From positions 1 through 64,000 of the forward strand of contig JAUWAU010000016.1 in NCBI GenBank assembly GCA_030601885.1: a stretch of DNA of 64,000 nucleotides, written 5' to 3'. How positions within the stretch are numbered: the first letter of the stretch is position 1; each line of letters starts with the position of its first letter. The position numbers and the translations under genes are program-made. The notes beneath the pieces were generated by a model. That model was not told where the DNA came from. It saw nothing but the letters and a program-made list of their open reading frames with translations, and did no database searches. The stretch comes from Armatimonadota bacterium (GTDB taxonomy: Bacteria > Armatimonadota > Zipacnadia > JAUWAU01). This document shows positions 1-64,000 of the stretch, piece by piece.

Positions 1-53
1 CCTACAGTAACGACAAAGGCGCACGGCGCCTCGGCCTTGTGCCGTACTGTAGG
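1..53. repeat. Imperfect inverted repeat (hairpin)
   Basis: The arms CCTACAGTA (1-9) and TACTGTAGG (45-53) are perfect inverse complements. Inside them ACAAAGGC pairs with GCCTTGT with one bulge, so the whole 53 bp can fold as one hairpin. There is no T-tract, so it is not a classical terminator. The arm TACTGTAGG recurs at 17559-17567. It may be a REP-like palindrome or the end of an element cut by the window edge. Confidence 0.5.
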
Positions 54-106
54 CGAGTACCTGTGGCTCGCCGCCGTTGCCTCGGCCTCTGCTGTTGTCG
101 TTAACT

Positions 107-130
107 GGAGCGCAGGCTTCCAGCCTGCAG
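107..130. repeat. Dispersed GC-rich palindromic repeat, copy 1
   Basis: The stretch GGAGCGCAGGCTTCCAGCC followed by TGCAG contains the palindrome GCAGGCTTCCAGCCTGC. The same element in reverse orientation lies at 37131-37152. It is non-coding and probably a dispersed intergenic repeat. The rest of 1-248 shows no gene that I can support. Confidence 0.55.
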
Positions 131-248
131 CCTTTGCCTTCGACGAACGACGCACGGGTTGACAAGCAACCCGGAATTCCGGGGACCCCTTACATAACTC
201 TTGCTCCACTGCCGCCCGGGCTGCCCTGCCTTGCTCCTCCCTGCCTTC

Positions 249-275
249 ACCAACCACCAACCACTGAGCACTGGC
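249..275 (-). repeat. 3'-end repeat family 1, copy near PIG-L gene
   Basis: ACCA/CCACTGAGCACTGG-type sequence lies 7 bp beyond the stop codon of the minus-strand PIG-L gene. Read on the minus strand it is GTGGTTGGTGGTT-like and resembles the repeats at 1391-1425, 19461-19496, 39431-39463 and 50977-51008. Here it lies in sense orientation at a gene's 3' end. Confidence 0.5.
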
Positions 276-282
276 TTCCCTT

Positions 283-1230
283 CTACGGAAAGAACGGAAA
301 CAGCCGCCTCAGCTCCTCCGCACTCGGTCGTCTGCCGTACTCACAGACCTCGAAGGCCTCGGCGTACTGCACCTGCTTCCCCTTCTCCTCCCCGTACAGC
401 TCGATGAGCTTGTCGCGATACGTGTCGGCCGTTCTGGCGGACCGCCTCTTGAACGATTCGCGCACCCCCCGCCGACGCTCCTCCCGCTCCGCTTCGTCCC
501 TCGGCAACGGACGGCTGTAGCCCATGCACCCGCCTTCGATGAACTGTGACTCGATCTTCGCCAGCGCCTCCACTTTCTTGTCGATCACACTATCGATCGC
601 CACCACGATGTCCGGCCGGAAGGGCTGCGGACGCTGGAAGCGGTCCGAGGAGTACAGGAACACCGGGTTGCGACGCAGCGGCGGCGTGTCCGGGCAGAAG
701 AACGGCACCGCGACCATGTACGCCGCGTCCTGCATGAGCACGCCGACGTAACGGTGATCCGGGTGGTAATCGTTCGGCCGATGGCCGATCACGATATCGG
801 CATCCCACTGCCGCATCAGCCGCGTCAGTCTCCGCCGATTCTCCAGCGTCGGCATCAACTCCCCGTCGTGAATGTCCAGCACCGTGCTGCGCTCGATTCC
901 GAGCACCTCGGCCGCCGCCTTCACTTCCGCCGTCCGCCGCTTGGCCAAGGCGCCGCCCGACATCTGCCAATGCCCGATGTCGCCGTTGGTGACCGAGACG
1001 AATTGGACGTGATGCCCCAGCTCGGCCCACATCGCCCCGACGCCGCCGCCCCGGATCTCGCAATCGTCCGGGTGGGCCCCGAACTGAATGATCCGCAGCT
1101 TCCCGTCATCCGGATGCAGCGTATCCGCCGTCACAATCGGGCTGGCCTGCCCCTGCGCGATCGCCGCGCCCGCCCCCAGCGCCAGCATCGATCCTACTGC
1201 AACGCAAAGCCACGTCGTCCTGGTCATCAT
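283..1230 (-). CDS. PIG-L family deacetylase, secreted
   Basis: A 315-residue protein of the PIG-L/LmbE family, zinc enzymes that remove N-acetyl groups from GlcNAc-type sugars; the substrate here is unknown. The zinc motif AHPDD is at about residues 52-56 and the distal ligand motif HPDHRYVG at about 156. Residues 2-26 form a hydrophobic signal peptide ending near AIAQGQA, so export is likely. I chose the ATG at 1230 because GGAGG lies 8 nt upstream; an in-frame ATG at 1245 overlaps that SD, and the open frame continues upstream without an SD. The gene stands alone, although a catabolic cluster on the same strand (3687-6936) lies further along and suggests degradation of amino-sugar conjugates. 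Confidence 0.88.
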   Translation of the reverse strand: MMTRTTWLCVAVGSMLALGAGAAIAQGQASPIVTADTLHPDDGKLRIIQFGAHPDDCEIRGGGVGAMWAELGHHVQFVSVTNGDIGHWQMSGGALAKRRTAEVKAAAEVLGIERSTVLDIHDGELMPTLENRRRLTRLMRQWDADIVIGHRPNDYHPDHRYVGVLMQDAAYMVAVPFFCPDTPPLRRNPVFLYSSDRFQRPQPFRPDIVVAIDSVIDKKVEALAKIESQFIEGGCMGYSRPLPRDEAEREERRRGVRESFKRRSARTADTYRDKLIELYGEEKGKQVQYAEAFEVCEYGRRPSAEELRRLFPFFP

Positions 1231-1390
1231 CAATCCAGCCTCCATTCCGACGGTTCCCGCCGTATGCCCTTCAGCCCCCACTTCCCCGCGCAAGCCCCTA
1301 CAACCTGGGCGACTCCGGATCCAACCGCCCCCAGACGCAACTCCCCGCACCTGTCCTGTTGGCCTCGTCGTCTCGCCTCTGCCTCGCCGT

Positions 1391-1425
1391 CACTGACCAC
1401 TAACCACCGACCACTGACCACTGCC
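1391..1425 (-). repeat. Dispersed repeat family 1, upstream copy
   Basis: CACTGACCACTAACCACCG followed by ACCACTGACCACTGCC. On the minus strand it reads as GTGGTCAGTGG/GTGGTTAGTGG units. This is the most regular copy of the family and the only one that does not abut a gene's 3' end; it lies 160 bp upstream of the PIG-L start. The remainder of 1231-1555 holds no gene I can support. Confidence 0.6.
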
Positions 1426-1555
1426 TTCCTTTGCAGCCCCTTCAGGTGTCACTTGCATTTGTGATACGCTTTCGTGGGAAAAGAGAACCAAACGCATCTA
1501 CCAACCAGTACCGGACGTTTCCGCGGGACACCTCTGCAGTGGAGATGGGCTTCTC

Positions 1556-2329
1556 ATGCAGTCGAGAGTCAGCGTGGGACGTGCCTACGGCGAGCGGCTA
1601 GGACACCTGAGCCGACACCGCCAGACAGAGCTACTGTACGACGAGCTGGAGGGCTTGCGGGCAGTCGTGCAGAAGGGGATTGACGGCTACGCCTTCCGGA
1701 AGGCGTTTGTTGGGGCGGGTGGCTACGAGAGGGACTGGGAGAGGCTTGTGGCGCCGGTGGTCAAGACCTCCACTGGGCAGGGGCGCGCGCGGGCGCCCCG
1801 TACGGCTGTGGCCGAGCCCGAGGACGATGGCCTGTTGCAGGCTCTGGCGGCAGTGCCCGACGTAGATCAGCCCGGAGAGCTGCAGCAGGAGGCTGGCGGC
1901 ACCCCCGAATCGGACGGTGATCCGTGGGCGGGACGGCCGTGCGAGAGGATACCGGCCTCCGACCGCTGCGACCTGGTCCTATGCGAGATGTCGCACCGCA
2001 CCCTGGGCGTGAAGGTCGAGGGGGTATTCGGAGCAGGCGGACACGGGGGCGGGCGGCTGGTCGAGGAGATACGGCAGGCGCTGGACCGGGGCGTCTCCGC
2101 AGTTCTGCTTGACCTCAGCGACATCGAGGCCCTGCGCATCGACAGCACCGCCCCGCTGGTGGCCTGCCAGATGAGCGTCGAGCGCGTGAGCGGACGGCTG
2201 GCTCTGGTGACCCCGCCGGGCGCCGCCGGCGGACTGATTGAGGCAACCGGGCTCACGAGGCAGATCAAGTGCTTCGACGATCTAACGAGCGCTCTGGCGG
2301 AGCTCGCACCGGCCGATGAGTTGCCGTGA
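1556..2329 (+). CDS. STAS-domain protein (anti-anti-sigma-like)
   Basis: A 257-residue protein. The C-terminal ~100 residues fit a STAS fold: strand LLDLSDIEALRIDSTAPL, then a helix and a second strand LALVTP, ending with GLTRQIKCFDDLTSAL. The IDSTAP segment stands where anti-sigma-factor antagonists have the phosphorylatable Asp-Ser. The N-terminal ~140 residues are polar and low in recognisable structure (RQTELLYDELEGLRAV, a Pro/Glu-rich linker). The start at 1556 has GGAG about 11 nt upstream. No anti-sigma kinase or phosphatase partner lies nearby, so its role in partner switching is inferred from the family. Confidence 0.65.
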   Translation: MQSRVSVGRAYGERLGHLSRHRQTELLYDELEGLRAVVQKGIDGYAFRKAFVGAGGYERDWERLVAPVVKTSTGQGRARAPRTAVAEPEDDGLLQALAAVPDVDQPGELQQEAGGTPESDGDPWAGRPCERIPASDRCDLVLCEMSHRTLGVKVEGVFGAGGHGGGRLVEEIRQALDRGVSAVLLDLSDIEALRIDSTAPLVACQMSVERVSGRLALVTPPGAAGGLIEATGLTRQIKCFDDLTSALAELAPADELP

Positions 2330-2382
2330 GTGGACTGCCGTCAACCTTGAACCTTGAACCCCGGACCCAGAACCTCCAACCC

Positions 2383-2412
2383 TTGACACCCGCCCTCCCC
2401 TCCTGGTATCAT
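2383..2412 (+). promoter_or_regulatory. Sigma70-type promoter of tRNA-Gln
   Basis: TTGACA (2383-2388), an 18-bp spacer, then TATCAT (2407-2412). The tRNA begins 12 nt downstream of the -10. The same hexamers and spacing recur at 7305-7334. Confidence 0.75.
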
Positions 2413-2423
2413 CTGTACGTCGC

Positions 2424-2499
2424 TGCCGGGTGGTCTAATCGGTAAGACGGCTGACTCTGGATCAGTAAATTGCAGGTTCGAGTCCTGCCCCGGCAGCCA
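2424..2499 (+). tRNA. tRNA-Gln (anticodon CTG)
   Basis: Full cloverleaf: acceptor TGCCGGG pairs with CCCGGCA, D stem GTCT/AGAC, anticodon stem GCTGA/TCAGT with loop CTCTGGA (anticodon CTG), T arm GCAGG-TTCGAGT-CCTGC. The discriminator G and an encoded CCA follow. The first pair is T-A, as is usual for tRNA-Gln. Confidence 0.93.
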
Positions 2500-2513
2500 A
2501 GCCCCGCAAGCCA

Positions 2514-2539
2514 CGCTCTCCCCTGGAGGAGGGCGTTTT
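2514..2539 (+). terminator. Intrinsic terminator of tRNA-Gln
   Basis: An 8-bp stem CGCTCTCC/GGAGGGCG (one G-U pair) with a 6-nt loop, followed by TTTT. It ends where the antisense mutY fragment begins. Confidence 0.7.
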
Positions 2540-2820
2540 CGCTTCGCCGGCGCGTAGTACCCGAGCCCGGCCCAGGCGCGCAGCACGTCGTCGAGCTCAG
2601 CGCGGGCCAGTGCCGTCACACTTGGAAAGCGCTGCAGGAAGCGCTGGTAGCACTCCTTGCCTCGCTCGACCTGCGTTTGCTGGAGGATGACCTTGGCGAT
2701 CCGGAGGCGATGAGGATGGCGCGTTCGCCGCCAGAGGAGGTCGCGGTGGCTGTTGCCATACCAACGTAGGAGTGCTGGGCGTACCTCAGCGATGGCGCAG
2801 TGGCCGGTGCCGGGGCGTCC
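2539..2820 (-). pseudogene. mutY (A/G-specific adenine glycosylase) N-terminal fragment
   Basis: The minus strand encodes LLRWYGNSHRDLLWRRTRHP, then RIAKVILQQTQVERG and a segment ending LRAWAGLGYYAPAKR. This matches the N-terminal helix-hairpin-helix part of MutY/endonuclease III, including the LQQTQV signature. Similarity stops at about 2539, where the tRNA-Gln terminator starts. The catalytic Asp region, the [4Fe-4S] cluster and the C-terminal domain are absent. An open frame continues antisense through the tRNA but is not MutY-like. It reads as a decayed remnant cut by a rearrangement next to the tRNA. Confidence 0.75.
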
Positions 2821-2872
2821 TACCACGCATACCACCGGCCTACGTAGAAGCACTTGTCCTACGCACCATACC

Positions 2873-2901
2873 TTGACATACTCCGCTATATTAGGTATAC
2901 C
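2873..2901 (+). promoter_or_regulatory. Promoter of the toxin-antitoxin operon
   Basis: TTGACA (2873-2878), a 17-bp spacer, then TATACC (2896-2901), 36 bp before the antitoxin ATG. The -10 lies inside a palindrome (2893-2902), which fits autoregulation by the antitoxin. Confidence 0.6.
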
Positions 2902-2902
2902 T
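2893..2902. promoter_or_regulatory. Palindromic operator candidate AGGTATACCT
   Basis: A perfect 10-bp palindrome overlapping the -10 box of the toxin-antitoxin promoter. MazE/AbrB-type antitoxins usually repress their own promoter; binding here is inferred. Confidence 0.4.
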
Positions 2903-2936
2903 TAGCTACAGTTGCCGACACATTGAGGTGTGTACA

Positions 2937-3194
2937 ATGATAATCCGTGCGTCGAAGAAATGCCAGATTGTCATACCTGCCGAGATCCGTCGCCGCATGG
3001 GCATCAAGCCCGGCGAGTACTTCCACGTGGAGGAGTCTGACGGCCAGATCGTCCTCCAGCCCCTTGGCGACGACCCGGTTGAGGCCTGTCACGGCATGCT
3101 CGCAGGCGGCCCATCCTTGACCAAGGAACTGCTCAAGGAGCGCGCCGCCGATCGGGAGCGCGAAGAGCGCAAGATGGCACGGTGGCTGCGATGA
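2937..3194 (+). CDS. AbrB/MazE-family antitoxin
   Basis: An 85-residue protein. The first ~45 residues are a SpoVT-AbrB swapped-hairpin DNA-binding domain (RASKKCQIVIPAEIRRRMG, then KPGEYFHVEESDGQIVLQP). The charged C-terminal tail probably binds and neutralises the toxin. I start at the ATG at 2937, where GAGGTG lies 6 nt upstream; a GTG three codons earlier overlaps that SD. The stop overlaps the toxin start as ATGA, typical of a translationally coupled toxin-antitoxin operon with the antitoxin first. Confidence 0.85.
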   Translation: MIIRASKKCQIVIPAEIRRRMGIKPGEYFHVEESDGQIVLQPLGDDPVEACHGMLAGGPSLTKELLKERAADREREERKMARWLR

Positions 3195-3616
3195 CTGAAA
3201 CGGTACCGGCATACGTGCTGGATGCCTTCGCAGTCATGTGCTACCTGAATCGCGAGCCAGGTAGCCCACGTGTCGCCGAGGTCCTGGAGAGGGCGAGCAC
3301 CAAGCAGTGCGCGGTTAGCCTGTGCACCGTCAACTGGGCCGAAGTACTGTACACAGTCTTGCGGGGCCGGGGAAGGCAGGTCGCAGAGGGTGTCGTCGCC
3401 AGACTGGATGCTCTTCCCATCGACCTCATCCCCGCCGACAGGGACCTGTCGGCAAGGGCCGCAGAACTCAAGGCTCCCGGGGGCATCTCCTTGCCCGATT
3501 GCTATGCGGCCGCTCTTGCCCAGAGACTAGACGCTACACTGGTCACCGGCGATCCGGAGTTCAAGCGGGTAGCCAACGTCGTTGACATCGAATGGCTTCC
3601 CACCACGGACGAGTAG
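3191..3616 (+). CDS. PIN-domain toxin (VapC-like ribonuclease)
   Basis: A 141-residue PIN-domain protein, probably a Mg-dependent endoribonuclease held inactive by the upstream antitoxin. The acidic residues expected at the active site are visible: the N-terminal Asp in YVLDAFAVM, Glu in NWAEVLY, Asp in SLPDCYAAALA and Asp in LVTGDPEF. The ATG at 3191 overlaps the antitoxin stop by 4 nt; an upstream in-frame GTG is less likely. Length and domain fit VapC. Confidence 0.88.
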   Translation: MTETVPAYVLDAFAVMCYLNREPGSPRVAEVLERASTKQCAVSLCTVNWAEVLYTVLRGRGRQVAEGVVARLDALPIDLIPADRDLSARAAELKAPGGISLPDCYAAALAQRLDATLVTGDPEFKRVANVVDIEWLPTTDE

Positions 3617-3686
3617 TGCCCCCCCGACGCAGCTTGATCGCTCCCTGGCCAGGTTTCCTGCCCTTGGTCCCGCCCGCCGAACGCAT

Positions 3687-4643
3687 CTACAGGCCATTCA
3701 GAAAACCCACATCCGGCTTCTTGGCGTGCACCACAATGCGGTACCGCAGCACCAGCGGCTGACCCGGGGCGATGGTGTATGCCGCTGCCTGCGGCAGTGT
3801 GTAGACGAAGTAGGGAACTTCCGGGTGCATGCGCAGCCGGTTGGGGAAGCGGACGTTGCTCGGGTGGTCCATGTACGTGACGCCGGCCCAGCTCTCGTCC
3901 AGCGGCCCGCCCATCATGCACCAGCGCGCGTTCGTCTCGTCGGCTCCCTCGCGATCCTTGCCCTCGGAGGTCAGCACGGTAACAGCGTCTTTGTTCGCTA
4001 TCCAGTCGCGGTGACCCCGGAACGCCATGCCGCCGTAACGGTACAGCGGCAGCACGAGCGGCGTGTCGGTGGCGCACTCCTGCTCACTCGTCAGATCGAG
4101 AATCCAGTGGTCCGGCTCCGCCGCTTCAGGCGCGTGCGCCCGAAGGCTCCAGCGTTCGCGCAGCACCGGCTCCCATTTCTCGTCCCGGAGCGCCTCCCAT
4201 CGGTGCCGAACCACGAGCTCTGCCGTATCTGCTCCCGCCGAGCGGCTCTCGAAGGCCTCAAAGACGATACGACCGGAGCGCTTGTCAAGGTTCCAGAAGT
4301 CGGGATGCAGGTCGCCGAACTCCGTCTTCGTCCAGGCGAAGAATACGCCCCGCTGGTGGTAGTGGTCGCGCGGGAAGTCATCGGTGACGATCTGCCCGGC
4401 CGTATTCCACAACGGATGGATATAGGCGCCGCGGGCGAACGCGTCGGAGACGCCCTCGGGCTGCGCGACGGGCTCGTAGTTGTACTGCAGGAGAGGCCGA
4501 CCGTTGGCGAGCAAACGGAGGGCGCCATCCTGATCGACCCAATTGAATGGGCCGTCGGCGGCCACGGCTGGCAGCCCAGCACATACGAGCAGTGCGATGC
4601 TCAGAGCAGCCCCGTGGGAACGGCTCGGCAAGATCAGATACAT
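3687..4643 (-). CDS. DUF6807 (PmoA-like) secreted protein
   Basis: A 318-residue protein of the DUF6807 family, often labelled methane oxygenase PmoA though unrelated to a membrane monooxygenase. Family members accompany sugar-conjugate catabolism in Planctomycetes-like bacteria; the activity is not established. Diagnostic stretches are YIHPLWNTAGQIVTDDFP followed by DHYHQRGVFFAWT, and WCMMGGPL near the C-terminus. Residues 10-28 are a signal peptide ending near AVAADG. The ATG at 4643 has AAGGAGG 6 nt upstream. It follows the ceramidase-like gene by 44 bp on the same strand and is probably co-transcribed with it. Confidence 0.85.
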   Translation of the reverse strand: MYLILPSRSHGAALSIALLVCAGLPAVAADGPFNWVDQDGALRLLANGRPLLQYNYEPVAQPEGVSDAFARGAYIHPLWNTAGQIVTDDFPRDHYHQRGVFFAWTKTEFGDLHPDFWNLDKRSGRIVFEAFESRSAGADTAELVVRHRWEALRDEKWEPVLRERWSLRAHAPEAAEPDHWILDLTSEQECATDTPLVLPLYRYGGMAFRGHRDWIANKDAVTVLTSEGKDREGADETNARWCMMGGPLDESWAGVTYMDHPSNVRFPNRLRMHPEVPYFVYTLPQAAAYTIAPGQPLVLRYRIVVHAKKPDVGFLNGL

Positions 4644-4687
4644 AGTGTGCCTCCTTCGAGCACAAGTTGCCGGCAACGCCCTCGCTC

Positions 4688-6031
4688 TCACACCTCGTTC
4701 GCCAGCCTGACGGCCGTATCAATGAGAACACCGTCCGCGCCCGGCGCGAATCCCGTGGAGCGCACCTCGTATCCGCCGCGGGGGTACTCCTCGCCGACGG
4801 GCACATAGCCCACCGAGTCGTTGCAGAGACTCATCACCAGGCAGTGCTCCGCGGTGGCCTGCTCCTTGATGCGCATCCCGATCTCGGCGAGTATCTCGCC
4901 AGGCAAGCCGACAAGCCGGATGTCGCCGATGTGCAACGCCTGCACCCAAGTCGTCTGTTCCGTCTGGCCGTCGTACTTCCTGGCTTTGCTGAGACCGCTT
5001 TTCGCCATCGCCAGTTCGCCGCGGATGTTGTTGAGATCCTCCGGCGTTGACGTGTCTGGACCCGCTTTCGCAGCGGCTGCCTCCAGCTCCTTCACCTTCG
5101 CTTCGGCCCCCGCGACCGTACCGAGCTCCTTGAGCGGCAGGGCGGTCTCCTCGCACCTCGCCGAGAGCCGAGCCCCACCAGTGGTATCCGTCCACAGAAG
5201 CTGTCGTATGGCCTCGCCGGCGACGGAATAGCCGATCTTCTCCTTGGCCCACCCTTCGCGCACGCGGGGCACGATATTGCCGCTGCAGCCCGGCACGCAG
5301 AGGCACACCCCGCCGAGCACGGACTCGACGCCGGCGCTCGCCCGTCCCGGCCAGTCCGCCGAGATGGCGTTCATGCGATCGACGCTGCACACCGCGTGAC
5401 AGGCGAAGTTCACCACAGCGGCGATCAGCGCGCCGTCCAGAGACTCCACCCGGAGCGTCCGCAGCTCGGTGTCCACCGGGCCGAAGGTGAGGTCCGCATC
5501 CGGCTCCGGGTAGCGGAAGCTCATGACGACCTGGCCATCCGGCTGCCGCGTGCGCCGGTTGAAGCTGATCCCCTCGATAGTGGACTTGGTGGCCCCAATA
5601 CGCGCGGGCACGAGCGCATCCCGCGCCGCGCGCACGGTGTCCACGATCCGGCGGGTGAGCATCTGGCCGTAGATGGCCTTTGATTTCTCCTCCGACGCAT
5701 CGTCCGGCTCGTCGCTGGGCCGCACCTCCGGCCCGAAGTGCGTGTGGGTAGCGCTGAGCATGACGTGGCTGCTCGGGATGCCGACCTCTGCTTCGATGGC
5801 TGTCCGGATCTCGTCCGCCAGCGCCCGGTGAATGCCAATGAGGTCGGTGGCGACAAGCGTTAGCCTATCGTCGCCGCTCTTCAGCACCAGCGCGCGTGCA
5901 TGCAGGGGGTCGCCGATCTCCTTAGCACCTCCCTCGCGGGAGGCATATCCGGCCATTGTCACGCCCAGCCACGGCGTGATGTCCCCGCAGGCAGCACCGG
6001 CGTGCAGCCCGTTCTCTTCGGTGTCGCTCAT
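4688..6031 (-). CDS. Neutral/alkaline ceramidase-like hydrolase
   Basis: A 447-residue protein resembling the N-terminal zinc domain of neutral/alkaline non-lysosomal ceramidases. It has GDITPWLGVTMAGYASR, LSATHTHFGPE and VNFACHAVC; the last two probably supply zinc-binding histidines. It is shorter than true ceramidases (about 650 residues) and lacks their C-terminal domain and signal peptide, so ceramide cleavage should not be assumed. Many such short homologues lie in polysaccharide or lipid catabolic clusters, as here between an aldo/keto reductase and a DUF6807 protein. GGGGAGG lies about 10 nt upstream of the ATG at 6031. Confidence 0.8.
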   Translation of the reverse strand: MSDTEENGLHAGAACGDITPWLGVTMAGYASREGGAKEIGDPLHARALVLKSGDDRLTLVATDLIGIHRALADEIRTAIEAEVGIPSSHVMLSATHTHFGPEVRPSDEPDDASEEKSKAIYGQMLTRRIVDTVRAARDALVPARIGATKSTIEGISFNRRTRQPDGQVVMSFRYPEPDADLTFGPVDTELRTLRVESLDGALIAAVVNFACHAVCSVDRMNAISADWPGRASAGVESVLGGVCLCVPGCSGNIVPRVREGWAKEKIGYSVAGEAIRQLLWTDTTGGARLSARCEETALPLKELGTVAGAEAKVKELEAAAAKAGPDTSTPEDLNNIRGELAMAKSGLSKARKYDGQTEQTTWVQALHIGDIRLVGLPGEILAEIGMRIKEQATAEHCLVMSLCNDSVGYVPVGEEYPRGGYEVRSTGFAPGADGVLIDTAVRLANEV

Positions 6032-6063
6032 TGCATTGAGTCCTCCCCGGTGTCGCGACGCGA

Positions 6064-6936
6064 CTACTCGACGCGGATCTCCTCGATGCGGCGCACGATG
6101 TCGTCGATCTGCGCCACGCTCTCGAAGCCGATGACGATGGAATCAACACACGGCATGCGGAGCACGTAGCGCAGTGATTCGTCCCGCTCGTCGGCCAGCT
6201 TGCCCTCGCCGAGGATTTTCATCCCCGTTACTCCTTTGCCCCCATCGTGCATCTTCTGCAGCAGAGGCACGACCTGCTCCGGCCGAGCGTCCATGCTGAC
6301 GCCCTTGTGGTTGATGCGCACGAGGATCACGTCCACCCAATCGAGCTCCGCGGCAGCCCGCAGCGGCTGCCACCCGTGGCACGAGACGCCATGGGCGCGA
6401 ATGATCCCGCGCTGCTTCGCCTCCGAGAGCGCGTCTCGGAGCGGCCGCAGATCCTCAGGCCAGCTCCCGCGCGTGGCGCAGTGCAGCAGCACCGTGTCGA
6501 TATAGTCCGTGCCCAACTCCGTGCGGAACCTATCAAGAGCCGGCAGGACGTCCTGCGTGCGCCGGAACCAGATCTTGCTCTCGATGACGTACGTATCGCG
6601 GTCGATACCTTCGAGCGCCTGGCGCAGATAGGCATGCGAGCCGTACCACTCCGCCGCGTCGAAGTAGTTGACGCCTGCTTCGTACGCGCGCCGCACCATG
6701 CGGGTGAAGGCCTTCTGGCCGAGCAGGGTCTGATTCGACGAGTTGCCGGTGCCGACGGTGCCTGTGCCCAGGCCCAGCAGAGAGACGTGGATGCCGGTCC
6801 TGCCCAGCGGAGCCTTGTCCCCGATGGCTCGAATGCCATGCGTGTTCTGCGCCGCCCCGGCCGATGCCTCAAACACCAAGGCGCCTCCGGCCACCATGGC
6901 ACCGCCTACGAACTCGCGTCGCGTCATTGTTGCCAT
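6064..6936 (-). CDS. Aldo/keto reductase with Tat-type signal
   Basis: A 290-residue aldo/keto reductase. The tetrad is visible: Asp and Tyr in FDAAEWYG, Lys in VIESKIW, His in VLLHCATR. It is preceded by a twin-arginine-like leader (MTRREFVGG, then AMVAGGALVFEASAGA), so the folded enzyme with its NAD(P)H is probably exported. The start at 6936 has AGGGG 11 nt upstream; an ATG at 6927 is also possible. It is the first gene of the run toward 3687. The substrate is unknown, probably a sugar-derived carbonyl compound. Confidence 0.85.
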   Translation of the reverse strand: MATMTRREFVGGAMVAGGALVFEASAGAAQNTHGIRAIGDKAPLGRTGIHVSLLGLGTGTVGTGNSSNQTLLGQKAFTRMVRRAYEAGVNYFDAAEWYGSHAYLRQALEGIDRDTYVIESKIWFRRTQDVLPALDRFRTELGTDYIDTVLLHCATRGSWPEDLRPLRDALSEAKQRGIIRAHGVSCHGWQPLRAAAELDWVDVILVRINHKGVSMDARPEQVVPLLQKMHDGGKGVTGMKILGEGKLADERDESLRYVLRMPCVDSIVIGFESVAQIDDIVRRIEEIRVE

Positions 6937-7167
6937 GAGTGCCAACCCCTGTACGGAAATCCCTTCCGGATGCGGGCTCCGCCTGTAGGCCGCGGTAGGG
7001 TCAGCCTGTCGCACCACCTGGGGCACAGACCCGAGCCTCGTGGTATGGTTCCGCACGTGAGAGCGAAACTCTTCCTTTGGTGCGTGAATTACCCGCAGGA
7101 GCGATGTTAGATGTCGCCACGGCTCGCCTTGGGGGCTAGATGGGCGTACATTCTGCTAAAGCACTCT

Positions 7168-7267
7168 TGGGCACCAGCCGATATACCCGGTGCCGCAATC
7201 TCAAGATGGGGTTGCCCATCTCCTCCCTTGACTTCGGACGCTCCGCACGAGCGTCCGATTATTTTTT
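7168..7267 (+). other. Structured RNA element: three successive hairpins
   Basis: Three consecutive stems: GGCACC/GGTGCC (7170-7194), AGATGGG/CCCATCT with a 4-nt loop (7204-7221), and the strong terminator stem at 7234-7258. No coding signal supports a gene here. It could be the 3' part of a small RNA or the end of an unseen transcript. I recognise no known riboswitch class. The rest of 6937-7304 shows nothing else. Confidence 0.4.
7234..7267 (+). terminator. Intrinsic terminator
   Basis: A perfect 10-bp stem TCGGACGCTC/GAGCGTCCGA with a 5-nt loop, followed by TTATTTTTT. It acts on plus-strand transcription although no plus-strand gene lies within the preceding 3.6 kb, so it must end a small RNA or antisense transcript. 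Confidence 0.75.
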
Positions 7268-7304
7268 GGCCTGCCGCGTACCCCCCCACCGCATTCCAGG
7301 CTGC

Positions 7305-7334
7305 TTGACACGGTCTCACATAGCGCGGTATCAT
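7305..7334 (+). promoter_or_regulatory. Sigma70-type promoter for the radical SAM/RNase G operon
   Basis: TTGACA (7305-7310), an 18-bp spacer, TATCAT (7329-7334). It lies about 160 bp before the radical SAM start and just after the terminator, which insulates it. Confidence 0.7.
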
Positions 7335-7497
7335 GATGTCGAGCGAATGGAAGAACACGGCGCCGGCCGGGGCGGGGTGTAGGACAGATGGCGCACCCTT
7401 GCCCGGCGCAGCTTGTGGTCGGCGACTCTTGAATCTGTGAGCGTTTGCCTGCCGTCTGCACGCAGGCGCAGATTGGCAGGATTGGGGTATAGGTTCG

Positions 7498-9297
7498 TTG
7501 CGATCTAAGATAGCGCCTGGCGATGCGGAGCTTGTGCGCCGCGTTGCCAAGCCGATTCGGTACGTTGGCGGCGAGTGGAACGCAGTCAAAAAGGACCTCG
7601 CCAACGTAAGGCTTAAGTTCGCCTTCGCCTATCCGGACACATACGAGGTGGGAATGTCCCACCTCGGCCTCCAGATCCTGTATCACGTGCTGAACCAGCG
7701 CGATGATACCGCGTGTGAGCGCGTGTTCTGTCCCTGGATCGACATGGCGGCCCTCATCCGGTCCCGCCGCGACGTACTGCGGAGCCTGGAGTCGCGAGTC
7801 CCTCTGTCGGATTTCGACATCGTCGGCATCAGCCTCCAGCACGAACTCAACTACACCAACGTGCTCTCACTGCTCGAACTCGGCGGCATTCCCCTCCTGG
7901 CAGCGGACCGCGGGCCGGATGATCCCCTCGTGATCGGGGGCGGTCCGTGTGCCGTCAACCCCGAGCCGCTGGCGTACTTCTTCGACGCCTTCGTCATCGG
8001 CGATGGTGAGGAGGTCGTGCACGAGGTCGTTGACGAGTACCTCGCGTGGCGCGACGATGGGACGCTCACCCCGCCGCGAGACGAACTGCTGCTCCGCCTG
8101 GCGGCGCTGGAGGGCGTATACGTACCGTCTCTGTACGAGGAGCGCGAGCTGCTCAGTGGGGCAGACGGCGGCCCGGGAGGCAGAGCCGCGGGAGCACCGC
8201 GGGATGGGGCCGCACCGGAGCGCATCGTCAGACGAGTCGTCGCGGACCTGGACGCCGCGCCCTTTCCCACGGCACCGATCGTGCCGTTCGCCGAGGCGGT
8301 GCACGACCGGGCCATGATCGAGATCATGCGCGGCTGTCCCCGCCGGTGTTACTTCTGCCAGGCACGGGCGATCTATCACCCGGCGCGCTGGCGAAAGCTT
8401 GAGACCCTCAAGGAGCAGACCCGGGCCATTCTCGCCAACACGGGCTATGAGGAGATCGCGCCGCTGGCCCTGAACTGCTCAGACTATCCGCAGATGGCCG
8501 AGCTGCTGGCATATCTCTCGACGGCTGCCGGAGACAAGCATCTGTCTGTCTCGTTGCCATCTCTGCGCCCGAATGTTGCCTCAGTCGAACTGGCAGAGCT
8601 TGCCTACAGAGCCAAGCGGACCGGCCTCACCTTTGCCCCAGAGGCAGGGTCAGAGCGCCTCCGGCGCATGATCAACAAGCCTGCGACGGACGAGGAGATC
8701 CTCACCACCGCCCGGGCGGCCTTCGAGGCCGGCTGGACGCGGCTGAAGCTGTACTTCATGATCGGCCTCCCGGGAGAGACCGACGAAGACGTGCGCGCCA
8801 TAACGGAGCTGACGCGTGCCGTTGCACGGACAGGGAATGAGGCACTGGGGTCGCGTCGTGGGCGGCTCGGCATCAGCCTGAGCGTTAACCTCCATATCCC
8901 CAAACCGCATACGCCTTTCCAGTGGAGCCGCCAGGTGTCGCCGACGGAGTTCGAGGCGAAGCTCGGCATTCTCAAGGACAGTCTCCGGAGCCGGCGCATC
9001 AAACTCCGCTGGACCAATCCATCGCAGAGTCTTCTGGAGGGCATGTTGGCCCGAGGCGGTCGAGACCTATGCGATGTATTGCGTCGCGCATACGCGGCGG
9101 GATGCGGTTTCGATGCCTGGGGGGAGCAACTGAAGCTCGACGCGTGGCAAAATGCCTTTAGGGAATGCGGCATAGATCTCGCTGAGCGCGCCACCGCAGA
9201 GTGGCCCGTTGATGCGCCGCTGCCCTGGGAACACATCGATTGCGGCGTGACGCGCGAGACTTTGCTGGCGGAGCTGCGGAGGGCACATGATGCATAG
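7498..9297 (+). CDS. TIGR03960-type B12-binding radical SAM protein
   Basis: A 599-residue protein. An N-terminal cobalamin-binding-like region (residues ~35-200, with EVGMSHLGLQILYHVLNQR) precedes a radical SAM core with the cluster motif CPRRCYFC (CxxxCxxC, about residue 280). Its partner is the overlapping TIGR03936 gene, followed by RNase G; this trio is conserved in several phyla and probably concerns RNA modification or processing, with no proven reaction. The start is uncertain: TTG at 7498 follows AGG and keeps the expected N-terminus (KPIRYVGGEWNAVKKD). The two genes overlap by 11 nt. Confidence 0.85.
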   Translation: MRSKIAPGDAELVRRVAKPIRYVGGEWNAVKKDLANVRLKFAFAYPDTYEVGMSHLGLQILYHVLNQRDDTACERVFCPWIDMAALIRSRRDVLRSLESRVPLSDFDIVGISLQHELNYTNVLSLLELGGIPLLAADRGPDDPLVIGGGPCAVNPEPLAYFFDAFVIGDGEEVVHEVVDEYLAWRDDGTLTPPRDELLLRLAALEGVYVPSLYEERELLSGADGGPGGRAAGAPRDGAAPERIVRRVVADLDAAPFPTAPIVPFAEAVHDRAMIEIMRGCPRRCYFCQARAIYHPARWRKLETLKEQTRAILANTGYEEIAPLALNCSDYPQMAELLAYLSTAAGDKHLSVSLPSLRPNVASVELAELAYRAKRTGLTFAPEAGSERLRRMINKPATDEEILTTARAAFEAGWTRLKLYFMIGLPGETDEDVRAITELTRAVARTGNEALGSRRGRLGISLSVNLHIPKPHTPFQWSRQVSPTEFEAKLGILKDSLRSRRIKLRWTNPSQSLLEGMLARGGRDLCDVLRRAYAAGCGFDAWGEQLKLDAWQNAFRECGIDLAERATAEWPVDAPLPWEHIDCGVTRETLLAELRRAHDA

Positions 9298-10039
9298 GCT
9301 GCCACCCGGAACGCGAGTGTTCGCGCAGCTCAAGTTGGCCAGGTACGGCATCGGAGCGTTGCTCTCACAACTGGAGTTCGCCCGTGCTCTGCACCGTGCC
9401 GTGCGGCGGGCGGACCTACCTGTCGTGTATAGCCGCGGCTTCGCTCCACGGCCGCGCATAAGCTTCGCGTCGCCGCTGCCGGTCGGCGTGACAAGCGATG
9501 GCGAGTTGGTGGCGATGCAGCTTGAGCGAAGCATGCCCTCGCTCGAGCTGGCCCGGCGACTGCGCCGCCAGCTTCCGGAGGGCCTGGAGCTGGTCGAGCT
9601 GCAAGTCGTGGCCCGCTCCAAGCGCGCTCTCTTCGCGGGCATTGACCTGGCGGAGTACGTGGTGGATGTCGGCTATCAGTCGGCGCAGGCAGAGGCAGGT
9701 GAGGCGGTGTGCGGGGGCGCCAAGCAGAGCCTGGCGGAACGGGCCGAATCCGCTGTGCGGCAACTGCTGAATCGGGCGGAAGTGGAAGTGGTTCGCAGGA
9801 CGAAGAAAGGCGAACGCACGGTAGACATTCGCCCGGCCGTGGATAGGCTGGAGTTGTGCGAGTGCGACTCAGATCGGTTCAGCCTACGCATGCGCGTGGG
9901 CATTGCGCCGGATGCGATGGCGAAGCCTGCCGAGGTCATCGCCGCCCTCGCCGCCGATCTGGGCGAACTCGAGGTGTTACACATCCATCGCGTCGCGCTG
10001 TTGGCAAGCCGCCGGCCGAGAAGCCAGATGCGAGCATGA
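9287..10039 (+). CDS. TIGR03936-family radical SAM-associated protein
   Basis: A 250-residue protein of the TIGR03936/DUF2344 family. FAQLKLARYGIGALLSQLEF and SRGFAPRPRISFASPLPVG are typical. It is normally encoded beside, or fused to, the TIGR03960 radical SAM protein, as here. GGAGG stands just ahead of the two candidate ATGs (9287 and 9290). It contains no cluster motif of its own and probably binds RNA or the partner. The function is not established. Confidence 0.82.
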   Translation: MMHRLPPGTRVFAQLKLARYGIGALLSQLEFARALHRAVRRADLPVVYSRGFAPRPRISFASPLPVGVTSDGELVAMQLERSMPSLELARRLRRQLPEGLELVELQVVARSKRALFAGIDLAEYVVDVGYQSAQAEAGEAVCGGAKQSLAERAESAVRQLLNRAEVEVVRRTKKGERTVDIRPAVDRLELCECDSDRFSLRMRVGIAPDAMAKPAEVIAALAADLGELEVLHIHRVALLASRRPRSQMRA

Positions 10040-10052
10040 AAGCGACGGACAC

Positions 10053-11768
10053 ATGAATAGACAGATCGTCGTCAGTGCCGGCCCACGAGACACGCGACTG
10101 GCCATTATGGAGAACGACCGCCTGGCAGAGCTGAAGATCGAGCACGGGCATCACATCCTCGGCAGCGTGTATAAGGCCCGCGTGGAGAACGTCGTACGGG
10201 CGCTGGATGCAGCCTTCGTGGACATCGGCCTGGAGCGCAACGCTTTTCTGTACGTGGCCGACGCAGTGCCGGAAGAGCCACGGATGCGTCGCGGTCGGCC
10301 CCAGGGGCTGCGCCCTATAACCGAGATCCTGAAGCCGCGCCAAGACGTACTCGTGCAGGTCACCAAGGGGCCCATTGGGCGCAAGGGGGCCCGGGTCTCT
10401 GCCCGCATCTCGCTGCCCGGTCGCTACAGCGTTCTGATGGTGCAGGGCGGGAAGAAGGTCGGCGTGTCGCGCAAGATCGAATCGGCGAAAGAGCGCGAAC
10501 GCCTGCGCAAACTGGGTGAGGAAGTCCGGCCCAAGGACTTCGGCCTCATCATTCGCACACAGGCCCAGGGCGTGACCGCCGCGCAGCTCGGTCGAGATGT
10601 CCGCTTTCTCCAGCGCGTCTGGCGGGGTATCCAACACAAAGCCAACGAGTCCAAGGCGCCGGCGCTGGTCCACGAGGACATCGGGCTCCCCTACGTCATG
10701 CTTCGCGACGTCTTCTCCAGCGACATATCCGCTTTCGTGGTGGACGACGCGGAGCTTCACAAGGGCCTGCTGAATCTGGTGGGCTCGATCGCGCCGAAGC
10801 TGCGCTCGCGCATCAAACTGTACGAGGGGGCCACACCCCTCTTCGAACGCTACAATATCGATCAGCAATTGGAGCAGACGCTCCGTCCGCGGGTCCCGCT
10901 GGCGCACGGCGGCTTCATAGTGATCGAACAGACGGAGGCGTTGACGGCCATAGATGTGAATTCCGGCAAATTCACCGACAGCCCCAGCCTGGCCGACACC
11001 GTGCTGCACACGAATCTCGAAGCCGTCGAGGAGATCGGCCGCCAGTTGCGCCTTCGCGACATCGGCGGCATCATCGTGATCGACTTCATCGACATGGACA
11101 GGCTGCGCCACCGCCGTGAAGTGATGGCGGCGCTGCGCCGCACCCTCAAAGAAGACCGGATGAAGACGCGCATCGCTCACCTTACGCCCCTGGGCCTGGT
11201 GGAGATGACGCGCAAACGCACGGGGAAGAGCTTGCGCGACACGCTGTACGCTACTTGCCCGCACTGCGAGGGGCGCGGCGGCATACTCTCACCGGAAGCC
11301 GTGGCCACGAACTGCATCAACCAGCTCCGTCGAGCAGCGGCGAAATCGCGCGCTGAGGCCTTTCGTGTCACCGTGCATCCCAGCGTGATACCTGCCGTCA
11401 TCGGCGAGGAGGGCGAGGGCGCCGAGGAGCTGGAGAGGCTGGTCGAGAGTGACATCTACGTGCGCAGCAGCGAGGAGATGGACCCGGAGCGGAGCAAGGT
11501 GGCGTCGCTGTCCAAGGGCGAGATCGAGCGCATCGAATCCCACTTCCGTGCCGGTCGGCGGGTCAAGGTGTCGCAAGACCAAATCCTCTCTGATGGCCCT
11601 GCTCGCCAGATGGCTGCTGTGGACGGGTACACCATTATCGTTCCGGACGGCATACCGGCGGGCTCGGACACTGTCGATATCGAACTGACGGAGATCGGTC
11701 ACTCCTTCGCCAAAGGCACTGTCGTCACCCCCAAGAAGCGTGCGCGACGCCGCCGGTCCCGCAAATAG
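10053..11768 (+). CDS. rng: Ribonuclease E/G family protein
   Basis: A 571-residue RNase G-type endoribonuclease acting on 5'-monophosphorylated RNA in rRNA maturation and mRNA decay. The S1 domain is at ~36-115 (ILGSVYKARVENVVRALDAA). The catalytic metal-binding Asp lies in AIDVNSGKF (about 301) and the second in VIDFIDMD (about 345). The zinc-link motif CPHCEGRG is at about 402, and a basic tail (KKRARRRRSRK) ends the protein. It lacks the long C-terminal scaffold of RNase E. I chose the ATG at 10053, which gives the usual MNRQIVVSAG start; the frame is open 50 codons upstream within the preceding gene. Confidence 0.93.
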   Translation: MNRQIVVSAGPRDTRLAIMENDRLAELKIEHGHHILGSVYKARVENVVRALDAAFVDIGLERNAFLYVADAVPEEPRMRRGRPQGLRPITEILKPRQDVLVQVTKGPIGRKGARVSARISLPGRYSVLMVQGGKKVGVSRKIESAKERERLRKLGEEVRPKDFGLIIRTQAQGVTAAQLGRDVRFLQRVWRGIQHKANESKAPALVHEDIGLPYVMLRDVFSSDISAFVVDDAELHKGLLNLVGSIAPKLRSRIKLYEGATPLFERYNIDQQLEQTLRPRVPLAHGGFIVIEQTEALTAIDVNSGKFTDSPSLADTVLHTNLEAVEEIGRQLRLRDIGGIIVIDFIDMDRLRHRREVMAALRRTLKEDRMKTRIAHLTPLGLVEMTRKRTGKSLRDTLYATCPHCEGRGGILSPEAVATNCINQLRRAAAKSRAEAFRVTVHPSVIPAVIGEEGEGAEELERLVESDIYVRSSEEMDPERSKVASLSKGEIERIESHFRAGRRVKVSQDQILSDGPARQMAAVDGYTIIVPDGIPAGSDTVDIELTEIGHSFAKGTVVTPKKRARRRRSRK

Positions 11769-11786
11769 GCGCCGCTGCGCTTCGGA

Positions 11787-11821
11787 CCGGCGTATTGCCG
11801 GCCCGCTGACCGCGTCAGCGG
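11787..11821 (+). other. Two tandem hairpins between rng and the oxidoreductase gene
   Basis: CCGGC/GCCGG (11787-11801) and CCGCTGA/TCAGCGG with a 5-nt loop (11803-11821). No T-tract follows, so they are not a standard intrinsic terminator; they could protect the rng mRNA 3' end. Confidence 0.35.
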
Positions 11822-11875
11822 ATCCATCCCGTTCCCGCCGTGTCCCGAGCTGCGTATGAGCGCCCAGATGCCGAC

Positions 11876-13333
11876 ATGACCGACCCTGCGCCCCCGCTAT
11901 CTGCCGACGTCGTCGTCATTGGGGCCGGCGTCGTGGGCTGTTTCATCGCCAGGGAACTGGTGCAATACGACCTCACCGTGGTTCTCCTGGAAAAGCGCAG
12001 CGACGTGGGCGCGGGCACGAGCGGCGCCAATAGCGCCGTCGTGCACGCGGGCATCGATCCGCGGCCGGGCACCCTCATGGCAGAGCTGAACCGCGCCGGG
12101 GCGGACGCATTTCCGGCCGTTTGCGAGCAGCTTGGCGTGGGGCTGGCAATGATCGGCGGCTACATTGTCGCGAAAGACGAGTCCGAACTGCCGGTATTGG
12201 ATCGCCTCCTCAAGCGCAGCCGGCACAACCGCGTCCCCAACGTCCGGCTCATCACGGGTCAGGAGCTCCGCGAGCGTCAGCCGGCCGTGCGCGGCGCCGC
12301 CGCCATCCACGTCCCGCACACGGGCGTCCTCGACGTGCACCAACTCGTGTTCGCCCTGGCTGAGAATGCCGCTCAGAATGGCGCAGTGGTATGCCGAGAG
12401 TGCCCCGTGGAAGCCGTGTTGGTCCGCAACGGACACCTTCGGAGCGTGCTGACCCCGGCAGGCGAGGTTGCCGCACGCGTGGTCATCAACGCCGCCGGGG
12501 TGGACTCCGACGAGGTGGCGGGGATGGCCGACGCCTGCGACTTCGCCATAACGCCCCGCAAAGGCGAGTACTACGTTCTGGATAAAGCAGTCAAGCCGGT
12601 GAGCAGCGTCATCCACCCGGTGCCTACCGAGCGCACCAAAGGGATTTGCGTGATACCCACCGTTGATGGGAACACACTCATAGGCCCCACGGCTCACGAC
12701 GTCCCCGACAAGGCGGACCTCTCCACGACCGAAGCGGGCCTCGCGGAGGCGCACAGCAGCGCCGCGGCTCTCTGTCCCTCCATCGAGCTTACCGATGTCA
12801 TCGCCGCCTACGCGGGTCTGCGGGCCGTCGCCGGCGATGACTTCATCATCGGCCCCACGAAGGTCGGCGGATTCATCAATGTGGCAGGCATCAAGTCGCC
12901 CGGTCTGACGGCTGCGCCCGCGATCGCGCACCGAGTTGTCGCTCTCGTTGCTGAGCAGATCGGTCCATTGCGGCGGCGAGCCGACTTCGATCCCGTGCGC
13001 CCGCCGAGGCCGCGGTTCAGCACGCTGTCAGGCGAGAAACAGGCGGAGCTGATCGCTCAGGACGATGAGCACGGCGAGATCGTGTGCCGCTGCGAGACGG
13101 TGACGAGGGCGGAAGTGCGAGCCGCGATCCACGGGCCCGTCGGCGCGCGCACGCTCGATGGGCTCAAGTACCGCACGCGCGCCGGAATGGGCCGCTGCCA
13201 GGGCGCCTTTTGCTTACCCCGCGTCGTGAAGATCCTGGCCGGCGAACTGGACATATCGCCGCTTGAGCTGACGAAGTTCGGCTCGGGATCAGAGCTCTTC
13301 ATCCCACCCGAGGCCGATGCGTGGGACGCGTGA
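11876..13333 (+). CDS. GlpA-like FAD-dependent dehydrogenase with BFD-type [2Fe-2S] domain
   Basis: A 485-residue protein of the DAO/GlpA family. It starts with the dinucleotide-binding motif VVVIGAGVVGCFIARELV and has HTGVLDVHQLVFALAENAA typical of anaerobic glycerol-3-phosphate dehydrogenases. A C-terminal BFD-like domain has Cys pairs in VCRCETVTRAE and GRCQGAFCLP, likely binding a [2Fe-2S] cluster. The following gene, 6 bp downstream, is its usual partner oxidoreductase, so the pair probably oxidises glycerol-3-phosphate to DHAP. The start is uncertain: ATG at 11876 or GTG at 11840, neither with a clear SD. Confidence 0.82.
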   Translation: MTDPAPPLSADVVVIGAGVVGCFIARELVQYDLTVVLLEKRSDVGAGTSGANSAVVHAGIDPRPGTLMAELNRAGADAFPAVCEQLGVGLAMIGGYIVAKDESELPVLDRLLKRSRHNRVPNVRLITGQELRERQPAVRGAAAIHVPHTGVLDVHQLVFALAENAAQNGAVVCRECPVEAVLVRNGHLRSVLTPAGEVAARVVINAAGVDSDEVAGMADACDFAITPRKGEYYVLDKAVKPVSSVIHPVPTERTKGICVIPTVDGNTLIGPTAHDVPDKADLSTTEAGLAEAHSSAAALCPSIELTDVIAAYAGLRAVAGDDFIIGPTKVGGFINVAGIKSPGLTAAPAIAHRVVALVAEQIGPLRRRADFDPVRPPRPRFSTLSGEKQAELIAQDDEHGEIVCRCETVTRAEVRAAIHGPVGARTLDGLKYRTRAGMGRCQGAFCLPRVVKILAGELDISPLELTKFGSGSELFIPPEADAWDA

Positions 13334-13339
13334 TGCGCG

Positions 13340-14623
13340 ATGCGATGCACGACGACTGATCTGGTGATCATCGGCGCCGGGCCGGCGGGGCTCGCCGCCG
13401 CTCTTGAGGCTCGGCGACGCGGCATCGAGCGCACTTTCATACTGGAGCGCGACGAACGCCTCGGCGGAATCCTGCCCCAGTGCATCCACCTGGGTTTCGG
13501 CTTGCACTACTTCGGGGAGGAGCTCACCGGCTGCGAGTACGCCCAGCGGTTCATTGGCGACGTGGAAGCGCTCGACGTTGCTCGTAGGCTGCGCTGCATG
13601 GTGCTCGAGATAACGCCGGGCCGGGCCATCTACGCCGCCAGCAAAGCCCGCGGCATGGAGCGGATAGAGGCGGGAGCCATCGTCCTGGCCATGGGGTGCC
13701 GGGAGCGAACCCGGGGCGCGCTGCGCATCCCCGGCACGCGACCGGCAGGAATCTACACCGCCGGCACCGCCCAGCGGCTGGTGAACATCGAGGGCATCAT
13801 TCCGGGCACGCGCTTCGTCATCATCGGCAGCGGCGACATCGGCCTCATCATGGCCCGGCGCCTCACGCTCAGCGGCGCGACGGTGGAGGCGGTCGTCGAG
13901 ATGATGCCCTATCCCGGCGGGCTCATGCGCAACGTGGTGCAATGCCTGCACGACTTCGACATCCCCCTGTACCTGCGCCACACGGTCACGCGCATTGACG
14001 GCCCAGTGCGAGTCGAAGGCGTGACCATCGCACCGCTCGACGACGCCGGGAAGCCGATTGCCACGCAGGCGCGACGCCTCGCCTGCGACACAGTACTGGT
14101 GTCCGCGGGCCTGATTCCCGAGAACGAGCTATCGAAGACGGCCAGCGTGCAGCTCGACCCGCGCACGGGCGGCGCCATAGTAGATGACGTCATGCAGACG
14201 TCCGTGCCGGGTATCTTCGCCGCCGGCGACGTTGTCTATCCGCACGATCTGGTGGACGCAGTGTCCACGGAGGCGGAGATTGCGGCGCGAGCGGCTGCTC
14301 GGTTCATCCAAGGCGAAATGGTCGCGGAGCCGCAGTGGTGGCCGATGGAGGCCGGCGACGGGGCACGCATGGTGATCCCGCAGCGCATTCGCGCCGACGG
14401 CGACAGCGAAGTGCAGCTCGCGGTTCGCCCCGCGAGCCCCATGCAGAACGCCGTGCTGACGCTGCATGGGGCCGACGGCCGCATCATCTGTCAGCGCCGC
14501 CGTCGGGCCGTGTGGCCGGCGGAGGTAGAGACGCTGACCGTGGACAAAGGCGCCTTGCGCCCCGGGGAGCGCCTCCGCGTCACCATCGCCGAGTCTCCTC
14601 ACGAGGACAGGACTTCGTTATAG
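13340..14623 (+). CDS. NAD(P)/FAD-dependent oxidoreductase, partner of GlpA-like protein
   Basis: A 427-residue pyridine nucleotide-disulfide oxidoreductase-like flavoprotein. FAD motif LVIIGAGPAGLAAALEARRR is at ~7-26, a second nucleotide motif FVIIGSGDIGLIMARRL near 155, and GIFAAGDVVYPHDLVDA near 292. In Firmicutes and Thermotogae this protein follows the GlpA-like dehydrogenase and is usually accompanied by a small DUF1667 Cys-rich protein, which is missing here. It probably passes electrons from the flavin/[2Fe-2S] partner to NAD(P) or another carrier. Its 3' end lies 2 bp from the convergent glycoside hydrolase gene. Confidence 0.8.
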   Translation: MRCTTTDLVIIGAGPAGLAAALEARRRGIERTFILERDERLGGILPQCIHLGFGLHYFGEELTGCEYAQRFIGDVEALDVARRLRCMVLEITPGRAIYAASKARGMERIEAGAIVLAMGCRERTRGALRIPGTRPAGIYTAGTAQRLVNIEGIIPGTRFVIIGSGDIGLIMARRLTLSGATVEAVVEMMPYPGGLMRNVVQCLHDFDIPLYLRHTVTRIDGPVRVEGVTIAPLDDAGKPIATQARRLACDTVLVSAGLIPENELSKTASVQLDPRTGGAIVDDVMQTSVPGIFAAGDVVYPHDLVDAVSTEAEIAARAAARFIQGEMVAEPQWWPMEAGDGARMVIPQRIRADGDSEVQLAVRPASPMQNAVLTLHGADGRIICQRRRRAVWPAEVETLTVDKGALRPGERLRVTIAESPHEDRTSL

Positions 14624-14625
14624 TC

Positions 14626-16014
14626 CTACCCTGTCGCCGCACTGACCAAGTACAGCACCGCGTCGCCGCTGAATGGCGGGGCGAATGATCGCTCACTGGC
14701 CTCAGCTTCGAGCGTGCCGGTTTCCGGGGCCTCGCCCGTGCTCGGATTGAACCATTTGTACTTGTACGTGCCGGCCTCGAGCTTGACCGTGAACTCCTCG
14801 TCCGGCTCTGGCTGATACACGAGGTACTCGGCGCCGGGATTCGCGAGGCAGTACTTCGTAGACGAGAGCCCGTTCCGCGGCGTCATTGCCGCCAGGTTCA
14901 TTCGCTCGCCAAAGCGCAGCGTGTATCCCATGCTCGCCCGAATCGGCTCCCACTGCGGATCGAAGCGCTCACCCAGCACCACGCCCGCGTACGGGTCCAT
15001 GAAGATCGGGTTCATCCCCCGCAGGAAGCTCTTCCACACCCACTGCTGATTCCCGCCGATGCCCCACAGGTGATCGGTGTCGTTGATGATCACCTTGCTG
15101 CCATCGGCCGCCGGCGGGTTGTTCCTGTAGCCGCCCTCGGGGTTAGGGGAAATCCAGTCGGCGGGACTCTCAAACAGCGTCTGATTGCTCCCGCCCTTGA
15201 ACTGGAACGTCATCCCCACGGGGTGCTGCGACGGCTTGCTCTTCTCGTACTCCTTGATGAAGCGAATCATGTGGTACTGGAAGTCGGTCGAGCCCGGGTG
15301 GTTCTCGTTCGAGATCTCGTACAGCACGTTGTCCAGGTCGTTGACCGTGTCGATGACCTTCCGGACGTAGGCCTCCTGGATCTCCGTGATGGACCGGTGC
15401 TTGAGCTGGTGGACCTCCACGCCCTTGGTGTCCGTATCCACGTCGCCCCCGATCCCGTTGATGTTGTTCTTGGGATGGAACGGATGCGGCGACCAGGCGT
15501 CCTCCATGCGCTGCAGCGCCCAGCCCTCGAAGAGCATCACGGACACGTAGATGCCGCGCTCCCCGGCGGAGACCACGCGCTCCCGCAGTCGCTTGAAGTA
15601 GTGCTCATTGAACTTGCTCAGATCGAACCTCGGCTTCCCGTCCCACGCCTTCCCGGGCCCGGTGCGCTGCCACGGGTGCGGGGCGACGGTCTGGATCTCC
15701 TCCCGATCTCGCCGGTTCGCCGCCGTGTCCCAGATCACCGGCTCCCAGCGCCACAGCCGAATGAAGTTGTGGTGGTAGCGCTCGAGGAAGTCCAGGTACT
15801 CCTCCCAGCCGAACGCCTCCGGCGGATCGCCGGGACTCATATCCTGGAGGCTGTCCCACGTATGCGACCCGACCAGGCAGATGGCCCTGCCGCTGCCGTC
15901 GGTGAAGTACCGCGGATTCTCTTCGCAGACCCGCAGCGGTCCGTCAGCCGCGCCGCATCTTGAGGCGGCCATGATGAATACCCCCAGCAGTACGCCGTAG
16001 TGTACCCGCCACAT
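14626..16014 (-). CDS. Secreted glycoside hydrolase-like protein (DUF6298-like TIM barrel)
   Basis: A 462-residue protein with an N-terminal signal (residues 1-23, ending near RCGAADG). A TIM-barrel-like domain follows (GWEEYLDFLERYHHNFIRLW). The Asn-Glu of VLYEISNENHPG fits the acid/base residue of clan GH-A glycosidases. The last ~90 residues (GAEYLVYQPEPDEEFTVKLE, then YKYKWFNPSTGE) resemble the so-called collagen-binding C-terminal domain found in these proteins. The substrate is unknown. AGAGGA lies upstream of the ATG. It follows the isomerase gene by 28 bp on the same strand, which suggests joint use of a deoxy- or pentose-containing glycan. Confidence 0.75.
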   Translation of the reverse strand: MWRVHYGVLLGVFIMAASRCGAADGPLRVCEENPRYFTDGSGRAICLVGSHTWDSLQDMSPGDPPEAFGWEEYLDFLERYHHNFIRLWRWEPVIWDTAANRRDREEIQTVAPHPWQRTGPGKAWDGKPRFDLSKFNEHYFKRLRERVVSAGERGIYVSVMLFEGWALQRMEDAWSPHPFHPKNNINGIGGDVDTDTKGVEVHQLKHRSITEIQEAYVRKVIDTVNDLDNVLYEISNENHPGSTDFQYHMIRFIKEYEKSKPSQHPVGMTFQFKGGSNQTLFESPADWISPNPEGGYRNNPPAADGSKVIINDTDHLWGIGGNQQWVWKSFLRGMNPIFMDPYAGVVLGERFDPQWEPIRASMGYTLRFGERMNLAAMTPRNGLSSTKYCLANPGAEYLVYQPEPDEEFTVKLEAGTYKYKWFNPSTGEAPETGTLEAEASERSFAPPFSGDAVLYLVSAATG

Positions 16015-16042
16015 TGCGATCGTCCTCTCTGCAGCCGGCGCG

Positions 16043-17536
16043 CTACATCCTCTCCCAAATCGGCGCTATCCGCTCCTTGCCGTCCTCGCCCAGCACGACC
16101 GGCGTGATGCCGGCGATCTCGCACACGTACGTCAGCGCGCGCACATAGTCGCCGACGACGCCGAGGACGTGGTTGCTCGGGAAGACGCTGAGGAACTCCT
16201 CGAAGCTGCAGCGCAGCCGCGCGTGTACGTGCGGCCAGGTGGGGTTCGTCATGTCATTGATGCGCCGGCGCTCCTCGGCCGGCAGCTCGACGGCCTCGCC
16301 GCGCACGATCACCATGAGCGGCTTATCGTCCCACAGCCCCAGGCGGCAGAAGGTCATCTCGCCCGCAGCGGCGTCGAACTCCACCGACGCGCCGCCGGCT
16401 TTGAAGTAGAACTCCAGCGCCGGATGGAAGGTGATGGTCTTGAAGTTCTCCGCCGGGTCGTCGCTCCGCGCCGCGTACCAGCTCGCGTGGTTGCCGGAGT
16501 TGCACCAGTCCCACAGGTCGAGATCCGGGTGGTACAGCCGCACGTCCATGAACAGCGTCGGCAGGCCGCCGCTGATGTACTTCAGGAGTTGCATGGTCAC
16601 CGCCGCGAACGCATCGGCCTCGGTGGCGCACACCGTCGGCTCCTTCGGCCCGTTCCAGTCGTACGGATCGTTCATGAGCATCTCCGGCACGTCGCCGAGG
16701 CACACGTATTCAGTCAGCTCCCGCTGCCCCTTGAGCCCGCAGTAGTCGAAGCCCTTGTCCTCGTTCACCGCCTGCATGGCGCAGTAGAGCCGAATCTGGG
16801 TCCTCAGCGTCTCGGGGGTGAGCATCTTGTCGTCGTACTTGATGCGGTCCCCGAGCAGCTCGGTGAACCACTGGAAGCCCTTCTCCACCTCGGCCTCGTC
16901 CACGTCCTTCATCGCCTCGAGCAGCCAGAGCTGGTCAATCTGCCGGGCGGTCGTCCCCAGGGCCTTGATGGTCGGGACCATGTGGAAGTATCCCGTCTCC
17001 ATGCCCATGGAGTGCCCGCCATAGAGCCCGTAGACCTCGTTCTTGATGGTGGTCACCGCCTGGCTGGCCCGCAGCCAATCGACGACTCTGTCGATGGTGG
17101 CCTCGTCGTCGATCTCGCCGACGATCCGGTGCGTGCGCACTCCGGCCTGGCGCAGGGCGCCGTCGGTGGCCAGGAGGCCGACATTGCCGGGATACTCGCC
17201 GTTGTTGTTCGAGAGCGACAGGATGGGCTTGTCTCGGCCCACGGAGTTGACGAAGGGCCAGCCAAGGAACGGGAAGTTCCACACGTTGTAGGCCATGATG
17301 ATCTGCTGACAGTTGGCCCGCGCGAGCTCCTCCCCCACCTTCTGCGCCGACCGGACGCTCGTGATGATCTCCGAGCCGGCCACCACCTCCGGCGCCGTGC
17401 CATCGCGGTTCGTGAGCTTGCTCTCGATCAGCTCCACCCACTGCGCGACGATGGCCTCATTGATCGGGTTGTTCAGCTCCCACACATGCTGCCGCTCGTC
17501 ATTGAGCATGGCGATCCCTATCGGTGTGCCGCGCAT
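16043..17536 (-). CDS. L-fucose/L-arabinose isomerase-like protein
   Basis: A 497-residue protein of the fucose isomerase fold (aldose-ketose isomerases using Mn2+). Candidate metal ligands are the Glu of VCATEADAFAAV, the Asp of PTLFMDVRLYHP and the His of FPSNHVLGVVGDY, spaced as in FucI. AYNVWNFPFLGWPFVNSVG is typical of the N-terminal substrate region. It is about 100 residues shorter than E. coli FucI, as is usual for the broader family. GAGGTGA lies 7 nt before the ATG. The divergent symporter across 376 bp and the downstream hydrolase suggest one sugar-use locus. Confidence 0.8.
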   Translation of the reverse strand: MRGTPIGIAMLNDERQHVWELNNPINEAIVAQWVELIESKLTNRDGTAPEVVAGSEIITSVRSAQKVGEELARANCQQIIMAYNVWNFPFLGWPFVNSVGRDKPILSLSNNNGEYPGNVGLLATDGALRQAGVRTHRIVGEIDDEATIDRVVDWLRASQAVTTIKNEVYGLYGGHSMGMETGYFHMVPTIKALGTTARQIDQLWLLEAMKDVDEAEVEKGFQWFTELLGDRIKYDDKMLTPETLRTQIRLYCAMQAVNEDKGFDYCGLKGQRELTEYVCLGDVPEMLMNDPYDWNGPKEPTVCATEADAFAAVTMQLLKYISGGLPTLFMDVRLYHPDLDLWDWCNSGNHASWYAARSDDPAENFKTITFHPALEFYFKAGGASVEFDAAAGEMTFCRLGLWDDKPLMVIVRGEAVELPAEERRRINDMTNPTWPHVHARLRCSFEEFLSVFPSNHVLGVVGDYVRALTYVCEIAGITPVVLGEDGKERIAPIWERM

Positions 17537-17561
17537 CTTGTCGTCACCTCATGCCTTTACT

Positions 17562-17581
17562 GTAGGGCGGGGATGCCCTAC
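17562..17581. repeat. Hairpin GTAGGGC/GCCCTAC
   Basis: A 7-bp perfect stem with a 6-nt loop 26 bp upstream of the isomerase start. Its left flank shares TACTGTAGG with the arm of the 1-53 inverted repeat. Confidence 0.4.
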
Positions 17582-17586
17582 TACTC

Positions 17587-17613
17587 TGCGAAGCAGGGCT
17601 TCGCTGCGAAGCA
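17587..17613. promoter_or_regulatory. Operator-like cluster of three GCGAAGC half-sites
   Basis: GCGAAGC (17588-17594), GCTTCGC (17598-17604) and GCGAAGC (17606-17612). The last two form a 15-bp palindrome. They lie in the intergenic region between the divergent isomerase and symporter genes and could bind a regulator of both. The rest of 17614-17912 has no gene I can support. Confidence 0.35.
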
Positions 17614-17912
17614 CGAGTTCCCCGCCGGCCTTGGCCTTCTAGCCTTTGCCTCTTCGCCCTTCACCATTGACCCTTACCCCTGCTTCTACTTAGCCGCGCC
17701 TGCGGTCGGTCCCTTCACCCCCAAAGGCCCTTTTTCCCGTCCGTGATGTTCATGATAGCGACGGGCCCGCCTTTGCCCTTCTCGATGCGCCGGGGACCAA
17801 GGTGGCCACCATCCGGCGGGCGAACTTGCTTTCTGGGTCCGTTGATGGTCTTCTGTACGTCTCGCTCGCGACCGAGCCCCCCGGCCGCACAACTGCCTCA
17901 GAGGGAGCCGAC

Positions 17913-19442
17913 ATGCCACCAGAGGGCGAACTGGCGATCAGCCACCCGGACTTCGGGGTCGTCAACTATGCGGTGATCTTCCTTTATCTCGTAGGGATGC
18001 TGGTCCTTGGCGGCTGGTTCGCCCGGCGGATCAAGGGCACCCGCGGCTTCTTCATTGCCGAGGGAAAGCTGCCGGCTTGGCTGGTGGGCATGTCGCTGCT
18101 GGGAACGTACCTTTCCGCCCTCACCGTAATGGCCCTGTCGGGCATCGCCTTTGGGCCGGCCGACTGGACGTGGACGATCCAGTTGCCCTTTCTCCTCGTG
18201 ACCGCCGCCGTCATCACAGGGCTCGTGCTGCCACGGTACCGGGAGGCAGGCGTCATCAGCGTGTACCAGTACCTGGAGCAGCGCATTCACGTCTCTTCGC
18301 GGCTCATCGGCGCGGTTTGCTTCCTGGCGCTTCAGGTCGGTCGCATGGGGCTGGTGCTGTTCCTGCCGGCCCTGGCCTTCCACATCATCACCGGCGCCGA
18401 CTTGGCCCTGACTATCGTGGTGATGGGCGTGGTCGTCACGGCGTACACGGTCCTGGGAGGCATCGAGGCGGTCATCTGGACGGACGCGGTGCAGGTCGTG
18501 ATCTTCTCCTTGGGGGCCGTGCTGAGCATCTTCTACATTTTCAGCGGGGTAAACGCCGTCGGGGCGGACTTCTGGGCTCTGGCCGCCGAGCACGGCAAAT
18601 TCCGGGTGCTCGATTGGGGGGCGGGCCTGACCGCGCGGGAGTGGTTCGCGTCGGCGCTGACGCTGTGGCTGGTCCTGGAGACCATCTTCCAGACCATTCG
18701 CATCTACGGCACGCAGCAGGACATGACGCAGCGGTACATGGCCACCCCGTCCACGGCCCAGGCCAATCGCAGTGTGTGGATCGCCATCCTCGGCTACATC
18801 CCGCTGGCCTATCTGTTCTACTTCATCGGGTCCGCGCTGTTCGTCTACTACCAGGCCGCGCCCGACCCCAACGTGCCCGCGCTCGTGCAGGCGGGTCGCA
18901 ACGACGCGATTTTCCCCTACTTCGTGGTCACTCATCTCCCGGTGGGTATCGCCGGGCTGGTCATTGCCGCGGTGTTCGCAGCCGCCATGTCCAGCATTGA
19001 TTCAGGCATGAACTCCAGCGCGACGGTGTGCGTGGAAGACTTCTACAAGCGCTTCTGGGGCGCGGACAAGCCCGACGAGCATTACCTGTGGGTCGCCAGA
19101 GGTCTGACCATCATCCTCGGACTGCTCGCCACTTGGATGGCGCTGTTGTTCATGGACATCGCCTCGGCCCAGGTCGTGTGGTCCAAGATCATGGCCTACA
19201 CGACCAACGGCATGCTGGGATTGATGGCGCTGGCCTTCCTGCCCTTCCGGGTGCACCGCTGGGCAGCGGTGATTGGCTTCGCCAGCTCGTGGCTCGCGCT
19301 CTTCTATATGACCTCTCGCACGGAGATCGTGTGGCTGCTGTATCCCGTCGTGGGCAACTTGCTGTGCTTCTTTGTGGCTTTGGCTCTGAATGCCCTGTTT
19401 CCGAAGGAAGACCGGCCGCTTCCCGCGGCAGCCGATCAATGA
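17913..19442 (+). CDS. Sodium:solute symporter (SSS family)
   Basis: A 509-residue integral membrane protein with about 13 hydrophobic segments. The SSS signature region is present (GRMGLVLFLPALAFHIITG, then GVVVTAYTVLGGIEAVIWTD), as is AAVFAAAMSSIDSGMNSSAT around TM8, where the second sodium site lies in vSGLT. It probably imports a sugar or related solute with Na+. I start at the ATG at 17913, with GAGGGAG upstream; an earlier GTG at 17802 would add a poorly conserved hydrophilic tail. The divergent isomerase/hydrolase genes suggest that their sugar is the substrate. Confidence 0.88.
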   Translation: MPPEGELAISHPDFGVVNYAVIFLYLVGMLVLGGWFARRIKGTRGFFIAEGKLPAWLVGMSLLGTYLSALTVMALSGIAFGPADWTWTIQLPFLLVTAAVITGLVLPRYREAGVISVYQYLEQRIHVSSRLIGAVCFLALQVGRMGLVLFLPALAFHIITGADLALTIVVMGVVVTAYTVLGGIEAVIWTDAVQVVIFSLGAVLSIFYIFSGVNAVGADFWALAAEHGKFRVLDWGAGLTAREWFASALTLWLVLETIFQTIRIYGTQQDMTQRYMATPSTAQANRSVWIAILGYIPLAYLFYFIGSALFVYYQAAPDPNVPALVQAGRNDAIFPYFVVTHLPVGIAGLVIAAVFAAAMSSIDSGMNSSATVCVEDFYKRFWGADKPDEHYLWVARGLTIILGLLATWMALLFMDIASAQVVWSKIMAYTTNGMLGLMALAFLPFRVHRWAAVIGFASSWLALFYMTSRTEIVWLLYPVVGNLLCFFVALALNALFPKEDRPLPAAADQ

Positions 19443-19460
19443 GGCCGGGCGCCCTGCCGT

Positions 19461-19496
19461 GGACTAAGGACTGACAACTATCGACTAAGAACTGCC
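19461..19496 (-). repeat. 3'-end repeat family 1, copy overlapping GT28 stop
   Basis: The minus strand reads GGCAGTTCTTAGTCGATAG, then TTGTCAGTCCTTAGTCC. The stop codon (TAG, 19478-19480) and last codons of the glycosyltransferase lie inside this repeat, in sense orientation. Confidence 0.5.
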
Positions 19497-20662
19497 TTTA
19501 TGAGCTGAGCACAATCCAGCGCCGAATTCGGGTGCCCCAGTCCCCGCGCCCGTTCCGCCATCGCGTCTAGCCGGTGGCGCGGGGTGATCATCCGCTGAAT
19601 TTGCCGATACAGCGACCCCGGCTTGGTCACCTCAACGGCAGCGCTCTCCTCCAGCAGCAACTCCGTGTTTGCGCGTTCCTGCCCAGCCGACGGGCCGATG
19701 AGCGCCATTGGCAGCCCCTTGGCCAGTCCCTCAGCAACGATGAGCCCGCCGGGTTTCGTCACAAGCAGGTCCGCTCCGTCCATCACCTCGTGCATGTTCT
19801 CCACCAGCCCCAGCACCTCCACCGGCCACGGGAACTGCTGTGCCGCCTCCTGCAGCGCAGCCTTCCGCGGACCCTCGGAGCCCGTGACGATGACCACCCG
19901 AAAGGGCGTGCCCCCGCCGGAGGTCCTCGCGAGAAGATTGTCTATCTCGCCTATCGCCCGTCGGTAGTATCCTGTGCCGAGGGCGCCGGCGATCATGAGC
20001 ACCGTCGGCATGTCATCTTCGGGTGACTCCTCCGCCGCAGCCTCCCTCGGCTCGTCATCGGCGAAAGCCAGGCGGATCGGTATGCCCAGAACGTGGACGC
20101 GCTCGGGAGGGAACCCCTCGAGCACCAGCCGGTCCCGCATCTGCCGCGTGGAGACCACGTACTCGTCAACGTCCTCCCGCGACCAGTACGGGTGCATGCC
20201 GAAGTCGGTGGGGATTGCGATGTGGCACTTGACGACGCCTTCGCGCCGAGCGGATGCGGCCAGGCGACATGCCCAGCCATGCGTGGTAATGACGGCAGAG
20301 GGCGTGGCCTCTGCCAGAAACTCCTGCACGGCCCGTCGCGATCTTCCGCCGAAGTGCCGCTCCAGCCACCACGCGCATCTGGCCACGCGCCTGCTTTGCC
20401 AGAACCTGTCGTAGAGACCAGGAAGCCTGCCCATCAACCACGTATAGAACCCCGGCGCACGGCCCATAAGTCGCGAGCCGGCTATCTCGATCGCATCACC
20501 CGTCCGAATGGGGATCTCAGGCGCACAACTGCGCAGAGCGGAGGCAAGCGCCTCTGCAGCAATCCGATGGCCCGCGCCCACGGACAGGTACAGGATGGCA
20601 ACGCTGTGCTTTTCGGTTTCGCTGGTCACGGCGTTCTCCACCGTCGCAGCAGAATAGCGCAT
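19478..20662 (-). CDS. MGDG synthase/UgtP-like lipid glycosyltransferase
   Basis: A 394-residue GT28-type glycosyltransferase. The N-terminal MGDG-synthase domain has ILYLSVGAGHRIAAEALASA; the C-terminal UDP-sugar-binding domain has DLLVTKPGGLIVAEGLAKGL and LIGPSAGQERANTELLLEE. Such enzymes transfer Gal or Glc to diacylglycerol or make related envelope glycolipids at the inner face of the membrane. The donor and acceptor cannot be read here. AAGGG precedes the ATG at 20662. Its last codons lie within a dispersed repeat, so the C-terminus may have been altered recently. It is convergent with the symporter. Confidence 0.85.
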   Translation of the reverse strand: MRYSAATVENAVTSETEKHSVAILYLSVGAGHRIAAEALASALRSCAPEIPIRTGDAIEIAGSRLMGRAPGFYTWLMGRLPGLYDRFWQSRRVARCAWWLERHFGGRSRRAVQEFLAEATPSAVITTHGWACRLAASARREGVVKCHIAIPTDFGMHPYWSREDVDEYVVSTRQMRDRLVLEGFPPERVHVLGIPIRLAFADDEPREAAAEESPEDDMPTVLMIAGALGTGYYRRAIGEIDNLLARTSGGGTPFRVVIVTGSEGPRKAALQEAAQQFPWPVEVLGLVENMHEVMDGADLLVTKPGGLIVAEGLAKGLPMALIGPSAGQERANTELLLEESAAVEVTKPGSLYRQIQRMITPRHRLDAMAERARGLGHPNSALDCAQLIKAVLSR

Positions 20663-20708
20663 TCGGCCCTTCTCTGCAAAGGCCAGCAGCTCTCGCTCGC
20701 CCGCTCAG

Positions 20709-20737
20709 TTCTCGCCGACGCACTAATATGCTACAAT
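20709..20737 (+). promoter_or_regulatory. Candidate promoter of transketolase
   Basis: TACAAT (20732-20737) with a weak -35 TTCTCG 17 bp upstream. The -10 is good and the -35 poor. It leaves a 137-nt leader before the transketolase ATG in which I see no recognised riboswitch. Confidence 0.35.
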
Positions 20738-20874
20738 GGTGTGCCCGATGCGGCCTTCGGTGCGTGTTAACAAGGTACCAGTGACCAAACAGCCGATGTG
20801 CGCACGCTGTTCGTGACCGCGCCAGGCCCGGTGGTGGCAGTGCTCGCCCGAAATGAAATGGATGGAGAGCGTCC

Positions 20875-22893
20875 ATGAACGACCTCGACCAGCTCTGCGT
20901 GAACACCTTGCGTTTCCTCTCCGTGGACGCCGTGGAACAGGCCAAGTCCGGGCACCCTGGATTGCCACTCGGAGCGGCTCCAATTGCCTACGTGCTGTGG
21001 GACCGCTTTCTGCGCCACAATCCGCGGGACCCCGCGTGGTTCAACCGCGACCGCTTCATTCTCTCGGCCGGGCACGGGTCGGCTCTGCTCTATTCCCTGC
21101 TGCATGTCACTGGCTACGACCTCCCCCTGCAGCAGCTTCAGCGCTTTCGCCAGTGGGGGAGCATGACACCGGGGCACCCCGAGCATGGCGACACGCCGGG
21201 CGTTGAGGCAACGACCGGCCCGCTGGGACAGGGCTTCGGCATGGGCGTCGGGATGGCCATGGCCGAGCGCTTCCTGGCGGACTACTTCAACATGTCGCCT
21301 GAGCGCGCCGGCCAACGCGCCGGGTTCGATCTGGTCGATCATTACACCTACGCCATTGTCTCAGACGGCGACCTGATGGAGGGCGTCGCCTCGGAGGCGG
21401 CGTCTCTCGCGGGCAGACTTGGCCTCGGGAAGCTCATCTACCTGTACGACGATAACGACATCTCCATCGAGGGCCACACGGATCTGACCTTTACCGAAGA
21501 CGTGGGCCGGCGCTTCGAGGCATACGGCTGGCAGGTGTCTTCGGTCGAGGATGGCAACGACTTGGCGGCAATCGAAAAGGCGATCCGGGCGGCGCAGGGC
21601 GAAACGGAAAGCCCCTCCCTCATCATAGTCCGCACCCACATCGGCTATGGGAGTCCCAAGCAGGACATGGCGGAGGCTCACGGCGAGCCGCTGGGGCCCG
21701 AGGCGGCGCAGGAGACGAAGAAGAAGCTGGGCTGGCCATTGGAGCCGGCGTTCCACATCCCCGACGAGGCGCTCGCCCACCTGCGGGAGGCCGTGCAGCG
21801 CGGCGCGCAACTGGAAGCCGGGTGGCAGGAGCGTCTGGATGCGTACCGACAGCACTACCCCGACCGCGCCGCCGAGTTTGACCAGGTGGTGCGCGGCGAG
21901 CTGCCCGAGCACTGGGATGCCGACGTCCCCGCCTTCGCGCCGGACGACGGCCCCATGGCCACCCGTGAGGCCTCGGGCAAGGTAATGAATGGCCTGGCGA
22001 GGAGACTGCCGACCTTCATAGGCGGCTCCGCGGACCTGGCTCCTTCCACCAAGACGCTGCTGGAAGACTACGACGAATTCATCTCGGGTGGCTCCGCTGG
22101 TCGAAACATACGTTTCGGTGTGCGCGAGCACGCCATGGGCGCCATAGTCAATGGCATGGCGCTGCACGGGGGCGTCATCCCCTACGGCGCGACCTTCCTC
22201 ATCTTCTCCGACTACATGCGTCCGTCGCTGCGCCTGGCCTCCATGATGCGCGCCCACAGCATCTTCGTCTACACCCACGACAGCATCGGCCTCGGGGAGG
22301 ACGGCCCGACGCACCAGCCGGTGGAGCATCTCATGAGCCTGCGGGCCATCCCCGGCCTGACGCTGCTTCGGCCGGCTGACGCCAATGAGACGGCGGCAGC
22401 GTGGCGGGTGGCCATCGAGCACGATGGGCCAGTGGCGCTCGCCCTGACGCGGCAGAAGCTGCCCGTGTTGGATTCGGCGCGGCATGGCATCGCAGAGGGC
22501 CTGACCAAAGGCGCGTACGTGCTGGCCGACGCGGAAGCTGGCGCGCCGGACGTCATTCTGATAGCCACGGGCTCGGAAGTGCACCTCGTCCTGGCAGCCC
22601 GTGAGGAACTGGCAGCGAGGGGTGTGCCAGCGCGGGTGGTGTCCATGCCCTCGTGGGAGCTTTTTGACGAGCAGCCAGCCAATTATCGAGAACACGTGCT
22701 CCCTCCCGCCATCCCCAAACTGGCCGTGGAAGCCGGTGTCCCCCGGGGCTGGCACGACTATGTCGGGGACAAAGGCGACGTCATCGGCCTCCAGCGCTTT
22801 GGCGCATCCGCGCCCGGAGATGTGGTGATGGAGCAGTTGGGGTTCAGCGTGGATCACGTGGTGGAACGGGCGCTGGCGCTGCGGCGAAGGTAG
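20875..22893 (+). CDS. tkt: Transketolase
   Basis: A 672-residue ThDP-dependent transketolase of the pentose phosphate pathway. Substrate and ThDP motifs: [47 protein letters not shown] and the diphosphate-binding loop [10 protein letters not shown]. The C-terminal half has [36 protein letters not shown] (with the catalytic Glu) and [20 protein letters not shown]. Length is that of bacterial TktA. GGAGAG precedes the ATG. It is encoded alone, with a convergent TPR gene 13 bp beyond its stop. Confidence 0.96.
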
Positions 22894-22906
22894 CGCACTG
22901 GCTCTC

Positions 22907-24079
22907 CTACGTCTCCTCGTACCCAACCACCTTCGGCTCAAGCGTATTCGCTTGTCGCGGCGCTCGAAGCCGCAGCCGGAATGGATGTGACCCGCCCGGG
23001 GCGATGGGTCCGGCTACGATGTAGATCTGTGAGAGCAAAGGGCTGCCGTCGGCCGACGGTGACGCCTCGGCGAAGACGCTTATCCGGATCTTTACGTTCT
23101 TCACCGGCTTCGGCAGGTTGTTCACCACCCGGCCGCTCACGACCATCGTCCCCGAGCCGACTTCCTGCGCGCTCGATACGCCGATGAGAGCCACCGGACT
23201 GCCCGCCTTGCGCAGGCACATGCGCAAGTGCTCGGCCCCCTCCTCGGTGTAGCTGGCGCGCTGGGCCAGTTCCCACATCTGCGCCCCTTTCTCCCACTCC
23301 TGCAGCAGCTCGTACACCAGGCCTTTGCCACCGTACACCCCGTGATAAGTGAGCCCCGCCTGGAGGAGCTGATCGAGCCGCATCAGGGCAGCCTCGAACT
23401 GGCCGTGCCGGGCCAGTTCGTATGCCTGCCGAAAGACGGGCGCGGCCTGCTGGCAGACGGCGAGGCGTTCCTGGGCTTTTGCGGCCGCCGTTGTATGTGG
23501 ATATTTGCTCCGGAGGGCCCCGTATGCGCTGGCTGCCTCCGCGAACTTGCACTCGCGCTCCAGGGAGGCTGCGTACTCAAGAGACTCCTGTGCCGCCCGC
23601 TGTCGTCTGGCGAACATCAGCCGCTCCCGCGCCTCCTCGAGCAGCCGCGTGTTCGGGTACTCCTCCCCCACCCGCTCGTAGATCCGCACGGCCTTGACGA
23701 AGTCCTCCGCGGCTTGGGCCTGCTCGGCGAGCACGAAGAGCCGCTGCGTGCCGATGTCCGGCCGCAGATCCTCAAGCAGCGCCTTGGCCTGGACGGCAGC
23801 GCGCCCCTTCGGATAGCGCTCCAGAAGCGAGCGCAAATGGCGCTCGGCGATCAGGAACTTGCCGGCCCGCTCGGACGCATGCACTCGCTCGAGCATGTGC
23901 TCCGCCTTGGACTCCCGCACGAGGGTGCGAAAGAGGATGGCCCCCGTCACCGCGGCAAACAGCGACACGCCGACGATGATGCGGCGGCGGCGGCGTTGCA
24001 GCTTCCGCGCGGCCAGTTCGGCCTCGATCTCGGCCACTCGATCGGGCTCAGCGTTCGTCCCCGCGGGGGTGTCCGTCAC
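22907..24079 (-). CDS. TPR-like membrane-anchored protein
   Basis: A 390-residue protein. It has a short cytosolic N-terminus, one TM helix at ~35-51 (IIVGVSLFAAVTGAILFRTL), then helical TPR-like repeats (residues ~60-285, e.g. AVRIYERVGEEYPNTRLLEE and AASAYGALRSKYPHTTAAAK). The C-terminal ~85 residues form a beta-rich domain (GTMVVSGRVVNNLPKPVKNV) resembling FxLYD/DUF3426-type extracytoplasmic modules. The likely start is GTG at 24079 with GAGGAG upstream. It probably acts as an envelope scaffold; no enzymatic motif is seen. Confidence 0.65.
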   Translation of the reverse strand: MTDTPAGTNAEPDRVAEIEAELAARKLQRRRRRIIVGVSLFAAVTGAILFRTLVRESKAEHMLERVHASERAGKFLIAERHLRSLLERYPKGRAAVQAKALLEDLRPDIGTQRLFVLAEQAQAAEDFVKAVRIYERVGEEYPNTRLLEEARERLMFARRQRAAQESLEYAASLERECKFAEAASAYGALRSKYPHTTAAAKAQERLAVCQQAAPVFRQAYELARHGQFEAALMRLDQLLQAGLTYHGVYGGKGLVYELLQEWEKGAQMWELAQRASYTEEGAEHLRMCLRKAGSPVALIGVSSAQEVGSGTMVVSGRVVNNLPKPVKNVKIRISVFAEASPSADGSPLLSQIYIVAGPIAPGGSHPFRLRLRAPRQANTLEPKVVGYEET

Positions 24080-24319
24080 AAGTCACGGCTCCTCGGGCTA
24101 CTGGGCAGCGACACGCGCCATTCGTATCCTCGTCTGTCTTATCAATCGTGCGGAACTGCGTTGGTGTTCCATTGACTCGCAGACTTCTTTGCGGCTTGCG
24201 TGCCTTCCTCGGCGTGGTCCGTAAGGCCTGGCTCTTGTAGCCGGAAGTCCTGCAGTGATAGAGTGGCCGTGTCACCAGACCAGGGAATCCGACCAAACGT
24301 GAGGAATCAGCCACAGATT

Positions 24320-25549
24320 ATGGCCGAGCCATATTTGAGTCTACTCGTCAAGCCTGCTGGCCCGGACTGCAACCTGGATTGCACCTACTGCTTCTACCGG
24401 TGCAAGGCGGCGTTGTACCCGGAGACGAAGAGGCACCGGATGAGCCTCGAGGTGCTGGAGCGCTTCATCGCCGACTACCTCCGCATGCGCTTCCCCCACA
24501 CATCCTTCGGCTGGCAGGGCGGCGAGCCGACGCTGATGGGGCTCGACTTCTTCCGCCACGCGGTGGACTTGCAGCGCAAGTACGCATCTCCGGAGCAGGT
24601 CGTGACGAATGGGCTCCAGACCAACGCGATGCTCATCGACAAGGATTGGGCGCGGTTCTGCGCGGAGGAGAACTTCCTCGTGGGCGTGAGCCTCGACGGG
24701 CCCGCCGACATTCACGACTACTATCGGCTCACCCCGGGCGGCAAGCCGTCGTGGCAGCGGGTGATGGAGGGCGTCGAGCGGCTGAAAGAGGCGGGAGCCG
24801 AGTTCAACATCCTCGCCATGGCCACGCCCAAGAGCGCCGCCTGCCCCGAGCGCATCTACGACTTCTTCATGGAGCAGGGCCTCTACTTCCTGCAGTTCAT
24901 CCCGTGCGTAGAGCTGGACCCGAACACGGGCCGCATCGCCGACTACACAGCTCGGCCGCAAGACTACGGGCGCTTCTTGTGCCGCATCTTCGACCGGTGG
25001 ATCGCCGACGATTGGCAGCGCGTCTACATCCGAATGTTCAACGACATCCTGATGGCCTACCGCGTCGGGACGCAGCCGACGTGCATTATGCAGCCCACCT
25101 GCCTGGGCGCCATCGTGATCGAGCACAACGGCGACGCCTACGCGTGCGATTTCTTCGTGGAGCCGGAGTGGCGCCTGGGCAACGTGATGGAGACAACGCT
25201 GCGGAAGATGTCCGCGAGCCCGACGATGCAGCGTTTCCGCGAGCGCAAGCGAGATCTCGCGGCGAAGTGCCGCAAGTGCCGCTGGCTCTGGCTCTGCAAC
25301 GGGAGCTGCGTCAAGGAGCGGCTCGTCGTCGGCGCCGCCGATGCACCCAGCTACCTCTGCGAGGGCCTTCGCGCCTTCTTCGCCCATACCGAGCCGGGCT
25401 TCCGCGCGCTGGCGCGGCGGATCGAGGCCGAAGAGCGGATGCAGATGGAGAGGGAGGGCATGCAGGTCGCGGACCCGCGTCCCAACGACCCCTGCCCCTG
25501 CGGGAGCGGCAAGAAGTACAAGCGCTGCTGCATGCACCGAGCGCGCTAG
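24320..25549 (+). CDS. Anaerobic sulfatase-maturase-type radical SAM/SPASM protein
   Basis: A 409-residue protein. The radical SAM motif CNLDCTYC (C17, C21, C24) and FGWQGGEPTLMGLDFFR are typical of anaerobic sulfatase maturases, which convert an active-site Cys or Ser of sulfatases to formylglycine. A SPASM region with several Cys follows (ACDFFVEPEWRLGN, then KCRKCRWLWLCNGSC). A SEC-C zinc motif (DPCPCGSGKKYKRCC) closes the protein, an unusual addition. No sulfatase lies in the window. I start at the ATG at 24320 (MAEPYLSLLVKP); the frame is open for 40 more codons without conservation. Confidence 0.87.
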   Translation: MAEPYLSLLVKPAGPDCNLDCTYCFYRCKAALYPETKRHRMSLEVLERFIADYLRMRFPHTSFGWQGGEPTLMGLDFFRHAVDLQRKYASPEQVVTNGLQTNAMLIDKDWARFCAEENFLVGVSLDGPADIHDYYRLTPGGKPSWQRVMEGVERLKEAGAEFNILAMATPKSAACPERIYDFFMEQGLYFLQFIPCVELDPNTGRIADYTARPQDYGRFLCRIFDRWIADDWQRVYIRMFNDILMAYRVGTQPTCIMQPTCLGAIVIEHNGDAYACDFFVEPEWRLGNVMETTLRKMSASPTMQRFRERKRDLAAKCRKCRWLWLCNGSCVKERLVVGAADAPSYLCEGLRAFFAHTEPGFRALARRIEAEERMQMEREGMQVADPRPNDPCPCGSGKKYKRCCMHRAR

Positions 25550-25598
25550 AGAGACCGTGTGCCACGGCGCCTGACCCCCTTCGGGGTCCCGTACGGGA

Positions 25599-27062
25599 TC
25601 AAGCCGTGGCCTTCATGCCACGCCTCCGCGCCACAGCCACCACCGCGGCCAGCTCCCCATCGTCAAACCACACCCCATCGCACTGCATGCACCGATCTAC
25701 GTTGACGCCGTCCACCCCTTTAACGGGCGCCTCGGCGAGCGCCTGGCCGCACTGCGGGCACCGTTTCGGGGCGACGCGGCTCCACCCGACGCCGATCAGA
25801 TTGGCGAACTTCGTGTCGGCGGCCGAGAGCCGATGCGGCACCGACTGCATGAGGTCTCTGAATACATCCGTGCCTATCCAGATGCCGCCGCAGGCACGGC
25901 ACGCGCGCAGCTCTCGGCCCACGAGCTTGGCCTGCACAAGCGTCTCGTGACAGCGGGGGCATGCATTGGGCGCCGAAACGGCAGCCGCAGAGGTCGCACT
26001 GCCAACGGCACTCCCGGCTGCTGTGGCCGACGCCGATCCGACCGGTACCGGGATGGGCATCGGCATCGGCGCTCCGGACGTCGCTCGGCCGGCAGCCTGC
26101 GTGACGGGCGCCGGCTCGGAGGGCCCCCTATACCCGCGAAGAGCGCGGGACCTCTCGCTCTCGTCAATGTAAGCCATCTGCTCGAGGCGACGAATGCGAT
26201 CCTCGATCTGGGGATGGGTGCTGAACAGAGATGCGGCGCGCGCTTCCAGCGATTTGATGGGATTGACGATGTACAGGTGCTGCGTCGCGCGGTTGGCGAC
26301 CTCGAGCGGCGCCGGATCGCTGGATATCTTGCGCAGGGCCGACGCCAGGCCGGCCGGATAGCGGGTGAGCAGAGCGCCAGAGGCATCGGCCAGGTACTCA
26401 CGCCGCCGGGAGGCGGCGAGCTGGATGAGCTTGGCGAAGATCGGCGCGAGGATGGCGAGCACCAAGGCGATGATGAAGATGAGCGCGTTGCCCCGACCCC
26501 GGCCCCGGCTCCGCCTCGACCCGCGGCCGTACCAGACGCTCCGTCGGAAGAAGTCGCACAGCAGCGCAATCGTGCCGACCATCACCGCCATCAACATCAT
26601 GAAGAGGATGTCATGATTGCGAATGTGCGCCATCTCGTGGGCGATGACGCCCTGTAGCTCGTCCCGGTTGAGCTTGCTCACCAGCCCGCTGGTGACGGCG
26701 AGCGCCGCTTCTTCAGGTTTGCGACCGGTGGCGAAGGCGTTCGGCGCGGTGTCGTCGATGATGTACACATCCGGCATCGGCATCCCGGCCGCGATGGACA
26801 TCTCCTCCACGACGTTGAAGAGCTGTGGGTACTCGCGCTTCTCGACTTTGCGCGCCCCGCTCATGGAGAGCACGACTTTGCCGCCGGCGAAATAGGAGAC
26901 GAGGGTGAGCACTATGGCGATGACCGCGGCGGCGGTAAGGCCCACATAGGGCGGCGCACCAAGCGCCCGGCCGATGAAGTAGCCGACAGCCACCAGCAGC
27001 GCCGAGCAGGCCGCCACCAGGAGAATGGAGTAGTTCTTGTTGCGATCGATCTGCTGAAACAT
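25599..27062 (-). CDS. htpX: HtpX-like M48 metalloprotease with two C-terminal zinc ribbons
   Basis: A 487-residue protein. Residues 1-300 are a membrane-embedded HtpX-type protease: TM helices near 12-30, 40-60, 151-172 and 193-215, zinc motif HEMAH (142-146), third ligand Glu222 in REYLADASG. HtpX degrades damaged membrane proteins. After a Pro/Ala/Ser-rich linker come two TFIIB-like zinc ribbons, with Cys 368/371/388/391 and 435/438/458/461, each followed by GxW. HtpX is normally about 290 residues, so this ~190-residue extension is unusual. It starts 9 bp after a HEAT-repeat gene and is probably co-translated with it; lemA lies just upstream, a known companion. Confidence 0.87.
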   Translation of the reverse strand: MFQQIDRNKNYSILLVAACSALLVAVGYFIGRALGAPPYVGLTAAAVIAIVLTLVSYFAGGKVVLSMSGARKVEKREYPQLFNVVEEMSIAAGMPMPDVYIIDDTAPNAFATGRKPEEAALAVTSGLVSKLNRDELQGVIAHEMAHIRNHDILFMMLMAVMVGTIALLCDFFRRSVWYGRGSRRSRGRGRGNALIFIIALVLAILAPIFAKLIQLAASRRREYLADASGALLTRYPAGLASALRKISSDPAPLEVANRATQHLYIVNPIKSLEARAASLFSTHPQIEDRIRRLEQMAYIDESERSRALRGYRGPSEPAPVTQAAGRATSGAPMPMPIPVPVGSASATAAGSAVGSATSAAAVSAPNACPRCHETLVQAKLVGRELRACRACGGIWIGTDVFRDLMQSVPHRLSAADTKFANLIGVGWSRVAPKRCPQCGQALAEAPVKGVDGVNVDRCMQCDGVWFDDGELAAVVAVARRRGMKATA

Positions 27063-27071
27063 AGTAGTCGG

Positions 27072-28943
27072 CTAACTCGAACGGCCACGGAATCGTCTAA
27101 GCAGACCCACTGCTGCTATCCCCACGGCAAGGGTCACGAGCAGGGCGAGTGGGATCATGCTCTGATCGTGCGTCCTCTCGGCCGGCTTCGGCCTCATCTT
27201 CTGGGCTCGCGTCTTTCTCCAGGCCTGCAGCACCTCCGCTGGCATCGCCTTCAACGCCTCTCGTGCGGCATCCCGAACCCATGGCTCCTCATCCTTGAGC
27301 GCAGCGTGCAGGGAGTCTAGCGAACGCGCGTCCTTACAGATGCCCAGCCACTCAATTGCGTCCGCACGGTCCAGTGCGTCCCCTTTGCCCGCAAACCCCC
27401 GCACGCGCTCAAGAGCGTCCTCGTGACCCAAGGCAGCCAAAGCCCCGAGGGCCGGACGTTGGACACGTGGGTAAGGCGTTTCGCTCATCGGCCGCAGCAC
27501 CGCCTCAGCTCCCGGCGGCTGCTTGGCCGCTAGGACCTTGCACAGTTCGGACACATTCCAGCGCTGCCGCCCTCGTCTTTCCCGCTTGTCAGCATCTGTG
27601 TAACGATCGTCCAGCCACCCCACGAGCTGTTGGAGACTGGCAACATCCCCGCGCCGGGCCAACTCCAGAATCGCGTCGTCCCCAACGTGGTCGTCACGCT
27701 GGGCCTGTCGTCGCAGCACCTCGTCCAGGTCGGGAACGTCGAGCTGCACCAATCCGTGCAGCGCCCACATCCCGATGACCGGATCAGCGTCCTTCAGGGC
27801 GGCGCGCAGGAGCGCCGCGTCGTTCTCCTGAGCGTTTTCGGCGAGAACGCGGATAGCGCGATACCGAACGTCCTGATTCTTGTCGCGCAGCCACTGCATG
27901 CTCTGACGGAGCGCCGTCCCGCCGTCGCTCTTCAATAGAGCTCTGATGGCGCTGCTCCGAATATCCCTGTTTCGGCTGCGCGTCAGCTTCCGCAGTTCCT
28001 CGCTCGATCCCGCTGCTCCCGTGTCGGCCAGCATCGGTATCCAGTGATACGCCATATAGTCGTTGGCCCCACGCAATCTCGCGTCGATCAACGGTGCTGC
28101 ATTCGCTCCCAATAGCTTGACCAAGGCCCGTCCTGCTGCCAACCGGACACGGTACGCCTGGTGATCGCCGGTCATGTCCTCATATACCCAATGCACGCTC
28201 TCGGCCGTCGGATCGTCCAGCAGGCGCTTCAGCGCGGGGATTGATTCCTTGTCACCGAGTGCTGCTGCCACGGCCGCGCCATGGATCCGCTCACCCGCAT
28301 CATCGCTGCACAGCAAGTCTCGCGACTTCTGAATAGCTTCCCCTCTGACTTGTGCTTTCAATTGTGGCCCGAGCGCCAGCATCCGACCCGACGCAAGATC
28401 AAAGCACCGAATCGTTCCCTGCGCGGTCACGAAGGCGAACTGTGTCTGTTGAGCCGGGAAGAAGAACAGCCCCCCGCTGCTCCACCATACGGAGCTTATC
28501 GTGCTGGGCGCGTCCAATATCTCTGCGTCCGTAATGATATCCTCTAACGTGTAGCTGGCCAGTACGTTGCCCGTTGCCCCAAGGAAAACCAGCACCTTGC
28601 CATACCCCACCTCACCGTGCTCGTCCTGCAGGACGACGAACCGTCCATCGTCTGTGATGTGGGCCTCATACGGTGCATGCTCTTGCGGAAAGGGGATCGA
28701 CCATCGAAGTGCGAAGCCGTTCTGCCGCTTCGCTTTCAATGTCAGCGTCCGCCTGTCGTCGTCCACCCTCAGGACGTAGATGCCGTTCTCTGACCAGTGT
28801 TCAGGTGTAGAAGGCCCCCACTCATCAGCAGCGACGGGGTCCCCCCAACGGCCAATGTAGAAGACCATTGCGATATACAGAATCAGAGACGCTGTATCGC
28901 CTTTTCCAATTCGCACCACGCCACTCCCTGGCGTCATCCACAC
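27072..28943 (-). CDS. HEAT-repeat protein with beta-rich N-terminal domain and C-terminal TM anchor
   Basis: A 623-residue protein. A hydrophobic N-terminal segment (SLILYIAMVFYIGRW, ~20-34) looks like a signal or anchor. Residues ~40-190 are beta-rich with propeller-like strands (GRFVVLQDEHGEVGYGKVLV, QFAFVTAQGTIRCFDLASGR). Degenerate HEAT repeats follow from ~205 to 570 (e.g. DVRYRAIRVLAENAQENDAA), then a C-terminal TM helix (IPLALLVTLAVGIAAVGLL) and a basic tail. It lies 9 bp upstream of htpX and downstream of lemA, so an envelope-protease accessory role is plausible but unproven. It is divergent from the three upstream HEAT proteins. Confidence 0.7.
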   Translation of the reverse strand: MWMTPGSGVVRIGKGDTASLILYIAMVFYIGRWGDPVAADEWGPSTPEHWSENGIYVLRVDDDRRTLTLKAKRQNGFALRWSIPFPQEHAPYEAHITDDGRFVVLQDEHGEVGYGKVLVFLGATGNVLASYTLEDIITDAEILDAPSTISSVWWSSGGLFFFPAQQTQFAFVTAQGTIRCFDLASGRMLALGPQLKAQVRGEAIQKSRDLLCSDDAGERIHGAAVAAALGDKESIPALKRLLDDPTAESVHWVYEDMTGDHQAYRVRLAAGRALVKLLGANAAPLIDARLRGANDYMAYHWIPMLADTGAAGSSEELRKLTRSRNRDIRSSAIRALLKSDGGTALRQSMQWLRDKNQDVRYRAIRVLAENAQENDAALLRAALKDADPVIGMWALHGLVQLDVPDLDEVLRRQAQRDDHVGDDAILELARRGDVASLQQLVGWLDDRYTDADKRERRGRQRWNVSELCKVLAAKQPPGAEAVLRPMSETPYPRVQRPALGALAALGHEDALERVRGFAGKGDALDRADAIEWLGICKDARSLDSLHAALKDEEPWVRDAAREALKAMPAEVLQAWRKTRAQKMRPKPAERTHDQSMIPLALLVTLAVGIAAVGLLRRFRGRSS

Positions 28944-29032
28944 ATCACTGATTCATCCCTGCAGAGAAGCCGCCCAACCTTCGACGCTCGTCAATCGAGC
29001 GCAAGTTGCTCGTCCGTCCCCCTCCGCCGGCA

Positions 29033-29073
29033 GCCGTCTTCTCCTTTCTCCTTTTCCCTTTCTCCTTGCCTCA
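29033..29073 (-). repeat. 3'-end repeat family 2 (purine-rich), copy at lemA
   Basis: On the minus strand it begins with the lemA stop and reads TGAGGCAAGGAGAAAGGG, then AAAAGGAGAAAGGAGAAGAC. A near copy follows the stop of the Crp/Fnr gene at 46852-46892. Both are in sense orientation and start with the stop codon. Confidence 0.6.
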
Positions 29074-29628
29074 AAACTCCACTACCGGCGCCTCGCGCTC
29101 GGCGGGCTCTTCGAGCTCGAAGAACTCCTCGGGCCGGAAATCGAACATCCCGGCAACGATGTTTGCCGGTATCTTCTGCGTCGTGACGTTGTACGTCATC
29201 ACGGCATCGTTGTAGAACTGCCGCGCGTAGGCGATCTTGTTTTCGGTGGATGTCAGCTCTTCCTGGAGCGCCAGCATGTTCTGGTTGGCTTTGAGCTCCG
29301 GGTAGTTCTCGGCGACGGCGAAGAGCTGCCGCAGCGCCTGCGTCAGGACGTTCTCCGCCCGCGCGGTGTCGGCGATGCCCGAGACGTCAACGGCCTGCTG
29401 GCGCGCCTTGGTGACGTTCTCCAGCACCTCGCGCTCGTGCTTCAGGTAGCCTTTGACGGTGTTGACGAGGTTCGGGATGAGATCGTGGCGCCGCTTGAGC
29501 TGCACGTCGATCTGGGCCCAGGCATCGCGCACGCGCGTGCGCCAGGTGATGAGACCGTTGTAGGTGAGCACGAACCACAGGATTGCGATGACGCCGACAG
29601 CGATTACACCGATGGTGAGTCCGAGCAT
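29071..29628 (-). CDS. lemA: LemA family protein
   Basis: A 185-residue protein with one N-terminal TM helix (LGLTIGVIAVGVIAILWFVL) and a long helical domain carrying the LemA signature (VQLKRRHDLIPNLVNTVKGY). FYNDAVMTYNVTTQKIPANI and the C-terminal MFDFRPEEFFE are also typical. Its function is unknown; it is often encoded with the HtpX protease, as here with one HEAT gene between them. AGGAGGGAG lies 5 nt before the ATG at 29628. It sits in a six-gene same-strand run with HEAT proteins on both sides. Confidence 0.92.
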   Translation of the reverse strand: MLGLTIGVIAVGVIAILWFVLTYNGLITWRTRVRDAWAQIDVQLKRRHDLIPNLVNTVKGYLKHEREVLENVTKARQQAVDVSGIADTARAENVLTQALRQLFAVAENYPELKANQNMLALQEELTSTENKIAYARQFYNDAVMTYNVTTQKIPANIVAGMFDFRPEEFFELEEPAEREAPVVEF

Positions 29629-29767
29629 TGCGTCTCCCTCCTGGTGCGACGCTGCACTGTTCGCATCTGCGCGCGAGATGTCACTGCGCCCCTCGCCGCT
29701 GTCCCTCTTTGTACCATGCACACGCCCATGCTGTACAGAGGGCGCGGAGGCCCCAGGACCTCACGCC

Positions 29768-32143
29768 CTACCGCTCCCGGTACTCATTGACGGCCTCGAG
29801 CCCCTTGGGATCGCCGATCTTCTCGAGCGCCTCGGCTGCAGCTCGTCGGGCCCGGGGGATGGGCCCCGTGAGGGTCTCGATAAGAGCGTCCACGGCGCCG
29901 GGGTCGCCGATCTCGCCGAGCGCCTCGGCAGCAACGACCCGAACCTCTGTGTTGTTGCTCCGCAGGGCACGCGTCAGAGCCTCCACGGCACGCGCGCCTC
30001 CGACGCCGGCGAGCCGCTCGGCCGACAACTCGCGCCACGGCCCCAAGGGTGGACTCCGCTCGAGGGCATCGGCGAGGAAAGCTACACCCTGTTCGTCCCC
30101 CATCTTTGCCAGCGCCTCGGCGGCACACAACTGAAGCGCCTTCTCGTCGTCCCGCAGCGCCTCTGCCAGAGCGGGGAGGGCACGGTGATCCCCGATGTCT
30201 CCCAGCGCCCGGGCGGCCTGCACGCACACGCCTCGCTCTTCGTCACGCAGAGCCGCAATCAGCGCCTCGGTCGCGCCGGCATCCCCGATCCATCGCAGCG
30301 CCAAGGCAGCCCGCCAGCGCATCTCGCTATCCGCGTCCCGCAGAGCGCGCGAGAGAGCCGGTACGCCACGCGGGCTCCCGATTTGCCCAACGGCCAAAGC
30401 TGCCGCGTACCTCACCTCCGACTGCTTGTCGCCCAAGGCCTCGGCCAAGGGCTCAACCGCACGCGGATCGCCAATCTCCCCAAGCGCCCACGCGGCACAC
30501 TTGCGCGCCGACACGTCCTTCTCCCGCAGCGCCACGATAAGGGGCTCCACCGCGCGAGCGTCCCCGATGTTGCCAAGCGCCGCCGCCGCGAATTCGCGCA
30601 CGGCGACATCCTTCCCCCGCAGCGCCGCGATCAGGGGCTCGACCGCGCGGGCGTCCGCGATGGCCCCCAGGGTCCGCGCCGCCTTCTTTCGCATCGAGCC
30701 GTCCTCGTCCGACAGCGCCGCGATCAGGAGCTCGACTGTGCCAGGGTCGGCACTCTTCGCAAGCGCCTCAACAGCCTGCCGGCGGACGTAGTCATCCTCG
30801 TCCGATAGCGCCCGAATCAGAGGACCGACCGCACGCGTGTCTCCCAGCTCGGCAAGCGCCTCAACAGCTCGGCAGCGGACGTGGCGATTCTCGTCTGACA
30901 ACGCAAGGACCAGGGTATCGAAGGCACGCGGGTGGCGGAGCCTGCCAAGCGCCTCAACGACACCCGAGCGGACGTAGCGATCCTCGTCCGACAGCGCCAG
31001 GATCAGAGGATCGACCGCACCTGGGTCCCCGAGCTCACCAAGCGCATCAACGGCCGCCGAGCGGACGGGGCGATCCTCGTCTGACAGCGCCAGGATCAGA
31101 TGATCGACGGGACCCTGCACCCCCAGCCGGCCAAGCACCCGGGCTGCATCCGACCGGACGCGCGCATCTCTGTCACCCAAAGCCTTGATCAGGGGGGGCA
31201 CCGCACGGGGGTCGTGCAGTGCGCCAAGCGCCCAGGCCGCCGCTCCGCGGACGAGGGAGTCCTCGTCCGACAGCGCCAGAATCAGAGGTGCGACCGCCGC
31301 CCGCTCCCCAAGCGGGCCAAGCACCTGAGCGGCCTTCTCCCGGACCTGCGGGTCGTTGTCGCCCAAAGCCCCCATCAGAGGTCCGGCCGCACGTGCGTCC
31401 CCGATCTGCCCGAGCGCAGAGACCACAAGCCTCCGCACTTCCGCATCTTCGTCCCCTAATGCTGTGATGAGCGCCGGGACCCCACGCACGTCTCGCACTG
31501 ATCCGAGGGCGCCGGCCGCCGCGCTGCGCACGTCCGCATGCTCGTCCCTGAGCGCCTCGATCACCAGTGCAATGGCACGCGGATCTCCGGTCCGCTCAAG
31601 CGCCCGAACCGCGCTGCAACGTACGGAGGCGCTTTCATCCTCCAATGCCCGGGCCAGCAGTTCGACCCGGCGCGTCCCGCCCAGGACGCCAACTGCCCTG
31701 ACGGCATCCGCGCGCACATCCGCGTTCTCGTGGTTGAGCAACTGGATGAGGCCACCAAGAGCGCACGGATCCTGGATCCTCTGGAGCGACGAAATGGCCT
31801 CCTGTCGCACGTCTGGATCCTCGTCCTTGATCGCCCCGATGAGAGGCCCAACCGCCCGCCTGTCCCTGATCGTCCCCAGCACCGTAACCGCCCAGCGGCG
31901 AACCTCTGGATTGTCGTCCCCCAGAGCCCGGATCAGAGGCCCCACGGCGCGATCGCCCATGCTGTAGAGAAGCACCGCACTGCAGCGCTGAACTTCGGCA
32001 TGGGGCAGGCGCAGTGCCTGAACTAGGCACCAAGCCCTCACCGAAGGGACAACGCCTACGGTGATCCCCGCGCCCACAACCACCAGCACGATGATCCGCA
32101 GCCACAAGCTTCGACGCCGAAGCTTGTTCTTCCCTTTCCTCAT
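29768..32143 (-). CDS. Membrane-anchored HEAT-repeat protein (paralogue C)
   Basis: A 791-residue protein. It has a basic N-terminus, a TM helix (LWLRIIVLVVVGAGITVGVV) and a juxtamembrane motif PSVRAWCLVQALRLPH shared with the next gene. I count 23 consecutive PBS-lyase-type HEAT repeats plus a partial one, nearly all exactly 31 residues (93 bp), of the form DxRAVxPLIxALxDED. One repeat has 33 residues. No phycobiliprotein context exists, so it is a scaffold rather than a bilin lyase. The last seven repeats are nearly identical to those of the 32310-34820 protein. The ATG at 32143 has GGGAG 8 nt upstream. Confidence 0.8.
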   Translation of the reverse strand: MRKGKNKLRRRSLWLRIIVLVVVGAGITVGVVPSVRAWCLVQALRLPHAEVQRCSAVLLYSMGDRAVGPLIRALGDDNPEVRRWAVTVLGTIRDRRAVGPLIGAIKDEDPDVRQEAISSLQRIQDPCALGGLIQLLNHENADVRADAVRAVGVLGGTRRVELLARALEDESASVRCSAVRALERTGDPRAIALVIEALRDEHADVRSAAAGALGSVRDVRGVPALITALGDEDAEVRRLVVSALGQIGDARAAGPLMGALGDNDPQVREKAAQVLGPLGERAAVAPLILALSDEDSLVRGAAAWALGALHDPRAVPPLIKALGDRDARVRSDAARVLGRLGVQGPVDHLILALSDEDRPVRSAAVDALGELGDPGAVDPLILALSDEDRYVRSGVVEALGRLRHPRAFDTLVLALSDENRHVRCRAVEALAELGDTRAVGPLIRALSDEDDYVRRQAVEALAKSADPGTVELLIAALSDEDGSMRKKAARTLGAIADARAVEPLIAALRGKDVAVREFAAAALGNIGDARAVEPLIVALREKDVSARKCAAWALGEIGDPRAVEPLAEALGDKQSEVRYAAALAVGQIGSPRGVPALSRALRDADSEMRWRAALALRWIGDAGATEALIAALRDEERGVCVQAARALGDIGDHRALPALAEALRDDEKALQLCAAEALAKMGDEQGVAFLADALERSPPLGPWRELSAERLAGVGGARAVEALTRALRSNNTEVRVVAAEALGEIGDPGAVDALIETLTGPIPRARRAAAEALEKIGDPKGLEAVNEYRER

Positions 32144-32309
32144 GCCATCATCTCCCGGTCCTATTCTTCCCACAAAGCCGCCTCATTATCAGCCGCAGCA
32201 GCCGGCCCGCGGTCCCGTACGATGGGTCACGGGCCCCCGATGTCCGAATCGGCGCGGGATCTGTAAAGCACCGACGCCCGGCGGGGGACCTGGGTACGGC
32301 CGCGCCGCG

Positions 32310-34820
32310 TCAGCCTGCGCCCTGCTCTTCAGCGTGTCTGGTTGTCCCCCCTTCGCGCTGGCGATACTCCCGGACGGCCTCAAGGCCCTTGGGATCGCCG
32401 ATCTTCTCGAGGGCCTCGGCGGCAGCTCGTCGGGCCCGGGGGATGGGCCCCGTGAGGGTCTCGATAAGAGTGTCCACGGCGCGCGGATCGCCGATGTCGC
32501 CGAGCGCCTCGGCGGCGAGAACCCGAGTCTGTGTGTTGTTGCTCGTGAGGGCATCCGTCAAAGCGCTGACGACACGCGCGCCTCCGACGCCGGCGAGCCG
32601 CTCGGCCGACCAGTCGCGCCACAGCCCCAAGCGTGGACTCCGCTCGAGGGCATCGGCGAGGAAAGCTACACCCCGTTCGTCCCCCATCTTTGCCAGCGCC
32701 TCGGCGGCCCAGAACCGAAGCGCCTTCTCGTCGTCCCGCAGCGCCTCTGCCAGAGCGGGGAGGGCACGGCGATCCCCGATGTCTCCCAGCGCCCGGGCGG
32801 CCTGCACGCACACGCGCCACTCTTCGTCACGCAGAGCCGCAATCAGCGCCTCGGTCGCGCCGGCATCCCCGATCCATCGCAGCGCCAAGGCAGCCCACCG
32901 CCGCATCTCCCAATCCGCATCCTGCAGAGCGCGCGACAGAGGAGGCACAGCACGCGGGCTCCCGATCTGCCCGAGGGCCACAGCCGCCGTGTATCTGACA
33001 TCTTGATCCTTGTCCCGCAGGGCTTGGGCCAACGGCCCGACGGCCCGGGCGTCTCCCATCTGCCCGAGCGAGTGGGCGGCGGCGTCGCGCACGGTCGCGT
33101 CCTTGTCCCTCAGGCGAGCGATCAATGGCTCGACTGCCCGAGGGTCTGCGATGTTGCGAAGCGCTGCGGCGGCGGTCCCGCGTAGACGCGCATCCTTCTC
33201 CCGCAGGAGCGCCAGCAGCGGCTCAAACGCCCGAGCATCCCCGATGGCTCCCAGTGCTCGCGCCGCGTGCCTTCGAACTGACTTGTCCCCACTATACAGC
33301 GCTGCAACCAGCGGCTCCACGGCACGGGGATCCCCGATCTGACCAAGCGCGCCAATGATCGCGCCCACGGCGTACTCGTTCTTTTCCCGACGCAAGGCGT
33401 CCACGAGGGGGAGCGCAGCACGGCCGTCCCCGATCTCGCCAAGCGCCTCGATAGCGTGCTGGCGGAAGAGGCGATCCTCGTCCGAGAGCACCCGCATGAG
33501 CGCACCGACCGCACGCGTGCCCCCGAGTTCCGCAAGCGCCTCGACAGCCAGCTTCCGAACGAGCCAATCCTCGTCCGACAGCGCACGGATCACAGGACCG
33601 ACCGCACGCGCGCCCCCCAGCTTGCCAAGCCCCTCAACGGCCAGCCAGCGGGCGCGCGGACCTCCGTCTGACAACGCCCGGATCAGGGCATCGACGCCAC
33701 GCCGATCCCCCAGCCGGCCCAGCGCCGAGGCCGCATCCTCCCGCACGCGTACGTCCCGGTCACCCAGCGCCTCGATCAAGGGCGCGACCGCACGTGGGTC
33801 CCCGAGCTCACCAAGCACTTGAGCAGCTTCCCAGCGCACGCGGACATCCTCGTCTGACAGTCCCAGGATCAGTTCCGGTACCGCCCGCGGCTCCCGGAGC
33901 GCCGCAAGGGCGCGAACAGCCGGCCACTTCACCTCCTCGTCCTGAACGGCGTTCATCAGCGGATCAATCGCAGACGCGTCCCCGATCGCCGCAAGGGCCC
34001 GGGCCGCGCCCTGCCTCACCTGTGCGTCGTCGTCGCGTAGAGCCTTCGCCAGCGGGGCGACCCCACGCACGTCCCCGATCTGCCCGAGCGCAGAGACCAC
34101 AAGCCTCCGCAGTTCCGCGTCCTCGTCGCCCAATGCCACAATGAGGGGTGCGACTCCACGCACGTCTCGCCATTCTCCGAGCGCGCCGGCCGCCGCGCTG
34201 CGCACGTCCGCATGCTCGTCCCTCAGCGCCTCGATCACTAGTGCAACGCCACGCGGATCTCTGGTCCGCTCAAGCGCCCCAACCGCGCTGCAACGTACGG
34301 AGGCACTTTCATCCTCCAATGCCCGGGCCAGCAGTTCGACCCCGCGCGTCCCGCCCACGACGCCAACTGCCCTGACGGCATCCGCGCGCACATCCGCGTC
34401 CTCGTGGTCGAACAACTTGACAAGCGGAGCAAGAGCGCCCGGGTCGTCGATCCTCGCGAGCGACAAGATGGCCTTCTGTCGTACGTCTGGATCCTCGTCC
34501 TCGACCGCCTCAACCAGGGCCCCCACGGCGCGCGCGTCCCCGATGGCGCCAAGCAACTCCGCCGCCGACCGGCGGACCTGGGGGTTGTCGTCGCCCAGCG
34601 CCTTGATGAGCGGCTCGACGGCGGGAGTGCCCGTGAGCTTCAGGAGTGCGCCACTAACCGCCTGGACCGACGGGTAGGGCAGGCGCAGTGCCTGAACCAG
34701 GCACCAAGCTCTGATCGGAGGCACGGTGCTCACTATGATGCCCGTGGCCAGAACCACCAGCCCGATGAGCCACAGCCGCCGGAACCCCCGTCTGCTCTTC
34801 TGCTTTCGCGTGCCAGTCAT
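32310..34820 (-). CDS. Membrane-anchored HEAT-repeat protein (paralogue B)
   Basis: An 836-residue tandem paralogue of the 29768-32143 protein. The N-terminal TM helix (LWLIGLVVLATGIIVSTVPP) is followed by IRAWCLVQALRLPYPS and 24 HEAT repeats plus a partial one. One repeat has lost 3 residues (DEEVKWPAVRAL). Repeats 1-6 and 18-24 match repeats 1-6 and 17-23 of paralogue C; the middle differs by one unit. The C-terminus adds a polar tail. The start is uncertain: ATG at 34820 with AAAGGGA upstream, or 34862. It is probably an extracytoplasmic scaffold, since most of the chain follows the TM helix. Confidence 0.8.
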   Translation of the reverse strand: MTGTRKQKSRRGFRRLWLIGLVVLATGIIVSTVPPIRAWCLVQALRLPYPSVQAVSGALLKLTGTPAVEPLIKALGDDNPQVRRSAAELLGAIGDARAVGALVEAVEDEDPDVRQKAILSLARIDDPGALAPLVKLFDHEDADVRADAVRAVGVVGGTRGVELLARALEDESASVRCSAVGALERTRDPRGVALVIEALRDEHADVRSAAAGALGEWRDVRGVAPLIVALGDEDAELRRLVVSALGQIGDVRGVAPLAKALRDDDAQVRQGAARALAAIGDASAIDPLMNAVQDEEVKWPAVRALAALREPRAVPELILGLSDEDVRVRWEAAQVLGELGDPRAVAPLIEALGDRDVRVREDAASALGRLGDRRGVDALIRALSDGGPRARWLAVEGLGKLGGARAVGPVIRALSDEDWLVRKLAVEALAELGGTRAVGALMRVLSDEDRLFRQHAIEALGEIGDGRAALPLVDALRREKNEYAVGAIIGALGQIGDPRAVEPLVAALYSGDKSVRRHAARALGAIGDARAFEPLLALLREKDARLRGTAAAALRNIADPRAVEPLIARLRDKDATVRDAAAHSLGQMGDARAVGPLAQALRDKDQDVRYTAAVALGQIGSPRAVPPLSRALQDADWEMRRWAALALRWIGDAGATEALIAALRDEEWRVCVQAARALGDIGDRRALPALAEALRDDEKALRFWAAEALAKMGDERGVAFLADALERSPRLGLWRDWSAERLAGVGGARVVSALTDALTSNNTQTRVLAAEALGDIGDPRAVDTLIETLTGPIPRARRAAAEALEKIGDPKGLEAVREYRQREGGTTRHAEEQGAG

Positions 34821-34892
34821 CTCCCACTGTCCCTTTGCTGCGAGGACCTTTTCACGGTCCACATCCCGCCCGTGTCAGCAGCCGCTCGCCGT

Positions 34893-36983
34893 TCATCTGT
34901 CGCGAGCGCTCCTGGGTCCTTTCCGCTCGACGGCCCGGTTGATCTTCGCAAGCGCGTCGGCGGCACGCTGCCACACTTCGTCGTCTTCATCCTCGTCCTC
35001 CAGGATCCGAGTGAGGGGCCCGATGGCGCCCTTGTGCCCGATCTGTCCGAGCGCCTCAGCAGCACACCCACGCACTCCCGAATCACGGTCTTGCAGCGCC
35101 CTGATGAGCGGCCCGACGGCCTTCGCGTCCCGGATCTTTCCAAGGGCCTCAGCGGCGCTCCTGCGAACGGATACGTTCTCGTCCCAGAGGCGCGGGATGA
35201 GCGGATCGACCGCGCGGCCGTCTCCGATCTTCCCGAGCAGGACGATGGACCTTCGGCGGACGTCGGCGTCGGTGTGCGCCACGTATGGCAGCAGAGGCTT
35301 GACAGCATCGGCCCCCAGTCTCTCCAGAGCCCCCTCGGCCTCCGCGCGCACCTGGCTATCGCCGTCTGCCAGAGCAGCGGCCAGAGCGTTGACAGCCTTT
35401 GGATCGCGCCGCCGCGCGAGCGCCCGCACAACCAGAAGGCGAACGTGAGCATCCGGGTCCTGAAGGCCCCGTATCAGGCCTTCGAGGGCCCCCGGGTACC
35501 ACGTCTCGGAGAGGACGGTCGCCGCGGCCAGGCGCACACTGGTATCAGGGTCCTGCATGGCCTCGACCAGAACGGCAACCAGATCAGAGGGCGCGCCCCA
35601 CTTGGGCAGCGCCCGTACAGCCGCTATCCGCACGCGTGCATCGCCGTCCCTGAAGGCCGTGATGAATGCCTCGCGGGCACGGGCGTCCGGGAACCACGCA
35701 AGACCTCTCACAGCACGCACCCGGACACCGGCGTCACCCTGGCGCAGCGCTTTGATCAGATGGTCCAGGGCAGTGTCGCCGATCTGCCGGAGGGCCTGAG
35801 CCGCGCGCCCTTGGACGTCAGGATCCTCGTGGCCGAGCGCCGTCATGAGGGCCGGGATCGCCGGCGTGCCGATCTTCGCCAGAGCGTTCGTGCCTTCTCC
35901 CCTGAAGAGCGCTTTTCTCTCCTTCAAGGTCCCGATCAGAGGATCAATGGCGCTGGGGTCGCGGATATTGCCGAGTGCCTGCGCGGCAGCGACACTCACC
36001 CAGTAGTCCTCATCGCTGAGGAGTGTACTCAAAGGCCCGACCGCCCGCGCATCACCGATTGCACCAAGCGAAGCCGCCGCGGCGAGCCGCACTTTCTGGT
36101 CCTCATCCGCAAGAGCTTGCACGAGGCCGGAAAGGGCACGAGTGTGCTTGATGTTTCCCAGCGCCTCCGCAGCCGCACGTCGGACAGCCCCGCCACTGTC
36201 GCCGAGCGCCGTCACCAGCGGATCGATGGCACGCGCGTCCCTGATGCTGCCCAGAGCGGTCGCCGTCGCGGTCCGAACGTCCGTGCTCGAGTCATTGAGG
36301 GCGCTCAGCAGCGGCTCTACCGCACGCGTGTCGCGGACCCTGGGGCTGCCAATAGCTTCGGCGGCGGCGGCCCGAGTAGCGGCGCTCTCTGCGCTGAGGG
36401 CATCGATCAGAGCGGCCACGGCAGGACGGCCGATGTGTTCAAGGACCTGCGCCGCGCACGCCCGCATCTGCTCATCCTCCGCCCGCAGCGCCTCGCTCAC
36501 GGGTCCGATGGCAGACGAACCGATCCTGAAAAGCGCGTTGGTGGCAGATGCACGGACGCTCTCTTGCTCGTCCCCCAAGGTCTCTACCAAGGAGCGAACA
36601 GCCCGGGCATCTCGAATCCCTCCGAGTGCCCGGGCGGCTCTGTCCCGAACGGAGGCGTCCTCGTCCTGCAGCGCGCGGATCAGAGGCTGCACTGCACGCC
36701 CGTCCTTGATCGCCCCAAGCACGTCAGCCGCATGCGCTCGCGCTCGAGCGTCGTCGCTATGGAGACGCCGGATCACCGAGCCGACCGCACGAGGCCCCAT
36801 CTCCTGCAGCTTTGCAGCGGCCTCGTACCGCGCCCAAAGCCGGTCGTCTCCCAGGGCCTTGACCAGGAGATAGGCTCTGATGCTCGGGGCCACCAGCACA
36901 AACACGCCCGCCGTCACCACCGCCGCGAGCGCGCACACGAACCACACGCGGCGGAACCGGACCCTTCTGGTCTCATCCGGCAT
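34893..36983 (-). CDS. Membrane-anchored HEAT-repeat protein (paralogue A)
   Basis: A 696-residue protein with an N-terminal TM helix ([19 protein letters not shown]) and the motif [13 protein letters not shown], related to that of paralogues B and C. About 20 HEAT repeats follow; they are more diverged and less regular in length (30-33 residues). It is the first gene of the run toward htpX. No enzymatic motif is present. Paralogue B starts 72 bp downstream on the same strand. It is probably the oldest copy of the family here. Confidence 0.78.
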
Positions 36984-37130
36984 GCCGTGCCTCTCCCATT
37001 ACAGGTCTTGCAGCAGTCATACGTCGGCGTCAGTGCATGCTCCCGGGCTTCGTCTAGTTCAGCTATAGGAAAACATACGGAGTTGGCTCCACGCTGGCGG
37101 GAACGGGACCCAGGCGCCTGCCAACCACGT

Positions 37131-37152
37131 GCAGGCTGGAAGCCTGCGCTCC
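37131..37152. repeat. Dispersed GC-rich palindromic repeat, copy 2
   Basis: GCAGGCTGGAAGCCTGCGC followed by TCC is the inverse of the element at 107-130. Confidence 0.55.
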
Positions 37153-37241
37153 CGGGACCGCGGGCATCCCTGCCTGCATTCGTGTCGTCTTCTCGCTCCC
37201 GGGACCGCACGCATCCTTGCCTGCATTCTTGTCGCCCTCTC
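37148..37241 (+). repeat. Tandem repeat, two 47-bp units
   Basis: Two imperfect copies (37148-37194 and 37195-37241), each beginning GCTCCCGGGACCGC and containing TGCCTGCATTC. They are non-coding and lie in the 487-bp gap between the HEAT gene and dtd; 37242-37368 shows nothing else. Confidence 0.6.
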
Positions 37242-37368
37242 GCCGCGGGTGCGCCTTAGTGCATCGTCGTCGCCACCCGCAAGGCCTCCCATGTTTCACT
37301 TCGTGGTCAGAGCCGCTGCTCCTGCCGCTCAGACTCCCGTAGGACCCGCTGCCGCCGTTTACATCCCG

Positions 37369-37399
37369 CTTTACACCTTTTGCATTCCCGTGCTATCAT
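37369..37399 (+). promoter_or_regulatory. Candidate promoter of the dtd operon
   Basis: TTTACA (37369-37374) and TATCAT (37394-37399) with a 19-bp spacer, slightly long. It lies 71 bp upstream of dtd. Confidence 0.45.
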
Positions 37400-37470
37400 C
37401 GGCACGTCTAAGCGCCGTGGTTGTCTCAGGCACCGCGTGTGGCATAAGTGTATCCGGAGGAGCATCACCG

Positions 37471-37920
37471 ATGCGCGCCGTTGTCCAGCGAGTGAGCTCT
37501 GCCAGTGTGTCGGTGAACGGCGAAGTCGTCGGGCAGATCGGCAAGGGGTTGGCGGTGCTCGTGGGAATAGGTGCAGGCGACGAGGCGCCGGATGTCGAAT
37601 ATATCACTGCTAAGCTGGTCGGGCTCCGGGTGTTCGAAGACGAGGCGGACAAGATGAACCTGTCGGTCGGTGACGTGAAGGGCGCCCTGCTGCTCGTGCC
37701 GAACTTCACGCTGTATGGAGATTGCCGCAAGGGCCGCCGACCGAGCTTCACCGCGGCCGCGCCGCCGGAGCGCGCCCGGGAGCTCTTCGACGATCTCGCG
37801 GCGGCCGCCTCGGCGAGAGTCAGCGAGGTGGCAACCGGCGTCTTCGGGGCGCACATGACCGTCAGCATCGCAAACGATGGACCGGTAACAATACTCATCG
37901 ACAGCAAGCGGGAATTCTAG
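37471..37920 (+). CDS. dtd: D-aminoacyl-tRNA deacylase
   Basis: A 149-residue Dtd that hydrolyses D-amino acids (and Gly from tRNA-Ala) from mischarged tRNA. The family motifs are present: [18 protein letters not shown], the SQ-type loop replaced by [19 protein letters not shown], and the cross-subunit Gly-cisPro loop near [12 protein letters not shown]. The common (S/T)QFTLY motif reads PNFTLY here, a mild deviation. The ATG at 37471 has GGAGGAG about 9 nt upstream; the open frame continues upstream through the tandem repeat and is not part of the gene. Confidence 0.94.
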
Positions 37921-37956
37921 CTGGGAGCTAACGTAGGAGCACAGGGGCTGGCGACG

Positions 37957-38796
37957 ATGGCCGAACTGGAGTTCGCATACAAACACGAGCTGCCGGAAGA
38001 AGAAGACCCAGAGCGTCTCGACAGCTTGGACTATCGGCGGATGCTCGCCGACGCCTATGCGGAGCGCGGACGGCTCGAAGACGCCATTCGCCATTACAAG
38101 CGGGCCGCGAAGCTCGCCAAACGCACCGACGACACGCAGACGCGCCTCGCCGACGCCTACCACGCACGTGAGAACACGGCGGCAGCGTTTCGTGCCTACG
38201 GGCGAGCCCTCGCCACAAATCCCAACGACGCCGATGCGCACTTCAGCTACGCCGAGTTCCTGCAGAGCCTGGGCCACACGCGCGTGGCGGCGCGCGCGTA
38301 TGAGAAAGCAGCCCAGCTCGAGCCGGAGCGGGCGTACTACATGTGCCGCCTTGGCGAAGCCTACCTCCGCCTCGGGCACGTCGAGCTCGCCTGCGAAGCT
38401 CTCGATGGAGCCATCGCGCTGGCCCCGGATGATGGCTTCTATCATTACAAGCTCGCGGACGCATACTTCAAAACGGGACGCACGGATCAAGCCATAAAGA
38501 GCTACGAGCGCGCCGTCGAATGTGACCCTCTGGACGATTTCTATCACGTCTGCCTCGCCGCCGCCTACTTGTGCATGAAGCGAATTCGCAAAGCGCGGGC
38601 GATCTTCGAGCGCACCGTGGAGCTTCGGCCGGGGAATGCGTGCTATCACTACTTGCTGGCCGAAGTGCTCGAGATGGCCGGCGCGGTCGCAAAGGCGCAG
38701 CACCACTACCGGCTTGCCGGACAACTTGACTTCTACGACCAGGACTACGTCGAGCGCGTACGGGCTCGGGCCAACAACAACCACAGGGGCCGGTAG
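37957..38796 (+). CDS. TPR-repeat protein
   Basis: A 279-residue protein built almost entirely of tetratricopeptide repeats, about seven units (e.g. AYAERGRLEDAIRHYKRAAK, LADAYFKTGRTDQAIKSYER). It has no signal peptide or TM helix and is probably a cytosolic protein-interaction scaffold. It follows dtd by 36 bp, and its stop is immediately followed by the MBL gene's ATG, so the three are an operon. Confidence 0.8.
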   Translation: MAELEFAYKHELPEEEDPERLDSLDYRRMLADAYAERGRLEDAIRHYKRAAKLAKRTDDTQTRLADAYHARENTAAAFRAYGRALATNPNDADAHFSYAEFLQSLGHTRVAARAYEKAAQLEPERAYYMCRLGEAYLRLGHVELACEALDGAIALAPDDGFYHYKLADAYFKTGRTDQAIKSYERAVECDPLDDFYHVCLAAAYLCMKRIRKARAIFERTVELRPGNACYHYLLAEVLEMAGAVAKAQHHYRLAGQLDFYDQDYVERVRARANNNHRGR

Positions 38797-39426
38797 ATGC
38801 TGCTGGTGAAGTGCCTCGTCGTTCCTCCTCTGGATGCAAACTGTTACATCGTGGCCGCTGAAGGTGCGCGCGAAGCCGCCGTCATCGATCCGGGAGGGGC
38901 GGGGGAGGGCATCCGCGATTCAGTGGCACAAGCCGACCTCGTCGTCGCCGCCATCCTGCTCACCCACGGCCATTTCGACCACATGACGGCCGCCGTCGAG
39001 CTGGCTATCAGCTCAGGCGCGCCCGTGTATGCCCACCCGGCGGACGCAGGCATGCTGGCCCGTCCCCAGGCCCAGATGCCGGGCGTGGTCGATGACTCGG
39101 TGCCCGGGGTGAAGGAGATGCGACCCGTCGAGGAGGGCGACGAGATCGAGGTCGGCGACCTGCGAATGACCGTACTGGAGACGCCCGGGCACAGCCCCGG
39201 GTGCGTCTGCTACCTCACCGAGGGCGCCATCTTCACCGGCGATACGCTGTTTGCCGGCGGCATCGGGCGTACCGATCTTCCCGGCGGCGACTTCGAGCAG
39301 CTCCGGGCGTCCCTGCGGGACAAGATCCTCCCTCTGCCCGACGACACGAAGCTCTACCCCGGGCACGGCTTGCCGTCCACAATCGGCGAGGAGCGTCGAA
39401 CGAATCCGTGGCTGGCTGATCTCTGA
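38797..39426 (+). CDS. MBL-fold metallo-hydrolase (glyoxalase II-like)
   Basis: A 209-residue metallo-beta-lactamase fold hydrolase. The binuclear zinc motif THGHFDH is near residue 51, with His in PGHSPGCVCYL, Asp in IFTGDTLFAGGIGRTDLPGG and His in LYPGHGLPSTIGEE. This pattern fits the YcbL/glyoxalase II-like subgroup, which cleaves thioesters such as S-lactoylglutathione; the physiological substrate is uncertain. The ATG abuts the stop of the TPR gene. Confidence 0.88.
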   Translation: MLLVKCLVVPPLDANCYIVAAEGAREAAVIDPGGAGEGIRDSVAQADLVVAAILLTHGHFDHMTAAVELAISSGAPVYAHPADAGMLARPQAQMPGVVDDSVPGVKEMRPVEEGDEIEVGDLRMTVLETPGHSPGCVCYLTEGAIFTGDTLFAGGIGRTDLPGGDFEQLRASLRDKILPLPDDTKLYPGHGLPSTIGEERRTNPWLADL

Positions 39427-39430
39427 TCAT

Positions 39431-39463
39431 CAGTGGGCGGTGGTCAGTGTTCGGTGGTCAGTT
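39431..39463 (+). repeat. 3'-end repeat family 1, copy after MBL gene
   Basis: CAGTGGGCGGTGGTCAGTG then TTCGGTGGTCAGTTC, 4 bp beyond the MBL stop, on the coding strand. The following 39464-39658 shows no gene I can support. Confidence 0.55.
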
Positions 39464-39658
39464 CAACGGCTCCGAACGGACCCAAAGCGCGTGGAGCATC
39501 TGTGGCAGCCGGCAAGATCCTTCCCTTCTGGTTGAGAGCTACAAACGCCCTATCACTCGTAGGAGGCACTGCTCCGTATGAGAGCGAGCGGCTATCCCCC
39601 GGGGCAGGTGATAGGTCACGAGAGAGACAGGCCGAGAAGGCACGCTGCGAGGCTTGGT

Positions 39659-40012
39659 TCAATCGCGGATGCGTACGCGGTTCGTCTCGACAACCCACAA
39701 CCGGTGGGCAACCGGTTCGGAGGAAAGAAGTGGGAGCAGTCGGCGCACGAGGGATCTTACGGTGAGTTGATCCTGTGACGGAGGTCGCAAGACAATGATG
39801 CCGCCGTAGTCGTGTGGCGGATAGGCGCGAATATCGCTGAAGTCCAAGTCCAACGTAATGAACACGCGCCCTTCCTGCTGCACTGTCGAGAGGATATCAT
39901 CGTCACTCGCACCCGACATGCCCTCCTCCGCGACCGTGCGGGCGTCGAACCCGGCGTTTCGCAGCACATCCGCACCATCGACGCGAATGTTCTCGTCGAG
40001 CTTGAGCTTCAC
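39659..40012 (-). CDS. DUF5615 PIN-like toxin
   Basis: A 117-residue protein of the DUF5615/Mut7-C-like PIN family. The N-terminal KLKLDENIRVDGADVLRNAG has the acidic pair, and VFITLDLDFSDIRAYPP has the central acidic cluster. It is probably a nuclease toxin. The ATG overlaps the stop of the DUF433 gene by 4 nt, the usual arrangement with the antitoxin first. Confidence 0.82.
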   Translation of the reverse strand: MKLKLDENIRVDGADVLRNAGFDARTVAEEGMSGASDDDILSTVQQEGRVFITLDLDFSDIRAYPPHDYGGIIVLRPPSQDQLTVRSLVRRLLPLLSSEPVAHRLWVVETNRVRIRD

Positions 40013-40251
40013 GCTGACTGCCCCAGCGGCAGGGCGACAGTACGCTCCCGGGCCAATTCCGCGGCGTACGCCAGTGCGGCGTGGATATCCGCCGATGTGA
40101 GCGTTGGGTAGCTGCGGAGCATGTCCGCTTTACTCACACTTGCCGCCAAGTTGTCCAGGATCGTGGACACCAGTACGCGCGTGCCTTTGATGCAGGCTTT
40201 CCCGTGGCAGACGGTGGGATCGACCGCGATACGTTCAGACCAGTGGCTCAT
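40009..40251 (-). CDS. DUF433 antitoxin (VapB-like)
   Basis: An 80-residue DUF433 protein. RIAVDPTVCHGKACIKGTRV is the family signature, followed by a helical winged-helix-type segment (LRSYPTLTSADIHAALAYAA). It pairs with the DUF5615 toxin immediately downstream and probably represses the operon. The ATG at 40251 has GGGGTGG about 9 nt upstream; the frame is open upstream without conservation. It lies near tRNA-Ala. Confidence 0.82.
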   Translation of the reverse strand: MSHWSERIAVDPTVCHGKACIKGTRVLVSTILDNLAASVSKADMLRSYPTLTSADIHAALAYAAELARERTVALPLGQSA

Positions 40252-40407
40252 TTCATTCACCCACCCCGCTCCTGCCGAAGTTAGTGCTGAGACTGCCTGA
40301 TGCTCCGCCCCCCATAGTCCCATCGATCCGGCTCTGCGGCGTCATTGACAGAACGTTGATCCCAAATGGCAGATGGCGGCGGTGCTACTGGCAGCGCTGT
40401 GGTTTTG

Positions 40408-40447
40408 CTCAAGCTTTTTGGGGGAATTGGGAGAGAAAAAGCTTGAG
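40408..40447. repeat. 12-bp inverted repeat immediately 3' of tRNA-Ala
   Basis: CTCAAGCTTTTT (40408-40419) and AAAAAGCTTGAG (40436-40447) flank a 16-nt loop. The stem begins at the nucleotide after the tRNA discriminator base. No T-tract follows outside the stem. A related ~51-nt sequence lies inverted at 45196-45246. Confidence 0.6.
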
Positions 40448-40520
40448 TGGACCGGAGCGGACTCGAACCGCTGACCTCCTCCGTGCGAGGGAGGCGTTCT
40501 CCCAACTGAACTACCGGCCC
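40448..40520 (-). tRNA. tRNA-Ala (anticodon CGC)
   Basis: Cloverleaf on the minus strand: acceptor GGGCCGG/CCGGTCC contains the G3-U70 pair that marks tRNA-Ala. D stem GTTC/GAAC, anticodon stem CCTCC/GGAGG with loop CTCGCAC (anticodon CGC), T arm AGCGG-TTCGAGT-CCGCT, discriminator A. CCA is not encoded, unlike in the tRNA-Gln. Confidence 0.95.
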
Positions 40521-40579
40521 CTGACCCTTCGGTCGGGGTCACCCCGGCCCGCCAGGGGTCGGGGCGGCCCACGCCTCTC

Positions 40580-40607
40580 ATTATACCGTTAGTGCAGCAC
40601 AAGTCAA
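40580..40607 (-). promoter_or_regulatory. Promoter of tRNA-Ala
   Basis: On the minus strand TTGACT, a 16-bp spacer, TATAAT (consensus -10). It lies 60 bp before the tRNA. Confidence 0.65.
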
Positions 40608-40645
40608 CCGGTTCGCCCGGTGGCTGCAGTCGGATGTTGCCGTGG

Positions 40646-42490
40646 CTACTGGCCGTCGTTAGCCTCTATCTCGTGATCGTAGAACTCCATGAAACACTCC
40701 CGCAGCCCGTGCTCCCCGTGTATCTCCCGCCGCACAGGCAGGCGGACGCCAGCCTCGGGAAACCACTTGTACTCCGTCACGGTCTCGCAGCCGATGCAAT
40801 AGAGCGGCCTCGGCCACGCCGGAAGTTGCCGCCGCGCCTCGTGGCGCCGCCGCACGGCGCCCGGGGACAGCACTTCCGTCGCGCGTAAGGCCACGGCAGA
40901 GCCGCCTGGCAGCGCCTCGAAGTCTTCGTACACGGTCTCCCAGAGGACGGCCCCCTCCGGGTCATAGGCCACCGCCCGGAGCACGGCCCGCCGCTCTGGG
41001 TCGAACCAGTAGCGCAGGCTGGCGATGTCGCTCAGGTCGTAGAGGGTCGCCGGCTGCTTCAAGCGCGCCTCGAAGATCTCGGTCTCACCGCCCGCGGCAC
41101 CCTCCTCCACCGCACGCCATTCGAACCGCCCCGGATCGGCCATCTGGGCAATGGCGAGAAGCTCCGCTCGCGGCTTGGCCGCCTCCCAGGGAGACACCAG
41201 GAGCTTCCGCACGGTGGTCGGCCCACGTGCATCCTCGGCGCTGACCGCCCCCACGAGGTCGCCTGCCGTCGAGGAGACGCGAGCCCTATCGGGGCCAACC
41301 TCGTACAGCGTCGTCGCACCCACGAGTCGATCATCCTCCGGGGCCATCGGGTCAGGCGCCCCCCTGATCTCGAGGCGGAGCAATGGCGGCGTGATGATGT
41401 ACTGGGCCTCGAAGTGATGGATTCCCGGCGTGCGCTTTGGCACGGGCGCGAGCAACTCAATGTAGGCTGAGTAGCGCACGGTGCGGACCGGCCGCACAGC
41501 GCCGCGCAGGCGCCGGACGATGCCGGCCTGCTCGGCGGGCAAATCAGTCAGAGTCAGGGCAGGACAGCCGGCGATGGGATCGGGATGGAGTCCGGCCGCG
41601 ACTACACGGCGCGCCATCGGGCTGATGCGCCCCGCGATGTCCCTGGCCGCTCGGAGGGCCCGTGATGCTTCAACTGCGCGGCCGCGCGCCTCCTGAAAGT
41701 CCCCAGTGTCGGGCATGTGCCGCCACGACCAGTACTTGTGCGAGACCACGTGCAGGGCGTGCTGGGCGATGGGACGCGTGATGAACTCGACCCTCCGCTG
41801 GCGGAACTCCGGCGGCTCCTCTGAACCGCCCGGCGGGTGCGGAAACTCCGCCGTGACCCGCGCAAACATCGGCGCCTTTTCGTCGATGGCCTCGCGGATG
41901 TCGGCACGGGCAGCCTCCATCTGCTCGTCGGTCATGGGTCTGCGCGCGAAGCGGTATTTGGGCTGGTCGATGTAGTCTGCGTATAGCGCCGAGGCTTGCT
42001 CCGCCGCTGATTGGGCCGCTTGCGGGCTCGCCTCCAGACGTTCCACAAGCTGCTCGGCGATGTACGACGACAGTTGCGACACCTGGGCCTTGAGGCGCGC
42101 CACGTCTGCCGGGTCGGCTAGGGGGGTAGCGATGATGTCGCCGACGATGAAGTCATACACCATGGCCGCGAAGGGCAGCCAGGAGCGCGTTAGCGCCTTT
42201 CGGCTGGTGTCGGCGCACTTCGTAATCGCCTTCCGAAGGTCGGCCACATGGGGCTCACTGAGTGGCCCTCGTGCGTGCTTCAACACTGCCGTCTCGAAGG
42301 CTTGGGCCCACAGCTCCCGGTCCGCCGCCGCCCATTGGGGGCGGACCCGCCCTATCCGCTGCACCGCGAACCCCTTGATCGCGGCAGCCTGCTGCCGCAG
42401 CTCCGGTGGCGCACCGGCCGGCGCCGCAGCTCCGAGTGACAGTGCGATCACCACAAGTACGGCAGAACATGCTACAACACACCTGCTCAT
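40646..42490 (-). CDS. Secreted protein of unknown function, 614 residues
   Basis: I do not recognise this protein. Residues 1-27 are a signal peptide (VACSAVLVVIALSLGAAAPA). The mature part begins GAPPELRQQAAAIKGFAVQR. The first ~330 residues are mostly helical and Ala/Arg-rich (ARLKAQVSQLSSYIAEQLVE); the last ~280 look beta-rich (TVRYSAYIELLAPVPKRTPG, YDLSDIASLRYWFDPERRAV) and recall outer-membrane-lipoprotein-carrier-like sheets only vaguely. It has two Cys close together (LYCIGCETVTEYKWFPEAG). AAGGAGG precedes the ATG. Its 5' UTR and signal peptide closely resemble those of the next secreted gene (43420). Confidence 0.6.
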   Translation of the reverse strand: MSRCVVACSAVLVVIALSLGAAAPAGAPPELRQQAAAIKGFAVQRIGRVRPQWAAADRELWAQAFETAVLKHARGPLSEPHVADLRKAITKCADTSRKALTRSWLPFAAMVYDFIVGDIIATPLADPADVARLKAQVSQLSSYIAEQLVERLEASPQAAQSAAEQASALYADYIDQPKYRFARRPMTDEQMEAARADIREAIDEKAPMFARVTAEFPHPPGGSEEPPEFRQRRVEFITRPIAQHALHVVSHKYWSWRHMPDTGDFQEARGRAVEASRALRAARDIAGRISPMARRVVAAGLHPDPIAGCPALTLTDLPAEQAGIVRRLRGAVRPVRTVRYSAYIELLAPVPKRTPGIHHFEAQYIITPPLLRLEIRGAPDPMAPEDDRLVGATTLYEVGPDRARVSSTAGDLVGAVSAEDARGPTTVRKLLVSPWEAAKPRAELLAIAQMADPGRFEWRAVEEGAAGGETEIFEARLKQPATLYDLSDIASLRYWFDPERRAVLRAVAYDPEGAVLWETVYEDFEALPGGSAVALRATEVLSPGAVRRRHEARRQLPAWPRPLYCIGCETVTEYKWFPEAGVRLPVRREIHGEHGLRECFMEFYDHEIEANDGQ

Positions 42491-42695
42491 CTCGGTCTGC
42501 CTCCTTGAACCACCTGAATCCCCCCGCGCGCGAGCCCGGACACTCGCGGGTCGTGGGTTGCGGCCCCTGCCATGCCGCAGGGCCTCTGCCCAACGAGGCG
42601 CCGCGCGTTGAAGCCACTACGAGACGTCAACCGCTGCACCGCGAACCCCTTGATCGCGGCAGCCTGCTGCCGCAGCTCCGGTGGCGCACCGGCCG
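42356..42695. repeat. Exact 65-bp direct repeat (42356-42420 and 42631-42695)
   Basis: Both copies begin CCGCTGCACCGCGAACCCC and end GGCGCACCGGCCG. The first encodes residues just after the signal peptide of the 614-residue protein. The second lies in the upstream spacer and encodes the same peptide (GAPPELRQQAAAIKGFAVQR) after a different signal-like stretch, as a broken duplicate. Confidence 0.8.
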
Positions 42696-42786
42696 CGACT
42701 GCGGGTGCCACTGCAAGAACGACAGCGAGGGCAGCGCTTGTGGCTCCCGGTGGCCGCCTCCTAGTCCCCCTTCGTAACCTCAACAT
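42487..42786 (-). pseudogene. Truncated duplicate of the 614-residue secreted protein's N-terminus
   Basis: The open frame encodes a signal-like segment (ALAVVLAVAPAVAA) followed by GAPPELRQQAAAIKGFAVQR, identical to the mature start of the adjacent 614-residue protein. It then runs into the non-coding leader repeat. No SD or conserved continuation is seen, so it is a partial duplicate rather than a gene. Confidence 0.55.
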
Positions 42787-43420
42787 CGAACTTGGTCACC
42801 GTGGTGTTGTGAAATGCCCCCGCGGTCCCGGGCTGGGGGTACTCTGGGCCGATAACCTCGCACTCGATGAGACAAAGGAGCAAGGCCTCCTGCTCATCGC
42901 TGAGGTCTAGGCTGTGGCTTGTCGCCGTCCAGTGGGCCTCCAAAACGAAGGTGAGCTGCTGCCCGGTTGTGTGGCTGCACTGCGTCCCCTCGGAGGTAAT
43001 GTCGTCGGGAAGCTCTGCTTCCCAGACGCCCCCGGCCGATGCGTCGGCAGGGTCCGCGTTCCACCGGTAGAACCCCCTTGTGCCCTCGGCATCGATTGTG
43101 CCGTCACCGGGCTCGTCCTCTGGGTCGCAACTCAGGCTCCTGCTGCCCGTGACTGCCCTCAGCGCCGTGCCTTCGTGCTCCTCATGCTCCGGGTCATCGC
43201 AGTGCAGAGCAGTGATGAGAACCTTCGCCCACGCGCTGGATCCGCTGCCCCCGTCGCTGATTTGCACGCATGGACAATTCTCGTTCTCCCCGTAGGTATC
43301 GCCTATATTGGTATACTCCGCAGGGCCCACAATCCAAGTCGCTCCAGCGGGCGCCGTAGCCCAGAGTGACAGCGCCATCACCACAAGTACGCCACAACAT
43401 GCTGCAACACACCTGCTCAT
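42761..43420 (-). CDS. Secreted Cys-containing protein of unknown function, 219 residues
   Basis: I do not recognise this protein. The signal peptide (VAACCGVLVVMALSLWATAP) is nearly the same as that of the 614-residue protein, but the mature chain is unrelated: beta-rich, acidic, with several Cys (YGENENCPCVQISDGGSGSS; LCLIECEVIGPEYPQPG). It is probably exported and disulfide-bonded or adhesive; this is a guess from composition. GAGGGAG precedes the ATG at 43420. The region 43552-43861 upstream holds only a candidate promoter with a poly-G tract. Confidence 0.6.
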   Translation of the reverse strand: MSRCVAACCGVLVVMALSLWATAPAGATWIVGPAEYTNIGDTYGENENCPCVQISDGGSGSSAWAKVLITALHCDDPEHEEHEGTALRAVTGSRSLSCDPEDEPGDGTIDAEGTRGFYRWNADPADASAGGVWEAELPDDITSEGTQCSHTTGQQLTFVLEAHWTATSHSLDLSDEQEALLLCLIECEVIGPEYPQPGTAGAFHNTTVTKFDVEVTKGD

Positions 43421-43743
43421 CTCGGTCTCCCTCCTTGAACCACCTGAATCCCCCCGCTGAATCCCCCCGCGCGCGAGCCCAGACACTCGCGGGTCGTGGG
43501 TTGCCGCCCCTGCGATGGTGCACGGCTTGTGCTCAACGAGGCGCCGCGCGGCCCGAGGACCAAGGCACACGCAGTCGCTGCGCGTTGAATCCGGGACAGG
43601 ACGTCAACCCATTCCCTGAGAGAAGCAATGAGGGGTAACTGCTGGGGACCTACTCAAGGCCGAACCGCTAACTGCCTCCCCTTGCCACTCTCCCTCGGAC
43701 GAAACGGGCAAACCAGATACCGACAACCCATTTCAGGCAGCAG

Positions 43744-43772
43744 TCTATCACACCTGCCCCCCCCCCCGTCAA
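43744..43772 (-). promoter_or_regulatory. Candidate phase-variable promoter with poly-G spacer
   Basis: On the minus strand TTGACG is followed by a run of 10 further G, then CAGGTGTGATAGACT. A -10-like hexamer (TAGACT or GATAGA) lies at a spacing of 17-19. It would read toward the two secreted genes. The -10 is weak, so promoter status is tentative. Confidence 0.3.
43757..43767. repeat. 11-bp C/G homopolymer tract
   Basis: Eleven consecutive C on the plus strand. It is the longest homopolymer I noticed in the window and is prone to slippage. Confidence 0.8.
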
Positions 43773-43861
43773 GGGCTCTTGCGGAAATCGCTGCGCGATC
43801 CGCTCGCCAGGGCTACTGCGAGCCCAACCGCCACCCAGGGAGGCGACGCGACCAACCAGCC

Positions 43862-44611
43862 TCACGCCCCCGCCGCCCGGGCCAGCTCAGCCTGCTTATC
43901 GGGGGACTGATAGCGGTCCGGGTGCGCGAGGTAGTCCTTGATCGTCTCGCGCTCCAGCGAGGCCATGGCGTCCGCGAGCCAATCGAGCGCTTTCGACGCA
44001 AAGGGCACGAGCGAGTGTAGACGTATTCCGTGCTCATTCGCAGTTTCGGCGGCGCCCTGCTCGCGATCGAGCACGACGGCGACGTCCTGACATACGACAT
44101 CCTCGAGGCCGTGCCGCGCCAACTCGTGCTCCACCTGTCGGACGGCGATGAGCTTGCTGTCGAAGCCGGTCACGAGATCGTCCAGGACCACCAGCCGGTC
44201 GCCGGCGGCCAGCTCGCCCTCGACCATGGCATGCTCGCCGTAGCGCCGGATCGCCTCGGTCAGCTCGTCGGCGCTGCGAACGCCCTCGAGTTTGCGGGTG
44301 TACAGGCAGGGGATGCCGGAGGCGAGAGACGCCGCCACGGCAAGCGGTATCCCGGCCATCGCCACGCCGACGATCTTCGTCACGTCGGGCGCCTCTTCGT
44401 GGATGAGCCGCCCGAGGGCCTCCCCCACCTCGCGCAGCAACTCCGGGTGAGAGCAGACGGGGCGGAGCTGGATGTAGAAGGGACTCCAGGCGCCGCTTAC
44501 GAGCGTCCAGCCCTCCGGTTTGTCCCGGTACCAGGTCCTGATGAGGCCGCGCTGGTAGAGCGCCTCGACGATGCGCTTGCCGATGGCGTCCTTCTCTTCA
44601 GGCCAAGCCAT
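43862..44611 (-). CDS. Orotate phosphoribosyltransferase-like protein
   Basis: A 249-residue type I PRTase resembling OPRTase/OMP-decarboxylase-linked PyrE. The PRPP-binding motif is RLVVLDDLVTGFDSKLIAVR; the canonical second Thr (DDxxTTG) is replaced so that the loop reads DDLVTGFDS. GAWSPFYIQLRPVCSHPELL matches the substrate hood region (canonical S.F.ID.R). IVGVAMAGIPLAVAASLASG is the pyrophosphate-loop region. Pyrimidine synthesis is likely but not certain. GAGGTGAC precedes the ATG. No other pyr biosynthesis gene is adjacent. Confidence 0.75.
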   Translation of the reverse strand: MAWPEEKDAIGKRIVEALYQRGLIRTWYRDKPEGWTLVSGAWSPFYIQLRPVCSHPELLREVGEALGRLIHEEAPDVTKIVGVAMAGIPLAVAASLASGIPCLYTRKLEGVRSADELTEAIRRYGEHAMVEGELAAGDRLVVLDDLVTGFDSKLIAVRQVEHELARHGLEDVVCQDVAVVLDREQGAAETANEHGIRLHSLVPFASKALDWLADAMASLERETIKDYLAHPDRYQSPDKQAELARAAGA

Positions 44612-44655
44612 TTGTCACCTCTGCGCTGCACGAGCCAGCGGGTGCGGCCGAAGGG

Positions 44656-45129
44656 TTACGCAGCCTCTGAGGGGTGCTCAGTCGGGGGCCCGGCGGTGCG
44701 CACCGACCAGACGAGGGTGACTGCCTCGACGACGGCGGCCGCCAGCGAAGCCACAACGAGCAGCCGAAGCCCCCACCAGAGCCCCGCGGGGGGAACCGCC
44801 CACAGCACGGCTGTCGGCACGCACATCATCGCCATGGAGCCGGCCGTCACCAGCCACCGCTGTCGCTCCGTTGCGTCCGGTACCGACACTTCGATAATGG
44901 GCCCCCAGATCAGGCCCGCCGCCGCTCCGCACCACGCCCCGAACACCCATGAGGCGACGATATCCGGCAGGGGCCCCGTGTCACCGTACACCCTCAGGTC
45001 CACCAGCCAGAGCGCGGTGCCCAGCGCCGCGCTGACGGCAACGCGCACGGTCACCCGAAGAAGGGCCATCAGCCCCGGCTGGTGCTCCGGCGCTTCTTCC
45101 TTGCAGCTATCAGTCTGTACATCCACCAT
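44656..45129 (-). CDS. Small integral membrane protein, unknown
   Basis: A 157-residue protein with about four TM helices (VAVSAALGTALWLV; IVASWVFGAWCGAAAGLIWG; LVTAGSMAMMCVPTAVLWAV; LLVVASLAAAVVEAVTLVW). I do not recognise the family. The ATG at 45129 has AGGA upstream; a GTG one codon earlier is possible. It lies between the FGGY-like and PRTase genes on the same strand. Confidence 0.6.
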   Translation of the reverse strand: MVDVQTDSCKEEAPEHQPGLMALLRVTVRVAVSAALGTALWLVDLRVYGDTGPLPDIVASWVFGAWCGAAAGLIWGPIIEVSVPDATERQRWLVTAGSMAMMCVPTAVLWAVPPAGLWWGLRLLVVASLAAAVVEAVTLVWSVRTAGPPTEHPSEAA

Positions 45130-45195
45130 CACGGCAATCCTTGTTTGCTGGTCTCACGCCTCAGTTCCCTGCCGTGGGCCCATCTTCCTTCCGGC

Positions 45196-45246
45196 CTCAG
45201 GCTTTTCCAGCCCACCTCCAGGCCCAAAAAGCTCGAGCAAAACCAC
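45196..45246 (+). repeat. Second copy of the tRNA-Ala-flanking 51-nt element
   Basis: CTCAGGCTTTTCCAGCCC then a segment ending AAAAAGCTCGAGCAAAACC aligns with the minus-strand sequence just 3' of tRNA-Ala (40399-40447). The orientation is inverted relative to that copy. It lies between the FGGY-like gene and the membrane-protein gene. Confidence 0.5.
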
Positions 45247-45258
45247 CACGCCACTGAC

Positions 45259-46776
45259 TCAGGCGTCGCCGCATGCCGGAGGCGGGGGCGCTCCCTGCGC
45301 GGCCATTAAGCCGCCTTGCCAGGCGGTCCGGCGCTTGGTCCGCTCGCCGTGGGGCATCTGCGGCTCGAAGCGCCGTTCGACCTGCAGCAGACTTGCCGTC
45401 TCCTCAGCATCAAGCCAAAAGCCGGCGGCCAGCCCGGCGATGAAAGCGGCGCCCATGAGGTGCGTCTCCGGATTGGCCGGGCGTTCGACGACCACGTCCA
45501 CTATGTCGGCCAGAAACTGCAACAAGAAGTCATTCGCCGCTCCGGGGCCGTCCGCGCGTAGGGTCTGCAATCCCAGCCCCGCGGCGCCGCCCATTGCCTG
45601 GAGTGCATCAGCGGCCTGGTGGGCAATGGATTCGAGCGTCGCCCGAACGACGTGTGCCTTCGTCGTCTGCGCGCTCAGTCCGAGGATGGCCCAACGCGGA
45701 TCGGGCTCGCGCTGCGCCGCTGCGTGCCGGTCCCCGGCAGGCACCACCTGCACGCCACCGGTATCGCCGACCTGCTGGGGCAGCGCCGCGGCCTCCTCTC
45801 CGCTGCCGACCAGCCCCAGGCCACCGTGCAGCCATTCAATGACCGCCGCGCCCATCGGAAGCGCTGCCTCCAGTGCGTGAAGCGGCTCGCCCCCAGGCCC
45901 GCACACCGTCGTGGCCATAGTCTCCGGCGGCGGCTCAGCGGCTTCTTCGCCAGTGTTGATCACGGGCACGCAGGCGTCCGCCAGTCTTATCTTTGCCGTC
46001 CCCCGACGGTGGCAGCCTTGCGCAAAGAGCGTGGCCGGCTCATCGCCGACGATGCCGCCTATGAGCAGCCCTGCGGGAGTGCGCTTCGCCCCCGACGTCT
46101 CGGCGTAGGCGGCCGACGACGTGCGGACGGTGGGAAGCATCGCCGCCGGAATGCGGAAATCCGCCAGTAGCTCCTCGTCCCACGTACGAGTGTGAATGTT
46201 GTACAGGAGAGTATGGGAGGCGTTGGTATGGTCGATGACGTGGGCGCGACCGCCTGTGAGCCGCCAGGCAAGCCAGGAATCGGCGGTGCCAAAGAGGACG
46301 TCGCCGCCCTCGGCGCGCTCGCGCGCTCCTTCGACGTCGTCCAATGCCCACATTGTCTTCGTCGCCGAGAAGCGGGGCGACAGCGTCAGCCCCGTCTTCT
46401 GCCGCACCGTCATCGCCATGTCCGTTGCCGCAAGCCGCTGGCACAGGGACGCCGTGCGAAGGCAGTGGGTGGCGATAGCGTTGCAGATCGGCTCGCCGGT
46501 CTGTGCGTCCCAAAGCACCGCGGAACCGCGCTGGGCGGCAATGCCAATGGCGGCGATGTGGCTCATATCCACGGTGACGCTGGTGATGAGATCGGGGAGC
46601 GTGCTCTCCACCTGGGCCCAGATCTCGTTTGGGTCGTATTCGAGCCAGCCCGGCCGGGGACGTGCCTGTCGCAGCTCTCGCTGGGCCTCCGCGACGATGC
46701 GGCCGGCGCGGTCGATCACGGCCATGCGCGTTAGGGCGTCAGTCAGATGAATGGCGATCACAAAACGCTGTGGCAT
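45259..46776 (-). CDS. GlpK-derived FGGY-family protein, probably not a glycerol kinase
   Basis: A 505-residue protein that aligns along its length with glycerol kinase (RPGWLEYDPNEIWAQVESTL; WRLTGGRAHVIDHTNASHTL). From my memory of E. coli GlpK, residue numbers coincide, so key sites can be compared. Asp10 of the ADP-phosphate loop is His10 (AIHLTDALT instead of ALDQGTTSS). Glu84, Trp103 and Tyr135 of the glycerol site are Gly84, Thr103 and Arg135. Thr267 (GTG) is Asp267 (ADA). Arg83 and catalytic Asp245 remain. It is likely a pseudokinase or has a new substrate. The frame is intact, so it is under selection. The start at 46776 lacks a clear SD. Confidence 0.75.
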   Translation of the reverse strand: MPQRFVIAIHLTDALTRMAVIDRAGRIVAEAQRELRQARPRPGWLEYDPNEIWAQVESTLPDLITSVTVDMSHIAAIGIAAQRGSAVLWDAQTGEPICNAIATHCLRTASLCQRLAATDMAMTVRQKTGLTLSPRFSATKTMWALDDVEGARERAEGGDVLFGTADSWLAWRLTGGRAHVIDHTNASHTLLYNIHTRTWDEELLADFRIPAAMLPTVRTSSAAYAETSGAKRTPAGLLIGGIVGDEPATLFAQGCHRRGTAKIRLADACVPVINTGEEAAEPPPETMATTVCGPGGEPLHALEAALPMGAAVIEWLHGGLGLVGSGEEAAALPQQVGDTGGVQVVPAGDRHAAAQREPDPRWAILGLSAQTTKAHVVRATLESIAHQAADALQAMGGAAGLGLQTLRADGPGAANDFLLQFLADIVDVVVERPANPETHLMGAAFIAGLAAGFWLDAEETASLLQVERRFEPQMPHGERTKRRTAWQGGLMAAQGAPPPPACGDA

Positions 46777-46851
46777 GGCGAACGCCCGGCGCCGGGGGCA
46801 GGAGAACACGGGAAGCGATGGCGTGTGGGCTGGGGAAGCGCGGCGGTTGTT

Positions 46852-46892
46852 GCCGTCTTCTCCTTCTCCCTTTTTCCCTTCTCCCTGCCTCA
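46852..46892 (-). repeat. 3'-end repeat family 2 (purine-rich), copy at Crp/Fnr gene
   Basis: On the minus strand it starts with the stop codon and reads TGAGGCAGGGAGAAGGG, then AAAAAGGGAGAAGGAGAAG. It matches the repeat at lemA (29033-29073). Confidence 0.6.
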
Positions 46893-47573
46893 GAGCGTCT
46901 TCTTCTGCAGGCGCGGGATATTCGTAAGCATGACCCTCTTGCGACCCAGCTTGATGAACGCAAGCCGCTCGAAGAGCTTGAGCACGCGTGTGAGGGTCTC
47001 GCGCGAGGTGCTGACGAGGTTGGCCAGCTCCTGCCGGGTGTGATGCAGCGGCACGAGGATTCCGACCTCCGTCTCCTCTCCCTCCCGCTCGGCCATCTCC
47101 AGCAGCATTCGCGCCACTCTGCCCTGCACATCGAGAAAGGCCAGGTCCTCGATCTGCTGGTCCGCGCGTCGGAGGCGCTGGCTCATGATGGCGAGAAGAT
47201 TCAGGGCCACCTGCGGGTTCTCGCCAAGCTTCGTGAGGAAGTGCTCGCGGGCGCCTACCAGGGCGATGGTGTCAGTGGTAGCCGTCGCGGCCGCCGACCG
47301 TGGTTCGCCGTCGAGGATGGCCATCTCACCGAAGAAATCGCCTGGCTTGAGGTACGTGAGCGTCACCTCGCGCTCCGTTTCATCAGAGCGCAGGCTGATC
47401 TTCACTTTGCCGCTTTTGATGAGGAAAAAATGGGCGCTGGTGTCCTTGGCGTGCAGGATCACGTTCCCGGCATGAAAGAAGCGCTCCTCGAGACCCTCCA
47501 CCAGGGCTTGCTTGTCGCGCTCGGAGAGATCAGCGAGAAGGGCCACGTCCTTCAGGAAGTTCTGTTCGGTCAT
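46890..47573 (-). CDS. Crp/Fnr-family transcriptional regulator
   Basis: A 227-residue regulator. The N-terminal cyclic-nucleotide-binding-type beta-barrel (~10-125) has SAHFFLIKSGKVKISLRSD and YLKPGDFFGEMAILDGEPRS; the retained FGEMAxLxxxxRSA phosphate cassette suggests cAMP or a similar nucleotide. The C-terminal winged HTH has HHTRQELANLVSTSRETLTR. No Cys cluster is present, so it is not an FNR-type oxygen sensor. The ATG at 47573 has GGAGTGGG upstream. A consensus-like promoter lies at 47632-47660. It is divergent from the cupin gene and upstream of the FGGY-like gene, which may be its target. Confidence 0.9.
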   Translation of the reverse strand: MTEQNFLKDVALLADLSERDKQALVEGLEERFFHAGNVILHAKDTSAHFFLIKSGKVKISLRSDETEREVTLTYLKPGDFFGEMAILDGEPRSAAATATTDTIALVGAREHFLTKLGENPQVALNLLAIMSQRLRRADQQIEDLAFLDVQGRVARMLLEMAEREGEETEVGILVPLHHTRQELANLVSTSRETLTRVLKLFERLAFIKLGRKRVMLTNIPRLQKKTL

Positions 47574-47631
47574 ACCACCCACTCCTTCCGTGGCGCCGGC
47601 TGCCACCTCGCCCGGACGCGTCTGCGCCAGC

Positions 47632-47660
47632 ATTATAGGATATGGTGTCCGTGGCGTCAA
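47632..47660 (-). promoter_or_regulatory. Promoter of the Crp/Fnr gene
   Basis: On the minus strand TTGACG, a 17-bp spacer, TATAAT. It lies about 60 bp upstream of the ATG. Confidence 0.7.
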
Positions 47661-47677
47661 CGCAGCCGCACGACGCC

Positions 47678-47706
47678 TTGACAGCCGGCCTCTGATCTTA
47701 TAGCAT
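47678..47706 (+). promoter_or_regulatory. Promoter of the cupin gene
   Basis: TTGACA (47678-47683), a 17-bp spacer, TAGCAT (47701-47706). It is divergent from, and only 17 bp away from, the Crp/Fnr promoter, so one regulator could affect both. Confidence 0.6.
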
Positions 47707-47769
47707 TGCCGCCAATTGCACCCGTGCGCTATTGTCTTTGGACAACTCAGCGGCACAGGAGGCTCCGTA

Positions 47770-48102
47770 GTGGAGAAGGTTTCGGAGGCCGACTTGGCGT
47801 ACCGGCATGGTGACAGCGGGCCGAAGTACCTGTTTCGCGGGCCACACATGGAATGGGGCGTGATGCTGCTCCAGCCGGGTCAGACCATGGGGCAGCACGG
47901 GCACCGGGAGACGGAGGAGTTCTTCCACATCATTGAGGGCGCGTGCGTGATGATCGTGGACGGCGAACAGCACCCGGGGCGGGCGGGCGACGCGTTCCGG
48001 GTGGTGCCGGGGGAGATGCACGACATCGAAAACACTTCCGACGCGCCGGTAAAGCTGGTCTTTATGAAAGCGCCATACAATCCAGATGACAAGATTGGGT
48101 AG
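47770..48102 (+). CDS. Cupin-domain protein
   Basis: A 110-residue single-domain cupin. The first motif is visible as GQTMGQHGHRETEEFFHIIE (metal ligands His, His, Glu) and the second as PGEMHDIENTSDAPVKLVFM. It binds a metal and could be an isomerase or sensor of a small ligand; no substrate can be read. The likely start is GTG at 47770 with AGGAGG 7 nt upstream. Confidence 0.8.
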   Translation: MEKVSEADLAYRHGDSGPKYLFRGPHMEWGVMLLQPGQTMGQHGHRETEEFFHIIEGACVMIVDGEQHPGRAGDAFRVVPGEMHDIENTSDAPVKLVFMKAPYNPDDKIG

Positions 48103-48228
48103 ACTATAGCATATCGCAACAGCAGACGAAGGTGACGGGGCCCGCGAGCCCCGCTCACGGCCAATGTCGAGGGCGACCGCACCGCATTGGACACAAGAGC
48201 GGCACCGCGACGTGGCGGAAGGGAGAAC

Positions 48229-48423
48229 ATGGCGGTGGGCATATGGTGGACCTACTTGATCGCCGGCTGGATCGGTGGTGTGATCGGGTGGATCCTGTGC
48301 TCCACCATGGTCGCCGCGCATCGCAGCGATCAGGCGACCGGGGATGAGCCGGCACCGGAGCGCCGAGCGACCGCCGCACAGGCGGCTGAGTCCAAGCAGA
48401 AGTGCACGTCGAGGGTGGCGTGA
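48229..48423 (+). CDS. Small single-TM protein
   Basis: A 64-residue protein with one N-terminal TM helix containing small-residue motifs (WWTYLIAGWIGGVIGWILCS) and a charged cytosolic tail. It resembles DUF3789-type small membrane proteins. GGGAG precedes the ATG. The function is unknown. Confidence 0.5.
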   Translation: MAVGIWWTYLIAGWIGGVIGWILCSTMVAAHRSDQATGDEPAPERRATAAQAAESKQKCTSRVA

Positions 48424-48471
48424 GGGATAACAAGTAGCGCGCGGTCGCCGCGGCGTCGGATTGCCGGCCGC

Positions 48472-49785
48472 CTATCGGACCAGGCGCGCCGCCCGGCCAC
48501 TGGCCTCGCGGATGATCTCCTCCTCGTTCAACGTCGTCAGTTTCCCATCCAGCATCAGCAGCTCGCCGTGCACTATGGTGGCCGTGACGTCGCTTGCGCG
48601 GGCAGCATATACGATGTGCGACACCGCATTGTGGCGGGGCGATAGATGGGGCTGCTTGAGGTCGATGACAATGACGTCCGCCCTCTTCCCCACCTCGATG
48701 CTCCCTACCTGATCGAAGATCTCCAGCGCTCTCGCGCTTTCGCGGGTGGCCATGGCGAGCGCCTCATAGGCGGAGATCACCGTCGGGTCCCCGGTGTTGA
48801 CCTTGTGCAGCAGTGCCGCGAGACGGGCCTCTTCGAGCATGTCGAGGTTGTTGTTGGAGGCCGCGCCGTCGGTGCCGATGCCCACGATCACTCCCCGGCT
48901 CCGCATCTCCGGCACCGGCGCAATTCCGGAACCCAGCTTCATGTTGCTCCCCGGATTGTGAGCGACACCGACGCCGTATTCCGCCAGCACATCGATGTCC
49001 GAATCGGTCGGGTGCACGCAGTGTGGAGCGATGACGTGCACGTCGAATAGCCCGAGGTCGCGGACGCGCTCCACCGGCGTCTTTCCATGCTCGCGTAGGC
49101 TATCTTCAACCTCTTGCTTGGTCTCGGACAGGTGTATGTGGATACCCACGCCGAGCTCCTGCGCCTGCGCCCGCACTCTCTTGAGCATGGCATCGGGGCA
49201 CGTGTACGGCGCATGCGGCCCGAACATCGGCACAACCCGCTCGTGGCCGTCCTCCTGGCACCGCCGTACGAAGTCGATGGCCTGGGCCAGATGCTCCTCC
49301 GCCTGCGGGTGGACGCCGATAAGCACACCGGACGGACAGGCCCGGATGCCGCTCTCGATGACGGCCCGCAGCGTCTCGTCGAAGGCCCAGTACATGTCGT
49401 TGAAGCACGTTGTCCCCGAGCGGATCATCTCCGCGATGCCGAGCATCGCGCCCCAGTACACGTCAGCCTTTTCCAGCCGCTCCTCCGTGGGCCAGATCTT
49501 CTGCTCCAGCCATTCCTGCACCCGCATATCGTCGGCGAACCCGCGCATGAGCGTCATCGCCAGATGGGTGTGTGCGTTCACAAAGCCCGGCAGCACCACA
49601 CACCCCTCGCCGTCTATCGTCGTCTCGGCCTCCGGCGCCTGGTCCGCCCCGCCCACATAGACGATCTCACTGCCGGCAATGCCGATGTCCCCCACATCGA
49701 TGATTCGCTCGTCCGGATCGAAGGTAATGATGGTGGCGTTCTTGATGGCAATACTGCCCAAACTCACTTCACCTCTAATCGCCAT
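48472..49785 (-). CDS. mtaD: MTA/SAH deaminase (amidohydrolase)
   Basis: A 437-residue metal-dependent amidohydrolase of the 5'-methylthioadenosine/S-adenosylhomocysteine deaminase type. It converts MTA to methylthioinosine and SAH to S-inosylhomocysteine. The metal motif HTH is at 72-74 (FVNAHTHLAMTLMRGFADD), with further His in GIHIHLSETKQEVEDS and APHCVHPTDSD and Asp in VGIGTDGAASNNNLDML. It is followed in transcription order by nothing close; mtnA and mtnP lie just upstream on the same strand, so the three form a salvage block. Confidence 0.9.
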   Translation of the reverse strand: MAIRGEVSLGSIAIKNATIITFDPDERIIDVGDIGIAGSEIVYVGGADQAPEAETTIDGEGCVVLPGFVNAHTHLAMTLMRGFADDMRVQEWLEQKIWPTEERLEKADVYWGAMLGIAEMIRSGTTCFNDMYWAFDETLRAVIESGIRACPSGVLIGVHPQAEEHLAQAIDFVRRCQEDGHERVVPMFGPHAPYTCPDAMLKRVRAQAQELGVGIHIHLSETKQEVEDSLREHGKTPVERVRDLGLFDVHVIAPHCVHPTDSDIDVLAEYGVGVAHNPGSNMKLGSGIAPVPEMRSRGVIVGIGTDGAASNNNLDMLEEARLAALLHKVNTGDPTVISAYEALAMATRESARALEIFDQVGSIEVGKRADVIVIDLKQPHLSPRHNAVSHIVYAARASDVTATIVHGELLMLDGKLTTLNEEEIIREASGRAARLVR

Positions 49786-49824
49786 TTGTCATTCTGAGGC
49801 CTACACATCGCTTCTGGCCAGTCA

Positions 49825-50898
49825 CTACTCCCTCAGCGCCGCCAACCCCTCCTCATACGGCGGCCGTGCAACGCCTCTGTCCGTAATGATCGCCGCCACG
49901 AGCCGCGCCGGCGTCACATCGAAGGCGGCGTTATAGATCTCCACGCCGGCGGCCGCCACGCTCTCGTCCGTCTGCAGTCCCAGGTGCGTGACCTCCTCCG
50001 GGCTGCGCTGCTCGATGGGTATCTCGGCGCCGCTGCTCAGCGAGTAGTCCACGGTGGAGATCGGCGCGGCCACGTAGAATGGGATGCCGTGCATGTCGCA
50101 CAGGGCCGCGACGCCGTACGTGCCGATCTTGTTGGCCACATCCCCGTTCGCCGCGATGCGGTCGGCGCCAACGACGGCGCACCCGATCTTTCCCTGCGCC
50201 ATGAGGCTGGCCGCCGTGTTGTCGCAGATCAGCGTCGCCGGTATGCCCTCCTGCGCCATCTCCCAGGCAGTGAGCCGCGCGCCCTGCAGCAGCGGCCGCG
50301 TCTCATCCACCCAGACGTGGATCTTCTTTCCCTGCAGATGCGCCGACCGAATGACGCCGAGCGCCGTCCCGTAGCCGGCAGTGGCCAGCGCGCCGGCGTT
50401 GCAGTGCGTCAGCACATTCGTTCCCTCGGGGATCAGCTCCGCGCCGTGATCTCCCATGGCGACGCAGCGGGCATAGTCGTCCTCGGTGATCTCCTTCGCC
50501 TCAGCCACGACGGCCTGGACCACGTGTGCCACATCACCACTCTCGGCGGCCTTCTGTGCCACTGCCATGACGCGCTCGAGCGCCCAGAAGAGGTTGACGG
50601 CGGTGGGCCGCGTGGCGGCCAGGCACTCCCGCGCCTTTTCCAGCTCAGCGAGCAGCGCGTCAGCGGTGTTTGCCCTGCTGTGATAAGCGCACAGGGCCAT
50701 GCCGAAGGCAGCGGCACAGCCGATGGCAGGGGCGCCGCGTATCTTCAAAGGCCGGATGGCGTCCGCGATGTGCTCGTGGGTGGTGCAGTCCTCGAACACG
50801 AGCGTCTGAGGGAGCTGCGTCTGGTCGATCAGTCGCACCGTCCCGCCCTCGAGCCATTCAATCGTCGCCGGCATCTTCGTATCGCGCTTCTGGTTCAT
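49825..50898 (-). CDS. mtnA: Methylthioribose-1-phosphate isomerase
   Basis: A 357-residue MtnA, converting 5-methylthioribose-1-phosphate to methylthioribulose-1-phosphate. Hallmarks: IRPLKIRGAPAIGCAAAFGM, LTHCNAGALATAGYGTALGV (active-site Cys region), WVDETRPLLQGARLTAWEM and VVGADRIAANGDVANKIGTY (catalytic Asp). The ATG at 50898 has GGAGGA 4 nt upstream; the longer open frame starts inside non-coding repeat sequence. It lies between mtnP and mtaD on one strand. Confidence 0.95.
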   Translation of the reverse strand: MNQKRDTKMPATIEWLEGGTVRLIDQTQLPQTLVFEDCTTHEHIADAIRPLKIRGAPAIGCAAAFGMALCAYHSRANTADALLAELEKARECLAATRPTAVNLFWALERVMAVAQKAAESGDVAHVVQAVVAEAKEITEDDYARCVAMGDHGAELIPEGTNVLTHCNAGALATAGYGTALGVIRSAHLQGKKIHVWVDETRPLLQGARLTAWEMAQEGIPATLICDNTAASLMAQGKIGCAVVGADRIAANGDVANKIGTYGVAALCDMHGIPFYVAAPISTVDYSLSSGAEIPIEQRSPEEVTHLGLQTDESVAAAGVEIYNAAFDVTPARLVAAIITDRGVARPPYEEGLAALRE

Positions 50899-50976
50899 GG
50901 TGTCCTCCGCACCTGGCCGCGGTGGTGTTGCAGCGCCAGCCCTCCGTCCCCCGCCGCCTTTGCCGTTATCCGTTCC

Positions 50977-51008
50977 TAACCACTGACCACTGATCACTAA
51001 CCACTGCC
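50977..51008 (-). repeat. 3'-end repeat family 1, copy overlapping the mtnP stop
   Basis: The minus strand reads GGCAGTGGTTAGTGATC, then AGTGGTCAGTGGTTA. The mtnP stop codon TAG (50997-50999) is inside it, in sense orientation. Confidence 0.6.
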
Positions 51009-51770
51009 GTCCTCCCGACAACCACACTCCACGTCCTCCGCCTCCGCCAGCGCTGCGGCGAGCACCAGACCACGCACCTGCTCCGCCTGCGCCGTCATGC
51101 TCTCGACAATCTCCAGGTGGCTGATGGGGGTCGGCGAGATGCCCGCGGCCAGATTCGTCACCATGCAAATGGCCGCATAGCACATGCCGGCCTCACGCGC
51201 AAGGGCCACCTCCGGATAATTGGTCATACCCACTACATCGGCGCCCCACGTGCGATACATGCGGATCTCAGCCGGCGTCTCGAACCGTGGCCCTTCGGCG
51301 CACAGGTACGTGCCGCCGTCGTGGAGCTGGAGGCTCTGCCCTCGGGCTGCAGAGCGAATCACCCCGCGCAATCGCGGGCAGTATGGCTCCGTCATGTCCA
51401 CATGCTCGACACTGTCGTCGCCCCCATCGAAGAACGTATCCGCTCTGGCTTTCGTGTTATCGATGAACTGGTCGATGAGCACGAGCGCCGGCCGCAGCCA
51501 GTCGTTCCTGAGCGACCCGACGGCATTCGTCGCTATGATGCTCCGGATGCCGAGCTTCTTCAGCGCCTTGATATTGGCCCGAAAGTTAATCCGATGCGGC
51601 GGGATGCTATGCTGCTCGCCATGCCGGGGCATGAAGGCTATCTCTTTGCCCTGCATCCGCCCGACGACGACGTGCGCCCGCCCGTATGGGGTGTCCACGC
51701 CTTGCTGCTGGACATCCTCCAGCCCATTCAGCGCATAGACACCCGTCCCACCAACTATGGCCACATGCAT
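50997..51770 (-). CDS. mtnP: Methylthioadenosine/methylthioinosine phosphorylase (MtnP family)
   Basis: A 257-residue family 2 nucleoside phosphorylase. It has AIVGGTGVYALNGLEDV (phosphate loop), IAFMPRHGEQHSIPPHRINF, IIATNAVGSL and YLCAEGPRFETPAEIRMYR. Where MTA phosphorylases have Asp (TDYD) to bind the 6-amino group, this protein has Asn206 (CMVTNLAAG), as in 6-oxopurine-specific enzymes. With mtaD two genes away, it probably cleaves methylthioinosine to hypoxanthine and methylthioribose-1-phosphate, the MtnA substrate. The ATG at 51770 has GGAGGA 7 nt upstream. The last codons and stop lie in a dispersed repeat. Confidence 0.9.
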   Translation of the reverse strand: MHVAIVGGTGVYALNGLEDVQQQGVDTPYGRAHVVVGRMQGKEIAFMPRHGEQHSIPPHRINFRANIKALKKLGIRSIIATNAVGSLRNDWLRPALVLIDQFIDNTKARADTFFDGGDDSVEHVDMTEPYCPRLRGVIRSAARGQSLQLHDGGTYLCAEGPRFETPAEIRMYRTWGADVVGMTNYPEVALAREAGMCYAAICMVTNLAAGISPTPISHLEIVESMTAQAEQVRGLVLAAALAEAEDVECGCREDGSG

Positions 51771-51931
51771 AGGGGCATCCTCCAACCCGCAACGCGCCGC
51801 AATTCGCGGCCGCGGGACGTCTTTCCTTCCATCCTCCGAGTGCGGCGCCGGCCGTTGACACATGGGAGGTATTTCCCTACAATCACCCGGCCTTTGCTCC
51901 CACGCGCCGTACATTGCGGAGGATGCACCAC

Positions 51932-52156
51932 ATGTCGGCCGGGTCCTGGGAGTCGTTCTTCGAGGTCGGTCAGTGGCCGGCGCAGCTCGCGGCAGCGGAC
52001 GGCGCAACCGTGTTCGTCCCGACGGCGCGAGTCGTCGCCGACGGCATCAAGCATCAGGCTGAAGAGGCGCCGCCCTCCGACGAGCCGGCGTCCCCGCCTC
52101 AACCCGAGCCGGAGGCGCCGGGCGCACCGGAGGAGCGCAAGTCCATCTTCGACTAA
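51932..52156 (+). CDS. Small hypothetical protein with acidic/proline tail
   Basis: A 74-residue protein. A short conserved-looking head (SWESFFEVGQWPAQLAAADG) is followed by a Pro/Glu-rich tail (EPASPPQPEPEAPGAPEER). GGAGGA lies 9 nt upstream of the ATG at 51932. It is divergent from mtnP and 40 bp before the homocysteine methyltransferase gene. I cannot assign a function. Confidence 0.4.
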   Translation: MSAGSWESFFEVGQWPAQLAAADGATVFVPTARVVADGIKHQAEEAPPSDEPASPPQPEPEAPGAPEERKSIFD

Positions 52157-52196
52157 CGGGGTCGCGCGGCGTGCCTCGTTCCTCGGGAGGCCGAAC

Positions 52197-53078
52197 ATGA
52201 GCGACGAAGGCTTTCTGGCGGCATCGCGGTCTGGCATATTGCTCCTCGACGGGGCGATGGGCACCCAGCTCATGGCCGCCGGCGCATCGGAACGCGACAG
52301 AATGGAATGGAACGTGTCGCATCCGGACGTCGTCGAGCGCCTATTGCGGGAGTACGTGGATGCGGGCTCTGACGTCATCGAAACCAATACCTTTGCCGCC
52401 ACGAGGCAGCAGCTTGCGCGCTGCGGCCATGGGGATCGGGTTGCAGAGATCGCTGAGGCTGCCACGCGCGTGGCACGACGGGCGGCCGATGGTAAGGCCT
52501 TCGTGGCCGCCTGCGTTGGCCCGACGGGGGAGCTACCGGAGCCGTACGGAGATCTGAAGCCCGAGGCGGCAGTGGGTATCTTCGCCGAGCAGATCGAGGC
52601 GCACGCAGCAGCCGGCGTTGACCTCGTCTTGCTCGAGACGTTCATCGCTCTCGAAGAACTCGAGCCCGCTGTGAGCGCCGCGAAGCGGGCCGCGCCGGAC
52701 GTCCCACTGGCGGCGACCATGTCGTTTGACCGGGGAGCCCACACCAGCTTCGGCGTGGATGGCGAGACGGCGGCAAGCCGACTCGTGGAGCTGGGCTGCA
52801 ATATCGTGGGGGCCAACTGCGCCTACGGGGATGAGCTGGTCAGCGTGATGGCGGCCATGCGAGCGGCAGTGGACGTGCCACTGCTCTGCCAGCCGAATGC
52901 CGGCCTACCACAGCTCGTAGACGGCGAGACGGTCTTCGCGGCGCAGCCCGGGGAGTTTGCCGAGTTGGCGAAGCGTCTGAAAGACGTAGGAGTGACCCTC
53001 TTCGGCGGCTGCTGCGGGACCACCCCGGCGCACATCCGCGCACTGGCACAGGCAGTCAGGACTCCGTCGGGCCGTTGA
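52197..53078 (+). CDS. Homocysteine S-methyltransferase family protein
   Basis: A 293-residue Pfam S-methyl_trans domain protein. It has LLLDGAMGTQLMAAG, DVIETNTFAATRQQL and the zinc ligands Cys ~208 (GANCAYG) and Cys272-Cys273 (FGGCCGTTPAH). It transfers a methyl group to homocysteine from methionine derivatives, betaine or, with a partner, a corrinoid protein. It is only the N-terminal module of MetH in size. GGGAGG precedes the ATG at 52197. Its position beside the MTA salvage genes fits methionine recycling. Confidence 0.88.
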   Translation: MSDEGFLAASRSGILLLDGAMGTQLMAAGASERDRMEWNVSHPDVVERLLREYVDAGSDVIETNTFAATRQQLARCGHGDRVAEIAEAATRVARRAADGKAFVAACVGPTGELPEPYGDLKPEAAVGIFAEQIEAHAAAGVDLVLLETFIALEELEPAVSAAKRAAPDVPLAATMSFDRGAHTSFGVDGETAASRLVELGCNIVGANCAYGDELVSVMAAMRAAVDVPLLCQPNAGLPQLVDGETVFAAQPGEFAELAKRLKDVGVTLFGGCCGTTPAHIRALAQAVRTPSGR

Positions 53079-53152
53079 GCAAGTTCACGCCCGCTGCTGC
53101 CGCACCCGGCTCCGCGCCCGCGGCAGCTCCGGGCCAGGAGGAAGATGCGCCA

Positions 53153-53533
53153 ATGGAATTCCCCGACGACTTGAAGTACACGGACAAGCACATGTGGGCG
53201 CGTGTGGACGGCAGCGAGATCACAGTAGGCCTCACAGCGTACGCAGCGGACGAGATGGGCGAGATCGTGTACGTGCAGCTTCCCGAGGAGGGGGAGGCGG
53301 CGGTGGCCGGGGAGCCCTTCGGATCCATTGAGTCCACGAAGGCGATAGAGGATCTGGTCGCGCCCGTCGGGGGCAAGGTGAAGAAGGTGAACACGCAGAT
53401 CGTGGACGCCCCGGAGACCATCAACGAGGACCCCTATGGAAATGGCTGGCTTGTGGTGGTCGATGCCGAGGATGTGAAGCAGGTAGACGAGCTGCTCAGC
53501 GCCGCCGACTACGAGGCACAGATGGCGAAGTAG
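53153..53533 (+). CDS. gcvH: Glycine cleavage system H protein
   Basis: A 126-residue lipoyl-carrier protein. The lipoyl-accepting Lys63 sits in FGSIESTKAIEDL, and KYTDKHMWARVDG and NEDPYGNGWLVVV are typical. I chose the ATG at 53153, which gives the usual H-protein length and has GGAGGA upstream. A TTG at 53075 overlapping the previous stop would add a 26-residue Ala/Pro-rich tail. No gcvT or gcvP lies in the window. The next gene is its probable lipoylation enzyme. Confidence 0.92.
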   Translation: MEFPDDLKYTDKHMWARVDGSEITVGLTAYAADEMGEIVYVQLPEEGEAAVAGEPFGSIESTKAIEDLVAPVGGKVKKVNTQIVDAPETINEDPYGNGWLVVVDAEDVKQVDELLSAADYEAQMAK

Positions 53534-53560
53534 GCGACGGGAATCAGACAACGACCCCTC

Positions 53561-54427
53561 ATGGCTACCAGGAAGCCCACATGGCGGCTCATCCGCTCCG
53601 GATTTGCCGACGGCTTTGAGAACATGGCCATTGACGAGGCGCTCATGCTGTCCTGTGCGGAGGGCGCCTCGCCCCCGACGCTGCGGCTGTATGGTTGGCG
53701 GCCGCCGGGAGTGAGCCTGGGCTACTTTCAGCCGGTCGATGGCCAGATCGACCAGGAGGAGTGCGCACGGCGCGGGTACACGGTGGTGCGTCGTCCGACG
53801 GGCGGACGTGCGATCCTGCACGACGACGAGGTGACGTACAGCGTCTCCGTGCGGCAGGCGGATCTGCCGGGGGGCGCAAAGCTGCTGTCATCGTATCGGG
53901 AGATATCTCGCGGCATCGAGGCCGCGCTGCGGCGGGTCGGCGTCGCGGCATCTCCAGCAGCCGGAGAGACGAAGAGTGGCAGCCAAGTGCCGCCCGCGGC
54001 GTGCTTCGCCAGGGCGGCGCGGAGCGACATGACCGTCGATGGCCGCAAGATCGTCGGCAGTGCGCAGGCCCGCCGCCACGGTGCCATCCTGCAGCATGGC
54101 TCGATCCCGCTGCGCGTGCATGTGGCCGATGTTGCCGCCGTCATGGCACCGGACAGCCGAGCGAAAGCGGCGCTCGGGGAGGCGGCAGTGTCCGTTTCGG
54201 ACGCCGCGGGCCGCCAGGTGAGCTTCGAGGAGCTCTGCGAGGCTCTGATAGCTGGGTTCGAACAGGGCCTGGGAGTGACGCTGGTTCCTGGGAATCTGAC
54301 GGATGAGGAGCGAACGGTCGCGGCCCGCCTGTGCGCCACCAAGTACGGCACTGATGCGTGGAACCTCGAGCGTCCCGGACCACGCCGGGGCTCTCACTCG
54401 GCGAAGAGCTTGGCGATCTCGTCCTGA
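53561..54427 (+). CDS. LipM-like octanoyltransferase / lipoate-protein ligase
   Basis: A 288-residue BPL_LplA_LipB domain protein. RRPTGGR (77-83) and ILHDDEVTYSV form the lipoyl/octanoyl pocket, Lys163 stands in DGRKIVGSAQ, and Cys148 (PPAACFAR) fits the acyl-accepting Cys of LipM. That Cys favours LipM octanoyltransferase over an ATP-dependent ligase. It is placed 27 bp after gcvH, its likely substrate. The 3' end overlaps the convergent AIR-synthase-like gene by 34 bp. Confidence 0.85.
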   Translation: MATRKPTWRLIRSGFADGFENMAIDEALMLSCAEGASPPTLRLYGWRPPGVSLGYFQPVDGQIDQEECARRGYTVVRRPTGGRAILHDDEVTYSVSVRQADLPGGAKLLSSYREISRGIEAALRRVGVAASPAAGETKSGSQVPPAACFARAARSDMTVDGRKIVGSAQARRHGAILQHGSIPLRVHVADVAAVMAPDSRAKAALGEAAVSVSDAAGRQVSFEELCEALIAGFEQGLGVTLVPGNLTDEERTVAARLCATKYGTDAWNLERPGPRRGSHSAKSLAISS

Positions 54428-55413
54428 TCGTATCGGGGCAGGTCGGCGAGGCGTTTGCCTCGCCGCAGCTTGACGCCCTGCTGCGAGCCAACGAGGTGGC
54501 CAATGATACCACACTCGAACCCCTCGTCCAGAAGTGCCCACAGAATCTGCAGCGCATGGGATTCGGGGGCAGAGATGAGCAGAGCCCCCGAGGCGATCAC
54601 CCCGAGCGGATCCAGCCCGAGCTTCTCCCATATCTCCCCATAAGGGTTCAGGCGCTGCAGCTCGTCGAAGTCCACCTCGACGCCGACGTTGGCCGCAATG
54701 GCAAGCTCCCAAATGCCGGTGGCCACGCCACCCTCGGTAGGATCGTGCATGGCGTGCACCCGCCCCGCCTGGCAGGCGATGCGCGCCTCAGGCACAACGC
54801 TGATGCCGGGATCGTGCAGTAAGTTGCGCAGACGCTCGATATCGTCGGCTGAATAGCCGGCATCGGCCAAGAAAGTGGACTTCTCCCGGGCCAGTATCGC
54901 TGTACCCTCGAGCGCGACAGCTTTCGTGAGCAGGAGCAGGTCGCCCGGCTTGGCCCCGGCCGTGCGAATCAGATGGCTCTTGGCCACCTCCCCGAGCATC
55001 TGCCCAACGATGATGGGGCGGTCCAGCCCGTACGTTATCTCCGTATGCCCGCCGACGAGCGACACATCGAGCGCGGCGCAGGCACTCAAAATCTGATCGA
55101 AGATGTCGTGAGCCAATTGCTCAGTGCTGCGCCTCTGCGGAAGCAGAACCGTCGCCAGAAACCACTTCGGCGTGGCTCCGCTCGTGGCTATGTCGTTGGC
55201 GTTGATCGTGACCGCATACCACCCGATCTCATCGGTGGCGAACGTGATGGGATCGGTCTTGGCGACAAGGCAGACCTCGGGCATCTCGATGACGGCCACG
55301 TCCTCGCCGATCTGGGGACCGACAAGCACCCGGTCATCTCTGAGCTCGACCTTCGCGAGCAACTCGCGAAGCGTGTCAATGCTCAGCTTGCCTATGGGGA
55401 GGTAGTTGGGCAT
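54394..55413 (-). CDS. AIR synthase-related protein (HypE/PurM-like)
   Basis: A 339-residue protein of the PurM/HypE/ThiL ATP-binding fold. IGEDVAVIEMPEVCLVAKTD and TINANDIATSGATPKWFLAT are the N-terminal ATP-site signatures, and HAMHDPTEGGVATGIWELA is the C-terminal motif of HypE-like proteins. It lacks the conserved C-terminal Cys of HypE (ends DEIAKLFAE) and has no hydrogenase genes nearby, so its substrate is unknown. The start is uncertain; the ATG at 55413 fits the conserved region best. Confidence 0.78.
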   Translation of the reverse strand: MPNYLPIGKLSIDTLRELLAKVELRDDRVLVGPQIGEDVAVIEMPEVCLVAKTDPITFATDEIGWYAVTINANDIATSGATPKWFLATVLLPQRRSTEQLAHDIFDQILSACAALDVSLVGGHTEITYGLDRPIIVGQMLGEVAKSHLIRTAGAKPGDLLLLTKAVALEGTAILAREKSTFLADAGYSADDIERLRNLLHDPGISVVPEARIACQAGRVHAMHDPTEGGVATGIWELAIAANVGVEVDFDELQRLNPYGEIWEKLGLDPLGVIASGALLISAPESHALQILWALLDEGFECGIIGHLVGSQQGVKLRRGKRLADLPRYDQDEIAKLFAE

Positions 55414-55456
55414 GACGTATGCGCCACGGCAAAGGCGGCGGGCCACAGGTGCCGGC

Positions 55457-56116
55457 CTACAGTATGTGAGCCGGGAGCCGGGCGGCGGAATCGAGCACCA
55501 GATCTGCTCCGGCCTGCTCCAACTCCCGCCGATCCGCGCCGCTCGTCAGTACGCCAACTGTGGTGAGACCGGCGTTCTTGCCAGACATCATGTCACTGAT
55601 ATGGTCCCCCACCATGATGGCTTCGTCAGTGGCGCAGCCGAGCTCGCGGAGCGCGGCGAGCAAGTGGTCCTGATGAGGCTTGACGTTGGGGACGTCGTCG
55701 CGGGTGAGAATGACGTCGCAGGGGAAATGATGCCTGGCCCGAATGCGCCGTACGCATTCGGCGCAGTTCCGCGTGACAATTCCGACCTTGATGCCGCGGC
55801 GCTGTAGCTCAGCCAGGGCGCGTGCGACGCCGGGGAAGAGCTCCGCACCGGCCGCGGCCGTCAACTCGATGTCAAGAATGGCTGCGTCAGCCCCCTCAGT
55901 GAAACACTGAGCAGCCGCTGTTGACTCTCCCAGGTGCTCCCGCGCCAACTCCACCATTTCCAGCACCCAACGCCCGTCAAGCAGCTCGCCCGGCACGCCC
56001 GCGGACTCGGCCACACCTCGCACGCGGACGCGCATCTCCTCGAAGTCTATCCGCGTGCGTGCCACGGTACCGTCGAAGTCCAGCAAAACCGCTCGGACGC
56101 CTGTCAGCTTTGCCAT
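55457..56116 (-). CDS. HAD-family phosphatase (phosphoglycolate phosphatase-like)
   Basis: A 219-residue HAD hydrolase. Motif I LLDFDGTVARTR gives the nucleophile Asp and acid/base Asp, motif II VGIVTRN, motif III Lys near VPNVKPHQDHL, and motif IV MVGDHISDMMSGKNAG. A small helical cap lies between motifs I and II. It may hydrolyse phosphoglycolate or another small phosphate ester. It lies 25 bp after the UPF0182 gene on the same strand. Confidence 0.85.
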   Translation of the reverse strand: MAKLTGVRAVLLDFDGTVARTRIDFEEMRVRVRGVAESAGVPGELLDGRWVLEMVELAREHLGESTAAAQCFTEGADAAILDIELTAAAGAELFPGVARALAELQRRGIKVGIVTRNCAECVRRIRARHHFPCDVILTRDDVPNVKPHQDHLLAALRELGCATDEAIMVGDHISDMMSGKNAGLTTVGVLTSGADRRELEQAGADLVLDSAARLPAHIL

Positions 56117-56141
56117 TCGTCGGAGTTGGGGGAGTGCCCTA

Positions 56142-59100
56142 TCAGTCGCTCGTCGCGGGCTGCGCCGGCGCCGGGCGCCCCTGCCGTGTGGATTCCATCT
56201 CGTCCACGAGCTGCTCAATGAGCCGCCCGATCTCCTTCTGCTCCCTGTCGTAGCCGGCGAAGTCGCCGCCGCGGAGCAGCCCCTGCGCGCGAGAATATCG
56301 TGCGCGGATTTGTCGGGCCAGCTCCATGAGCGCCGATGGCACTTCCGCGCCTGCCGGAGCTACTCCGACGGGCCGCCTTGCGCTCGGCGCCGCCCGCACG
56401 ACCTCCGTGCCGAACATCTTGGCCAGGGCTTCATCGAGCGTCATGCCCCACGCGATATTGTCATTCGCTCCCAGGATCACCATCTTGAGCTGCGGTATCG
56501 GCGCGAACTCTGACTGCACGTATAGCGGCTCCACGTACAAGATGGAATCCTCAATGGGGATGACCAACAGATTGCCTTTAATGACGCGACTGCCTGAGTC
56601 GTTCCAAAGAGTGTAATTCTTGGATATCTCGGGATCTGCGTTGATGTCGGCCTCGATCAGCATCGGGCCGTCGATCACTTTCTTCTTCGGAAAGAGGTAT
56701 ACGATCAGCTCGCCGTAGTGCTCGGGATCGCACCGCGCACACATCCAGGCGAGCATGTTCTTGTCGCTCTTGCCGTACGGCGTGAAGGGAGTCATGAGCA
56801 GGAACTCTTCCGCGCCCGGGTTCGCCCCACCGCCCTTCGCCCCCTCCGGAAGCGTCATCACGACATAATACGACTCCATAACCTGCTGCCGGCCGGCGAA
56901 CTCCTCGACGGGGAACGACCAGCGGTCCTCCTGCTGATAGAAGGTCGGCACATCAGTCATATGATAGAGTTGATACATCTGCGACTGTATGCGGAACAGG
57001 CCCTCTGGATATCTGATGTGCGCCATCAGGGACTCGCTCATCTCGTCTTTGCCCTTGAAGACCTCAGGGAAGATCTTACGGTACGTCTGGAGTACCGGGT
57101 CTTGTTCATCAAACACGTAGAACGTGACGGTACCATCGTACGCATCGAGGCGGACCTTAACCGAGTTGCGCAGGTAGTTGACGTTGAGGCTTTGCCCGCC
57201 AATCATTGGTTGCTCGGAATAGGGATAGCGACTGGTGGCCGTGTATCCATCAGTGATCCACTGTAGCTTCTCGTCGGCTATGACGAGGTACGGATCCCGG
57301 TCGAGCAGCAGGAACGGCGCAATGGCCCCGATGCGCTCGTGCACCGTCCGATGCATCATAATGCGGCTTGTATCGTGCACGATGGAGGAACTGAACAGGA
57401 TTGGCCAAGCCCGGAAGCGCGCAAAGAATGCGAGCCGACGGAAATAGGAGGAGACGGCCACGCCGCCGTCGCCCGAGTACCGGGTGTACGCATTCCCGGC
57501 GCCGCCCAGAGGATAATCCAGTTCGTCGTCGCGTGCACCGACGATGCAGAAATCGGTGGTCGTCTTCACCAGTTCCAGGGGGCGCGCCCCCCGCCGCGCG
57601 GGCCGGGGGCCCGTCGGTTGGGGGGCCTCCGCCGGTGGTGGTGGTGGCGCCGCTTCTTCGCCGGGCCCTTCAGGCGCCCCCATGAGCGGTGCCCCCAGCG
57701 GGGCTTCACGCTCCACCGCAACCTGATAGTAAAGGCCCGCTCGCGCCGCGGGGACGGCCAGGGCCGCCATGCCCTCCGGCGGGGGATACGGTGGGGGGAT
57801 GTCTTTGACAAAGAAGTTCGGCTCTCCGGCAAGGGTGGTCTCGTTCACCGGTGCCAGGACGAAGCCGTGCCCGTGGGTATACTGCATGTGTCTGTTGATC
57901 CACGTGCCACTCGGCAGGTCCTCCACATTCAACTGGCGGGCGGCGAGCATCACCTGGCGCATCTGGCCGTCGATGGTATAGCGATCGACGTCCACATCGG
58001 CGAACTCGTAGTACGTTCGCAGTTGGTGCCTCTGATTGGCTACCGTCTCCAGTGGTCGATCGTCCCACAATCTCAGGTTGTTTATCGTTGCCGGATTCGC
58101 GGCGACCTCCGCACTCGTCAGCGGCGTGACGTCGTAGGGCTCCTCCTGGACATCTGCGAGGCCATACGCATCGCGGGTGTAGTCAATGTTGTAACGCAGG
58201 AACCTCTCTTCCCGCTGCAGCTCCGAGGGACGCACGAGAATGGCCTGCACCGCCGCCGGGGCGGCGAACTTGCCGAGCCCGGAGAAAATCAGCAGACCCG
58301 CAATGGCCATGCCAACCGCCCGTACGCTCAGCCTGCGGATGGCGATGACCGTCACCACCGCGCACACCAGCGCCACCGCGATAAGCGCATAGTACAGCGG
58401 TACACGGGCGTAGAAATCGGTGTAGCCGATGCCGTACACTTTCTCCTGCCCGGGCTGGGTGGTGAGCAGGCGGAAGCGATCCAGCCAATATCCTGCGGCC
58501 TTGCAGACGAACGCCGCCGCGAGCAGCGAGAAGGCGTGGAGTCTGGCCGGTGGAGCGAGATGCACGGTGCCTGGAACGATGCGAAGGCTCTCCTCATACA
58601 AGTACACCAGACACACCAGCACCAGCGCTATGAGGATGCCCTGGAAAAAGACGCCCCATACATACTGAATGAACGGCAGTCGAAAGACGTAGAAAGCGAT
58701 CTCTCTGCCGAAGATGGGGTCGCTCAGCACACTGCCGTCATCTGCAGTGAACGGCGTGCTGTGGGTGAATTGAAGAAAGGGCAGAGCCCGGTGGCTGGCC
58801 AAGATTGCCGCAACCACTGCAACGAGGATCGCCACCCCAAGGATGGCCTTGTCAATGTGCCGCTCGATGGTCGCGCGCTCCGCCGGTGGGAGCAGCCGCT
58901 TGCCGATGAAGGTAATATCGTCAGACGTAGAGCGACGTGCAATCCGACAATTCCACCATAGCCAAAAGAAAAACGGCACGCCCACGAGGGCGGCCAGTGC
59001 GATTCTGGTCTTGTAGATAGTAATGAATACCGAGCGGTACCCGACGTTGGAGATCCAGAGCCACTCCGTGTAGACGGTCAAAGCCTTCCAGATGAAGATA

Positions 59101-59153
59101 ATGGCGAGGCAAACGAACCCCGCAATCCACAGTGCTTTCTGGCTGCGCGCCAC
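56142..59153 (-). CDS. UPF0182 family membrane protein
   Basis: A 1003-residue protein of UPF0182 (COG1615). About seven TM helices occupy the first ~290 residues (LWIAGFVCLAIIFIWKAL; GVFFQGILIALVLVCLVYLY). A large extracytoplasmic domain follows with family motifs RDAYGLADV, FVLAPVNETTLAGEPNFFVK and MIGGQSLNVNYLRNSVKVRL. The function is unknown. A Pro-rich insert (PPPPPAEAPQPTGPRPARRG) is lineage-specific. It starts with a GTG that overlaps the stop of the bifunctional nuclease gene (TAGTG), so the two are translationally coupled. Confidence 0.9.
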   Translation of the reverse strand: MARSQKALWIAGFVCLAIIFIWKALTVYTEWLWISNVGYRSVFITIYKTRIALAALVGVPFFFWLWWNCRIARRSTSDDITFIGKRLLPPAERATIERHIDKAILGVAILVAVVAAILASHRALPFLQFTHSTPFTADDGSVLSDPIFGREIAFYVFRLPFIQYVWGVFFQGILIALVLVCLVYLYEESLRIVPGTVHLAPPARLHAFSLLAAAFVCKAAGYWLDRFRLLTTQPGQEKVYGIGYTDFYARVPLYYALIAVALVCAVVTVIAIRRLSVRAVGMAIAGLLIFSGLGKFAAPAAVQAILVRPSELQREERFLRYNIDYTRDAYGLADVQEEPYDVTPLTSAEVAANPATINNLRLWDDRPLETVANQRHQLRTYYEFADVDVDRYTIDGQMRQVMLAARQLNVEDLPSGTWINRHMQYTHGHGFVLAPVNETTLAGEPNFFVKDIPPPYPPPEGMAALAVPAARAGLYYQVAVEREAPLGAPLMGAPEGPGEEAAPPPPPAEAPQPTGPRPARRGARPLELVKTTTDFCIVGARDDELDYPLGGAGNAYTRYSGDGGVAVSSYFRRLAFFARFRAWPILFSSSIVHDTSRIMMHRTVHERIGAIAPFLLLDRDPYLVIADEKLQWITDGYTATSRYPYSEQPMIGGQSLNVNYLRNSVKVRLDAYDGTVTFYVFDEQDPVLQTYRKIFPEVFKGKDEMSESLMAHIRYPEGLFRIQSQMYQLYHMTDVPTFYQQEDRWSFPVEEFAGRQQVMESYYVVMTLPEGAKGGGANPGAEEFLLMTPFTPYGKSDKNMLAWMCARCDPEHYGELIVYLFPKKKVIDGPMLIEADINADPEISKNYTLWNDSGSRVIKGNLLVIPIEDSILYVEPLYVQSEFAPIPQLKMVILGANDNIAWGMTLDEALAKMFGTEVVRAAPSARRPVGVAPAGAEVPSALMELARQIRARYSRAQGLLRGGDFAGYDREQKEIGRLIEQLVDEMESTRQGRPAPAQPATSD

Positions 59154-59626
59154 TATGACTCCTCCGAGCCTTCGATTTCGACGTTATCGAGTAGCTTCTT
59201 GAACTGCTCCACATCATCTTGCTCGGCGTCGTCACTGAATATGGCCGCCTTGTCCAGAACCTCTTCTGAGACAAGTATTGTCGCTTTGGCACGGATGGCG
59301 AGCGCGATGGCATCGCTCGGCCGGGCATCCACCTCGGTGGTTGCTCCGTCTTGCTGGAGCACGACGGTGGCGTAGTACGTCCCGTCCTTGAGATCGGTGA
59401 CGACGATGCGGACGACGTCGTGGCCCAGATTGGAGATGACGTCATAGAGCAGGTCGTGCGTGAATGGCCGCTCCATCTTTTCGTCGCGGAGCCCGGCGGC
59501 GATGGCACTTGCCTCGAAGCTGCCGATCCAGATGGGGAGCAAACGCCGTTCTTCCTTGTCGGCAAGCATCACCACCGGTTTGCCGGTGAAGTCCAGCCCG
59601 ACATTGCGAACAATCATTTCAACCAT
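59153..59626 (-). CDS. Bifunctional nuclease family protein (DUF151)
   Basis: A 157-residue BFN/DUF151 protein. KEERRLLPIWIGSFEASAIA and MERPFTHDLLYDVISNLGHD are family hallmarks, with DARPSDAIALAIRAKATILV near the C-terminus. Characterised members have RNase and DNase activity; the role here is inferred. GGAGAGGA lies 5 nt before the ATG. It is coupled to UPF0182 by a one-base overlap. Confidence 0.9.
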   Translation of the reverse strand: MVEMIVRNVGLDFTGKPVVMLADKEERRLLPIWIGSFEASAIAAGLRDEKMERPFTHDLLYDVISNLGHDVVRIVVTDLKDGTYYATVVLQQDGATTEVDARPSDAIALAIRAKATILVSEEVLDKAAIFSDDAEQDDVEQFKKLLDNVEIEGSEES

Positions 59627-59679
59627 GACGTCCTCTCCGCTTCCGCGCAGTCCTGTCTGCATCGCCAACCTTCGGCGGC

Positions 59680-60468
59680 TCAGGACTTGCGTATTTGGTC
59701 GTAGTCCAGCCCCGCAGCTCTGATAGCAGCCTCCCAACTGCCAAAAGCTGTGGCGCGCCTTGCTGCCGCCATCATACCACGGTACCCTATGCGACGCATA
59801 CTGCTGTTGTTAAGCGGTCGGCCTTCGTTGTACAGCCTCTGTATCGTCTGAACGATCTTGTCCCTCGTCCACCGCGTGGTCTTGCGGACCGAATCGTAGG
59901 GCAGCCCGGCCGCTTCCACGGCACGCGCCCAACTGCCGAAGAAGCGGGGGCTGCTGGCAGCGGAAACGAGCGAAGGCCAAGATCGCTTCGCTTCTTGGTG
60001 ACTGAGCGGCTCCCCCTGTCTCTGCAGTTCCCGAATGCGCGCCACTATCTTCTCCTGCGTCCACGACTCATGCTTCCTGACAGTCCCGTAATCCAGGCCC
60101 GCTGCTTGAACGGCCGCCTGCCACGTGCCGAAATGCTCTGCCCGCCTGGCCGTAACGACCAAGTATTGACAGCGGCGCTTCGCCCCGCTATGACTCAGAT
60201 CGGCCCCGTCACGCCGGAGACGCTGTATCTCCCGGATGATCCGCTCCCGAGTCCACTTCTTTCGCCGCGTACAGGCCTTCTTCGGGTCCAGTCCCGCTGC
60301 ACGGATGGCGCTCCACCATCCGCCGAACAGCTCCGGACTATAGCAGCTTGTCACCATGCCGCTGTACCCGAGCTGTGCCATATTGCGCGTGCTCAGCGAT
60401 TCCCTGGCCCGGTACAGCGCTCGTATCCTATCAATGACTGTTTGCCTGCTCCACTTGCGCCGACGCAT
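59680..60468 (-). CDS. Four-repeat HNH-associated-repeat protein
   Basis: A 262-residue protein consisting of four tandem ~62-residue repeats of the homing-endonuclease-associated HNH_repeat type. Each begins with W(S/T)RxxI and ends FGxWxxAIxAAGLD (e.g. WTRERIIREIQRLRRDG; FGSWEAAIRAAGLDYDQIRK). In most proteins these repeats accompany an HNH or GIY-YIG nuclease; here no nuclease domain exists, so it is probably only DNA-binding. GGGGA lies upstream of the ATG at 60468, and a good promoter lies at 60556-60584. Confidence 0.75.
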   Translation of the reverse strand: MRRRKWSRQTVIDRIRALYRARESLSTRNMAQLGYSGMVTSCYSPELFGGWWSAIRAAGLDPKKACTRRKKWTRERIIREIQRLRRDGADLSHSGAKRRCQYLVVTARRAEHFGTWQAAVQAAGLDYGTVRKHESWTQEKIVARIRELQRQGEPLSHQEAKRSWPSLVSAASSPRFFGSWARAVEAAGLPYDSVRKTTRWTRDKIVQTIQRLYNEGRPLNNSSMRRIGYRGMMAAARRATAFGSWEAAIRAAGLDYDQIRKS

Positions 60469-60555
60469 AGAGCATCCCCATCGTTGGAGAACACATATGG
60501 CCGCCCTGAGTCCCCCTCCTCCTCTCCTCAGTACCCCACCCCGAGGGCACGTCGC

Positions 60556-60584
60556 AGTATACCATTCCGCCCTCCCGAAGACAA
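60556..60584 (-). promoter_or_regulatory. Promoter of the HNH-repeat gene
   Basis: On the minus strand TTGTCT, a 17-bp spacer, TATACT, about 90 bp upstream of the ATG. The remaining 60585-60720 shows no other signal. Confidence 0.6.
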
Positions 60585-60720
60585 GGCTGCCGCGGTAATC
60601 TCCCCGACACCGACCGGCGCGTGCGATTATTGCCCGTGAACCGCAGCAATTGCCATCCCATGATAGGCCTGGATCGCACGCCCAGCGAAGCACCGATCGC
60701 CCCCCACGCGCACCGAACAG

Positions 60721-61614
60721 CTACCGAGCAGCCGACAGCCGCCTCTGCAGAAAGCTGGTCAGGGCCTGCTCCACGGGCGTGCGCGTGTCCACACTGACGT
60801 AGTCAATGAACTTGTCGCGACAGCCCTGCTGGTACGTCCGCATGAACGTCGCCAACTCCGCGCGATACGAATCGCGCAGGACGTCCGCGTCGGCGGCCAA
60901 GTCCTCTCCCGTCTCCACGTCGCGGAATAGCACTGGACCACGAAACGCAAGATCGAGCTCGATTTGATCCAGGATGTGCCATACGGCGACGTCGTGCCCG
61001 TGATGCCGGAAGTGGGCCAGGCTGCGGAGTGTTAGTTCCGCGTTCCCGTACAGGTCAGACAGCACAACCACAATGCCGCGGCGCCTGATCTGGCTCGCGA
61101 GCGCGTGCAGCGTCTCGCTCACATTTGTCCGGCCCTGGGCACGCACGTCATCCAGTTGCTGGAGCAGCGTCGAGAGATGGGCCCGCGTGGCCGCCGGGGC
61201 GATGCGACTCCGCACGCCCTCATCGAACACTATCAACCCCGCGGCATCCGCCTGTGAGATGGCCACGTATGCCAAGGCGGCCGCTATATAGGAGGCGTAC
61301 TGCAGTTTGGTGAGTCCGTCTCCCCCACAGCCCATCGAGGCGCTCGCGTCCAGCAGTAAATGCACGTGCAAGTTCGTATCGGCGTCGTACTGCTTGAGAA
61401 AGAGCCGATCGGTCCGCGCGAAGACCTTCCAGTTGATATGCCGAGTCTCATCTCCGGGAGAGTACTCTCGATGATCGGCGAATTCGGCGCTGGCGCCGCG
61501 AAAACGACTCTTGTGCTGTCCGGAAAACAGCCCATCCACGATAGTCCGGGCGCGGAGCTCCATGTTCTGGAGCCTGGCCAGGGCAGCGGGGTCAAGGTAG
61601 TTGGTGCCGGACAT
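60721..61614 (-). CDS. DUF58 domain-containing protein
   Basis: A 297-residue DUF58 protein with a VWA-like fold. FRGASAEFADHREYSPGDET then RHINWKVFARTDRLFLKQYD is the family signature, and HLLLDASASMGCGGDG carries a MIDAS-like DxSxS. DUF58 proteins usually work with MoxR AAA ATPases; none is present in the window. The start is uncertain between ATG 61614 and 61629. The role is possibly in envelope protein complex assembly. Confidence 0.87.
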   Translation of the reverse strand: MSGTNYLDPAALARLQNMELRARTIVDGLFSGQHKSRFRGASAEFADHREYSPGDETRHINWKVFARTDRLFLKQYDADTNLHVHLLLDASASMGCGGDGLTKLQYASYIAAALAYVAISQADAAGLIVFDEGVRSRIAPAATRAHLSTLLQQLDDVRAQGRTNVSETLHALASQIRRRGIVVVLSDLYGNAELTLRSLAHFRHHGHDVAVWHILDQIELDLAFRGPVLFRDVETGEDLAADADVLRDSYRAELATFMRTYQQGCRDKFIDYVSVDTRTPVEQALTSFLQRRLSAAR

Positions 61615-61710
61615 AACGGCAACCCACAATACAGCCCACGTGCCAACGCGCCTGCAGGCGCAAGGCGCGCTGCGACGTGGGCGTGATGGGGCCCAGCGCG
61701 CGCCCGCCCT

Positions 61711-62472
61711 CTATCTCGCTGGGCCGACGCGGCCGAACCGACGCTCTCTGCGCCCGAAACAGAGCACAGCTTCGAAGAGGTGTCTCTTTTGGAAGTCGGG
61801 CCAGAGGATGGGCGTGACGTACAGCTCCGCGTACGCCACTTGCCAGAGGAGGAAGTTGCTTATGCGCATCTGGCCGCCTGGCCGAAACACCAGATCAGGA
61901 TCGGGCAGCTCAGGCGCATAGAGCTGGGATCGGATGGCGTCCTCGTCAATCTCTGCGGGCTGCAATTCTCCCGCGAGCACCCGCGTAGCCAGACGCCGAC
62001 ACGCGTCCACGAGTTCTGCCCGCCCGCCGTAATTGATCGCGAGGTTCAGCACCATGCCGGTATTGCCGGCCATGCGCGCCTCTGCCTTCTCGATGATACC
62101 CCGCAAACCGGGCGGAAGCTCCTGCAGGCGGCCCGAGGCGACGAAGCGCACCTGCCGAGCGTGCAACTCTTCGATCTCCTCGTCCAGGCTCGTCTCAATA
62201 AGCTGCATGAGCGCCTGGACCTCGTCCTTGGGCCGCGACCAATTCTCGGCCGAGAACGAGAAAATGCTCAGCACCTCTATGCCGATCTCGCCGCAGGCCT
62301 CCACAAGTCTCCTCGTGGCATTGCGCCCCTCCTGGTGGCCCAGGACACGCGGCAGCCCGTGCTGCCTCGCCCACCGGCCATTGCCGTCCATTATTACGGC
62401 AACGTGCCGGGGCAGACGATTCAGTGCCTTGACCGCCTCACGTGCCTCGTCTTCGGTGATGGATTCAGACAT
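61711..62472 (-). CDS. uppS: Isoprenyl transferase (undecaprenyl diphosphate synthase)
   Basis: A 253-residue cis-prenyltransferase that makes the lipid carrier for peptidoglycan. Catalytic Asp29 is in AVIMDGNGRWAR, with FSFSAENWSRPKDEVQ, NLAINYGGRAELVDAC and the C-terminal motif RPGGQMRISNFLLWQVAYAE. In that motif the usual TSGEQR/TGGEHR reads PGGQMR, so the conserved Glu is Gln, an oddity. The Glu of AYAEL that binds Mg is kept. Gene order frr...uppS follows the common bacterial translation/envelope cluster; cdsA is not adjacent. The start overlaps the DUF123 gene by 52 bp. Confidence 0.93.
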   Translation of the reverse strand: MSESITEDEAREAVKALNRLPRHVAVIMDGNGRWARQHGLPRVLGHQEGRNATRRLVEACGEIGIEVLSIFSFSAENWSRPKDEVQALMQLIETSLDEEIEELHARQVRFVASGRLQELPPGLRGIIEKAEARMAGNTGMVLNLAINYGGRAELVDACRRLATRVLAGELQPAEIDEDAIRSQLYAPELPDPDLVFRPGGQMRISNFLLWQVAYAELYVTPILWPDFQKRHLFEAVLCFGRRERRFGRVGPAR

Positions 62473-62906
62473 CGTACGCCCTGCGCTCTCAACCCACGCG
62501 GCAGCGTCCCAAAAACGTGCTCAGTCCACGCAGCGGGTGGCCGCTGTGGCAGCCGAAACAGGTGCGTCGGGCACCGGCAGTCCGACGAGCCGAAGCCCTG
62601 CACCACAGCCTGCCCGATCCCGTTCGCCGATGCTCCGCGCGCCAGCCTGCACTCCGCGTCGGGCTGCCAGCAGAACGTCGCCACAGCAACAGGCCGTGCA
62701 TGTTGTAGCAGATAGTCAATATGCCAGTGGCGACGCTTGTTGCGCCGCCGGTGTCTGGCGATGCGACCCCGAAGCCCGACTTTGGCGCTGCCGATATACA
62801 CGTAAAAGCCCCGGGGAAACCGATGAGACCCCAGGGCGCCGACGGCGATGCACTGCGATGCGGCTGCATGAATCAGAAGCGCATACACGCCGCTGTCCCG
62901 ACTCAC
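62421..62906 (-). CDS. DUF123 (GIY-YIG-like) protein
   Basis: A 161-residue protein. SGVYALLIHAAASQCIAVGA, RGFYVYIGSAKVGLRGRIAR, HWHIDYLLQHA and GFGSSDCRCPTHLF are the DUF123 pattern, related to the GIY-YIG nuclease fold and, in archaea, often fused to endonuclease III. It is probably a nuclease or nucleic-acid-binding protein; activity is unproven. The likely start is GTG at 62906. It overlaps the PASTA gene by 4 nt and uppS by 52 nt. The last ~25 residues have no family match. Confidence 0.8.
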   Translation of the reverse strand: MSRDSGVYALLIHAAASQCIAVGALGSHRFPRGFYVYIGSAKVGLRGRIARHRRRNKRRHWHIDYLLQHARPVAVATFCWQPDAECRLARGASANGIGQAVVQGFGSSDCRCPTHLFRLPQRPPAAWTEHVFGTLPRGLRAQGVRCLNPSPKTRHVRRSRH

Positions 62907-63133
62907 TCGCCCCTCGCCTCTTCGTACTCCCCAAAGGCGACAGTTAGCTCCACGCTGCCATCGGACCGCAGGCGCTGCCGGATCACGCGCGGCTCGCCGC
63001 GGCCCGCACCGGCGCCAGGAGGAGCCGTCGCCACAACCTCGCCCACAGCCACCCCGACCCGCTCGAGCACCCTCGTCGCCTCGCCCGCGGGATAACCCAG
63101 CACATTCGGCAGGCCGCCCTGATGCCGCGGCAA
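62903..63133 (-). CDS. Small PASTA-domain protein
   Basis: A 76-residue single PASTA domain (LPNVLGYPAGEATRVLERVG, then VAVGEVVATAPPG and RVIRQRLRSDGSVELTVAFG). PASTA domains usually bind peptidoglycan or occur in serine/threonine kinases and PBPs; here it stands alone without a signal peptide or TM helix, which is unusual. The likely start is TTG at 63133, three codons after the frr stop and in the same frame as frr. It overlaps the next gene by 4 nt. Confidence 0.7.
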   Translation of the reverse strand: MPRHQGGLPNVLGYPAGEATRVLERVGVAVGEVVATAPPGAGAGRGEPRVIRQRLRSDGSVELTVAFGEYEEARGE

Positions 63134-63142
63134 CGACAGCGC

Positions 63143-63697
63143 CTACACCTCCATGATCTCCTCGACCTTCTGCTCTCCCGCCTCGTCTAGCTGCTGAATA
63201 TGCGTATCGGTCAACTCCTGTATCTCTTCCTGCCCGACGCGCACCTCGTCCTCCGAGAGCTTCTCTTCATTCTCCATGCGCTTGATCTTCTCGTTGGCAT
63301 CGCGCCGTACGTTGCGCACGGCCACGCGGCCGTCCTCAGCCACCTTCTGCACGTGTTTGGCCAGCTCCTTGCGCCGCTCCTCCGTTAGCGGTGGCACGGG
63401 CAGCCGGATCACGCTGCCCTCCACGACCGGCGTCAGCCCAATGTCGGAGGTGGAGATGGCCCGCTCGATGGCCGGCACGTTCTTCCGGTCCCAGGGGGTC
63501 ACCACGATCAGGCGCGCCTCCGGAACGCTGATCGTGGCCAACTGATTCACCGGCATCTTGGCATCGTACGCATCCGCCATCACCTTATCCAGCAGCGCGG
63601 GACTGGCTCGCCCGCTGCGAATCCTGGCGAACTCCCGTTGTGTCGCCTCGAGCGCCGCTGCCATTCGCTCCTCAGCTTCGGCGATCACCTTGTCCAT
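63143..63697 (-). CDS. frr: Ribosome recycling factor
   Basis: A 184-residue RRF that splits post-termination ribosomes with EF-G. FARIRSGRASPALLDKVMAD is the signature, followed by VPEARLIVVTPWDRKNVPAI and PPLTEERRKELAKHVQKVAE. The ATG at 63697 has AGGAGG upstream; 12 codons of open frame precede it. It follows pyrH, the standard order. Confidence 0.96.
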   Translation of the reverse strand: MDKVIAEAEERMAAALEATQREFARIRSGRASPALLDKVMADAYDAKMPVNQLATISVPEARLIVVTPWDRKNVPAIERAISTSDIGLTPVVEGSVIRLPVPPLTEERRKELAKHVQKVAEDGRVAVRNVRRDANEKIKRMENEEKLSEDEVRVGQEEIQELTDTHIQQLDEAGEQKVEEIMEV

Positions 63698-63762
63698 CGC
63701 CTCTACCTCCTGTGCGTTGGTCGCCGGCAACACCTGGGTGACGACCCATCGCGCACCGGCAA

Positions 63763-64000
63763 CTAGCTGACGAGCGTGCCGATCTTCTCGCCCCGAATGG
63801 CTCGGCAGATGCTGCCCGGCGCGGTGCAGTCAAAGACGACGATGGGTAGATCGTGCTCCATGGCCAGAGAAAGCGCCGTCGTGTCCATCACCCTCAGCCC
63901 GCGCTTGATAGCGTCAATATGCTTCACTTCCGCCAGGCGCACGGCCCCAGCTTCCGCGTTGGGATCCCGGTCATACACCCCATCCACATCCGTGGCCTTG
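63763..64000 (-). CDS. pyrH: Uridylate kinase, C-terminal part (runs off the window)
   Basis: The last ~79 codons of PyrH, which makes UDP from UMP. ATDVDGVYDRDPNAEAG is the UMP kinase signature, and LRVMDTTALSLAMEHDLPIV and the terminal ICRAIRGEKIGTLVS are typical. The gene enters from beyond 64000. It lies 65 bp upstream of frr on the same strand. Confidence 0.94.
   Translation of the reverse strand, partial: KATDVDGVYDRDPNAEAGAVRLAEVKHIDAIKRGLRVMDTTALSLAMEHDLPIVVFDCTAPGSICRAIRGEKIGTLVS

Follow-up and report, generated by a model that had tools for sequence, protein, structure and literature searches.

The gene described here occupies positions 45259..46776 on the minus strand of a 64,000-nucleotide stretch of an Armatimonadota contig, which is referred to as the window. 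It begins with ATG, ends with TGA and encodes a 505-residue protein orthologous to glycerol kinase (GlpK) in which the ATP and glycerol sites have been rewritten, a candidate pseudo-glycerol-kinase; use of an alternative GTG start at 46809 would give a product of 516 residues. The intact 505-residue frame noted in the preliminary description was borne out, as was its claim of colinearity with E. coli GlpK at matching numbering, since a phmmer search aligned residues 3-492 of the protein with residues 3-492 of E. coli GlpK (1bu6; E 6.6e-130, 42-43% identity) with no gap printed. Because the same residues were covered in both proteins without printed gaps, E. coli numbering is used directly throughout.

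Both FGGY domains were present (PF00370, FGGY_N, 1e-56; PF02782, FGGY_C, 9e-21), and similarity at the level of GlpK was found with NF000756 (E 1.5e-147) and TIGR01311 (E 6.6e-132). These E-values and domain matches excluded chance similarity. The curated equivalog and subfamily cut-offs were missed, with scores of 440.3 against 590.35 for TIGR01311 and 491.9 against 498 for NF000756. The closest solved structures were all glycerol kinases. The similarity is that of an orthologue, and on sequence grounds the gene appears to be the lineage's own GlpK. Its G+C content at the three codon positions (0.72/0.54/0.80) was inside or near the range of intact glpK genes. Antisense open reading frames over the gene had no support as real genes; such frames (for instance 44030-45880, plus strand, 616 aa) also overrun an orotate-phosphoribosyltransferase-like gene and are typical of G+C-rich DNA.

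A gene for a Crp/Fnr-type regulator, with a cNMP-binding domain and a Crp-like HTH, lies 113 bp upstream on the same strand (46890..47573), in agreement with the earlier placement of such a gene just upstream. It is preceded by a sigma-70-like promoter (TTGACG-17-TATAAT, 47632..47660, minus strand) that was recognised by consensus match only, and no promoter-like site was found between the Crp/Fnr gene and the GlpK-like gene; co-transcription of the two genes is therefore plausible. The promoter forms part of a back-to-back pair of promoter-like sites (47632-47706) that match at 11/12 toward the Crp/Fnr gene and at 10/12 toward a cupin gene at 47716. The start region of the GlpK-like gene (46777..46809, minus strand) contains, between the two possible start codons and directly ahead of the ATG, the perfect 12-bp palindrome CCCGGCGCCGGG, which could be a hairpin or an operator. 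No Shine-Dalgarno core was found at ATG 46776, at GTG 46809 or at any other candidate start. Among 53 long open reading frames of the same genome the core was present in 33 and missing in 20, and its absence here is weak evidence that the gene may be poorly translated.

Downstream on the minus strand lie genes for a hydrophobic, probably membrane protein of 158 aa (44656..45132), for which there was no Pfam or NCBIfam match, and for the orotate-phosphoribosyltransferase-like protein (43862..44611), which scored under the curated cut-offs. This neighbourhood was not conserved. The stretches fetched around the Crp orthologues of three class members and around the orotate-phosphoribosyltransferase-like orthologue of one contained no GlpK-like gene. 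In six class members, the canonical glpK locus was likewise without Crp/Fnr, 158-aa or phosphoribosyltransferase-like neighbours. A synteny link of either gene to glpK was rejected, since the orthologues in relatives do not adjoin glpK, and a partnership of the GlpK-like protein with the Crp/Fnr protein is unsupported.

Two further features of the window were recorded. A minus-strand cluster at 48472-52007 holds amidohydrolase-family deaminase-like, IF-2B-family (MtnA-like) and phosphorylase-superfamily (MTAP-like) genes, names that were assigned from general sequence knowledge and would be in keeping with methylthioadenosine salvage. A local duplication of approximately 200 bp (42410-42607 and 43340-43550; 90% identity, 930-943 bp apart), with an extra 92-bp copy nearby (42356-42447 / 42631-42722), spans the signal-peptide-encoding start of the genes at 40646-42490 and 42761-43570.

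Rewritten ATP and glycerol sites

The alignment to E. coli GlpK confirmed each of the substitutions listed in the preliminary description (D10H, E84G, W103T, Y135R and T267D), together with the retention of R83 and D245, and revealed ten more contact replacements: G12T, T13D, T14A, Q246E, G266A, G268A, F270V, G310A, Q314E and G411P. In total, 15 of 19 ligand contacts were changed, leaving R17, R83, D245 and N415; Q82 was likewise retained. The 19 positions, which we take to be those that touch glycerol, the phosphates or the nucleotide in E. coli GlpK, represent established knowledge of GlpK structures and are not computed contacts. The loss of the phosphate loops and of most of the glycerol site, as first proposed, was thus substantiated.

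In the first phosphate loop (codons 10-17, 46726..46749; all positions here are on the minus strand), DQGTTSSR is replaced by HLTDALTR, so that H-L-T-D-A stands in place of D10-x-G12-T13-T14 and R17 is kept. The second phosphate loop lies within codons 245-272 (45961..46044), a segment in which D245 is kept and Q246 has become E; YGTGCF reads LADACV (G266A, T267D, G268A, F270V), with A-D-A in place of G266-T267-G268. The glycerol side is affected at codons 81-85 (46522..46536; NQRET to AQRGS, with R83 kept and E84G), codons 102-106 (46459..46473; VWQCR to ATHCL, with W103T, Q104H and R106L) and codons 133-136 (46369..46380; DPYF to SPRF, with Y135R). The loop at codons 350-356 (45709..45729) has changed from GLGAPYW to RHAAAQR. 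The glycerol specificity positions R83, E84, Y135, D245 and F270 were reported to be identical across divergent GlpK clusters (PMC3245297); the corresponding residues of the GlpK-like protein are R, G, R, D and V, so that two of the five are kept.

Compensated frameshifts were rejected as the source of these changes, as the other frames yielded no GlpK motif at the altered sites. Two or three base changes are needed for eight of the 15 contact replacements; together with the lack of a motif in other frames, this result means that neither a recent lesion nor an error of assembly explains the changes.

If the protein folds as GlpK does, the acidic residues introduced by T13D and T267D would occupy the places where GlpK holds the phosphates of ATP, and the glycerol cage would have lost most of its residues (E84, W103, Y135, Q246 and F270). 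An AlphaFold2 model, built with an alignment of 54 relatives, had a pLDDT of 91.6 and a pTM of 0.90, and matched E. coli GlpK with a TM of 0.93 (Foldseek) and, against 3ezw, a Z of 52.7 over 488 residues at 1.9 A; destabilising changes have little effect on AlphaFold models made from a family alignment, and such models are no test of stability. The single low-confidence stretch inside the modelled fold was residues 350-356, the former GLGAPYW loop. The overall GlpK fold, of the actin-ATPase superfamily, is accordingly predicted by the model to be kept.

Relatives and glycerol metabolism

Apart from the gene itself, 68 GlpK-type matches at E 1e-80 or better were found in 291 genomes of the phylum. 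All of them keep the canonical active-site residues, with at most four of 20 positions differing (some sequences were partial). A scan of a genome collection with the whole protein gave no match; when only the rewritten stretches served as the query, 77 further relatives were obtained, all of which keep the catalytic site, with zero to six of 20 positions differing. It had been asked whether the substitutions define a conserved clade. They do not: none of the 68 phylum and 77 other relatives shares them, and no pseudo-GlpK clade was found in 46 class and 291 phylum genomes, two genome-collection scans and plasmids. The GlpK-like protein is a singleton among the sequences examined and is known from one genome. 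Its terminal branch was the longest in a tree of 107 sequences (2.14 changes per site versus a median of 0.33), and its placement in the tree was set aside because the branch is too long.

The source genome has no member of the MIP/GlpF glycerol facilitator family, which is present in eight of nine class members with an intact strict GlpK (co-occurrence P 2e-4). No other strict GlpK was found in the source assembly, from which an intact copy could be missing since it is 95% complete. The absence of GlpD was discarded as an indication that glycerol use had been lost, given that 45 of 46 class genomes are without that Pfam domain.

The only other GlpK-like gene in the genome is a paralogue (G000:C7:139292-140758) whose product is 33% identical to the protein described here. 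Both are GlpK-like FGGY proteins; the paralogue scores 580 bits to TIGR01311 and keeps the P-loop Asp/Thr, GTG, REW and Y135, all altered in the protein described here, together with D245. Its own changes are Q246S, F270S and Q314A. It lies in an operon-like cluster (G000:C7:133000-147000, locus L031) with genes for an apiosidase-like protein, a split transketolase, two dehydrogenases and an isomerase with a fucose-isomerase C-terminal domain. Because the kinase site is kept and the neighbours are sugar genes, the paralogue probably remains active as a sugar or polyol kinase, and the cluster is likely to encode a pathway for a branched sugar of the apiose type, whose kinase derives from GlpK. 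In the literature searched, no paper was found to support apulose kinase, the activity suspected from the operon.

Decay, selection and other explanations

The distribution of the changes was uneven. Among 132 near-invariant columns, 15 of the 19 contacts were changed compared to 35 of the 113 others (Fisher P 1e-4). When the contacts were restricted to a shorter ligand list, likewise drawn from established knowledge of GlpK structures, the values were 9/13 and 41/119 (P 0.017), and for the ATP-side residues alone 10/12 were changed (P 0.001); for the five glycerol positions alone the enrichment was not significant (P 0.28). The changes were also clustered along the protein, with 45 runs versus 63 expected (runs test, P 0.0005): change was sparse in columns 137-244 (2/20) and 371-410 (0/10) and dense in columns 245-272 (11/16) and 300-370 (18/29). 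In neutral simulations that started from intact class glpK genes and were taken to 31% residue change, the frame was free of stops in 1% (mutational G+C of 0.65) to 6% (0.80) of cases, with indels not counted.

The most probable explanation, which we favour with some reserve, is that catalysis has been lost in this GlpK orthologue while selection still acts on its fold, and that it serves as a binding or scaffold protein. On this view a GlpK orthologue would no longer be able to bind ATP-Mg and glycerol as GlpK does, and selection to fold would persist. The missing facilitator and the lack of another strict GlpK in the genome fit this explanation as well. We infer that the protein does not bind ATP, that the gene is translated and that the fold is under purifying selection. 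A non-catalytic binding or scaffold role would be the most likely outcome; alternatively, a different small ligand may be bound through the pocket formed by the kept R83 and D245. The preliminary description had proposed a non-kinase or sensor role: the loss of the site with the fold kept (15/19 contacts; pLDDT 91.6, Z 52.7) agreed with this proposal, and the sensor role is unsupported, with no positive evidence in its favour.

The main rival, unlikely on balance and still deserving of serious weight, is that the lineage gave up glycerol use and that glpK has been drifting under relaxed constraint, so far free of stops and frameshifts. Such decay would account for a gene known from a single genome, on the longest branch of the tree, in an unconserved neighbourhood and with starts that lack a Shine-Dalgarno core, in a genome without a facilitator or another strict GlpK; 31% of the non-contact near-invariant columns have changed too. 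These 35 columns, like the long terminal branch, the single sequence, the missing Shine-Dalgarno core and the lack of a link between the neighbouring genes and glpK in relatives, count against a maintained pseudoenzyme. In contrast, all 505 codons are intact and free of gaps in the E. coli alignment, an open frame was rare in the simulations even with indels left out, and the coding-position G+C signature is undisturbed. The enrichment of change at contacts, its clustering and the open, gap-free frame argue against uniform decay, which fits the data poorly.

It is improbable that the protein is a re-specialised enzyme whose chemistry differs from that of ATP-dependent polyol kinases. Such an enzyme would combine R17, Q82, R83, D245 and N415, all of them kept, with newly acquired residues, among them H10, D13, E246, D267 and R135. 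The retention of the first five, which include the general base D245, would fit such a role, as would the new charged residues that line the cleft. However, the new residues occur in no relative and so give no sign of constraint, and no pathway operon surrounds the gene. To our knowledge, no FGGY member has a non-kinase catalytic activity.

An artefact of misassembly, sequencing error or a contaminant contig is very improbable: the 6.8-Mb assembly is in 90 contigs with an estimated contamination of 6.2%, but the contig is 131 kb long, the neighbouring genes resemble those of the class (57% and 62%), and whole codons have been replaced, many by two or three base changes, with no frameshifts.

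The dead-but-folded reading can be carried further, to a non-catalytic ligand-binding or scaffold protein that arose from GlpK in one Armatimonadota lineage and possibly acts with the regulator encoded upstream; this version is doubtful, and the partner, the ligand and the Crp/Fnr link are speculative.

Comparison with known glycerol kinases

Within the FGGY family, few enzymes are as uniform as the glycerol kinases. The protein resembles E. coli GlpK (1bu6, 1glf, 3ezw; TIGR01311, NF000756) in its matching numbering, its two FGGY domains and its predicted fold, and differs in having lost both phosphate loops, the adenine-side residues and most of the glycerol contacts; the fructose-1,6-bisphosphate loop of the E. 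coli enzyme (229-237) is not kept either. Automatic annotation as GlpK would mislead here, since the NF000756 match is just below the cut-off, and glycerol use, which may be absent, would be attributed to the genome.

Searches of the literature turned up no relevant case of a GlpK pseudokinase in bacteria. Mammals provide a precedent for dead homologues of glycerol kinase: Gykl1 and GK2 have no detectable glycerol kinase activity and a changed catalytic Asp, and an adaptor role has been proposed for them (PMC5566117). Like the protein described here, Gykl1/GK2 (structure entry 7nie) are GlpK-fold relatives with an altered catalytic Asp. They are vertebrate testis proteins close to the active Gyk, whereas the present protein is bacterial, has no known partner and has a far more thoroughly altered active site. 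A bacterial orthologue altered to this extent would, if the favoured explanation is correct, represent a clear bacterial conversion of an enzyme to a pseudoenzyme, comparable to that of mammalian Gykl1/GK2.
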